A stretch of 35,535 nucleotides of DNA. Origin: Armatimonadota bacterium (GTDB lineage Bacteria > Armatimonadota > JAAZEB01). The notes beneath the pieces were generated by a model that did no database searches, was not told the origin of the DNA, and saw only the letters and a program-made list of their open reading frames with translations. How positions within the stretch are numbered: the first letter of the stretch is position 1; each line of letters starts with the position of its first letter. Location of the stretch: positions 1 through 35,535 of the forward strand of contig JAAZEB010000123.1 of the NCBI GenBank assembly GCA_012512505.1. Direction: 5' to 3'. This document shows positions 1-35,535 of the stretch, piece by piece. The translations under genes and the position numbers were made by a program.

Positions 1-625
1 CAGGCATGCACGCCCTCCGACTGCTTGTAGGCACACGGTTTCAGGTTCTATTTCACTCCCCTTCCGGGGTGCTTTTCACCTTTCCCTCACGGTACTGTGT
101 GCGCTATCGGTCGCCAGGAGTATTCAGCCTTACGAGGTGGTACTCGCAGATTCACACAGGGGCTCCCGTCCCCCGTGCTACTTGGGGTGAAGAGAACACA
201 GCGCGGCCCGGCTTTCGCTTACGGGGCTGTCACCCGCTGTGGCGCCCCTTCCCAGGGGACTTCAGCTAACCGGCGCCGACACCCCACGGCAGAGCCGTAG
301 CTCTGCCTCTCTTTCCCCGCTACCCCCGGGCCTGTGTCTCCACACGGAGACCAGCACCCGGGTTTGGGCTGTTCCCTGTTCGCTCGCCGCTACTAGGGGA
401 ATCGCGGTTGCTTTCTTCTCCTCGGGTTACTAGGATGTTTCCGTTCGCCCGGTTCCCTCGGGAGGCGAACCTCCCGTAAGACGGCATGACCCGTCTTGGG
501 TTTCCCCATTCGGACACCCCCGGATAACAGCCTGCCACCGGCTCCCCGGGGACTTTCGCGGGGTGGCCGCGTCCTTCATCGGCTCTGGCGCCCAGGCATC
601 CACCATACGCCCTTGGTGAACATGA
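1..625 (-). rRNA. rrl: 23S ribosomal RNA, 5' part (cut by window start)
   Basis: Read on the minus strand, this is the first ~625 nt of 23S rRNA (domain I). Recognisable blocks are GGTGGATGCC near the 5' end, CCGAATGGGGAAACCC, GTAGCGGCGAGCGAA, and the run ACCGTGAGGGAAAGGTGAAA. The molecule continues beyond position 1. It is somewhat divergent: the usual GCGAACCAGTACCGTGAGG reads GCGCACACAGTACCG here, and the helix normally GGGAG/CTCCC reads GCGAG/CTCGT, which keeps pairing. The 5' end at about 625 is estimated from alignment to known 23S starts and may be off by 10 nt. It lies downstream of the 16S in the same transcription direction, separated by a ~145-bp spacer. Confidence 0.95.
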
Positions 626-641
626 TTCGGCAGAAACTCTC

Positions 642-660
642 TTCGGTTGTCAAGGTGCGG
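642..660 (-). promoter_or_regulatory. boxA-like antitermination site in 16S-23S spacer
   Basis: On the minus strand this reads CCGCACCTTGACAACCGAA, close to bacterial rRNA boxA (TGCTCTTTGACAACTGAA type). An almost identical copy lies in the 16S leader at 2582-2600. BoxA in both leader and spacer is the known arrangement for Nus-factor antitermination. No tRNA gene is seen in the 145-bp spacer. Confidence 0.6.
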
Positions 661-725
661 CACCCCCCGGCGAGAGCGGGCACGCTGGCCCGTTCCCACC
701 TGGAACACGGCGGGCAACGCCCGCG

Positions 726-757
726 CTGAACAGATGCGTGCCGGCGAAACCGTCAGG
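726..757 (-). other. 16S processing stem, 3' strand
   Basis: This segment is complementary to 2554-2585 in the 16S leader over about 32 nt with only about three imperfections: the outer part CTGAACAGATG is shared exactly, then CGTGCCG and CGAAAC. In the transcript the two strands would form a long stem enclosing the whole 16S, the standard substrate for RNase III-type pre-rRNA processing. The spacer lies between this element and the 23S start. Confidence 0.8.
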
Positions 758-770
758 CCCTCCGTCCTCT

Positions 771-2525
771 TGGGATCAAGGATCACTGCCGCACCTACCG
801 GTACGGCCTCTTTGCCCCACCTTCAACCGCCTCGTCAGAGCCCTGCCTGGGCGCCGGTGCTCCGGGAGAACCCCCGGATCCTGGCGACTTCAGCCGGGCC
901 CACCTGGGCGGAAGTGGTTGGCAATGTGAACGGTGCCTGGGAACGTATTCACCGCGACATCGCTGATCCGCGGTTACTAGCGACTTCAGGCTTCATGCAG
1001 TCGGGTTGCAGACTGCAATCCGAACCGGGGCCCGTTTTTTGGGGTTACCTCCGCCTCGCGGCTTCGGCACTCTTTGTACGGGCCACTGTAGCACGTGTGC
1101 AGCCCAGAGCATAAGGGGCGTACCGACTTGACCTCATCCCCACCTTCCTCCAATGGCCCGGATATCCCACAGCCAGGACCACGGCGGTTCCTGGTGAGTG
1201 CCCGGCGCACCTCCACAGCCTTTCGGCGGCGGAGATACCCGCTGGCAACACCAGGCAGGGGTTTCGCCCGTTTTGGGAGTGAACCCAACGCCTCACGGCA
1301 CGGGCTGACGACAGCCACTCGCCACCTGTGCCCCGGCCGGCACCCGAAGGTGCCGGAGCCCCGGTTTCCCGGGGGGTCCGAGACATGTCAAGCCCTGGTA
1401 AGGTTCTCGGGAACCTAGTCCGATTAAGCCACGTGCTCGGCCGCTTGTGCAGGCACTCGCCAATTCCCTTGATTTTCAGCCTTGCGGCCGTACTCCTCAG
1501 GCGGGACACTCTGCGCGCGAGCTGCGTCCTGGAAAGGTAAGCCGACAACCCAGCACTCTGCTTCTGCAGAGTACCCTAACGGGCTGCCGGGGCCTCCCGG
1601 GACTAGTGTCCATCTTTTACGGCCAGGACTACCCGGGTACCTAATCCGGTTTGCTCCCCTGGCTTTCGCGCAGTCAGCGTCAGGGCCAGTCCAGAGAGCT
1701 GCCTTCGCCTTCGGTGTTCCTCCCGGTATCAACGCATTTCACCGCTCCTCCGGGAATTCCGCTCTCCTCTGCTGCCCTCTAGTGGCGTGGTATCGCCGGC
1801 ACGGCCCTCCGGTTAAGCCGGAAGCTTTGACCGGCGACGGACACCACCGCCTATGCGCCCTTTGCGCCCAATGAGAGTGGACAACGCTTGCACCCTACGT
1901 CTCAACGCGGCTGCTGGCACGTAGTTGGCCGGTGCTTTCTCGGGCGGTACCGTCAGAGCCGGCGCCAAGGCCGGCCGTTCTTCCCGCTCGAACAAGGGTT
2001 TACAACGGGCCGCAGCCCGCCTTCTTCCCCCACGCGGCGTCGCTGCGTCAGGGTTGCCCCCATTGCGCAAGATTCCCCACTGCTGCCACCTACGCCGCCC
2101 GCGTCGCGTCTGACCGGTTCCAGTCCCCCGTCAGACGGGACAGAGTCGGCTTCGGTGCCGGGCCCGTGTCTCAGTGCCCGTCTGGCTGGCCGTCCTCCCA
2201 GACCAGCTACCCGTCGTCGGCTTGGTGGGCCGTTACCCCGCCAACTACCTGATAGGACGCGGGCCCCTCCGGAAGCGAGCCTCAGCCCTTTGGGCCACCC
2301 CCATGCGAGAGTGGACCATACGGCGGATTACCCCTCCTTTCGGAAGGCTGTCCGCCTCTTCCGGGTAGGTTGCCCACGCGTTACTCAGCCGTTCGCCGCT
2401 GACAAGCCGCAGGCATCGTCGGGTAACACCTTACCCAAGAACACCTCGCGGCCTGTTCGCTCGACTTGCATGTGTCAGGCACGCCGCCAGCGTTCGTCCG
2501 GGGCCGGGATCATGCCCATCATGAT
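771..2525 (-). rRNA. rrs: 16S ribosomal RNA, highly divergent and enlarged
   Basis: Minus-strand 16S, recognised by GACGAACGCTGGCGGCGTGC, GTGCCAGCAGCCGCG, GGTGAAATGCG, GGAGGAAGGTGGGGATGA and GGTGAATACGTTCCC. It is about 1.75 kb, roughly 200 nt longer than usual. Extra length is visible in h13 (a ~60-nt insert near 2092-2160), in the loop before GGAGGAAGG near 1155-1190, and in h44. Many near-universal bases differ (E. coli numbering): G530 is U, A532 is G, A792 is G, C1399 and C1400 are U, 1498-1500 read GGG, and the h45 tetraloop GGAA is GGTA. The 3' tail reads GTGATCCTTGATCC with no CCTCC. Many helix changes are compensated on the partner strand. Ends are estimated from alignment and the flanking processing stem. 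It may be a functional variant or a specialised copy; neutral pseudogene decay fits less well. See findings. Confidence 0.93.
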
Positions 2526-2553
2526 GCCGATCCACTCGGCTCTCTTCGTCCTG

Positions 2554-2585
2554 CCTGAAGTTTCGGCGGCACGTCATCTGTTCAG
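2554..2585 (-). other. 16S processing stem, 5' strand
   Basis: Partner of 726-757. In the RNA it begins CTGAACAGATG and ends about 28 nt before the estimated 16S 5' end. Together the two strands would close a stem of about 30 bp around the 16S. Such a long complement across 1.8 kb is not expected by chance and argues that the operon is still maintained. Confidence 0.8.
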
Positions 2586-2600
2586 TTGTCAAGGTGCGCT
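2582..2600 (-). promoter_or_regulatory. boxA-like antitermination site in rRNA leader
   Basis: Minus strand GCGCACCTTGACAACTGA, matching rRNA boxA and repeated in the spacer at 642-660. It sits directly upstream of the 5' processing strand, where a leader boxA is expected. Confidence 0.6.
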
Positions 2601-2614
2601 CCGTGTTCATCCGG

Positions 2615-2642
2615 AGTCTACCATCCCCTGCCAGGGAATAAA
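2615..2642 (-). promoter_or_regulatory. possible rRNA promoter
   Basis: On the minus strand TAGACT (2615-2620) could be a -10 box with TTTATT (2637-2642) 16 bp upstream. The -35 match is poor, so this is a weak candidate. Its position just upstream of the leader boxA is right for an rRNA promoter. Confidence 0.25.
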
Positions 2643-2687
2643 CGCCGAACATTTCTTTGCGCACCATTGGCGCGGCCGGGTGAATCC

Positions 2688-2724
2688 GGACCAGGGTACC
2701 CGAAATCAGCGGGTACCCTGGTCC
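2688..2724. repeat. 14-bp perfect inverted repeat
   Basis: GGACCAGGGTACCC and its exact complement are separated by 9 nt (GAAATCAGC). The hairpin lies downstream of the sulfatase-like gene (which reads towards it) and upstream of the rRNA operon. It may stop read-through into the operon, but no T-run follows on either strand. A related hairpin lies at 2773-2804. Confidence 0.65.
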
Positions 2725-2772
2725 GTTCCGCTTAAGAGGTGGGTGAGTCTGGAGAGGGATGGCCGACAGGTA

Positions 2773-2804
2773 GGACAGGGTAGTCGTTTACGGCTACCCT
2801 GTCC
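2773..2804. repeat. 11-bp perfect inverted repeat, sister of 2688-2724
   Basis: GGACAGGGTAG and its complement flank a 10-nt loop (TCGTTTACGG). The arm resembles that of the 2688-2724 hairpin, so the two look like diverged copies of one element. Both lie in the ~490-bp gene-free stretch between the 16S and the sulfatase-like gene. A possible terminator, without a T-run. Confidence 0.6.
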
Positions 2805-2955
2805 AAGGGGCAAGCCGACTAAAGCCGGCTCCGGGATGCGGTTGTGGGCACAACACGCCCCCGCATCGGCTGGAAGCCAGCTCCGGAGCGTCCTTCAGGG
2901 CGCTTGTTCCCAGGGTCAGGGGCGTCGTTGACGGCGCCCCATGAAGGCGCCCTGG

Positions 2956-3004
2956 CACCTGACACCTGACACCTGGCACCCGGCGCCCGGCGCCCGGCAC
3001 CTGA
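2956..3004. repeat. 7-bp tandem repeat, seven copies
   Basis: Seven back-to-back 7-mers of form CRCCYGR: CACCTGA twice, CACCTGG, CACCCGG, CGCCCGG twice, CACCTGA. The array ends 15 bp before the stop codon of the neighbouring sulfatase-like gene. No coding potential or known function is apparent; it looks like a slippage-prone minisatellite. Confidence 0.8.
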
Positions 3005-3019
3005 CAGCCGAGGGGGTAC

Positions 3020-4411
3020 TTACTTGCGATCTTCAGCCTGCAGCTTCACCGCCTGGGCCACGCCGCCGATGTACAGGCTATCGTAGGCCTGCTGCGAGCT
3101 CTTGAAGGCGCCGACGCCCTCCAGACCATGCCAGTCGCCCTGATGGTACATCGGGTTCGGCAATCCGGTTTCCCGCTCGCGCTTGGCGATGAACGCCTCC
3201 ATGCGGCCGCGCAGGTAGTCGACCACGTCCGGCAGTTGCTCCGCCAGGTTGACGTTCTCCCCGGGATCGGTGACGAGGTTGTACAGCTCTACCGGCGGCT
3301 TAAAGTGGAAATCCGGCTCCAGGGCCACGATCAGCTTCCACTCCGGGGTGCGCCAGCCATGCTTGCGCATCCAGGTGCACTCGGTGATGTAGAACTCGCT
3401 TTCGTGCGAGGCCACCTCGCCGCGCACCATCCCCATCAGGCTGCGCCCGTCAAAGCGATCCGGCACCTCGATCTCGGCCAGCTCCAGCAGCGTCGGCACC
3501 AGGTCCTTGTGCTGGGTGTAGCCGGCAAGGCGCTTGCCGGCGGGAATCTTCGCCGGGTAGCGGAGGATCAGCGGCACGTGCAGCGTCACGTCGTAGATGC
3601 CGTGGTGGTCAAACCAGCACTCGTGGTCGTAGAGCGTCTCGCCGTGGTCGGAGTTGATGACCACGATCGTGTCGTCGAGGATGCCCCGGGTTTCCAGGGC
3701 GGTGAAGATCGCCTGGATGCAGGCATCCATGTAGGCGATGGCGCCGTCGTACTGGGCGATCACGTAGTCTTTATCGGTGATGCCCTTGGGCATCCAGCTC
3801 TCAAAGTAGTCCCAGAACGGCTTGAACGCCCTGACGGGATCCATCGAGCGGTTGGCCGGGTCGCACTCGTTGCCGTGGTAGAAGAGGCGCTCGTAGGGGT
3901 CCGGGGGCAAGTAGGGCGTGTGCGGGTCCATGTGCCGGAGCATGAGGAAGAACGGCTCCTTCTGGCTGGCCAGCCGTTCCAGCTCAGGGATGGCAACCTT
4001 GTTCAGGTTTCCCGCCTTGGGGCTGCGCCCGGTCTCATCCGCTCCCCAGCCGGGGTAGTCGAGGTAAGTGTCGAACCCGCGGGAGGCGGGGTTGCCGGTG
4101 AAGCCGACGCAAGTGGTGTTGTAGCCGGCCTCACGCAGAATCTCGGCGAGGGTGCGCACGCCTGGCCGCATCGAGCCGCGGTGCCGCAGCGCCACGACCT
4201 GGGTGCCGAAGCAGTCCATGCCGGTCAGCATGCTGCCGTAGCCGCTGGTGGTCGGCACGTGCGGGCAGTAGTTGCGCTCGAACAGGGTGCCCCCCTGGGC
4301 AAACCGGTCGATGTGCGGCGTGGTGAGCCGGTGGTAGCCGTAACAGCTCATGTGGTCGGCAAGCAGGGAGTCAATCCCGATCAACAGGATGTTGGGCCTG
4401 CGCGTGGTCAT
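3020..4411 (-). CDS. Sulfatase-superfamily hydrolase with a Thr at the nucleophile position
   Basis: 463 aa, alkaline phosphatase/sulfatase fold. The metal site is formed by D14 in the N-terminal LLIGIDS strand and by the NSDHGE motif in the middle of the protein. Where classical sulfatases have P-x-C/S-x-P-x-R, this protein reads PTTSGYGSMLTG (residues 53-64), so Thr55 takes the place of the Cys/Ser that becomes formylglycine, and the Pro and Arg are missing. Thr nucleophiles occur in other members of this superfamily, such as phosphodiesterases and phosphomutases, so a phospho-substrate is as likely as a sulfate ester. No signal peptide is visible; it is probably cytoplasmic. The start is supported by a GAGGAG site; an 11-bp tandem duplication (GGAGACAACGA) there places two such sites in front of the ATG. 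It reads towards the rRNA operon. Confidence 0.88.
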   Translation of the reverse strand: MTTRRPNILLIGIDSLLADHMSCYGYHRLTTPHIDRFAQGGTLFERNYCPHVPTTSGYGSMLTGMDCFGTQVVALRHRGSMRPGVRTLAEILREAGYNTTCVGFTGNPASRGFDTYLDYPGWGADETGRSPKAGNLNKVAIPELERLASQKEPFFLMLRHMDPHTPYLPPDPYERLFYHGNECDPANRSMDPVRAFKPFWDYFESWMPKGITDKDYVIAQYDGAIAYMDACIQAIFTALETRGILDDTIVVINSDHGETLYDHECWFDHHGIYDVTLHVPLILRYPAKIPAGKRLAGYTQHKDLVPTLLELAEIEVPDRFDGRSLMGMVRGEVASHESEFYITECTWMRKHGWRTPEWKLIVALEPDFHFKPPVELYNLVTDPGENVNLAEQLPDVVDYLRGRMEAFIAKRERETGLPNPMYHQGDWHGLEGVGAFKSSQQAYDSLYIGGVAQAVKLQAEDRK

Positions 4412-4563
4412 CGTTGTCTCCTCGTTGTCTCCTCCGGGTGGTCATTCGGTGCTCCGATCTTCGCCGACTACCGCGCGTCTCCTGCCACCACCCGGAACGC
4501 GCGCGGGCGGGCGCTCCGGTTGCGGATCCTTTGCCCGACTGCCTGTCCGTGGCCGCGGCATTG

Positions 4564-4572
4564 TGCTATAAT
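4564..4572 (+). promoter_or_regulatory. Extended -10 promoter for prfC
   Basis: TGC-TATAAT is an extended -10 box with a perfect hexamer; no good -35 is seen, as is common for extended -10 promoters. Transcription would start near 4579, right at an 8-bp hairpin (GGCATGGC, 4579-4586, with GCCATGCC, 4592-4599). It lies in the divergent gap between the sulfatase-like gene and prfC. Confidence 0.65.
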
Positions 4573-4619
4573 AAGATGGGCATGGCACGGGGCCATGCCT
4601 ATTTCGCTGTACTGGAGGA

Positions 4620-4646
4620 ATGACCGCCGCGCATGGCGGTAGCTAA
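4620..4646 (+). other. Possible leader mini-ORF in frame with prfC
   Basis: Eight sense codons (MTAAHGGS) followed by TAA. The mini-ORF is in frame with prfC and ends 9 nt before its ATG. The only GGAGG near prfC (4614-4618) lies before this mini-ORF, though only 1 nt from its ATG, which is closer than normal. The segment can fold (ACCGCC with GGCGGT). Translation is unproven; the sites may instead be coincidental. Confidence 0.3.
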
Positions 4647-4655
4647 TCGCACACG

Positions 4656-6269
4656 ATGGAACAGACGCTGACAAGTCAGGTGGCCCGAGAGGTTCAACGG
4701 CGGCGCACCTTCGCCATCATCTCTCACCCAGACGCGGGAAAGACAACGCTCACCGAGAAGCTGTTGCTCTACGCCGGCGCGGTGCGCCTCGCCGGCTCCG
4801 TGCGCACCCGCAAGGGGCAGCGCCACGCCACCTCCGATTGGATGGAGATGGAGCAGGAGCGCGGCATCTCGATCACTTCGGCGGTGATGCAGTTCGACTA
4901 CCGCGACTACCACATCAACCTGCTCGACACTCCCGGCCACCAGGACTTCAGTGAGGACACCTACCGCGTGCTCACCGCCGTTGACAACGCGGTGATGGTG
5001 ATCGACAGCGCCAACGGCGTGGAGTCGCAAACGCGCAAGCTGTTCGAGGTCTGCCAGCGCCGCCGCACCCCGGTCTTTACCTTGATCAACAAGGTAGACC
5101 GCCCCGGCAAGGAGCCGCTGGAGTTGCTGGGCGAGATTGAGGACGTGCTCGGCATCGCCACCGTGCCGATGAACTGGCCGGTGCGCTCGATGCTGGGCGC
5201 CGTGGTGGGCATCTACGACTTGCAGCAGCGCCAGGTTCACCTCTTCGAGCGCGCGGAGCACGGCAGCCAGCGCGCCCCGGTGCAGGTCACCGATCTGCAC
5301 GACCCGGTGCTGGCCGAGCTGCTGGAACCCCAGGCGCTGGCGCAGCTTCGCGACGAAGTGGAGCTGTTGGAGGCGGCGGGCGACGCGCTAGACCGCGACC
5401 GCGTCCAGAGCGGCGAGCTCACCCCGGTCTACTTCGCCAGCGCCCTGCTCAACTTCGGCGTGCAGCTTTTCCTCGACAGCTTCCTCGACCTGGCGGTCGG
5501 GCCGGTGGCCCGCAAGGCGCAGCAGGGCCTGGTGCGCCCCGAGCACCCCCACTTCAGCGGCTTCGTCTTCAAGCTGCAGGCAAACATGGATCGGCGCCAC
5601 CGCGACCGACTGGCGTTCGTGCGCGTTTGCTCCGGGCGCTTCGAGCGCGACATGGTCGTCAACCACGTCCGCACCGGCAAGAAGCTGCGCCTGACACGCT
5701 CGCTAAAGCTGTTTGCCCAGGAACGCGAATCGGTGGATGAGGCCTACCCCGGCGACATCGTCGGGTTGATCAACCCGGGGATGCTCGCCATCGGCGATAC
5801 GCTGTGCAGCAGCGAGCGGGTGGAGTTCGATGAGATCCCCCGCTTCCCGCCGGAGCACTTTGCCACCCTCTCTCTCCCGGAGACGGACCAGCGCAAGGCG
5901 CTGGCCAAGGGGCTGGATCAGCTCTGCGAGGAGGGCCTGGTGCAGGTCTTCTACCCCGTCGGCGACGTGATGCGCCAGCCGATCCTGGCCGCCGTCGGTC
6001 CCCTGCAGTTCGACGTGCTGACCGACCGCCTGGAGAACGAGTACAACGTGCAGGCGCGCGTGGAGAGGCTGCCGTACGAGCACGCTCGCTGGCTGGAAGG
6101 CACCGCCGCGGCGATCGCCGCGATGCGCTGTCCGCCCGGCTGCGCGCGCGTGCTGGACCCTGAAGAGCGGCCGGTGCTCCTGCTCCCTGACGATTGGTCG
6201 GTGCGCTACACCACGGAGAAGAACCCGGAGGTCACCCTCCACCGCATGCCGCCCAAGGCGAACGACTAA
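4656..6269 (+). CDS. prfC: Peptide chain release factor 3 (GTPase)
   Basis: 537 aa, full length for RF3, the translational GTPase that removes RF1/RF2 from the ribosome after peptide release. Visible motifs are G1 SHPDAGKTT (residues 23-31), the switch I segment RGISITS, G3 DTPGH (~92), and G4 NKVD (~145), followed by EF-Tu-like domain II and the RF3 C-terminal domain. The ATG at 4656 has no Shine-Dalgarno directly before it. It follows a possible in-frame mini-ORF and an extended -10 promoter. Its stop codon overlaps the convergent nikR stop by 4 bp. Confidence 0.96.
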   Translation: MEQTLTSQVAREVQRRRTFAIISHPDAGKTTLTEKLLLYAGAVRLAGSVRTRKGQRHATSDWMEMEQERGISITSAVMQFDYRDYHINLLDTPGHQDFSEDTYRVLTAVDNAVMVIDSANGVESQTRKLFEVCQRRRTPVFTLINKVDRPGKEPLELLGEIEDVLGIATVPMNWPVRSMLGAVVGIYDLQQRQVHLFERAEHGSQRAPVQVTDLHDPVLAELLEPQALAQLRDEVELLEAAGDALDRDRVQSGELTPVYFASALLNFGVQLFLDSFLDLAVGPVARKAQQGLVRPEHPHFSGFVFKLQANMDRRHRDRLAFVRVCSGRFERDMVVNHVRTGKKLRLTRSLKLFAQERESVDEAYPGDIVGLINPGMLAIGDTLCSSERVEFDEIPRFPPEHFATLSLPETDQRKALAKGLDQLCEEGLVQVFYPVGDVMRQPILAAVGPLQFDVLTDRLENEYNVQARVERLPYEHARWLEGTAAAIAAMRCPPGCARVLDPEERPVLLLPDDWSVRYTTEKNPEVTLHRMPPKAND

Positions 6270-6685
6270 CCGAGGTCGCGGCCGGTGGTGGTGCAGGTCA
6301 GCTTGCCGTGCTTCACGCCGCGGGTGCGGATCATGTGGTCTGCCACGTGGTGCACCACCGAGGCCGGGCCGCGCACCACCACCACCTCCAGGCAGTGGTG
6401 CGCGTCGAGGTGAACGTGCAGCGTGGAGATGATCGCCGGGTGGTAGTGGTGCTGCACCTCGGTGAGGTGCCCGCGTAAGTCGCGCTCCCGGTGGTCGTAG
6501 ACGACGGTGATCGTGCCGATCACCTCCGTCTCGTCCGACTCCCATTCCTGCTCCACCAGGAAATCGCGCACGATGTCGCGGATCGCCTCGGAGCGGTTGG
6601 AGTATCCCCGAGCGGTGATCGCCTCGTCAAATCGTTTCAGGAGGTCGGGGGCCATCGAGACCCCGAAGCGCTCAACGCCGTTCAT
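6266..6685 (-). CDS. nikR: Nickel-responsive transcriptional regulator NikR
   Basis: 139 aa, typical NikR length. The N-terminal ribbon-helix-helix (VERFGVSMAPDLLKRFD, residues ~4-20, and the SNRSEAIRDIVRDFL helix) binds DNA; the C-terminal ACT-like domain binds nickel. The four nickel ligands of E. coli NikR (H76, H87, H89, C95) have counterparts with identical spacing: H79, H90, H92, C98. It is therefore predicted to repress nickel uptake when nickel is plentiful. No nickel transporter or nickel enzyme gene lies nearby. It is convergent with prfC (4-bp overlap). A dispersed ~80-bp repeat copy lies just upstream of its start. Confidence 0.95.
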   Translation of the reverse strand: MNGVERFGVSMAPDLLKRFDEAITARGYSNRSEAIRDIVRDFLVEQEWESDETEVIGTITVVYDHRERDLRGHLTEVQHHYHPAIISTLHVHLDAHHCLEVVVVRGPASVVHHVADHMIRTRGVKHGKLTCTTTGRDLG

Positions 6686-6730
6686 TGAGTTTCCAGTCCA
6701 GCCCCATCACCGCTTCTCTCCCAGCAACTA

Positions 6731-6812
6731 GCCGGAGTGCCCGAGCCATCGGGCTTCTACAGTTTGGGATGCCGCATTGCTGCGGCGCTCCGTTGCTATC
6801 CCCCGGGCGATG
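6731..6812 (+). repeat. Dispersed ~80-bp palindromic repeat, single copy
   Basis: One unit of the repeat family also found at 10790-11220 and 17719-17839. It opens with GGAGTGCC, holds two short hairpins (CCCGA-gcca-TCGGG and GCCGCA-ttgc-TGCGGC) and then GGCGCTCC, which pairs with the opening. It lies in the gap between nikR and the next minus-strand gene, ending 6 bp before that gene's stop codon. Confidence 0.85.
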
Positions 6813-6818
6813 CGGCTC

Positions 6819-9800
6819 TCACTCGGTACCGAGCACCCGCAGGTCATAGGCGTCGAGTGATACCGTTACCGCCACCGGCCCGGTGTGGGCGGCCCGGGCC
6901 AGGCGGCGCTGGGAGGCGTACTCGTAGACGCCCTGGCCGGCCTTCACCGAGGGGAGCGTCAGGCGCACCGTGCGCGCCTGTGCCGACTCGTTCACCAGCG
7001 CGATCCGCCCGCCAAAGCGGCGCACCCAGAGGGTGTCGTCGGCCGCCGGGCCGGCGGTCACAACCACCTTCCTGGCGAAGGGCCGCGGCGCCACGGCCGG
7101 CAGCGACCGATAGGCCCGGCAGAAGCGGCGCAGGTCGCCCTCGTGGCCCTGGCTGCCGCGCTCCCAGGAGAAGAGGGCGAGGGTATGCGCGTTGGCGGCG
7201 CGGAGGGCGTGCAGCAGCGGACGGAACCAGGCGCGCCCGCGCGGGTACATCATGCCGGCGCCCCAGAAGTCGGTGGCGAACTCGCCCATGCGCGCGACGC
7301 CAAACTCCTCCCAGTAGTTGTGGTACAACTCCACGCTGGCGCCGGCCGGGGTCCGGTACAGCTCCGCCAGGCCCGGCTGTCGGTCGAATGCCTCCCATGC
7401 CTCCGGGTTTTTCGCGTAGGGGCTATCCCCATAGCACTGGAAGAACTCGCCGCCGCCGAGGAAGTAGCCCTGCTGCAGCAGGATGCCCGGCTCCTTCGCG
7501 TAGAGCCGCGGGTCGAAACCGTGGGTGCGGAAGAGCTCCAGCGCCGACTCGCCCGCCGGCCAGAGAATGTTGCGGTCCGGCGTTTCGCTCGGCATGTCGC
7601 ACTTCACCACCAGGTTCCAGTCCTTGCGGTAGGAGCGCACCAGGTCTCGGGTGCGGCGCCACAGGTCGGCCGTGCGCCGGCACCGCCAGTCGATCCACTC
7701 CTCCCAGCAGTTCGCCCGGATCCACTCGTAGGCGGTGGGGATGAAGCGGATGGCCGGGTCGTCGCGCCGGCCGGCCTTCCAGGCATCCACCCAGCGCTCC
7801 ACCAGCCCCTCGTCCCAGCCAGGCAGGCGGATACCGGTGTCGCGCTGGAACTCGGAGAGGTTCCACGGGCTGTAGCCTGCCGTCGCGGCGGTCTCCGTCT
7901 CGCTGTAGCCGACGTAGCAGAGCCCGATCTTGCCGTTCAGGCGGAAGGCAAGGCCGGTCACCGCCGGCGAACTCTTGCACCGCTCGCCGAACTCGCGCAG
8001 CGTGTCGAGGAAGATCTTCTGCACCTCGGGGCGCAGTGGGTCGGGCAGCGTGTGGTCGTTGCCCCGGTTGGCGAAGAAGTCGCGCCGGCTGAAACCATCC
8101 CGGTCAATCTGGTAGGTGAGAGGCGTGATCCAGGGCGCCTTCGTGAAGCGGGCCGTGTCAAACGCGAGCGAGGTCAGGCAGGGCACCACCGTGAAGCCGC
8201 GCTCCTCAGCGATCGGCAGGAACTCCCGGAAGAGGTCGGCGTAGCCCTGGTACTGCTGGAAGATGCGCGAGGGGTAGTAGGCGGTCTCGCTCGTGTCGGC
8301 ACCGTTGACGGCGTTGAACTCCAGGTGGTTGAGGCCCGTGAACTCGGCGTAGTCGGCAAAGGCGTTCAGCGAGGCCAGGCGCTGGGTGACGTCGCTGTAA
8401 GGGCGGCCGTACAGCTCGTAGAGGTAGCCCGAGTGCGTCAGCGAGAGGCCGATGCGGCGCTGTGGGCCGGGCGATGGCGGCACCTCGGCGCGCCGGCTCG
8501 CCAGGTCGTTGGCCACCTCGAAGAGCCACACGCGCGACACCGCGCCGCCCGACTCCGGGGTGATCGGCAGCTCGCACGGCAGGCGGCTGACCGTGAACCG
8601 GATGCGCTCCTCCTCCGGATAGAAGAGGAAGCCAGCCTGGTAGGCCTTCCCGTCGCAGGGAAGGTCGCGGCCGGTGTAGGGCCCACAGCCGATATTGCGC
8701 CACGGCGGCTGCACGCGCACCATCGTGTAGCGCTCGCGGTCGTTCGGCGTCTCGAAAACGAGCAGGTGCGGGCGGCCCGGCCGGCGGCACCTCACCGTGT
8801 AGGCAAAGTAGGAGAGACGGCGGCGGCTGTCCGTCACGCGGTAGGTGCGGTCACCAATGCGCATCAGGCGCGAGCGGCCGCCATAGCCGTCGTCCTCGCT
8901 GAACTCGTGTGCCGCCTCCGATTGCGGACTCGCGCACTCGATCACGTCCAAGAGACGCACCGCCACCGGCTCCTCAGTGAGGCCCTCGCGGCGGATGCGG
9001 TCCAGCACGCGCTGGCTCCGGCAGGCCGCAATCGCCTTGCCACGCGCGGGGTTGTCGAGGCACCAGTAGGCACCGTCGCCGTACTCAATCGGCACCAGGC
9101 GCCGGCCGTCGTAGACGATCGCGTCGCGCTCCACCCGGTAGCGGTGCGGGCGTCCGAACTGGTCGGTGAAGAGGCCCGGCCCCATCGGCCGCTTGGAGAG
9201 GGGCAGCGGCCGCAGCCGCGGCGGGGCAGCGCAGGTGACCGTCGCGCGCAGGCGCTCCGCACCCTTGGTGAGGAAGATGCCCGGCACCTCCAGGCGCGCC
9301 TTGTGACGGCCGGCCGGCAGCCAGAATTCATCCGAGGGCTTCGCGGTCAGCCTCAGGGTGTTCCAGCCGCGCTTCCAGGAAGTGGTCGCCGGCTTCGGAT
9401 ACGCCTCGAGGGCAGTGACCTCCTTGCCGCCGCCCGGCAGCGTAACGAGCAAGCGCACCGGGTAGGCGTGCTTTCGCGGGCCAGTGGCGCGGAAGCGTGC
9501 CTCCAGGGTGATCGGCCGGCCTGGCTGCAGCGGGCCCCGCACCACCAGCGACTCCGCCTCGGCGATCTCCTGGGGCCCCAGGTAGGGCAGCTTCCACTCC
9601 ACCTGTCCGGCCCACGGCGCCTGGGGGTGCCGCCCGAGAGAGGCCGCCTTCGCCCAGCTACGGTCGTTGAAGCCGGGCGCCGTCCAGCCGGAGGGCGGAT
9701 CGACGGCGGCGCGCCAACGAGCGCTGCTTATCAGGGGCACGTTCGTGCCGTCGGCCAGGAGGATGTTCCCCTCGGCCAAGACGCCGGCAGCGCCAGGGCT

Positions 9801-10712
9801 CTCGTTGCGGCCGGCCACCGCCAGCACGTTGCGGCCCTGCCGCAGGTACGGCTTCAGGTGGAACACCTTCGGGAGCTGCCACTCGCTGCCGGCGCCGACG
9901 CGCTTCCCGTTTACGTAGAGGGTGAAGGCGTTGTCGCAGGTGATCCAGAGGCGCGCGTCCAGCACCGGTGCCTTCACCTCAAAGGCGTGGCGGAAGGCCA
10001 CGTTGAGCGCCTCCTCCGGACCCCAGATCCACTCGCCGCGGAAGGGCGGGTTGAGGAAGGGGTCGTAGCGGGCCGGCTTCGGCTGCGGCCGCTGCGGTGA
10101 GGGCAACGGGGTGAGGGTGTCGCAGCGGAGCACGCGCAGGTTGCGGTAGACCGCCTCCTCGGAATCTCCGTCCGCGCGGAAACCGATCGTGCCCTTCTCC
10201 CAGCCGTCGATTGACCAGCTTCCGCGCACCTTGCCGTCGATCAGCGTCTGAACAGTGTGGCCGACCACCTCGCAGCGGATGTGGTAGCTTTTGCCCGCCT
10301 CGATCTCGCCTGGCAGGGCATCTTCGCTCACGCCCGCCATCTTGCCGTCGCGCCACTTGTGGTAGCGGAAGGAGTTGGGCGAGTAGGGGCATTCGTTGGC
10401 GGTGAGCTGGATGAAGAGGCAGTCCTTCTCGCTGGCGGCGCGGATGACCCACTGTGCCATCATCTTGCGGATGACCACGTCGAACTCGAGGGCGTAGTTG
10501 GTCCACTCGTGGCCGCTCTTCAGGGTGCGGATATTTCCCCCGGAGACGACCAGCGCGCCGTCCTCCACGCGCCACTGCTCCGGCGCGTTCCACCGGCTCA
10601 AGTCCGTGAAGGGGTCCTCGAACAGCACCTCGGCGGCCGGCGCGCCCAGGGCCGTCCCGGCCGCCAGCACAAGCCCGAGCACCATCCCCACCCATCTCAA
10701 CCACGATACCAT
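6819..10712 (-). CDS. Large exported multidomain glycosidase-like protein
   Basis: 1297 aa from the ATG at 10712, chosen because a signal peptide follows directly (MVSWLRWVGMVLGLVLAAG, cleavage near ALGAPA). Residues ~25-190 look like a DUF1080/LamG-type sugar-binding sandwich (LFEDPFTDLSRWN, then FDVVIRK). Residues ~225-330 resemble the N-terminal beta-sandwich of rhamnosidases (GEWIWGPEEALNVAFRHAFE, FTLYVNGKRVG). After further beta-rich sequence, residues ~770-1230 look like a TIM-barrel catalytic region (FTGLNHLEFNAVN, RGFTVVPCLTSLAFD, AVTGLAFRLNGKIGLCYVGYSETE), and a small beta domain ends the protein. I cannot assign a glycoside hydrolase family or name the catalytic acids. The role in breaking down an external polysaccharide is inferred from the domains and neighbours. 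Confidence 0.82.
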   Translation of the reverse strand: MVSWLRWVGMVLGLVLAAGTALGAPAAEVLFEDPFTDLSRWNAPEQWRVEDGALVVSGGNIRTLKSGHEWTNYALEFDVVIRKMMAQWVIRAASEKDCLFIQLTANECPYSPNSFRYHKWRDGKMAGVSEDALPGEIEAGKSYHIRCEVVGHTVQTLIDGKVRGSWSIDGWEKGTIGFRADGDSEEAVYRNLRVLRCDTLTPLPSPQRPQPKPARYDPFLNPPFRGEWIWGPEEALNVAFRHAFEVKAPVLDARLWITCDNAFTLYVNGKRVGAGSEWQLPKVFHLKPYLRQGRNVLAVAGRNESPGAAGVLAEGNILLADGTNVPLISSARWRAAVDPPSGWTAPGFNDRSWAKAASLGRHPQAPWAGQVEWKLPYLGPQEIAEAESLVVRGPLQPGRPITLEARFRATGPRKHAYPVRLLVTLPGGGKEVTALEAYPKPATTSWKRGWNTLRLTAKPSDEFWLPAGRHKARLEVPGIFLTKGAERLRATVTCAAPPRLRPLPLSKRPMGPGLFTDQFGRPHRYRVERDAIVYDGRRLVPIEYGDGAYWCLDNPARGKAIAACRSQRVLDRIRREGLTEEPVAVRLLDVIECASPQSEAAHEFSEDDGYGGRSRLMRIGDRTYRVTDSRRRLSYFAYTVRCRRPGRPHLLVFETPNDRERYTMVRVQPPWRNIGCGPYTGRDLPCDGKAYQAGFLFYPEEERIRFTVSRLPCELPITPESGGAVSRVWLFEVANDLASRRAEVPPSPGPQRRIGLSLTHSGYLYELYGRPYSDVTQRLASLNAFADYAEFTGLNHLEFNAVNGADTSETAYYPSRIFQQYQGYADLFREFLPIAEERGFTVVPCLTSLAFDTARFTKAPWITPLTYQIDRDGFSRRDFFANRGNDHTLPDPLRPEVQKIFLDTLREFGERCKSSPAVTGLAFRLNGKIGLCYVGYSETETAATAGYSPWNLSEFQRDTGIRLPGWDEGLVERWVDAWKAGRRDDPAIRFIPTAYEWIRANCWEEWIDWRCRRTADLWRRTRDLVRSYRKDWNLVVKCDMPSETPDRNILWPAGESALELFRTHGFDPRLYAKEPGILLQQGYFLGGGEFFQCYGDSPYAKNPEAWEAFDRQPGLAELYRTPAGASVELYHNYWEEFGVARMGEFATDFWGAGMMYPRGRAWFRPLLHALRAANAHTLALFSWERGSQGHEGDLRRFCRAYRSLPAVAPRPFARKVVVTAGPAADDTLWVRRFGGRIALVNESAQARTVRLTLPSVKAGQGVYEYASQRRLARAAHTGPVAVTVSLDAYDLRVLGTE

Positions 10713-10789
10713 TAGCCTGCCGGTCCTCTCGTCATCTGCCGCACGCCGCACTGCCAGGTGAATGTCAAGAGCCAGTCTGGGCCGCTGTG

Positions 10790-11220
10790 GCCGAGCCATC
10801 GGGCGGGAAGCCGCATTGCCGCGGCGCTCCGCTGCTCCCCTCGGGGGTTATCGGAGTGCCTGAGCCATCGGGCTTCGGTAGTTAGGAAGCCGCATTGCTG
10901 CGGCGCTCCGGTGCTCTCTCGGGCAACTGGCCGGAGTGCCCGAGCCATCGGGCTTCGGTAGTTGGGATGCCGCATTGCTGCGGCACTCCGGTGCTCTCCC
11001 CCGGGGATTGCCGGAGTGCCCGAGCCATCGGGCTTCGGTAGTTGGGAAGCCGCATTGCCGCGGCGCTCCGCTGCTCCCCTCGGGGGTTATCGGAGTGCCT
11101 GAGCCATCGGGCATCGGTAGTTAGGAAGCCGCATTGCTGCGGCGCTCCGCTGCTATCCCCCGGGTGATTGCCGGAGTGCCCGAGCCATCAGGCCTTCTGG
11201 CCGCAGGGCTCGGGCACTCC
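10790..11220 (+). repeat. Tandem array of ~80-bp palindromic repeats
   Basis: GGAGTGCC-start units begin at 10852, 10932, 11012, 11091 and 11172 (spacing 80, 80, 79, 81), preceded by a partial unit from ~10790. Each unit has hairpins CCCGA-gcca-TCGGG and GCCGCA-ttgc-TGCGGC; GGAGTGCC can pair with GGC(A/G)CTCC to enclose both. The last unit is different: it is a clean 14-bp inverted repeat (GGAGTGCCCGAGCC with GGCTCGGGCACTCC, 11172-11220). The first two units resemble units four and five, so a ~160-bp block was probably duplicated. The array fills the 536-bp gap between two minus-strand genes. Confidence 0.9.
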
Positions 11221-11248
11221 GCCTTTCCCGCGAGGGGAGAGGTGCTTA

Positions 11249-12256
11249 CTAGAGGTGGACGGTCTCCCGCGAGGCCCCGGCCTTCAGCACGGCGAGCGCC
11301 AGTTCGGTGGCGTTGCGGCCGTCTTCGCCGGTGACGCAGGGGCGCCGGCCTTCGCGCACGCACGTCACGAAGTGATCCATCTGCGCGTCGAACCACTCCT
11401 GACCGCCGGTGTGCTCGTACTCAATCGGGTGTTCCTTGCCGTCCCCGTCGATGTAGTAGAAGTAGTTGAGCTTGCTCCCCTCCGCCGGGGCGCCGGGGAA
11501 GCGGAGCGCGCCCTTCGGGCCGATGACGTCCTGCATCGACTGGCCGCTGCACGCCGTTCCCGGCAGGCCCCACGACCAGGTCCGCACGATCTCGTCACCC
11601 GACTTGAACTTGACGATCGCCGTGCCGGTGTCGAGGGCGGTGGTCGTTTCCTTCATGCGCGAGATGCTGGCGACCACCTTCTCCGGCTCGCCGAAGGTGA
11701 AGCGGGCGAAGTCCCAGTCGTGGACGCAGCCATCGATGAAGGGGCCGCCGCCCTTCTCGGCGTCGAGGAACCAGGGGCTGGCCGGCCCGGAGCTGGCGTT
11801 GGCGGTGCGCCACACCACCGGCCGGCCCAGGCGTCCCTCGCGGATGATGTCGCGCAGCTTCAGCCACTCGTTGCAGAAGCGGCGCACAAAGGCGACCATG
11901 AACAGCGAGCCGGCCTTCTCGCAGGCGGCGATCATCTGGTCGGCCTCCTCCAGCGAGAGGGAGATCGGCTTCTCGCAGAGGACGTGCTTGCCGGCCGCGG
12001 CCGCGGCCAACACCCCTTCCGCGTGCCGGAAGGTGGGCGTGCAGACGACCACCGCCTGCACCTCGGGCATCGCCACCAGCTCTGCCGGGTCGGTGACCCA
12101 CTTGGCAACCTGGTAGCGTTCGGCCTGGGCCTTGGCCGCCTCAGGGTTAACGTCGGCAACGCAGACGACACGGGCGTCGTCGCGCTTAGAGAGGGCGGTC
12201 AGGTGAACGTTACTGATCCCCCCACACCCGATGATGCCGAAACCGATGCTGCTCAT
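11249..12256 (-). CDS. Gfo/Idh/MocA family oxidoreductase
   Basis: 335 aa from the ATG at 12256, which has AAAGGA 6 nt upstream. Residues ~4-125 form a Rossmann domain with the nucleotide loop GIIGCGGISNVH; the family motif EKP is present (VLCEKPISLSLEEAD). The C-terminal half is the usual substrate-binding alpha/beta domain. It has no Tat signal, unlike the two relatives at 23259 and 24579, so it should act in the cytoplasm on a sugar or inositol-like substrate with NAD(P). The 216-bp gap on its 5' side, up to the heparinase-like gene, shows nothing recognisable. Confidence 0.93.
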   Translation of the reverse strand: MSSIGFGIIGCGGISNVHLTALSKRDDARVVCVADVNPEAAKAQAERYQVAKWVTDPAELVAMPEVQAVVVCTPTFRHAEGVLAAAAAGKHVLCEKPISLSLEEADQMIAACEKAGSLFMVAFVRRFCNEWLKLRDIIREGRLGRPVVWRTANASSGPASPWFLDAEKGGGPFIDGCVHDWDFARFTFGEPEKVVASISRMKETTTALDTGTAIVKFKSGDEIVRTWSWGLPGTACSGQSMQDVIGPKGALRFPGAPAEGSKLNYFYYIDGDGKEHPIEYEHTGGQEWFDAQMDHFVTCVREGRRPCVTGEDGRNATELALAVLKAGASRETVHL

Positions 12257-12472
12257 CAACGATCCTTTCCGCCTGGTCAAGTTGCCGCACGGGCGCGGCC
12301 CAGGCTCCCGTCTATCTTGAGGCCTGCGGGCCCCCGGCTGTCTCGTTCCCACCCGGATGCCGGCTCAGTGCCCCCGGGGAGCGCCTTCTGCGTCGCTCTC
12401 TCGACACAGATTCGCCTTGCCGCCCGCTTCTCCTGTGCTGGCTGCCGGGCCGCCCCCGTTCCCCCGGCGTTC

Positions 12473-15400
12473 TCAGCGCGCCTCCGCCGCTTTCGCCATC
12501 CCCGTGGCCGGGATGCGCCCATCGCCGCTCTTCACCCAGGCGCCATCGCCGGCGCGCCACTCGCGCACGCCGGTCAACTGCACCGCGGTGCTCGACACCA
12601 CGCGCCAGACACCTCCTTTGCCCCGCGCCAGCCAGGCCGCCGTCGGGATCGTGAACGTGTCTCCCTCCTGGATGTCGTAGTAGCGCACCACGTCGCCCGG
12701 CTGGAAGCCATTGGTGCTCTCCACGCGCAGCGTCATCGGCGTTCCATACTCCACCGCCGTCAGGCGGGTGCACACCCCGGCGTCCGACTCCAGCCGTTTG
12801 CCGTCGAAGAAGTGGTTGTTGCCACCACCCAACACCGAGCGCGCGTAGTCGTGCGGGATCTCGGTGGTCAGCGTGTGGGCATCGACGCAATCGGCGATGC
12901 GCCCCTGCCCCAGCAAGGTGGATTGCGCCCCCAGGTGAAGGCGGCTGCCGGTGCCGTCTCTCTCGATGCGCTCAATCCGGTAGGCGGTGTTGCGCGAGTA
13001 GTCGGGATGGGCGAAGTAGACTCCTTCTCCCTCCAGGCCGGTGGTAGGCAGAAGGGCGTCTACCGTCACCAGGTTCCGCTCACGGTCGATGGCGGTAATC
13101 CGGCCGCTGTGCGCCGCCGGGTCCAGCGTCACGCGCAGGCTGCCCACCTGCAGCGCGCGGCACCCTTGCAGCGCCAGCGCCACCACCTCCTTGCCCCGCA
13201 GTGCCACGTAGGCAATGCCGCCCGCCCAGGTCACCCTGCCGGCCGGGGTGTCGAAGTGGTTGCTCAGGCCCGGCACCCCCTCCACCGCGCCGGTGGTTGG
13301 CACCTGGCTGGCGAAGTACTCATCGCGGTCGCCCCGCCGAACGTGAATGGCCAGCGGCGCGTAGCCCGGCACCACGTTCCCGGCCACCGGCAGCCGCTCC
13401 ACCCGCGCCAGGATCGGCCGGGGCTCCCGCGGCGCGGCGGCCCGCGACACCGGCACCAGCCCCAGGGAGACGATCCCGATCAGCGTGTTGGGCGAGGCCT
13501 CGGTGATGGTAACCCGCACGCGGTGGTCCCCGGCGCTCAGGCGCCGCCGTCCGAAGCGCGCCACCACCGGCCCCTCCAGGGCCGCCGCGGCCGCCGCGTA
13601 CGGCTTGCCAACCGCCTTCCCATCCACCGAGAGCTGCACCGTGCCGTAGGAGGGGTTGCGGTAGAACTCCGCCTGCACCTCGTACTCGCCGGCGCGGGGC
13701 ACCGGCAGGCGGCACTCCACGAAGTCGCCCGCCCGCCGGCCGCGCAGCAGGAATGCCCCGAGGTGGTGCATCGCCACCAACTCGCCCCGGCTGGCAGCCA
13801 CCCGGCGCAGAAGTTGGCTGTAGCCCAGCGTGCCCGGTGGCAGCGGCACGGCGTACGGCTCCAGCACGGTGGCGAAGCTGCTCTGCAGCCTTGGCCCCGC
13901 GCGGCGCAGCAGCAGGTAGCTTGCCTTCCGGTTGCCGGGGTAGAGGCCCGGGGCCTTGGCGACGATCGCCTCCGCCGGCCCCTCTGGCAGCACGTGGGCC
14001 CGCAAGTGCGCCTGGTTCGGCCCGCCCAGCGTCCAGTCCACCGACCAGGGCGCCGAGACCGGCGCGCGGCGCACGCCGTAAAAGAAGCCGTAGCCGTTCC
14101 CCGGGGGCGGGTTCCAATAGGGGCGGTTCGGGAAGCCGATCAGGTCGCCGTCACTGCCCTGCCGCTCGCCCCAGGCGTGCTCCGGGCCGGCGAGCGAGCC
14201 GGTCTCCTCGGGTCCCAGCGCCACGCCGGCCACCGTAAACTCCCGGCCCTGCGAGCCAAGCACGTAGTCGTGCTGCTTGCCCCCGGCCACCCGGAAGAGG
14301 TCCACCACGTATTGGTCGCGCCCCTCGCCGATGAGGGCCACCGTGCGGCGGTACTGCGTCACCTGCTGCGCGGCGTAGCTGAGCGGCGAGTCGGCTTCCA
14401 CCACCTTGATGCCCGGCAGCCGCACGAACAGGTAGAGGCTGCCGCCCGACCCGCCGGCCTGGGGGGCCTCGTTCACTGTCACCAGCGCGTGGCTGGCAGT
14501 CTGCCGCGCCCAGCCCACCTGGGTGTGGGTGCTCCCCAGGCCGTAGCCGATCTCGTAGGTGGTCTGCCACCCCTTGGCATAGTAGATCAGGCCCAGGTCG
14601 TCCAGATGGCCGTGATTGAGCGAGGGTCCATAGCGCAGCAGCACCCCCTGGGCCTCGCGGTCGGAGCCATCGCGCAAGAGGGCCAGCCCCTTTTGTCCCA
14701 GGAACCACGAGCCGAACACCTTGCGGTGGAGGTCTGCCGGTAGCGCCGCCGGGCCGCGGCTGGCGGGCAGTGGCTCGGCGTGGTAGAGAAGCCAGGTGCG
14801 GCGGGGCGAGCTGAGCCGGGCGCGCTCGAGGTCGCCACCGGCGAGGTAGGCCAGGATCTGCCCGAAACGCTCTTTCTCGGCGCCGCTGCAGCCGGCGTAG
14901 AGGTGTTCGGCGAACTGGTAATCGCGCGCCGAGTACTTCTCGTCGCTGGCGGCGAGGTAGCGGTGGTCCGGCCCCTCGTCGCCGAAATTGGGGTGGTGCC
15001 CGGCCAGATCCATCGTCAGGTCGGGCAGGCTGTAGAAGGCGCGGAAGCGGGCGTCGGCGTAGAGATCCACGCCGTTCGGGTAGCGCTCGTCTCGCCAGTG
15101 CTTCAGCGGCTCGGCGAAGGTGAGGTACAACTCGCGGCAGTGGAGAGCATACCCCAGCGAGGTCTCGTAGTAGCGGCCGTCGCGGTCGCAGTTGTTCACC
15201 AGCATGGCCCGGATGGAGTAGGGGCCGTCTACGGCATGGTGAACGTAGGTGGGGATGTTCAGCAGGGCGCCGACCGCCAGGGCGCCGCGCAGGTAGTCGG
15301 CGTGGCCATTGTGCAGCGCCCCGGAGAAGGTGTTGGCGTAGCAGTAGTAGCCACCGTCCTGCATCAGGTTCACGTCGATGTTCTCGCGGCGGGTCATCCC

Positions 15401-16705
15401 CTCGCGAGAGGTACCGCGGGCGTCCTGGGTGCCCACCACGCGCTGCTGCGGCGTGGGACTGGGCGGGAAGCTCCGCTCCAGGCGGGGCCGCAGCGACGGC
15501 TGCTCCACCGCCGGGCTGGCGTAGATCAGGTCATACGCCTCCACCAGGGGCGTGAGGGTGCGCGCCACCTGGTACCACGGCCGGGCCAGGCGCCCGCTGG
15601 GAGGGCTACTCGGGTAGTCCCACGAGCCGGCGGTCGACTCGGCGTAGATGCTCGCCAGGGCATCCAGCAGGAAGGCGGCGCGCTCGGCGTAGCGCTCGTC
15701 GCCGGTGAGGGCGTAGGCGTGTGCCAGGCTGCTGATGCCGCTCTGCCACTGCTCGGTCACCCACGCGTTCCAGGAGCCGACGAAGTAGTGAACGCGGCCG
15801 TCCTTGCCCCGGTAGCCGGTGCCGTCGTCCGGGTGTGCCGCATCCGGCAGCACGTGCCCTTTGGCGCACTGCACCGTTCCGGGCCGGTCCCAGGCACAGT
15901 TGGCAGAGCCCCAGGTGCCCCAGCTAGCGCCACAGATCGGGCAGCCGGTGAAGCCGTAGGCATAGCAGGCGCCCGGCGGCGGCAGGAAGCGCAGCCACTC
16001 CTCCGCGGGGCGTTTCAGCCACGGCGCTGCCTCGCGCAGAATCGTCTCCCGCGCCGCCCGGCCCCAGGCGGTTTGCTCCGCGTTGCGGCGGGCCCGCGCC
16101 ACGTGGGCCGGCGTCAGGTAGACGGTCGGGTGTGGCCGCCCCCCCAGCACCGAGATCGCCTCCCGGGGCTGCGGCGCCGGCGGCGGGGTGGGCAGCCGAA
16201 CCTCCCGCGCGCGATCCAGATAGACGCCCATCTCCTCAATCCCCACGTAATGCCGCGGCTGATGCACCGCCAACACGGTGAGCCGCACCCAGGTAACCTG
16301 GTGTATCTCCGCGAAGCGCACGAGGTGGGTTCCCTGCTCCTCCGGGCCAACGGTCACGCTGTGCGTCGTGCCGTCGGAGAGCTCCACCACGAAGCGCTGC
16401 CAGGCGGCGTATAGCTCGGGCATCTTGGCGTAGATCGCCACGGTGACCGTGTCCACCTCCCGCGGCTCGGGCCACTCCAGGCGGACCCACTGCGGCAGCT
16501 TGGCGTCGGCGCTGGCCCACCAGCTCTGTGGCCGACCATCGGCGAGGCGGCGCACGCCGTACTTGCCGTCCTCTGGTGAGGCCTGCGACGAGGCGGAGAG
16601 ACGGGCCTCAGCGGCCAGGTTTTTGGGCACCGCCGCGCCGGGCACCCGCGCCAGGCAGAGGGCGCCCGCGGCACTGACCAGGTACAGAAGCAGGCGGGTG
16701 TTCAT
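12473..16705 (-). CDS. Exported heparinase II/III- or alginate lyase-like polysaccharide lyase
   Basis: 1410 aa from the ATG at 16705 (AAGGA upstream), which puts a signal peptide first (MNTRLLLYLVSAAGALCLA). Residues ~40-165 look like an F5/8-type-C (discoidin) sugar-binding domain. Residues ~215-660 are the alpha/alpha-toroid type of lyase domain; an early Cys cluster (CPICGASW...CAKGH) resembles a zinc-binding insert. At ~690-705 the sequence NHGHLDDLGLIYYAKG matches the conserved start of the heparinase II/III beta-sandwich, which carries catalytic His. Around 1050-1130 a further carbohydrate-binding-type sandwich follows (FVECRLPVPRAGEYEVQAEF). Predicted to cleave an acidic polysaccharide outside the cytoplasm; the substrate is not known. 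It starts divergently from the sulfotransferase gene. Confidence 0.85.
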   Translation of the reverse strand: MNTRLLLYLVSAAGALCLARVPGAAVPKNLAAEARLSASSQASPEDGKYGVRRLADGRPQSWWASADAKLPQWVRLEWPEPREVDTVTVAIYAKMPELYAAWQRFVVELSDGTTHSVTVGPEEQGTHLVRFAEIHQVTWVRLTVLAVHQPRHYVGIEEMGVYLDRAREVRLPTPPPAPQPREAISVLGGRPHPTVYLTPAHVARARRNAEQTAWGRAARETILREAAPWLKRPAEEWLRFLPPPGACYAYGFTGCPICGASWGTWGSANCAWDRPGTVQCAKGHVLPDAAHPDDGTGYRGKDGRVHYFVGSWNAWVTEQWQSGISSLAHAYALTGDERYAERAAFLLDALASIYAESTAGSWDYPSSPPSGRLARPWYQVARTLTPLVEAYDLIYASPAVEQPSLRPRLERSFPPSPTPQQRVVGTQDARGTSREGMTRRENIDVNLMQDGGYYCYANTFSGALHNGHADYLRGALAVGALLNIPTYVHHAVDGPYSIRAMLVNNCDRDGRYYETSLGYALHCRELYLTFAEPLKHWRDERYPNGVDLYADARFRAFYSLPDLTMDLAGHHPNFGDEGPDHRYLAASDEKYSARDYQFAEHLYAGCSGAEKERFGQILAYLAGGDLERARLSSPRRTWLLYHAEPLPASRGPAALPADLHRKVFGSWFLGQKGLALLRDGSDREAQGVLLRYGPSLNHGHLDDLGLIYYAKGWQTTYEIGYGLGSTHTQVGWARQTASHALVTVNEAPQAGGSGGSLYLFVRLPGIKVVEADSPLSYAAQQVTQYRRTVALIGEGRDQYVVDLFRVAGGKQHDYVLGSQGREFTVAGVALGPEETGSLAGPEHAWGERQGSDGDLIGFPNRPYWNPPPGNGYGFFYGVRRAPVSAPWSVDWTLGGPNQAHLRAHVLPEGPAEAIVAKAPGLYPGNRKASYLLLRRAGPRLQSSFATVLEPYAVPLPPGTLGYSQLLRRVAASRGELVAMHHLGAFLLRGRRAGDFVECRLPVPRAGEYEVQAEFYRNPSYGTVQLSVDGKAVGKPYAAAAAALEGPVVARFGRRRLSAGDHRVRVTITEASPNTLIGIVSLGLVPVSRAAAPREPRPILARVERLPVAGNVVPGYAPLAIHVRRGDRDEYFASQVPTTGAVEGVPGLSNHFDTPAGRVTWAGGIAYVALRGKEVVALALQGCRALQVGSLRVTLDPAAHSGRITAIDRERNLVTVDALLPTTGLEGEGVYFAHPDYSRNTAYRIERIERDGTGSRLHLGAQSTLLGQGRIADCVDAHTLTTEIPHDYARSVLGGGNNHFFDGKRLESDAGVCTRLTAVEYGTPMTLRVESTNGFQPGDVVRYYDIQEGDTFTIPTAAWLARGKGGVWRVVSSTAVQLTGVREWRAGDGAWVKSGDGRIPATGMAKAAEAR

Positions 16706-16736
16706 GCTACGTCGGTTCCTTCGGCCGCGGCCGCGG

Positions 16737-16766
16737 TTGACCATGGCCGCGCGCCCATGTTATACT
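16737..16766 (+). promoter_or_regulatory. Sigma70-type promoter giving a near-leaderless mRNA
   Basis: TTGACC (16737-16742), an 18-bp spacer, and TATACT (16761-16766). Transcription should start near 16773, only ~6 nt before the ATG at 16779, leaving no room for a Shine-Dalgarno. On the other strand the same place reads AGTATAAC, so the -10 may also serve the divergent lyase gene, but no -35 is seen in that direction. Confidence 0.6.
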
Positions 16767-16778
16767 GGCGGTACCTTG

Positions 16779-17693
16779 ATGCTCTCGGCGACATCCACCA
16801 CCAGAGTCTGCCACACGGAGGCCGAGCCGTTTCACGCTGCCGCGCTCTTCACCACGGCACTGGCGCCGCGAAACCACGTCGGGGTCGTCTGGGCGGCAGA
16901 GCGACGCTCGCTGCTTGCCCGGCTGTGGCCGGGGGCGGCTGGCGCGCCCGCGGAGGCTCCTTATCCCGGCGACGGACCGCCCGTCTTCCTCTCCGGCTGC
17001 AACCGCGGCGGTACGTCGATCCTGTCTCTCCTCCTTGGCCAACACCCGGAGCTGCACAACATCGGGCGCGGTCGTCACCACGAGGGGCAGTGGATCTGGA
17101 ACAAACGCTTCTACGACTGGAGCCACCACCGCTGGGCGGTGGAGCCGTGGGTGCGGCGCATGCGCAAGACCAGCGACGATGCCACCCCAAGACTGGTCGC
17201 CTACTTCCGGCGCGCCTTCGCGGCGGCTTGCCCCAGCGGCCGCCTGCTCGAAAAGACGCCCGCCAACGCCGTCCGCATTCCGTTCATCGACCGCCTCTAC
17301 CCCGACTGCTACGTCATCCACGTCCTGCGCGACGGCCGGCACACGGCCGCCTCGCTGATCGCCCGCGGGGTGAAGATGCCATATGCCCCCCAACAGTGGG
17401 TGGGGGTTCACTCCATCGCCCTGCCGGACCTGGAGCGCCTTGGCCCCGCGCGGGGCCTCCTGGTGCGCTATGAGGAGCTGCTCGCCTCGCCGCTGGAGCT
17501 ACTCCTGCGCATTTGCCGCCACTGCGGGCTGGATGAGGGTCCCGCCGCGCGCGAGGCGCTCGCCACCGCCATCGAGCGCCACCTGGAGGTGCCTTGCGAT
17601 CGTTGGGGCGCCCTCTCCTCGACGGAGCGCCAGCGCATCCTGGCAATCATCGGCGATCTGCAGCAGGCGCTGGGCTACCCCGTCGAGGAGTGA
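16779..17693 (+). CDS. PAPS-dependent sulfotransferase family protein
   Basis: 304 aa. The PAPS 5'-phosphosulfate loop is FLSGCNRGGTSIL (residues ~70-82), which fits the usual G-x-x-R-S/G-G-T motif. The 3'-phosphate site is VIHVLRDGRHTAASL. No signal peptide or membrane segment is evident; it should transfer sulfate in the cytoplasm to a carbohydrate or other small acceptor. The ATG at 16779 is used because longer in-frame extensions run into the divergent lyase gene and past the promoter at 16737-16766. It lies among polysaccharide genes, so a glycan acceptor is plausible. It is convergent with the DUF4838 gene, with repeat units between. Confidence 0.88.
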   Translation: MLSATSTTRVCHTEAEPFHAAALFTTALAPRNHVGVVWAAERRSLLARLWPGAAGAPAEAPYPGDGPPVFLSGCNRGGTSILSLLLGQHPELHNIGRGRHHEGQWIWNKRFYDWSHHRWAVEPWVRRMRKTSDDATPRLVAYFRRAFAAACPSGRLLEKTPANAVRIPFIDRLYPDCYVIHVLRDGRHTAASLIARGVKMPYAPQQWVGVHSIALPDLERLGPARGLLVRYEELLASPLELLLRICRHCGLDEGPAAREALATAIERHLEVPCDRWGALSSTERQRILAIIGDLQQALGYPVEE

Positions 17694-17718
17694 GCGCCGG
17701 AAAGCCCGGTTACTGGCC

Positions 17719-17839
17719 GGAGTGCCCGAGCCATCGGGCTTCACACTATGGGATGCCGCATCGCTGCGGCACTCCGTTGCTCTCCCCCGGGCGGTTGCCG
17801 GAGTGCCCGAGCAATCGGGCCTTCTAGCCGCGGCGCTCC
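17719..17839 (+). repeat. Two units of the ~80-bp palindromic repeat
   Basis: Units begin at 17719 and 17800 (81 bp apart). The second is short and ends GGCGCTCC, like the closing unit of the larger array. They fill the gap between two convergent genes, a place where hairpins could serve as a two-way terminator or stabilise the 3' ends of both transcripts. Confidence 0.85.
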
Positions 17840-17857
17840 ACCTCTCCGGATAGGCTC

Positions 17858-20219
17858 TTACTCCTTCAGGCTAAAGAGCACCTGGCCAAAGGTGTCGAAC
17901 TCGCGCATGTTGTAGACCAGGCCCACCAGGAAGTAGCGCCGCTGCGGGTCGTACTCTTTCAGCGTCAGGGTGTAAACGCTGCGGGTGTCGCCGCCGCCGG
18001 TGAAGCCCTCGTGCTCGTCTAGCGCCAGCGGCGTCAGCTCGGCCGGCGTCTCCTCAGCCGCGGTCGAGCTGTAGAGGCCGGTGCTCAGGGTAGAGAGGCC
18101 GTCGGCGCCATCCAGGTAGTCCCACACCACCTCGTAGGTGCCGGCGCCCTTCACCCGCTCCGTCACCTCGATGACGATCCGGCGCGGCTTCTCTTTGCTG
18201 GAGGGCACGATGTCGGCGGTAGTCCAGCGCCAAACGCCGCGGCGCTCGTATTCGGCGCGTTCCTTGTCGGAGCCGCGCGCCAGTGGCGGCTCTGCCCCGC
18301 CCACCTCGCGGGCAATGGCCAGCAGCGTGTTGCGCGCCGAGCGGTAGCCCCGGTAGTCGTCGCCCATCACGTCCAGCGTTAGCGCCTGTCCCACGGCGTC
18401 CACCACCTGCTGCTTCGCCTCCGGGGTGGGATCGGCCTGGGCGAGCCGCACCAGCCGGGCGATGTCAAACACCGTCTGCAGGTAGTGCGCGTCTGCCTCC
18501 AGCTTCGCCACGCGCTGCTGCACCCACGCCTCCGCGTTGGCCGCGCGCTTCCGCCAGCGGCGCCAGGATCCGTTCGATCGCCGCGGCCACCTGCGCCCGC
18601 GATTCCTCGTCTTTCGCCACGTCGTAGTGCGGGAACCCAAACCCGAAGAGGACCTCCTCGCCGGTGGCGCCCTGCACCAGCTTCAGATCGAACAGGGCGC
18701 GGCAGGCTGCCGCGTGCGCCTGCATCGCCTTGGCCGCCGGGCCATAGAGGGAGGCGTAGTACTCCTCTGCTACCTGGCGCGGGGTGATCGCCGGGTCCCA
18801 GGCGGCACGCGCGTAGGCATACAGGTGTGGCGCCTGCGACCACCAACTCTCCGGGTTGGTAAGCAGCACGAAGTGGCCGGCCAAGCCCATCTTGTGGTAG
18901 GTGCGCAGGTCGGTCACCACCACATCCTCCAGCGGGTTGTAGAGGAAGCGCTTGATGCAGTCGTCACCGTAGTAGGAGAAGAGGGTGACCTCCTTCGCCA
19001 GGGCGATCCACTGGGCCAGCTCCTCGCGACAGCGGCGGTTCTCGTTGCGCTCCTCGGTGATCGGGTGGAACTGGCTGCGCGACCAGTACTCGCAGTAGGT
19101 GGGCACCAGTTGGGGCAGCGGGCGCACCTCTTTCGGCGGCACGGTGTAGTGGATGTAGGAGAGAAACTCGCACTTCATCTGCGGCAGCTTCTCCGCCACA
19201 CCCCGCGCCAGCGCGTTGGTATAGTTGAGGATCACATCGGTGACGTGGCCGGCCTGGCACCGCTCGCACTCGCAGAAGCCGTACCCGTCCGAGGGCCACA
19301 GCCCCACCATCGTGATCTCGGGACGCGTTTGCAGGTAGGTGACGATGTTCTCCACGTACTGCGGCACGGAGTCCAGGTTGGCGTAGCAGAGCTGGGTGTG
19401 TGGCGTGCGCTCTCCCTTCACCAGGGCGAAGTACTCCGGGTGCTCCTGGAAGTACTTCTCGGCGGGGAAGAAGAACTCGCGTGAGTGCGCGCCGATGTTC
19501 GGGGAAAGCCCGCGCTTCTGCACCTCCGCCAGCACTTGCGGGCGCAGGGTTTCATAATGCCCGATGAAGAGCTGAAAGCCGTTCAGCCGGTTCTTGCCCA
19601 GCCAGTCGACAATCCGGGTGAACCACTCCGGGCTGCACTGCCCGTGGATCGCGATCCCCCGGTAGGGGAACGCCGGATTGGAGACAAAGGCGATCCCGTC
19701 CAGCTTCAGCGCGCGCTGTCGCGGCACGTACTCGCGATCCGGCTCCGGCCAGCGGCAGCCGACGTAGCGCTCCAGGAAAGTGTAGACCGCGTTCAACGCC
19801 CCGCGCGGGCCCTTCCCCAGCAAGATCACGTTGCGGCCGTCGCCCCGCAGGGCAACGCCATCCTCGCGCAGCGCATCCGCCTTGCCCCGAGCCCAGGCCG
19901 CCGGCACCGGGGCCAGGCGCTCCGCCTCGGCCGTGCCAACCCAGAAGACCGGCCGGGCATCGCCGCGTGGCGCTCCCTCGCGCACTTGCACTTGCCAACC
20001 CAGCGAAAGCTGCAGGCAGCGGCCCAACTCCTCCGCCGCGAAACGCTCAATGGGAGTGGGAGCCGCCGGCAACACCACCTGCACCACGCGGGGACGCGCA
20101 CCCGGATCCCCAACTGCCTGCGCGCCCGCCGGTGACGAAACGGCAGCGCACAGCACCCCGGCCAGGGCCATTCCTCCCGCCCTGCCGCTCATCGCCCGAT
20201 CCGTGCCACCACCTCGCAT
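17858..20219 (-). pseudogene. DUF4838 / GH67-N-like exported protein with a frameshift
   Basis: The gene starts at 20219 (GGAGGAGG 6 nt upstream of ATG), with a signal peptide ending near SSPAGAQA. The N-terminal part resembles the small domain before GH67 and DUF4838 proteins (PTPIERFAAEELGRCLQ); the DUF4838 body follows (GIAIHGQCSPEWFTRIVDWLGKN, DGYGFCECERCQAGH). After ILAPLAEARG, near 18550, the frame becomes nonsense and stops at 18465. The natural continuation (RKRAANAEAWVQQRVAKLEA) is in another frame and runs to a stop at 17858 with good coding character (a beta-rich C-terminal domain). A one-base change in the GC run around 18545-18560 would join them into ~786 aa. It may be a real mutation, a sequencing error, or rarely programmed frameshifting. 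Intact, it would be an extracellular carbohydrate-active protein. Confidence 0.8.
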
Positions 20220-20357
20220 GCTATGCCTCCTCCAAGCCCGGCCGCCTCAACCGACCGGTCAGGAAACTGGTTCGGCCCGGAAGCACCGGTGTCCTGTGGT
20301 GGTCAGCAGGAGACCGGGGGCCGCCGGCGTAAGTGGATGGGCAGGAGGAGCACCCCG

Positions 20358-21293
20358 ATGCATGACCCTGGCCCGGCGGGCGCTGGCGCCCAACGGCTGC
20401 GCTTTCTGCTTACCGTGGACGACCCCGGTGGCCTGATCCGCGATCTGGCTGCCTGGCACCGGGTCCAGCAGTTCCTCGCCGCCGAGGAAGTGCCCGCCAC
20501 CTTCTTCGTCGTGCCCCGCGGCGACGAGGGCGCCTGGCGGCTGGATCGTGACCCGGAGTGGCTGGCCGCCGTGCGTGACGCCGAGGCCCGCGGTCACGAC
20601 TGCCAGCTCCACGGGCTCGATCACCAGGGCCCTGAGTTCGGGCCGTTCGTGCGCTGCATCTACGCTCTGGGCGGCCCCAGCTACGAGGCGCAGATGGAGG
20701 CCGACGCCCGGCAGTTCGGTCACCTCTGGCGGCGAGACGCATTCGTCGCCAAGCTGCAGACCGCCGTGGAGATCTTCAGCGGCGCTTTCGGCCGCGCCCC
20801 CCTCGCCTTCCGCTCCGGCGCCCTCTCGCAATGCCCCGCGCTCTACGACGCCCTGGCCGACGTCGGCATCCGCTACACCTCCAACCTGATCACCGACCCG
20901 CGCGGTTGGGCCTACATCATCGGCCAATACGACAATCCGGGCGACTGGGACCCGGCGGTGCCCCCAGCGCCCTACCACCTCACGGAGAGCGTGGTCAACC
21001 TGCCGATTATCAGCGAGTACGCCTGGGAGATCACGCCGGCCAAAGTGGAAAAGCATCTGGCGCTGGGCATTGAGGACCTCAGCCGCGTCTACCAGGCCGG
21101 TGGCGTGTTCCTGTTGGTGTGCCACGTGCAGATGGTGGGCGCCGAGGAGCCTTACTCGCGCCAGGTGTTGCACCGCCTGCTGGAGGTGGCGCGGACGCGC
21201 TACCAGGCGCAGTTCCAGACCGTCGCCGGTCTGGTCGCCGACATCGAGCGCGGCGCCGTGCCCGTCCTCGACCGCCCGGCTGACGCCAACTGA
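20358..21293 (+). CDS. Polysaccharide deacetylase family protein
   Basis: 311 aa from the ATG at 20358, chosen over earlier ATGs because GGAGGAG lies 7 nt upstream. The NodB-like barrel is shown by LLTVDDP near the N-terminus (the metal/base Asp pair) and by HDCQLHGLDH (the H-x-x-x-H metal site). No signal peptide is seen, so it may act inside the cell on a sugar intermediate or lipid-linked sugar. It is followed after 44 bp by a DegT-type aminotransferase, probably the same operon; deacetylation and transamination are both steps in amino-sugar metabolism. Confidence 0.87.
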   Translation: MHDPGPAGAGAQRLRFLLTVDDPGGLIRDLAAWHRVQQFLAAEEVPATFFVVPRGDEGAWRLDRDPEWLAAVRDAEARGHDCQLHGLDHQGPEFGPFVRCIYALGGPSYEAQMEADARQFGHLWRRDAFVAKLQTAVEIFSGAFGRAPLAFRSGALSQCPALYDALADVGIRYTSNLITDPRGWAYIIGQYDNPGDWDPAVPPAPYHLTESVVNLPIISEYAWEITPAKVEKHLALGIEDLSRVYQAGGVFLLVCHVQMVGAEEPYSRQVLHRLLEVARTRYQAQFQTVAGLVADIERGAVPVLDRPADAN

Positions 21294-21337
21294 GCGGCCG
21301 GCCCCGCGCCGGCCGCACACCGCAAGGAGGGGTTTTG

Positions 21338-22492
21338 ATGGGAGTAGACCGGTTCGACGGCAAAGAGATCGACTACCTGATCGACGTGATGCAATCTGGG
21401 AATCTGGCGGGGCGGGCCGATCGCTACCACGGCAAGCTGGAGCGGGCGTTTGCCGAGGCCTACGGCGTCAAGCACGCGATTGCCGCCAACGCGGCGATGT
21501 CGTTGCTCATCTCCGCGGTATACGCCGCCGGGGCCGGCGCCGGCGATGAGGTGATCTGCGACCCGCTGGTGCAGTTTCACGCGATCGCCGCGCTGTGGCA
21601 GAACGCGCACCCCACCTTCGCGGACGTGTGCCCCGATACCTGGTTGATGGACCCGCAGTCGGCCCGCGCCAACATCACCCCCCAGACGAAGGCAATCTGC
21701 TGTACCCACCTGTGGGGCCTGCCAGCCGAGGTGGACACCCTGCGCCAGATCGCCGACGAGCACCAGATCGTCCTGATCGAGGATTGCGCCCACGCAATGT
21801 TCCTCCCCTACCAGGGGAAGTACGCCGGCACCTGGGGCCACATCGGCGTCTTCAGCTTCTGCCAGGGCAAGCACATGACCACCGGTGATGGCGGCATCGC
21901 CCTCACCAACGACGACACCCTGGCCGAGCGCATCCGCAGCGTCACCTGCTTCGGCGAGTCGCCCCTGGAGCTGGCGACGGTCTTCCGCATGACGGAGATG
22001 CAGGCGGCCGTGGCGCTGGCGCAGCTCGAGCGGGTGAAGGGCTACATCGAGGAGTATCAGCGCGCCTACGCTCACCTGTCGGCGGCCATTGAGGGATGCG
22101 CCTGACTGCAGCCGCGGGCGATCAAACCGGGGTGCGGCAACTCGCCCTACATCTTCTCTTGCCTCTTCCGGGGCGAGGAGCACGGCATCCGCCTGGAGGC
22201 GTTCAAGCAGGCGCTGTTCGATACCGGTGAGGCGTTCAACATCGGCTTCACCCAGGTGCCGGCCTACAAGTACAAGCTGTTCCGCCAGCCGATGGCCTAC
22301 CAGAACAAGGGTTGCCCACTGCGCGGCTGCCCCTACTACCAGGGCCAGTACGAGTACCGCGACGGCCTATGCCCCAACGCGGAGGCGCTCCTGCCGCGCC
22401 TGGTGAACATCGGCTGCATGGTTGCCGAGGACGAGGCGAAGCGGCTGGCCGATGCCCTCCGCACCGCCATCGCTCGCGCCGAAGCGGGCTAG
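21338..22492 (+). pseudogene. DegT/DnrJ/EryC1 aminotransferase interrupted by an in-frame UGA
   Basis: The ATG at 21338 follows AAGGAGGGG. The PLP-enzyme core is complete: EDCAHA (~residue 149) and the PLP lysine in FCQGKHMTTGDGG (K178). The frame meets TGA at 22103-22105 after residue 255, yet the same frame continues without any shift to 22492 with clear family sequence (PGCGNSPYIFSCLFRGEEHG, then CPLRGCPYY). The whole would be ~384 aa, normal for the family. The TGA is probably a CGA or TGG mutated to stop, or an assembly error; UGA-C is a leaky stop context and recoding cannot be excluded. No clear bacterial SECIS hairpin follows. Expected role: PLP-dependent transamination of a keto-sugar. 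Confidence 0.85.
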
Positions 22493-22659
22493 CGCGCAGG
22501 CCCCTGTGGTCCATAAGCCCAGGGGCAGGGCCCTCAGGGCGGAAGGCCCCTCCAACGGCAGGAATGCCCGGAGGTTGGGGCCCGATACCCAACTGGCCCG
22601 GGAATGGGCGGCGTCTCGCCTCCGTCAGGGGCGTGCCGCAGGAGAATCGCAGGAGACCG

Positions 22660-22890
22660 ATGAGCGACCTTACCCAGCTCACCGAGCAGAACAGCACGCG
22701 CATCCTCGACCTCGTCGCCGAGCTGCAGCCAGCCACGGCACAGCAGATCCGCGACGAACTGGCCCGCCGCCATCAACTGGACGTGCCCCTGGAGCAGGTG
22801 GTCCACTACCTGGAGTGGCTGCGCAGCGGCTTCCCTCGCAAGCTGGCGCACGCCGGCCCCGAGCGCTGGATCGTGGTCGACCTGGCCTGA
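22660..22890 (+). CDS. Small winged-helix-like protein
   Basis: 76 aa, start set by AGGAGA 4 nt before the ATG. The pattern TRILDLVAELQPATAQQIRDELARR followed by PLEQVVHYLEWLRSGFP looks like a helix-turn-helix with a wing, similar to small DNA-binding domains that sense by dimer contacts, but I cannot name a family. It lies 167 bp after the aminotransferase and may be a stand-alone regulator. The function is not known. Confidence 0.7.
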   Translation: MSDLTQLTEQNSTRILDLVAELQPATAQQIRDELARRHQLDVPLEQVVHYLEWLRSGFPRKLAHAGPERWIVVDLA

Positions 22891-22893
22891 GCG

Positions 22894-23018
22894 TTGGCCC
22901 CCCTAGCCCCCCGAGATCGGGGGGAACCGGTGGTTGGCCCCCCTGACCCCCCGAGATCGGGGGGAACGGTGGTTGGCCCCCCTGACCCCCCAGCCTTGGG
23001 GGGAAGGGGGGGCCAACC
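22894..23018. repeat. Three tandem ~40-bp repeats with a C/G palindrome
   Basis: Units start TTGGCCCCCCT at 22894, 22934 and 22973. The first two contain CCCCCCGAGATCGGGGGG, a perfect palindrome; the third has CCCCCCAGCCTTGGGGGG and then GGGGGGGCCAACC, complementary to the unit start. It begins 3 bp after the small winged-helix gene and could terminate its transcript. The remaining ~240 bp to the next start (23259) shows no gene; a GC hairpin (GGGCGC-ttgc-GCCC) lies near 23235. Confidence 0.8.
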
Positions 23019-23258
23019 ACCAGCACCGGCACTGACACCTCCGGGCGGCGGCGGCGTCCAATGAGAAGGGGAACGTGCGCCTCATGTCCAATAAGACAAT
23101 GAGACGTACGTTCTGCATACCGGCGGGCCGGTCAGCGGCCACTCTGCCGCGGTCTTCCCCCTTGTGGAATGGCGCGAGGCGGATCGCGCCTAGCCCTCCT
23201 CCCCACCACGTGGGTGAGGGACCCGGGGGTGAGGGCGCTTGCGCCCCGTCGTTTGAGG

Positions 23259-24551
23259 ATGATGATGAAGAGCAAAGAGACCCTCTCGCGAAGATCCTTT
23301 CTCCAGGCGGCCACGGCCAGCACCCTCGTTTTCGCCCTGCACGCCGAAGCCGCCGAAGAAGAGAAGCCGCAGGAGGCTGAGCCGGCTCAGCCGGTAGGGC
23401 CGCCGGTAGCGTGCGGCGTCATCGGCTGCGGCCCCCGGGGGCGTGAGCTGATGCAGGCGCTCTCCCGCGTGCCCGGCGCCCCAGTGAAGATGATCTGCGA
23501 CAACTACCCCGGCGCCTTTACCCTGGCCAAGAAGGCGGCACCAGAAGCGACCACCGTGCCGGACTACAAGCAACTCCTCGACAACAAGGAGATTGCCGCC
23601 GTGTTCGTCGCCACGCCCTCGCACCTGCACCGGCAGATCGTGCTGGACGCCCTCCAGGCCGGCAAGCACGTCTACTGCGAGGCGCCGCTGGCGCACACCG
23701 TCGACGAGGCTACCGCGATTGCCAAGGCGGCCAAGGACGCCAAGACCACCTTCCAGGCGGGCCTGCAGGGGCGGTGCAACCCGCTTTACCAGCACGCGCT
23801 GAAGTTCCTGGGAATCGGCGCCCTGGGCCAGCTCGCGCAGATGCGCGCCCAGTGGCACCGCAAGGAGAGCTGGCGCCGGGTGGGCGCCAACGCCGAGCGC
23901 GAGCGTGCCCTCAACTGGCGCCTCTACAAGGCCTCCTCCGCTGGCCTCATGGGCGAGGTCGGCATCCATCAGGTGGATACCATTAGCTGGGGACTGAAGG
24001 CTATCCCCGAGGCGGTGCAGGGCTTCGGCGGGATCTACCAGTGGAAGGATGACCGCGAGGTAGCCGATACGGTGCAGTGTGTCTTCGACTACCCCGGTGG
24101 CGTGCGCCTCCTCTACGATGCTACCCTGGCCAACTCCTTTGGCGGTGCCTACGAGCTGTACATGGGCTCCGACGGCGCCATCTACCTCATGCAGGAGCGC
24201 GGCTGGATGATCAAGGAGTCGGATGCCCCCCAGATCGGCTGGGAGGTCTACGCCTACAAAGAGCAGGTGGGCGTTCCCGGCGCCACCCAGACCGGCATCG
24301 GCCTGATCGCCGACGCCACCAAACTGCTCGCTCAGGGCCGCGAGCCCAAAGACGTGGGCCCCGGCGGTGAGAAGGGCAAAGACGCCCTCTACTACGCCGT
24401 GGAGAGCTTCATTCAGTGCGCCCGCGAGGGCAAGCCTTCGGAGTGCGGCGCGGCCGAGGGCCTGCAGGCCACCGTCGTCGCCATCAAGGCGAATGAGGCG
24501 ATTACCACCGGCCAGAAGATTACCTTCCAGCCGGAGTGGTTCGCCCTCTGA
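23259..24551 (+). CDS. Tat-exported Gfo/Idh/MocA oxidoreductase (copy 1)
   Basis: 430 aa from the first of three consecutive ATGs (23259, 23262, 23265); GAGG at 23255-23258 would best suit the third. The N-terminus is a twin-arginine signal (SRRSFLQAATASTLVFALHAEA). The Rossmann loop follows (CGVIGCGPRGRE), as does the family strand VFVATPSHLHRQIVLDALQAGKHVYCEAPL; here the usual EKP is EAP, so the conserved lysine is missing. A Tat signal fits export of a folded enzyme with its bound nucleotide. The next gene starts 27 bp downstream and is of the same family: likely one operon and possibly one complex. Confidence 0.93.
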   Translation: MMMKSKETLSRRSFLQAATASTLVFALHAEAAEEEKPQEAEPAQPVGPPVACGVIGCGPRGRELMQALSRVPGAPVKMICDNYPGAFTLAKKAAPEATTVPDYKQLLDNKEIAAVFVATPSHLHRQIVLDALQAGKHVYCEAPLAHTVDEATAIAKAAKDAKTTFQAGLQGRCNPLYQHALKFLGIGALGQLAQMRAQWHRKESWRRVGANAERERALNWRLYKASSAGLMGEVGIHQVDTISWGLKAIPEAVQGFGGIYQWKDDREVADTVQCVFDYPGGVRLLYDATLANSFGGAYELYMGSDGAIYLMQERGWMIKESDAPQIGWEVYAYKEQVGVPGATQTGIGLIADATKLLAQGREPKDVGPGGEKGKDALYYAVESFIQCAREGKPSECGAAEGLQATVVAIKANEAITTGQKITFQPEWFAL

Positions 24552-24578
24552 GCGTCGCCCCCACGAGGAGGAGATCCG

Positions 24579-25934
24579 ATGAAGGATGACAAGCACCCGG
24601 AGCCCGCGCGCTCCACTCGCCGCGACTTCCTGAAGACCGCCGGCGCGGCTACCGCCGGCGTGTTGATGACCGATTGGGCGCGCAGCCGCTCCTTCGCCAT
24701 CGCCGCCCCGCGCGTGATCGGCGCCAACGACCGCATCGGCTTCGGTGTGATCGGCTGTGGCGGCATGGGGATGCAGCACATCCGCAGCTTGATGGGCCAC
24801 GCCGAGCAGTCGAACATCCGCATTACTGCCGTCTGCGACATCTACGAGCCCCGCAAGGAAGCGGCCAAGGCGCTCACCGGCGCGACCCTCTACCACGAAT
24901 ACCAGAAGCTGATTGCCGACCCGGCGGTCGATGCCGTGCTGATCGCCACCCCGGAGCACTGGCACGCCCAGATGGCGCTCGACGCGATGGAGGCGGGCAA
25001 GGACGTCTACCTCGAAAAGCCGATGACCCGCTACCTGGATGAGGCTACCAAAGTGCTGGAGATGGCCAAGAAGAGCGGGCGCATCCTGCAGGTTGGCTCG
25101 CAGCTTTGCAGCCACGCCAAGTGGCGCCGCGCCAAGGAGCTGATCCGCGAGATCGGCAAGCCGCTCTGGAGCCAAACCAGCTACTGCCGCAACACCCCCG
25201 AGGGCGAGTGGAACTACCCGATTGAAGACGCCAAGGTGGGACCCGGCGGCAACCTCGATTGGCAAGCGTTCCTGGGACCAGCCAAGAAGGTGCCCTATGA
25301 CCCGCAGCGCTTCTTCCGCTGGCGGAAATACTGGGACTACTCCTCCGGCATCGCCGGCGACCTGTATCCCCACCGCATTTACCCGCTGATGATCGTCCTC
25401 GGCGCCGAGCTGCCCGTGCGCGTTGCCTCCACCGGTGGCCTCTACATCCAGAAGATGCGCGAGCCGAACTCCACCGGCGGCTGCTACCAGCCCGAGGATT
25501 GGACCAAGGAGCTGCCCGCGGGCCTGATCCCGGATCGCGACGTGCCGGATACGGTCCACATGCTGGCCGACTTCCCCAGCGGGCACACCCTGCTGGTGGC
25601 CGGCTGCACGGCGAACGAGCAGGGCTTGCCCACCATGGTGCGCGGCCACCGGGCAAGCATGTTCGTCTCCCACGAGAACAACGAGATCATCATCCGCCCC
25701 GAGCGCCCCTACGCTGAGGAGCTGGAAGAGATCCGCGAGCGCGTGGAGGGCGCCGACGGCATCAACGACCACGAGATCAACTTCATCGAGTGCATGCGCA
25801 CTCGCAAGGAGCCGACCTGCGGTCCGGACCTGGCCTACGCCGGGATGGTCACCGTCGCTCTCGCCGAGATCTCCTTCCGCGAGAACAAGATGGCGCGCTT
25901 CGATCCGCAGAAGAAGACAATCATTCGCGGCTAA
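24579..25934 (+). CDS. Tat-exported Gfo/Idh/MocA oxidoreductase (copy 2)
   Basis: 451 aa; GAGGAGGAG precedes the ATG. The twin-arginine signal is STRRDFLKTAGAATAGVL. The nucleotide loop is FGVIGCGGMGMQH and the catalytic motif is intact (DVYLEKPMTRYLDEATKVL). It belongs to the long Gfo/Idh subgroup typical of exported bacterial enzymes with the C-terminal extension that ends MARFDPQKKTIIRG. With copy 1, whose EKP lysine is replaced, it may form a pair in which only this subunit is catalytic; that is inference. A strong hairpin follows at 25963-25995. Confidence 0.94.
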   Translation: MKDDKHPEPARSTRRDFLKTAGAATAGVLMTDWARSRSFAIAAPRVIGANDRIGFGVIGCGGMGMQHIRSLMGHAEQSNIRITAVCDIYEPRKEAAKALTGATLYHEYQKLIADPAVDAVLIATPEHWHAQMALDAMEAGKDVYLEKPMTRYLDEATKVLEMAKKSGRILQVGSQLCSHAKWRRAKELIREIGKPLWSQTSYCRNTPEGEWNYPIEDAKVGPGGNLDWQAFLGPAKKVPYDPQRFFRWRKYWDYSSGIAGDLYPHRIYPLMIVLGAELPVRVASTGGLYIQKMREPNSTGGCYQPEDWTKELPAGLIPDRDVPDTVHMLADFPSGHTLLVAGCTANEQGLPTMVRGHRASMFVSHENNEIIIRPERPYAEELEEIRERVEGADGINDHEINFIECMRTRKEPTCGPDLAYAGMVTVALAEISFRENKMARFDPQKKTIIRG

Positions 25935-25962
25935 CGACCGGTCAACAAACAAGCAGGACCTC

Positions 25963-25995
25963 GTGCCGGGCGCCCCACGGCGGGGCGCCCGGCAC
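25963..25995 (+). terminator. 14-bp GC-rich hairpin after the oxidoreductase pair
   Basis: GTGCCGGGCGCCCC and its exact complement with a 5-nt loop (ACGGC), 29 bp after the stop codon. No T-run follows (TCCATGC), so it is either a T-less terminator or a 3'-end stabiliser. The rest of the gap to 26176 has no clear feature. Confidence 0.6.
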
Positions 25996-26176
25996 TCCAT
26001 GCACGGCGGGGGTGGTGGTTCATCGGCCCGTCACCAAGTCGCGTCGGGACGAAGCTGTGGCAACGCGGGTTTGTCGCCGCACGGCAGGCGTGGCCCCTGC
26101 CGCTTCGCCCTGACTCTGTCCGCAAAGCAGCGGCGTGCCGCGGCAGCGCGGCCACACCGCCGATGGATCGCGCACC

Positions 26177-27061
26177 ATGCCTGATGTTCCGCTGGCCTGC
26201 CATGCCATGGGCTGCCGTTGGGAGCTACTTCTCTGCGGCGAGGACCCCGTTCGCCTGCGGGCGGCCGGGGAGGAAGCCCTCGCCGAAGTGGCTCGCCTCG
26301 ATGCGCAGCTCAGTCTCTTCCGGCCTGCCAGCGAGGTGAGCGGCCTCAATGCCCGGGCCGCTCAGGCGCCCGTCCCCATCTCCCCGGAGCTGTTTGCCCT
26401 CCTGGAGTGGTGCGCTGCCGTCCACCACCACACTGGGGGCGCCTTCGACATCACCGTGGGACCGCTGCTGCACTGCTGGGGATTCCGGAGTGGCGAGGGA
26501 AGCGTGCCCACCCCCGAGGCGCTCGCCGAAGCGCGGGAACGCGTCGGGATGCAGCACCTGGAGCTGGATCGCCAGCGCCGCACCCTCCGGTTCGGCCGGC
26601 CCGGCATGGCGCTGGACTTGGGCGCCGTCGGCAAAGGCTATGCCCTGGAATGCGCCGTCGAGATCCTGCGCGACCTGGGCATCGAGCACGCGCTACTACA
26701 CGCCGGCACCAGCACCCTCTACGCCCTTGGCACCGCCCCAGACGGCAACGGCTGGCCGGTTGCCATCCGCGCCCCGGCGACCCCCGACGGCTGCCTGGCC
26801 GTAGAGCACCTGCGCGACCGCGCGCTCTCCGTCTCCGCGCCGCACGGGCGCTGCTTCACCGCCGGGGGACGCCGCTTCGGCCACATCCTCGACCCCCGCA
26901 CCGGCTGGCCGGCCGAGGGCCCTCGCCTGGCGGCGGTCACTCACCCATCCCCAACCCTCAGCGATGCCCTCTCCACCGCCCTCCTCGTGGCGGGCGACGG
27001 CCTGCTTCCGGCAATCCAGGAACACTGGCCCGAGGCGGAGTGCCGCACTGTCGGCGCCTGA
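26177..27061 (+). CDS. apbE: FAD:protein FMN transferase (ApbE family)
   Basis: 294 aa from the ATG at 26177; an in-frame ATG 14 codons earlier adds no family sequence. ApbE links FMN to a Thr of target proteins or hydrolyses FAD. Family signs: MGCRWELLL near the start, a SEVSGLNARA segment, FDITVGPLL, DLGAVGKGYALE (the conserved DLGG-x-AKG motif), HAGTSTLYALG, and FGHILDPRTGWP with SDALSTALLV near the end. No lipoprotein signal is visible, unlike many ApbE proteins, so it may act in the cytoplasm. No flavinylated target (FMN-binding domain or Rnf/Nqr subunit) is seen nearby. No Shine-Dalgarno before the ATG. It is convergent with the HD-domain gene. Confidence 0.92.
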   Translation: MPDVPLACHAMGCRWELLLCGEDPVRLRAAGEEALAEVARLDAQLSLFRPASEVSGLNARAAQAPVPISPELFALLEWCAAVHHHTGGAFDITVGPLLHCWGFRSGEGSVPTPEALAEARERVGMQHLELDRQRRTLRFGRPGMALDLGAVGKGYALECAVEILRDLGIEHALLHAGTSTLYALGTAPDGNGWPVAIRAPATPDGCLAVEHLRDRALSVSAPHGRCFTAGGRRFGHILDPRTGWPAEGPRLAAVTHPSPTLSDALSTALLVAGDGLLPAIQEHWPEAECRTVGA

Positions 27062-27066
27062 GTGCC

Positions 27067-27621
27067 CTACAGCCCCAACTCGGGAGCAATCGCCTGCAGG
27101 GCCGCGATCACCCGCCCGAGGTGCTCATCGAGCGGGATACCCAGGGCTTCGGCGCCCCGGGTGATGTCGTCCCGGTTGACGTTGGCGGCGAACGCCTTCT
27201 GCTTCATCTTCTTGCGCACCGCCGGCACATCCACCTCGGCCAGGCGGCGGCTGGGACGCACCAGCGCCACCGCGATGATAAAGCCGGCCAGTTCATCCAC
27301 GGCGAAGAGGGTCTTCTCCAGCAGCGTCTCGCGGGGCACCTCGGAGTAGTCGGCGTGCGACAGCACGGCGCGCACGATCTCCTCCGGGTAGGCTCGCTGG
27401 CGCAGGATCTCCGCCCCCCGAAACGGATGGTCCTCCGCCATCGGCCACCGCTCGTAGTCGAAGTCGTGCAGCAGGCCGACCACTCCCCACTGCTCCGCGT
27501 CGGCGCCGAAGTGGCGGGCGTAGGCGCGCATGGCCGCCTCCACTGCCAGCGCGTGCTTGATCAGCGCCTCGCTATGCGTATACTCGCGCAGCAGCGCCAT
27601 CGCTTCTTCTCGTGTGGCCAT
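27067..27621 (-). CDS. HD-domain hydrolase (HDIG type)
   Basis: 184 aa. The N-terminal two thirds are an HD phosphohydrolase domain: H near LIKHALAVEAAM, the HD pair in VGLLHDFDYERWP, and later histidine HADY. Close relatives are annotated as HDIG-domain proteins of unknown substrate, probably acting on a nucleotide or small phosphorylated compound. GGAGAGGGGGAAG lies before the ATG. It follows the replication-initiator gene by 34 bp on the same strand, so the two may be co-transcribed; a nucleotide-acting enzyme next to a replication gene is suggestive but no more. Confidence 0.9.
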   Translation of the reverse strand: MATREEAMALLREYTHSEALIKHALAVEAAMRAYARHFGADAEQWGVVGLLHDFDYERWPMAEDHPFRGAEILRQRAYPEEIVRAVLSHADYSEVPRETLLEKTLFAVDELAGFIIAVALVRPSRRLAEVDVPAVRKKMKQKAFAANVNRDDITRGAEALGIPLDEHLGRVIAALQAIAPELGL

Positions 27622-27655
27622 CGCTTCCCCCTCTCCTGGTCCCGAGGAGGCGCGC

Positions 27656-29041
27656 TCACGCTCCGCCCTCTACCGCCAGCATCTCGTCGACGCACGCCTC
27701 CACCATCACCTCGAACGCCGGACTGCTGGGACGCTGGGCCAGCACCGGGTAGCGCTCCTGCACCACCTTGCGCGCCTCTTCCCGCATCGCCTCCAGGCGC
27801 TCCGGCGGGATCCCCGCGCGCGCCGGGTTGGGACTAGGCGCTTCCTCGGCGGGCGTCTCCTTGCGCGCCGCACGGCTCCGGCGGGGCCGGGGGCTGCCGT
27901 CTGCCGCCGCCTTGGCGCGCGGGGGACGAGCCGGCTTTTCCTCCGCGCTGCCACCCACGGCGTAGTCCTCCTCGATGGCGCGGCGCAGGTAGCCGGCCGG
28001 ATTGCGGCGGATGCGCGCGCTGGCAGCCGCGCGCAGGCGGTCAAACGCCTCCACCTGGCGCTGGATTCGCTCCGCCGGGTAGGTCTGCACCAGTTCCTCG
28101 GCCGCCGTGCGGGTGATCCCCCGCTCCACCAGCCCCTCCACCAGCGGGTCGGCTGCCACCTCGCAGGTCTCCGGGAGCACATTGCGAGGCCGCGCGAAGG
28201 TGTAGACCACCTTCTCCTCGCCATCGCGGCGGCGGTCGTAGCGCACGTCGGCGAGAAACCCCTTTTCCGTCAACTCCTGGTGCGCGTCGTCCAGGCGCCG
28301 CTTCACTTGCGAGGGGAACGCGTCGTGAACCGGCAGCTTCTCCGCCAGGCGCATCACCCCGATCTCGAAGGTGCGATTGTTGTAAGCCTTCTTGTCCAGG
28401 AAGCGGAAGAGGCGTTTCGCCAGCGGCGTCTTCAGGCTCAGGTAGAACTCGATGTCCAGGTTCTTGACGAACCCCGCCTTGATGCTCTCGTAGAGGAAAG
28501 AACTCAGCACCACGTAGCTCATCGGCAACTCGGGCGAGCGGGCGCTTTTCCGTCCCGGCTGCTCGCGATAGAGCTCGTAGGCATCGAAGATGTGGAACGC
28601 CTTGCTCACGTAAGAGCGCGTGCGGTTGTCCCAGAAGGCGTTCTTCGAGGTGATCGTGGTGCCCACCAGCCGGTCCAGCGACTGCTGGATCCGGTCATAT
28701 TCCCGCTTCGACACGTCCTTGCCGAGGATGCGCAGGATCTGATAGCGGGTGAACGGGATCGTGCGGTCGCGGAAGCCCCCATCCTTGAGGATCTTCATGA
28801 GGGCGATATAGATATCCTCATCAATCGCCAGCGGCAGCCCATAGCGGTCGCTGCCGGTGACTACCCAGCTCTGGGTGATCACGTCGCCGTTCTCGGTGCG
28901 TACCTGCTGCTCCACCACGATCGTCTTCTGGTTCTCCGAAACACGCCGCGTCAGCAGCGCGAACGGATACTCCGCAAGGTTCATCTCGTCCTTGCCAACC
29001 GGTTGCAGCGTTGATCGTGCGTCCTCTGTCGCCATTGCCAT
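27656..29041 (-). CDS. Replication initiator protein, RPA (RepA) family
   Basis: 461 aa. The N-terminal ~270 residues match the plasmid 'replication initiator protein A' type: LPLAIDEDIYIALMKIL, FTRYQILRIL, FHIFDAYELYRE, VLSSFLYESIKAGFVKNLD, and LKTPLAKRLFRFLDKKAY, which together make two winged-helix domains that bind iterons and open the origin. The C-terminal ~120 residues are basic and low-complexity (KPARPPRAKAAADGSPRPRR), likely disordered. Thirteen iteron-like repeats lie just upstream (29202-29910), so gene plus repeats form a plasmid-type replication unit. No parA/parB or mobility genes are seen, and the surroundings are chromosomal housekeeping genes. Start: ATG 29041 or 29035; the upstream signal is weak. 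Confidence 0.87.
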   Translation of the reverse strand: MAMATEDARSTLQPVGKDEMNLAEYPFALLTRRVSENQKTIVVEQQVRTENGDVITQSWVVTGSDRYGLPLAIDEDIYIALMKILKDGGFRDRTIPFTRYQILRILGKDVSKREYDRIQQSLDRLVGTTITSKNAFWDNRTRSYVSKAFHIFDAYELYREQPGRKSARSPELPMSYVVLSSFLYESIKAGFVKNLDIEFYLSLKTPLAKRLFRFLDKKAYNNRTFEIGVMRLAEKLPVHDAFPSQVKRRLDDAHQELTEKGFLADVRYDRRRDGEEKVVYTFARPRNVLPETCEVAADPLVEGLVERGITRTAAEELVQTYPAERIQRQVEAFDRLRAAASARIRRNPAGYLRRAIEEDYAVGGSAEEKPARPPRAKAAADGSPRPRRSRAARKETPAEEAPSPNPARAGIPPERLEAMREEARKVVQERYPVLAQRPSSPAFEVMVEACVDEMLAVEGGA

Positions 29042-29109
29042 CTCACTCTCATCCCGGGTCGACCGGAGAGGGATATCCAGGAAGGCACCAACACAGCCCC
29101 TGATTCAGG

Positions 29110-29125
29110 GAGTGTTGAAATACTC
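29110..29125. promoter_or_regulatory. Imperfect palindrome in an AT-rich patch upstream of the rep gene
   Basis: GAGTGTTGAAATACTC fits GAGTnTTnnAAnACTC. It lies ~70 bp upstream of the initiator start in the only clearly AT-rich patch of the region (~29105-29150), between gene and iterons. It could be an operator for autorepression by the initiator or part of the unwinding element. No convincing promoter hexamers are seen. Confidence 0.35.
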
Positions 29126-29201
29126 TTGCATTGTCTACAAATTCAGAGGGGCGCCAACTGCCCGCTAGCCCAGGTCCCACGCGGGCTGGCGCGAAGCGCG
29201 T

Positions 29202-29910
29202 TTGCCTCGGAACACACTATTTGCTGCCTGGTAACACACTATTCCCCCGGGGCGACTTGCCTCGTAGCACAGGTTTCCCTGCCTCATAACCCAGTATTGG
29301 CTTGTTCCCAGGCACGACACTACTTGCCTCATGGCACAGTATCGGCTTTGCGCCCCGTGCGCACCCCCAGGCTTGTCTGACGACACACTATTCTAGCGTA
29401 CCGCGGCGCCGATGGGAGGGCTGCCAGGCGCCGAAACCGGGGCAAAGGGTGGCGTACTTGCCCCAAGACACACTATTTCACCCCCGGATCGGGCCTTTGC
29501 CCCGGTTTCGGCCGGCGCCCGTGCCCGTCCAAGGGGCCACCGACGCCGGGGGAGGCGTGCCTCCCGGTGTAGGATGCGGTCTCCGACCCCGATATCCCCC
29601 GGAGGGCATCCTTCAGACCGCGCGGCTTGCCCCGAAACACAGCAATCGACGGGCTGGAGCCACCGGGAAGCCACTTTTTGCCCCCAAACACAGCATTCAT
29701 CTGGCGGGGCCGGCCCCGGCCGACGACTGGATGCGCCACCTTTTGCCCCCAAACACAGCATTTGGCCCCGGAGTAGGTGGCGGTCCCGGCGGCTGGCGGC
29801 GCTACCGGGACCGCGGATCCCCAGCAGATACGGGGACTTGCCCCAAAACACAGGTTTGCTGCCCGCCGGCAGGCCGCGATGGAGCCGGACTTGTCTCAAA
29901 ACACAGTAAC
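29202..29910 (+). repeat. Iteron array (putative replication origin), 13 direct repeats
   Basis: Thirteen ~20-bp repeats, all in one orientation, consensus TTGCCYCNNAACACASTATT. Starts: 29202, 29224, 29257, 29279, 29302 (degenerate), 29324, 29373, 29458, 29627, 29678, 29743, 29838, 29891. The first six are 22, 33, 22, 23 and 22 bp apart, close to whole helical turns, so a bound protein would sit on one face. Proximal copies tend to read ACACTATT, distal copies AAACACAGCATT or similar, which suggests two binding classes. The array adjoins the RPA-type initiator gene. The spacers hold inverted repeats (29427-29512, 29551-29564, 29780-29814). No gene with coding character is present in 29042-30219. 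Confidence 0.88.
29427..29512. repeat. 19-bp inverted repeat flanking iteron 8
   Basis: The left arm 29430-29448 (GCCGAAACCGGGGCAAAGG) is the exact complement of the right arm 29494-29512; the left arm extends to 29427 with GGC, whose GCC partner on the right is displaced by a 4-nt insertion. The iteron at 29458-29477 lies in the loop. The structure could expose that iteron in single-stranded DNA or RNA, or form a primase assembly site. Confidence 0.75.
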
Positions 29911-29980
29911 GACGTGCCGGCGAGCCCTGGGTCTGTGCGGGTCTAGGGCACGCGCCCGGCCTGCGCCCGCGTCATTCCCA

Positions 29981-30009
29981 TTGACAGGTATGGCAGCGAA
30001 CTGTATAAT
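29981..30009 (+). promoter_or_regulatory. Perfect consensus sigma70 promoter
   Basis: TTGACA (29981-29986), a 17-bp spacer, and TATAAT (30004-30009): both hexamers and the spacing are ideal. It is by far the strongest promoter sequence noticed in the window. It reads away from the iterons into a ~200-nt leader and then the lipoprotein/thpR/recX/rny genes. Start predicted near 30016. Confidence 0.85.
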
Positions 30010-30015
30010 CTGAGT

Positions 30016-30219
30016 GAGGCGTGAGTCTCTCCGGATGGATAGCAGCGTCTGCACCGCCTTCTCCACCGATGGCTTGGGAGGATCCTTCGGGTAAGGCCGC
30101 TTGACACCCCTGGCGCGACGGATCGCCGGGCGGGTTGGGCGCCGTCATCCGAGCTACCCCTGGCACCCGGTTTTCCGCGTCGCGAGCCCTCGCTCTCGAC
30201 GCCGGAAAGGAGCGTACCC
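30016..30219 (+). other. ~200-nt transcribed leader, possibly a structured or small RNA
   Basis: Stretch between the perfect promoter and the lipoprotein start. No ORF with coding character is seen. It holds possible short stems (for example GGCGC near 30110 with GCGCC near 30140). It does not match SRP RNA, tmRNA, 6S or RNase P as far as I can tell. It may be a long 5' UTR or carry a regulatory RNA. Confidence 0.35.
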
Positions 30220-30678
30220 ATGAGGTGGCTGCCCTTCGCAGCGGCGTTCGTCGTTTCTTCTCTCCTGTTGTGTGGGTGTGGTCGGTCCGGTGCCGATCTG
30301 ACCGCCACGGCCGCGGCACCCGTGTTGAGGAGCGCGCAGATCTCCCCCACCCACCTGCGGTTCGATTTCGGTGGCGGCACGGTGACGCTGCAGGTGGTGG
30401 TGGACAGCGCCCGGCCCTTGCGCGCCGTCACCGCGGAGCTCACTCGCCAGGATGTCGCTGGGGCCACTCCCCGCGTGCAGCCGTTGATCCCGGAGGGAGC
30501 CGGCACCTTCGTGGCATCGATTCCAGTGCCGGCCAATATCGAGGTCGGCGGCGCCACCGCGCGCTACCGCCTCACGATCTATGCCGAGGACAGCGAAGGC
30601 GTGCGGAGCCAGCCGCTGCATTACGACATTCAAGTGGCCGCGCCGGACTCGTCTGGGTTGCCGGGCCAGCCACAGTGA
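30220..30678 (+). CDS. Small lipoprotein of unknown function
   Basis: 152 aa; AAAGGAG precedes the ATG. The signal MRWLPFAAAFVVSSLLLCGC ends in a lipobox with Cys20 (L-C-G-C), so a membrane-anchored lipoprotein is predicted. The mature part is a single beta-rich domain (LRFDFGGGTVTLQVVVDSA, ARYRLTIYAEDSEGV) similar in character to Ig/FN3-like folds. I do not recognise a family. It is the first gene after the perfect-consensus promoter, upstream of thpR by 74 bp. Confidence 0.82.
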   Translation: MRWLPFAAAFVVSSLLLCGCGRSGADLTATAAAPVLRSAQISPTHLRFDFGGGTVTLQVVVDSARPLRAVTAELTRQDVAGATPRVQPLIPEGAGTFVASIPVPANIEVGGATARYRLTIYAEDSEGVRSQPLHYDIQVAAPDSSGLPGQPQ

Positions 30679-30752
30679 GGGGCGCCGCCGCGGCGCGCAC
30701 TTCGGCGGGTTGAGCAGTCATTCGGTAACAACGTTCTGCCCGGTGGGGACCA

Positions 30753-31382
30753 ATGAGCGATAGCGACCAGCCAACGCAGCCCGTTCGGGCCTTCGTGGCC
30801 GTGCCGATCCCCGCCGACACGCGCGCCCGCGTTGCCGCCGTCCAACAGCGCCTGCGCGCCGATGGAGTGAAGTGGGTGGAACCGACCAACTACCACTTCA
30901 CGTTGCGTTTCCTGGGCAACACCGCGGCCCCCACCCTGGCGGCGCTCCGCGCCGCGCTGTCGGAGGCGCTGGCCGAATGTCAGGCGTTCCCCCTCACCTT
31001 GAGGGGCGTTGGGGCGTTCCCGAACCGGCAGCGGCCGCGCACGATCTGGATTGGCGTGGGGGAGGGCCGCCAGGAGCTGGAAGCCCTGGCCGCGACGGTT
31101 GAGCGCGTGGTGGTGGCCGTAGGATGCGCGCCGGAGCCGCGGCCGTTCCGTCCCCACCTGACCCTGGGGCGGGTGAAGGCAGAGCGTCCGCTCCCGGAAC
31201 TGACGCGTGCTCTAGAGAGAGAGCCTGCCGACCAGGAAGTGGAGCGGATGGAGGCGACGGCGGTCGTGCTGATGCGCAGCGAGCTGCGCCGCACCGGCCC
31301 AATCTACACGCCGCTGGCCACTTTTCCACTGCGTGCCCCGGCGGGTGACGCGGGGCACGCGCCCGAGACGATTCCCCCGTAA
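30753..31382 (+). CDS. thpR: RNA 2',3'-cyclic phosphodiesterase (2'-5' RNA ligase family)
   Basis: 209 aa, normal for the family. Two H-x-T-x motifs form the 2H active site: HFTL (His48, Thr50) and HLTL (His135, Thr137). The start fits RAFVAVPIPADTR at the N-terminus. The enzyme opens 2',3'-cyclic phosphates on RNA ends. In several bacterial groups it lies with cinA, recA, recX and rny; here recX and rny follow but recA is not between them. The 91-bp gap to recX has no gene. The site before the ATG is weak (GGTGGGG). Confidence 0.92.
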   Translation: MSDSDQPTQPVRAFVAVPIPADTRARVAAVQQRLRADGVKWVEPTNYHFTLRFLGNTAAPTLAALRAALSEALAECQAFPLTLRGVGAFPNRQRPRTIWIGVGEGRQELEALAATVERVVVAVGCAPEPRPFRPHLTLGRVKAERPLPELTRALEREPADQEVERMEATAVVLMRSELRRTGPIYTPLATFPLRAPAGDAGHAPETIPP

Positions 31383-31473
31383 GGGGAAGGTCGGTGCTTG
31401 CCCCTCGGCACCGCGACGAAGCTGTTGGCGCAACGAGGGGCCGGTGGGGCGCACTCCACTGGTCAGGAGGAAG

Positions 31474-32103
31474 ATGCCCGTCGTCACCGCGATCACCGAG
31501 CAAGCACGCGACCCGAACCGGCGCTCCGTCTTTATCGATGGCGAGTATGCGTTCAGCATGAGCCTCGACCAGCTCTTGGAGCACGGCGTTGCGGTTGGTG
31601 ACGTGCTGACGGAAGAGCAGGTCGCCTTTCTGGCGGAAGAGGGCGAGGTAAGACGGGCGAAGGAGTACGTGCTGCGGCTGCTCGGCCACCGTGCCTACAG
31701 CGAGAGCGAGGTGCGGCGCCGGCTGCGGCGCAAGCAGTTCTCCGAGCAGACTGTAGAGCGGGCGGTTGAAGCGGTTCGCCGCCTGGGCCTGATAGACGAC
31801 CGGCAGTTTGCCGAAGCCTGGGTTCACAGCCGCGCCGCGGCGGGGCAGGCCGGCCGGCGCCGGGTGGAGTGGGAGCTGCGCTCCCGCGGCGTGGACCGCC
31901 AGGTGATCGAGCAAACCCTGGCGGGATACCCTGAACAAGCGGAGTTTGCTTCCGCACTGGAAGTGGCGCAGCGCCGCTACGAACGGCTTCGCGATGAGGA
32001 GCCGGAGGCGGTGCGCCGGAAACTTGCCCTGTTCCTGCAGCGACGGGGCTTCGCATACGACGATATCAGCAAAGTGCTGGAGACGATCCTTCCTCCTGAG
32101 TGA
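31474..32103 (+). CDS. recX: Regulatory protein RecX
   Basis: 209 aa from the ATG at 31474, chosen because AGGAGG lies directly upstream; the longer frame has no family sequence. Family features: EYVLRLLGHRAYSESEVRRRLRRKQF, VRRLGLIDDRQFAEAWVHSR, GRRRVEWELRSRGVD, the triple three-helix repeats of RecX that wrap along the RecA filament and limit its action. The N-terminal segment (VFIDGEYAFSMSLDQLLEHGV) is the extension typical of Gram-positive-like RecX. recA is expected next to it but absent. Confidence 0.92.
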   Translation: MPVVTAITEQARDPNRRSVFIDGEYAFSMSLDQLLEHGVAVGDVLTEEQVAFLAEEGEVRRAKEYVLRLLGHRAYSESEVRRRLRRKQFSEQTVERAVEAVRRLGLIDDRQFAEAWVHSRAAAGQAGRRRVEWELRSRGVDRQVIEQTLAGYPEQAEFASALEVAQRRYERLRDEEPEAVRRKLALFLQRRGFAYDDISKVLETILPPE

Positions 32104-32324
32104 GTCGCGCCCGGGCCTGTGCCGGTGCCGGCGCCGCCGGCCGCCCGCACAGAAGCTGCGTGTTCGATACAGAGCCGGAACGGCACGATGGTGCCGGCGT
32201 GGTTGTTCCGCGCGGGGGTCAAGCGACGCCCGCGGGGCCGCGCCTCGGGCACTGCGCGTGCTGCCGCCCATATCACTCTCCGGGATGCTGCCCGCCAGGG
32301 TAGGGGGAAGGCAGGAGAGCATAG

Positions 32325-33869
32325 ATGGGCCCGGACCTTTTGACGCCTGTCCTACTGGTCATCGCCCTGATCCTCATTGGCGCCGCCGCGCTGCAATACT
32401 ACTACTCGAAAGTGCTATTCAACCTGCGCGTCAAGGAGCGGGAGGTAGCACGCCTGCTGGAAGAGGCGGAGGAGCAGAAAGAGGCAAAGAAACGGGAGGC
32501 GTTGGTGGAGGCGCGCGAGGAGATACAGCGCCTCCGCGCCGAGGCGGAGCGTGAGATCCGCGAGCGCCGCGCTGAACTGCAGCGCACCGAGCGCCGGCTG
32601 GCTCAGCGCGACGAGAACCTCGAACGCCGTCAGGCCGCCCTGGAGCGCCGCGAGCGCCAGATCACCCTGCGCGAGCAGGAAACCGGCCGGCTGCGCGACC
32701 AGGCCAGCGAATTAGTGGAGCAGCGCCGCCAGGAGCTGGAGCGCGTCGCTCAGCTTCCCGCCGAGGAAGCACGCCAGATGGTGCTGCGCCGCGTCGAGGA
32801 AGAGTGCCGCCTCGATGCCGCCCGCATCGTCAAGGCGGTGGAAACCGAGGCGCAGGAAGAAGCCGAACAACGCGCCCGCAAAATCATCACCCTCGCCATC
32901 CAAAAGTGCGCCGTCGATCAGACCGCCGAGACCACCGTCTCCGTGGTCGCCCTCCCCAACGACGACATGAAAGGGCGGATCATCGGCCGCGAGGGCCGCA
33001 ACATCCGCGCCTTCGAGACCCTCACCGGCGTCGACCTGATCATCGACGACACCCCCGAGGCGGTAGTGGTCTCCGCCTTCGACGTGGTGCGCCGGGAGAT
33101 CGCCCGCCTGGCCCTGGAGAACCTAGTGGTGGATGGTCGCATCCACCCCTCGCGCATCGAGGAGATGGTGCAGAAGGCGCGCGCCCAGGTGGAGCAGGAG
33201 ATTAAGACCGCCGGCGAGCGCGCCGTGCTCGATGTGGGCCTCTCCGGCGTCGACCCGGAGCTGGTGAAGATCCTGGGCCGACTGCGCTATCGCACCAGCT
33301 ACGGCCAGAACGTGCTGAAGCACTCGGTGGAGGTGGCCTACCTGGCCGCGGGCATCGCCTCCGAGCTGGGGCTGGACCCACTGATCGCCAAGCGCGCCGG
33401 CCTCTTCCACGACCTCGGCAAGGCGGTCGATTTCGAGACCGATGGTCCCCACGCGGTGATCGGTGCGGAGATCGCCCGCCGCCACGGCGAATCGGCCGAT
33501 GTCGTTCACGCCATCGGCGCGCACCACGCCGATATGGAGCAGGAGAGCGTCTACGCCGTGCTCATCCAGGCGGCCGATGCCATCTCCGCGGCCCGCCCCG
33601 GCGCCCGCCGCGAGAGCCTCGAAACCTACATCAAGCGCCTGGAAACCCTGGAGAAGCTGGGCGACTCCTTCGAGGGCGTGGAGAAGACCTACGCCATCCA
33701 GGCCGGCCGCGAGATTCGCGTGATGGTCAAGCCGGATCGGGTGAGCGACGATGCCGCCGCCAAGCTGGCGCGCGACATCGTCAAGCGCATCGAAAGCGAG
33801 TTGGAGTACCCCGGCCAGATCAAGGTGACCGTGATCCGGGAAACCCGTATGGTCGATTATGCCCGCTGA
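32325..33869 (+). CDS. rny: Ribonuclease Y
   Basis: 514 aa, full length. Order: one N-terminal membrane segment (residues ~7-25), a long coiled coil rich in E, R and A (~35-175), a KH RNA-binding domain ([16 protein letters not shown], ~214), and an HD catalytic domain (FHDLGKAVD, ~361). RNase Y is a membrane-anchored endonuclease that starts mRNA decay in bacteria lacking RNase E. AGGAGA lies 6 nt before the ATG. It follows recX by 221 bp; that gap shows no clear feature. Confidence 0.97.
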
Positions 33870-33914
33870 GCCAGGCACCGGGGGAGCGGGCGTGGCTCGT
33901 TCGCGGACCGCGCC

Positions 33915-34202
33915 CTAACCCTCGGCTTCCAGAGTATCCAGCAGGTCGCCGCCGCTGGGCGCGGGCTGCACCGTATCGGGATCCATCTCCTCGACGGTTT
34001 GCGGATTCGTCAGGTCGGTGCCCGAGGGGCCTTCCAGCGACCCGGTGTGGCCGCCGAAACCGCGGGGGCCGGCAGGCCGCTGCTTGATGGTATCCACCGT
34101 CTCGCCGGTTTCCACCGCGCCCGGCAGGATCGGCTGGCCCTCGTCGGCCGGCTGCCGCCCGGGCCCCTCGCGCCGCGCCGCTACCTCATCGCCGCGATCC
34201 AT
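33915..34202 (-). CDS. Small acidic, probably disordered protein
   Basis: 95 aa. GAGGAGG lies 8 nt before the ATG, which is the main reason for calling it real. It has no cysteine or tryptophan, is rich in G, P, E, D and T, and shows no hydrophobic core, so it is predicted to be disordered. No family is recognised. It lies downstream of the LCP gene on the same strand (117 bp), and converges with rny. It could be an artefact of GC-rich sequence, but the start signal argues against that. Confidence 0.55.
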   Translation of the reverse strand: MDRGDEVAARREGPGRQPADEGQPILPGAVETGETVDTIKQRPAGPRGFGGHTGSLEGPSGTDLTNPQTVEEMDPDTVQPAPSGGDLLDTLEAEG

Positions 34203-34319
34203 GGTTCCCGCCTCCTCGTCCGGCTGCCAGCTCGCGCCAGGCCGCGCGGGCCGTGACTCAACCGCCCCCTTCTTCCCATCGGGGGTACGGCTGAACCATC
34301 GTCGCGGCGACCGGGTCGA

Positions 34320-35535
34320 TCAGAGGGAGCGGGTGACGGCGCGGGCGCAATCCTCGCCGATGTAGAGGATGAGGTCTGGGCCGCCCGGCTCGGGCCGCTC
34401 GTTCTCACTGGGCGACGCTACCCGGCCGGAGGGGAAGAGGCGGCCCACCTGCTTTGCCACGTCGGGATTCTTGCCGGTCACGTCCACCACGCGGGTAGTG
34501 GCGTCGCCGTTGGAACGCAGGCTCCGGCCCAGGCTCACCTGGTAACCCAGGTCGCGCAGGATCTCGCGCACCACGCTAGCGGCACCATCTACCCCGGAGG
34601 CGTTGTGCACGCGGATGGAAACCAGGCCGTTGCGGTACCACTCCTCGCCGCGCAGCAGCCAACCCACCAGCGCCTCTTTCTTGCTCTCGCTGGGGTCGAG
34701 GTACCAGGCGCCGTTGCTACCGCGGTAGTCGTAACCGGTAATCGAGCCGGTGTGGATGCGCTCCGGCGGCGTTTGCTTGAACAGGTGCGCCAGGGCCAGC
34801 AACTGGGCGCGGCTGAGGTCGGTGTCGATGTTCTCCATCGCCGTGTCTACCAGCTTGTCCAGCTTCAGTAGGGCAGTCGGCGCCATGAGCTGCTCGGCCA
34901 CCACCTTCACCAACTGCTGCTGCCGACGCATCCGCCCCCAATCCGCCTCGTGGTCGTGACGGAAGCGGATGTAGCCCACCGCCTGCTCGCCATTCAGGTG
35001 CTGGCGGCCCTGCTTGAGGTGGATGTGCAGGTTGCCCCAGTTGTCGTCGTAGTCCATGTCCTTCTCAACGTCGATGGTCACCCCGCCCATCGCGTCGATC
35101 AGGTTGCGCGTGGCGTGCATCTTGATCACCACGTAGTGGTCTATCTCGATGCCGAGGAACTGCTCGACGGTGGCTTTCGCCAGCGGCACTCCCCCATAGG
35201 CGTGCGCGGCGTTGATCTTGTCGGTGCCCCGGCCGTAGGCCAGCTCCACGCGCGTGTCGCGGGGGATCGACAACATGCCCACCCGCTGCCGCTTCAGGTC
35301 CAGGCTGAGGACGAAGATGGTATCGGAGCGGGCGTTCTTGGTGTACATGATGCCGCGGTTGGTGTGGTTGGCATCAATGCCCAGCCCCAGGATGTAGAGC
35401 CGGTCTTTGCCGGCGAACGCCTCGCGGGGGTTGAACGCGGCAATCGAGATCTCCCGGACGTGCTGCCGCAGCCCCGCGCCGGGCGTCACAAACGGGCGCG
35501 ACAGGCGGTAGACGACGCCGGCCGCGACCCCGGAA
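34320..35535 (-). CDS. LytR-CpsA-Psr (LCP) family protein, 5' end outside the window
   Basis: About 405 residues visible; the frame stays open to the window edge (SGVAAGVVYRLSRPF continues upstream of the GTG at 35489), so the true start and most of the membrane anchor lie beyond 35535. The LCP domain shows RSDTIFVLSLDLKRQRVGML, SIPRDTRVEL, DKINAAHAYGG and RFRHDHEADWGRMRRQQQ, which carry the Arg and Asp residues that bind polyprenyl phosphate and metal. A LytR_C domain follows (VSIRVHNASGVDGAASVVREIL). LCP enzymes attach teichoic-acid-like or capsular glycans to peptidoglycan or protein on the outer face of the cytoplasmic membrane, which fits the glycan theme of the window. Confidence 0.94.
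   Translation of the reverse strand, partial: SGVAAGVVYRLSRPFVTPGAGLRQHVREISIAAFNPREAFAGKDRLYILGLGIDANHTNRGIMYTKNARSDTIFVLSLDLKRQRVGMLSIPRDTRVELAYGRGTDKINAAHAYGGVPLAKATVEQFLGIEIDHYVVIKMHATRNLIDAMGGVTIDVEKDMDYDDNWGNLHIHLKQGRQHLNGEQAVGYIRFRHDHEADWGRMRRQQQLVKVVAEQLMAPTALLKLDKLVDTAMENIDTDLSRAQLLALAHLFKQTPPERIHTGSITGYDYRGSNGAWYLDPSESKKEALVGWLLRGEEWYRNGLVSIRVHNASGVDGAASVVREILRDLGYQVSLGRSLRSNGDATTRVVDVTGKNPDVAKQVGRLFPSGRVASPSENERPEPGGPDLILYIGEDCARAVTRSL

Follow-up and report, generated by a model that had tools for sequence, protein, structure and literature searches.

What kind of ribosome, if any, is made from an rRNA operon whose near-universal bases have been replaced? The question is raised by the stretch of DNA analyzed here (the window; 35,535 nt), which is the whole of contig C18 from G000, a metagenome-assembled genome (MAG) that is 97% complete. 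All of the genomes compared with it are also MAGs, of which G000, G001, and G002 make up family f1 and G055, G106, and G246 are included in family f5. The minus strand of the window carries the only 16S rRNA gene found in G000, together with the 5' part of a 23S rRNA gene, and both belong to a divergent rRNA type that we label D. The 16S gene is a full-length match to RF00177 above the gathering score, at 1101 bits versus about 1400 to 1570 bits for other complete Armatimonadota 16S genes. The 3' part of the G000 D 23S gene lies on contig C302 (positions 1 to 1563; match, 1359 to 2925), and the gene groups with the other D 23S genes, which score 2181 to 2224 bits with RF02541 (G246, G106, G001, and G055). 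No tRNA gene was found in the window, and no 5S gene was found in G000. The features of the operon are collected in Table 1.

Table 1. Features of the D-type rRNA operon in the window
Feature	Positions	Strand	Detail
D-type 23S rRNA gene, 5' part	1..627	-	RF02541, 421 bits; cut at 3' end by contig end
16S-23S spacer, 147 nt	628..774	-	tRNA genes: 0
23S processing stem, 5' arm	631..651	-	3' arm on C302 just past 23S
Second leader motif CTTGACAA, upstream of 23S	647..654	-	
16S processing stem, 3' arm	726..750	-	Complementary to 5' arm
D-type 16S rRNA gene, 1751 nt	775..2525	-	RF00177, 1101 bits; model positions 1-1533
16S 3' tail without CCUCC anti-Shine-Dalgarno	775..788	-	Covariance alignment
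h45 loop GGUA, not GGAA (A1518 = U)	796..799	-	Covariance alignment
Rewritten 1490-1503 strand, decoding center	811..826	-	GAAGGUGGGGCAAA
Rewritten 1384-1410 strand, decoding center	911..940	-	UUCACAUUGCCAACC vs GUACACACCGCCCGUC
Expanded h14, 73 nt vs 14 (60-nt insert)	2085..2160	-	Internal loop
16S processing stem, 5' arm	2560..2585	-	Complementary to 726-750
rrn leader motif CTTGACAA, upstream of 16S	2586..2593	-	Also before canonical G246 16S
Promoter-like GTTTA, 50 nt before leader motif	2639..2643	-	GTTTAT-N14-TGGTAG, 2618-2643

An earlier note on this DNA had described a 16S gene at positions 771 to 2525 that is altered at near-universal sites, with compensating changes in the pairing partners. 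The RF00177 alignment of the minus-strand gene bears out the description and the upper boundary, although the lower boundary is 775. In helix 28, pairs 932-1385 and 928-1389 have both become U-A and 925-1391 has become G-C; at the base of h44, 1405-1496 is A-U and 1406-1495 is C-G; 1399-1504 is U-A; and 10-24, 12-22, and 20-915 have become G-C, C-G, and C-G, respectively. The substitutions G530U, A792G, and C1400U and the GGG at 1498 to 1500 were also seen as described, as were the retention of A1408, A1492, and A1493 and the uncompensated A-G mismatches at 1404-1497 and 13-21. The CGGGC/GCCCG helix that had been offered as an example from h12 is h13 (E. coli positions 316 to 337). Beyond these points, the analysis added the GGUA loop of h45, the loss of the anti-Shine-Dalgarno sequence (absent from D 16S), the D type of the adjacent 23S gene, the canonical operon in relatives, and the h14 insert, which is one of the expansions of D 16S and is present in all D. 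The internal loop of this insert is GAA/[AC]GUA in G000, G001, and G246 and AAA/AGUA in G055, and we take it to resemble the bulged-G (loop E) motif.

Universal bases of the decoding center, A-loop, peptidyl transferase center, and helix 69 are preferentially replaced in D, several of them identically in all D. The reference set for 16S consisted of the 648 columns that are invariant among 20 canonical Armatimonadota and E. coli; full-length D genes are altered at 66 to 85 of the 648 columns, compared with 0 to 23 in leave-one-out canonical controls. Per D sequence, canonical-invariant 16S sites are changed at frequencies of 40% in the 1384 to 1408 region, 30% in h1 and h2, and 18 to 25% in h34, and, in most regions of the 16S body, at frequencies given as 1 to 7% and as 4 to 8%. 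The corresponding values for invariant 23S sites are 38% in the A-loop, 24 to 28% in peptidyl transferase segments, and 27% in H68 to H71; domains I and IV, at 8%, and the sarcin-ricin loop, at 7%, are less affected, and this loop and A2602 are kept in D. The states found in all D include C1054A, A915G, A1394U, U1406C, U1495G, and A1500G in 16S and A2503U, U2506C, A2497G, and G2447A in 23S. The invariant 23S segment AUAACAGG is rewritten in D, and the 2447 to 2455 segment is GGAAUACAGGGC or GGAAAACAGGGC in every D where the canonical sequence is GGAUAACAGGCU. Over 2446 to 2457, the canonical GGAUAACAGGCU has become GGAAUACAGGGCU or GGAAAACAGGGCC, a change that can be read as A2451C, C2452A, and A2453G or as the loss of one A and the gain of one G. 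Because such states, including most of the 2447 to 2455 segment, are fixed in all D, the altered center itself appears to be selected. Other states are restricted to part of the group: G530U and U2585A to f1 (G000 and G001), A1492C to G055, and A1492U, A1493U, and A1408G to G246 and G106, and G2553 is A in f5 D and U in f1 D. The tRNA-contacting bases G2553, the 2250 to 2253 P-loop, U2506, C1054, and A1492/A1493 or G530 are replaced in a manner that varies among D. As a set, the bases that are otherwise universal in the decoding and peptidyl transferase centers are not retained, and the functional centers are not intact in the way that those of specialized operons are. A role as an antibiotic decoy was considered and is thought unlikely, as some or all D carry changes at the very sites usually targeted by drugs (1408, 2058 to 2062, and 2503).

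The operon has the pre-rRNA processing stems and leader elements of an rRNA transcription unit. Processing arms flank the 16S and 23S genes in the D operons examined, the 23S 5' arm of G055 being incomplete, and the stems differ in sequence between D genomes yet stay complementary, as expected for RNase III. The leader motif before D 16S is CTTGACAA, but TTTGATAA in G055. Upstream of it, GTTTA occurs at distances of 50, 49, 48, and 45 nt from the leader in four D operons, and none of 5000 shuffles shared any 5-mer at similar distances. GGG[TC]A follows GTTTA at a sigma-B-like spacing in G001 and G246, with a weaker match in G000 and G055. The consensus of sigma-B-type promoters is GTTTAA-N12..15-GGGTAT or similar, and the canonical G246 promoter is TTGACA-N17-TATATT. 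In G106, 16 of the 28 cases of GTTTA-N13..15-GGG[TC]A lie between open reading frames, versus 10% expected, and a SigB/SigF/SigG-family sigma factor (TIGR02980, 290 bits; cutoff, 234) is encoded immediately downstream of genes recognized by eye as rsbV- and rsbW-like. In the search, made outside f1, the sigma factor was found in G106 only. Control of the predicted D promoter by a sigma-B-type factor is a good lead.

Several other features of the window and of the G106 promoter region were recorded. A long perfect hairpin at 2682 to 2722 (GGACCAGGGTACCCG ... CGGGTACCCTGGTCC) lies just upstream of the D promoter and is perhaps the terminator of the sulfatase gene. A gene for peptide chain release factor 3 (4656 to 6269, plus strand) is located two genes from the D operon, and a GFO/IDH/MocA oxidoreductase is encoded beside a 1423-aa heparinase-II/III-like protein (11249 to 16744, minus strand), a pair suggestive of polysaccharide use. 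In G106, the copy of the D promoter is at C25:6912 (L122), which shows that the D operon of that genome is split between C25 and C17.

The likely behavior of the D product can be judged from E. coli. G530U, A1492C, A2451G, and U2585A inactivate E. coli ribosomes, and G530U, A1492C, and A2451G trigger no particle degradation (PMC4289901); chemical edits of A1492 and A1493 are tolerated in vitro (PMC5270523). Because the changes in D are concentrated in the decoding and peptidyl transferase centers and include states that are inactivating in E. coli, it is doubtful that the D product is a translating ribosome. The reading that we rank first, and hold to be somewhat favored, is that D is a second, paralogous rRNA operon for a conditionally made, translation-silent ribosome-like particle. 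Next in rank is a radically specialized translating ribosome that would be selective, would have altered centers, and would work without Shine-Dalgarno recognition, like the Vibrio vulnificus rrnI ribosome but in a far more extreme form. We regard this second reading as unlikely: the two subunits covary as a set and are both under purifying selection, some altered center states are fixed in all D, the sarcin-ricin loop and A2602 are kept, and the operon has its own promoter element, but the replacements at tRNA-contacting bases vary from one D to another, three of the D states (G530U, A1492C, and U2585A) inactivate E. coli ribosomes (PMC4289901), and the anti-Shine-Dalgarno sequence has been lost while the genes use Shine-Dalgarno sites.

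D is of single origin and old, being present in two families and in both subunits. It was found in five Armatimonadota MAGs, namely, G000 and G001 in f1 and G055, G106, and G246 in f5; the D 16S gene of G001 is located midway along a 44-kb contig. In a 25-sequence tree in which four D 16S genes were used, D forms one clade (100/100) that is split into f1 and f5, and the 23S tree agrees. Grouping of the f5 D with the f5 canonical 16S genes was rejected by the AU test (p about 1e-8), a test limited by long branches. A search for the 16S signature in 84,980 species genomes returned only two Armatimonadota and one chance match on a proteobacterial contig, and pattern matches with 2 mismatches in G126, G133, G250, and G255 were accompanied by no rRNA on the stretches examined. 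A viral origin was rejected, as two D signatures were without a match in 2.9 million viral contigs. No neighboring gene is common to the D loci of different genera, so that synteny pointed to no partner protein. It is improbable that the operon entered by transfer from an unknown lineage that had a strange ribosome and was subsequently retained, an explanation of its origin and not of its function; the long D stem branch (0.33 per site in 16S) and the different genomic places of the D loci in f1 and f5 would agree with such a transfer, but D is placed within the Armatimonadota in the 16S tree (90/87, with a long-branch caveat) and splits by family.

Purifying selection, accompanied by compensatory change, acts on both D rRNAs. 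Pairs were taken from the Rfam consensus structure, and the partner-shuffle null was obtained by redealing partner bases among pairs of the same type. Between G000 D and canonical G246, there are 68 doubly compensated pairs (null mean, 16; maximum, 26) and 35 broken pairs (null mean, 120; minimum, 103), which places the compensation proposed in the earlier note above chance. The D genes of G000 and G001 differ by 20 doubly compensated pairs (null, 1.9; maximum, 7) and 9 broken pairs (null, 35; minimum, 28). Those of G246 and G106 have diverged by 1.1% in 16S, 1.0% in 23S, and 8.5% in the spacer, and the 30.5 kb that these genomes share has diverged by 13.7% at fourfold-degenerate sites and 2.6% at codon positions 1 and 2. 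Between G000 and G001 D, 15% of unpaired sites and 9% of stem sites are changed, whereas canonical comparisons show the reverse; D preserves its helices but not all of its exposed functional bases. Neither the neutral rate nor the loss of pairing of an rRNA pseudogene was found. A decaying pseudogene operon, to which the broken pairs and the faster change of unpaired sites could be attributed, is very improbable, given that compensation is far above the null, that divergence between G246 and G106 is 1.0 to 1.1% versus 13.7%, that the processing stems remain complementary despite their altered sequence, and that D has been retained across two families.

Even less probable is a binning or assembly artifact in which the D contigs come from another organism: all sources are MAGs, but the D contigs carry chromosomal genes (those of G246 and G106 appear chromosomal from their gene content, judged by eye, and are syntenic over 30 kb), the D phylogeny follows the two families in five independent MAGs, and the RNase Y encoded in the window is 84% identical to that of G001, 81% to that of G002, and 60 to 64% to those of family f5, so that the window contig belongs to this lineage.

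G246 and G106 have a canonical operon in addition to D, and G055 and G001 have, besides D, the 3' end of a canonical-type 23S gene linked to 5S. In G246, the canonical 23S gene (2836 bits), tRNAs, and 5S are on the 348-kb contig C2, the canonical 16S gene is split between C27 and C2, and the D operon is on C18 (16S, 1051 bits; 23S, 2224 bits); D and canonical rRNAs within this genome are about 28% different in both subunits. In G106, C18 ends in a canonical 23S gene joined to 5S (409 nt, 99.8% identical to canonical G246). In G055, C229 begins with 344 nt of 23S joined to 5S, with 92% identity to canonical and 76% to its own D, and in G001, the end of C160 carries 97 nt of a further 23S gene next to 5S, with 88% identity to canonical G246. 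In G006, only a canonical 23S end was found. The canonical 16S gene of G246 breaks at a universally conserved stretch (68 nt, in the 880 to 950 region), and this stretch presumably explains why short-read assemblies lose the canonical rRNA and keep D. G000 probably has a canonical operon as well, because KsgA is intact and Shine-Dalgarno sites are used, neither of which D 16S can serve. KsgA is intact in both G000 and G001, where D h45 lacks its usual GGAA loop, and Shine-Dalgarno motifs occur in 34% of 58 f1 genes versus 9% of internal controls (p 0.001) and in 36% versus 5% in G106 (1428 genes). In the 2.36 Mb of G106, 22 ribosomal proteins are encoded in single copy, and no second ribosomal protein set was found in the 74% of that genome covered; the proteins would therefore be shared between D and canonical particles. 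That D is the only ribosome of the lineage, having replaced the normal one, is scarcely credible: the G000, G001, G055, and G106 assemblies hold only D-type 16S, but G246 and G106 contain canonical pieces, G055 and G001 contain a further 23S end next to 5S, the break in the conserved stretch would let assemblies lose the canonical gene and keep D, and Shine-Dalgarno use and an intact KsgA need a canonical 16S. The selected, divergent ribosome type of the earlier note thus holds in part. Selection and the lack of decay stand, on the grounds of compensation, low divergence, and recurrence in independent assemblies; if the organism's own ribosome was meant, the reading is not supported, as relatives have a canonical operon alongside the D operon that is the single one counted in G000 and the genes of G000 use Shine-Dalgarno sites.

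Other observations were made during the survey of rRNA and translation genes. G002 has a weak 5S match (C105:481-591, L102; 31.6 bits, below the cutoff) with no recognizable 23S upstream. G145 has two unlike 16S genes (C10:99193-101596 and C12:137299-138845; 1426 and 1544 bits), of which that on C10 extends over 2404 nt and probably contains a large insert. In G106, a 694-aa EF-G paralogue is encoded in the spc operon between rplE and rpsN (C7:7018-9102, L109).

In the reading that we prefer, that of a second operon for a translation-silent particle, D would be transcribed from its own promoter, probably of the sigma-B type, under stress or slow growth. The pre-rRNA, in which most of the regions contacted by ribosomal proteins are kept, would be processed and would fold in the manner of rRNA, and it would be assembled together with the ordinary set of ribosomal proteins and the shared 5S. 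The result would be a ribosome-like particle that does not translate canonical mRNA, a step predicted by analogy with the E. coli mutants, and canonical ribosomes would meanwhile do the bulk of translation. The particle might, as a guess, be a silent stand-in that stores, or acts as a decoy for, ribosomal proteins, factors of assembly or hibernation, or GTPases that bind 23S. Several D states are common to both families, which suggests a positive, and not merely silent, role of the altered centers. There is a fair chance that D specifies a stress-induced ribosome paralogue with a new function, its centers having been reshaped for some task that is not canonical protein synthesis.

Divergent rRNA operons have been described in other bacteria. 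The I-ribosomes specified by V. vulnificus rrnI translate chosen mRNAs (PMC10697612); like D, rrnI is a divergent genomic rRNA operon beside canonical ones and is linked to stress, a link that for D is proposed only, whereas D has universal catalytic bases replaced, differs by about 28% in both rRNAs, and extends over two families. In Scytonema hyalinum, the divergent operon differs by 7.3 to 9.0% in 16S and 8.7% in 23S, compared with about 28% in D, and resembles D in that 16S and 23S have both diverged, secondary structure is kept, and the operon is conserved among strains; rewritten active centers are not reported in the abstract (PMC5658200). In a survey of 184 species, heterogeneous rrn operons, including those of Thermoanaerobacter tengcongensis, had 23S differences of up to 4.04% (PMC2672173); these are likewise paralogous rRNA genes differing within one genome, but their structure and function are kept. 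Across the literature cited, intragenomic 16S divergence reaches up to 9%, versus about 28% in D. The E. coli G530U, A1492C, A2451G, and U2585A mutants share sites, and partly the same bases, with D (PMC4289901); they are point mutants made in the laboratory, whereas the D changes are natural, multiple, conserved, and located in a separate operon. In the open-licence literature, nothing was found that describes a conserved pair of rRNAs whose catalytic bases are replaced.

The finding also carries a warning for genome surveys, as MAG assembly keeps D and loses the canonical genes and so mimics a bizarre ribosome. The standard primers 27F, 515F, and 1492R, to which D has 3 to 7, 2 to 3, and 6 to 8 mismatches, respectively, would miss it. 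The decoding and peptidyl transferase centers are among the least changeable sequences known. In D, nature provides an experiment that distinguishes rRNA bases with a role in assembly from those with a role in catalysis. If the reading given here is true, either the ribosome can be duplicated and put to another use or translation tolerates more than the mutants suggest.

Follow-up and report, generated by a model that had tools for sequence, protein, structure and literature searches.

The question raised by this locus is what a bacterium does with a 16S rRNA that lacks the anti-Shine-Dalgarno (anti-SD) sequence. The window, meaning the whole stretch of 35,535 nucleotides that was analysed, is the entire contig C18 of G000, a metagenome-assembled genome (MAG) of an Armatimonadota bacterium, and starts inside a 23S gene. 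The initial annotation had described a 16S tail without anti-SD and an altered KsgA loop in a stretch whose genes carry strong SD sites, and a rereading of the letters bears out these observations. The tail reads GTGATCCTTGATCC, with CCTCC absent ahead of the processing stem; at 771..787 on the minus strand it is AGTGATCCTTGATCCCA by direct reading and comparison with relatives. The sequence after h45 is AGTGATCCTTGATCCCAAG (787-769, minus strand), and the UCCUU left in it could pair with AAGGA. The normal tail, GGATCACCTCC, is present in 21 of 22 normal Armatimonadota 16S genes, the other being masked by N there. Helix h45 (788..807, minus strand; direct reading and position table) is GCCGTACC-GGTA-GGTGCGGC, an intact 8-bp stem with a GGTA loop at 799-796 in place of GGAA. 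Strong SD sites, AAGGAGG, GGAGGAG and GAGGAGGAG, precede ATGs at about 21338, 20358 and 24579. As the alignments described below indicate, the tail and the KsgA loop are just a small part of a radically divergent 16S/23S pair.

The divergent 16S gene spans 775..2525 on the minus strand (1751 nt, with several expanded helices) and matches Rfam RF00177 at full length with 1101 bits, a score that for most relatives lies at about 1400-1570. It is altered at 78 of the 666 positions (12%) that are invariant over 21 normal 16S genes. The changes lie in the 530 loop, the 900 region, 1054, 1394-1408, 1495-1506 and the tail, and invariant sites are altered in h34 as well. Reading and alignment on the minus strand give GCCGCGUUGAGACG for the normal GCCGCGGUAAUACG in the 530 loop (1891..1920), GUUCACAUUGCCAACCAC for GUACACACCGCCCGUCAC in the 1400 strand of the decoding and P site (914..931), and GAAGGTGGGGCAAAGAG for GAAGUCGUAACAAGGU in the 1490-1505 strand (808..830).

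A 147-nt spacer without tRNA genes (628..774, minus strand) separates this gene from the 5' part of a divergent 23S (1..627, minus strand; RF02541 model 1-595), within which the contig ends. The 3' part of this 23S is on contig C302 (RF02541 model 1359-2925). The C18 stretch ahead of the 23S (GACAACCGAAGAGAGT) is complementary to the C302 stretch right after it (ACTCTCTTCGGTTGTC), as expected of one processing stem, and so both contigs belong to one operon. The 5' arm of this 23S stem is at 631..651 (GACAACCGAAGAGAGTTTCTG, minus strand). For the 16S, duplex prediction places a leader box (CCTTGACAA) and the 5' arm of the processing stem (TGAACAGATGACGTGCCGCCGAAACTTCAGGC) at 2552..2594, and the 3' arm (GCCTGACGGTTTCGCCGGCACGCATCTGTTCA) at 727..758, all on the minus strand. 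RNase III-type stems are predicted in G000, G001 and G129, and each is stronger than all 200 shuffles. The divergent 23S is altered in the P-loop, A-loop G2553, H69, 2059, 2062, 2447-2453, 2503 and 2506, and mostly retains the GTPase centre and the sarcin-ricin loop (SRL). At 2447-2453 it has AAUACAGGG or AAAACAGGG for GAUAACAGG, an alignment that can slide by one, which makes the changed base ambiguous. Neither tRNA nor 5S genes stand alongside the divergent operons.

The neighbours in the window are ordinary (3020-6685 and 32325-33869): a sulfatase, release factor RF3 (537 aa), a NikR-type regulator and RNase Y. The interval separating the sulfatase gene from the divergent 16S promoter contains two perfect inverted repeats, GGACCAGGGTACCC...GGGTACCCTGGTCC and GGACAGGGTAG...CTACCCTGTCC (2688-2724 and 2773-2804), which may be terminators or regulator sites.

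The distribution of such operons in Armatimonadota was followed with an Rfam scan of 151 genomes and a pattern scan of 291. Five of the 291 genomes, namely G000 and G001 (family f1) and G055, G106 and G129 (family f5), contain GAAAATCANGGGAATTGG, the pattern common to the divergent 16S genes; the scan needs an exact 18-mer, so more diverged members may escape it. The f1 class comprises three genomes in all, and all five carriers are uncultured MAGs with 2-6% estimated contamination. The same five are among the low-scoring matches of the Rfam scan. Another genome, G024, also scored low and was rejected as a carrier, since it has a normal 3' end and runs of N in the sequence. Full-length small-subunit covariance matches of 1051-1189 bits (RF00177) were obtained in G000, G001, G055 and G129, and large-subunit matches of 2204-2224 bits (RF02541) for the divergent 23S of G001, G129 and G106. 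Against primer 1492R the divergent 16S genes show 6-8 mismatches, and against 515F 2-3, and amplicon surveys would therefore largely miss them.

The divergent genes form one clade with support of 100/100. G000 and G129 are both changed at 47 invariant 16S positions, with the identical new base in 32 of them, and in the 23S of G001 and G129 the new base is identical at 63 of the 100 positions changed in both. Comparison of the five genomes thus shows the divergent operons of f1 and f5 to be homologous, as far as sequence can tell. A viral origin was considered and rejected: the pattern matches three viral contigs, none of which has an rRNA match and two of which are tRNA-rich phages, so these are chance hits. 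(Two phage contigs, L053 and L055, carry dense tRNA arrays of more than 20 tRNA genes within about 13 kb.) A mobile or cassette origin was likewise set aside, as no flanking protein gene is common to G000, G001 and the f5 carriers, the cross-family flank matches being spurious ORFs inside rRNA. Separately, contig C1 of the single-contig genome G089 has two 16S pieces (L044 and L045) flanked by N runs, with stretches masked, one piece reading normally and the other showing unusual letters (GGGAGTAGATACCC, CTCACACAACCGG).

The initial annotation had proposed that a second, normal 16S might exist. This holds for four of the five carriers, which have a normal operon or its 23S-5S end on another contig, and was not seen in the window's own assembly. 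G129 has a normal 16S in two pieces, on contigs C27 and C2; behind the C2 piece come tRNA-Ile, tRNA-Ala, 23S (2836 bits) and 5S, and its divergent operon is on C18. Its normal 16S departs from the phylum-invariant positions at 0 of 666, and the normal and divergent 16S are 71.0% identical, a divergence of 29% within one genome. Normal-type 23S 3' ends followed by 5S are found on other contigs in G001 (on C160), G106 and G055. A search of the G000 assembly for normal rRNA found neither a normal 16S nor a 5S, and the divergent 16S is the sole 16S assembled in G000 and in G001. We infer coexistence with a normal operon in G000 because its sister genome G001, also of family f1, has the normal 23S end and 5S. 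Because a normal operon coexists, it is plausible that the divergent RNAs form a subset of the ribosome-like particles in the carriers. Overall, the comparisons show what reads as an ancient paralogous 16S-23S operon, without spacer tRNAs or 5S, kept beside a normal operon by certain Armatimonadota.

Some normal loci of the phylum have peculiarities of their own. The normal 23S at L066 (G043:C3) is interrupted near E. coli position 1951 by several hundred extra bases that look like an endonuclease-encoding intron. At L064, L065, L067 and L068, blastn at insensitive settings gave no 23S in the roughly 4.5 kb that follow the 16S, which suggests unlinked 16S and 23S genes.

The species pair G106 and G129 is syntenic around the divergent operon, with sharp borders between rRNA and flanks. 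The two genomes differ at 15 of 1344 positions in the divergent 16S (1.12%) and 31 of 3104 in the divergent 23S (1.00%), at 6 of 71 in the spacer (8.45%) and at 383 of 6002 in downstream DNA (6.38%); six flanking genes pooled give a dS of 0.188 and a dN of 0.027. A comparable normal 23S fragment shows 1 difference in 409. With 1.0-1.1% divergence in the rRNAs, 8.5% in the spacer and a dS of 0.19 in the flanking genes, the divergent rRNAs of this one species pair are evidently under strong purifying selection, and they do not evolve at or near the neutral rate of an rRNA pseudogene. Gene conversion by the normal copy was rejected as a cause of the low divergence, the two types being just ~71% identical. 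Secondary structure is maintained through compensatory change. The divergent 16S genes retain 85.4-87.2% of scored E. coli pairs, where most normals retain 90-93%; each full-length divergent copy has 71-76 pairs changed on both sides relative to the normal majority and still paired, and 37 doubly compensated pairs separate G055d from G129d (the suffix d denotes the divergent copy in a genome). The suggestion that the 3' end has decayed is therefore hard to sustain, since divergence, structure and purifying selection extend over the whole 16S and 23S.

The changes are not spread evenly. Among 47 tRNA/mRNA-contact positions of the 16S that are invariant in normals (tail and h45 excluded), 16-18 (34-38%) are changed; over about 590 others the rate is 8-11% (Fisher p about 3e-6 each). 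For tRNA and peptidyl-transferase sites of the 23S the figure is 33-49%, compared with about 13-14% elsewhere (p 1.7e-4 to 4e-12). Invariant contact positions are thus changed about 2-4 times as often as other invariant positions, on lists of contact sites that we chose from general knowledge of ribosome structures. The same bias separates the divergent copies from one another, in the 16S of G055d and G129d (17/47 contact sites against 43/584 others, p 1.5e-7) and in the 23S of G000d and G001d (12/67 against 66/1125, p 8e-4). Between genera of f1, the 16S contact sites change no faster than the rest (2/47 against 22/591).

The anti-SD CCUCC is missing from the 16S 3' end in four different versions of the divergent tail, and universally conserved decoding and peptidyl-transferase residues are replaced. 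C1054A, U1406C/U1495G, A2503U, U2506C and G2553U/A occur in all divergent copies readable there. G530 is lost in f1 and G055; A1492 and A1493 are lost in G129 and G106, A1492 is lost in G055, and both are kept in f1. Of the P-loop, G2251 or G2252 is lost in f1 and both are kept in f5. H69 is altered, and A2602, G2061, C2063, the SRL and most of the GTPase centre are retained. Such a distribution suggests that constraint at the tRNA/mRNA contacts has been relaxed or re-directed, with the scaffold retained. The initial annotation had envisaged specialisation for SD-free or leaderless mRNAs, which as stated finds no support: the changes extend far past the tail and the KsgA loop to the decoding site, the P-, A- and E-site contacts and the peptidyl-transferase centre, and so cast doubt on canonical translation itself.

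How the divergent operon is switched on is suggested by its upstream region. The window has the motif GTTT-N16-TGGTA at 2619..2643 (minus strand), and GTTT-N16-[GT]GG[TC]A lies 47-49 nt upstream of the leader box in G000, G001 and G129; G055 has GTTT-N16-GGAGA with the same spacing about 44 nt upstream of its leader box. This motif resembles the sigma-B consensus. A block search of the four upstream regions reached the motif score in 1 of 500 shuffles. The motif turns up twice in 211 kb of f1 sequence (both strands counted), in agreement with the two operon promoters, and three times in 176 kb of f5 sequence. The normal operon of G129 has a TTGACA-N17-TATATT promoter and a CCTTGACAACTGAA leader box, which the divergent operons share; no standard sigma-70 promoter or terminator was found beside the window operon. 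A SigB/F/G-type factor scores above the curated cut-off in all five carriers, so that the sigma-B-like motif of G000, G001 and G129 is accompanied in each genome by a SigB-type factor. The gene order RsbV-RsbW-SigB is present in G000 and G129 (RsbV and RsbW identified by reading translations), and GTTT-N16-GGGTA, which fits the motif of the divergent operons, stands before the sigB operon in both G000 and G001. The factor does not mark carriers specifically, being present in 116 of 291 phylum genomes, and therefore supports regulation rather than specificity. Control of the divergent operon by a stress sigma factor is on balance probable.

Altogether, the divergent operon is very probably a selected paralogue. 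The best explanation overall, to which we give about even credence, is that it makes a non-canonical, perhaps non-translating ribosome-like particle under stress. Transcription would start from the sigma-B-type stress promoter, RNase III would cut out the rRNAs as it does ordinary rRNA, and the divergent RNAs would still fold and bind ribosomal proteins. Stress would then give rise to a second population of ribosome-like particles, which would probably do without canonical SD-led translation with standard tRNA contacts and might serve, for example, as an inert store of ribosomal proteins or as a decoy for factors, drugs or toxins. That the particle has a non-translating role is a suggestion we put at just short of an even chance. 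The full proposal is more tentative still: a dedicated stress-induced rRNA pair that keeps ribosome-like folding and assembly, may have given up standard tRNA/mRNA interaction, is selected, is either non-translating or working non-canonically, and predates the split of f1 and f5 or spread between them long ago. An extra ribosomal protein as partner was looked for in S12, the only protein checked, and rejected, S12 being single-copy in all carriers.

The main rival is a specialised ribosome that does translate, active on stress-specific mRNAs without canonical SD pairing, in line with the initial annotation's idea of a specialised ribosome and by analogy with the I-ribosomes of Vibrio vulnificus. 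We regard it as possible, with perhaps one chance in three. Purifying selection along the full length, the kept helices, the retained A2602, G2061, C2063, SRL and most of the GTPase centre, and the stress-type promoter motif all accord with it, as does the precedent of rrnI ribosomes in Vibrio (PMC10697612). Between genera of f1, conservation at the 16S contact sites is on a par with that at other positions, which would fit a re-engineered but working decoding site and calls for caution. Against standard translation, G530, A1492/A1493, the P-loop, G2553, U2506 and H69 are lost or vary, in different combinations in the two families, so that universal 16S and 23S residues are not only lost but lost differently between lineages. 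Because the changes are concentrated at tRNA/mRNA contacts, a non-canonical particle is favoured over an SD-free translating ribosome, and we weight the non-canonical or non-translating particle slightly above the specialised translating one. Some of the altered positions coincide with known drug or toxin sites: A1408 (f5), U1406/U1495, A2058 (f5), A2059, A2062 (G000 and f5), A2503, G2505 (f5), U2506, G2661 (f5) and the h45 loop (f1). The operon could then provide a reserve ribosome or decoy resistant to antibiotics or rRNA-cutting toxins. This is unlikely, since drug sites coincide with functional centres and relaxed constraint predicts the same list, and the operon has no conserved resistance-gene or toxin neighbour.

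The remaining readings make the operon either dead, foreign or the only one. An operon decaying into a pseudogene, whether an old duplicate or a transferred copy whose tail and active sites eroded first, would explain the lost universal positions, the somewhat lower pairing (85-87% against 90-93%) and the missing 5S and tRNA; it is strongly disfavoured by the contrast between about 1% in rRNA and 8.5% in the spacer with a dS of 0.19, and by the fact that two families have kept the operon along with compensatory pairs, processing stems and a promoter motif, and we consider it very unlikely. Mis-binned contigs from another organism, or an assembly artefact, are more improbable again. All carriers are MAGs with some estimated contamination, but there are five of them in two families, the contigs are mostly long with ordinary chromosomal genes (CTP synthase and trp genes, by our reading of translations), G106 and G129 are syntenic around the operon, and assembly error cannot produce compensated structure. 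Least probable of all is that this is the sole rRNA of the window's organism, a lineage with changed universal ribosome residues. The divergent 16S is indeed the only one assembled in G000 and G001, but G001 has a normal-type 23S 3' end and 5S on C160, G129 has a normal operon, the window's genes bear canonical SD sites, and multi-copy rRNA is often lost from MAGs.

In the open-access literature (subscription papers and preprints aside) no precedent was found in Armatimonadota, and none of the open-access accounts of Vibrio rrnI, Scytonema, Haloarcula or Thermobispora describes changed universal active-site residues. Vibrio vulnificus rrnI is a second divergent, stress-linked rRNA operon whose ribosomes are reported to translate (PMC10697612); the Armatimonadota operon resembles it in standing beside normal ones and in its stress link, here read from the promoter, and differs in its changed universal decoding and peptidyl-transferase residues and anti-SD, and in being common to two families. 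The Type 1 operon of Scytonema hyalinum also has divergent 16S and 23S with secondary structure retained and normal operons alongside. Its 16S divergence of 7.3-9.0% was stated in 2017 to be the highest without insertions or truncation (PMC5658200), while the Armatimonadota pair reaches 29% in one genome, with functional-site changes and no 5S. Haloarcula marismortui (5.63% divergence; PMC5658200) and Thermobispora bispora (98 SNPs; PMC11883441) likewise carry, within a single genome, rRNA alleles that are linked to conditions or differ strongly (PMC11883441), at far lower divergence. In weak-SD lineages such as Flavobacterium and Bacteroidia, the anti-SD itself is conserved and SD use varies (PMC8710568); initiation there is similarly less dependent on SD pairing, whereas here the anti-SD is lost in a paralogue and the genes keep their SD sites.

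Intragenomic 16S differences in these open-access papers end near 9%, insertions excluded, and the conserved Armatimonadota paralogue stands at 29%. Divergent second rRNA operons are already known, and a selected non-translating ribosome paralogue would be a categorically new kind. In an operon about 30% different from the normal one, residues held to be obligatory in every ribosome are replaced while selection keeps the remainder. Either ribosomes tolerate far more active-site change than has been thought, or bacteria build ribosome-like particles for a purpose other than translation.
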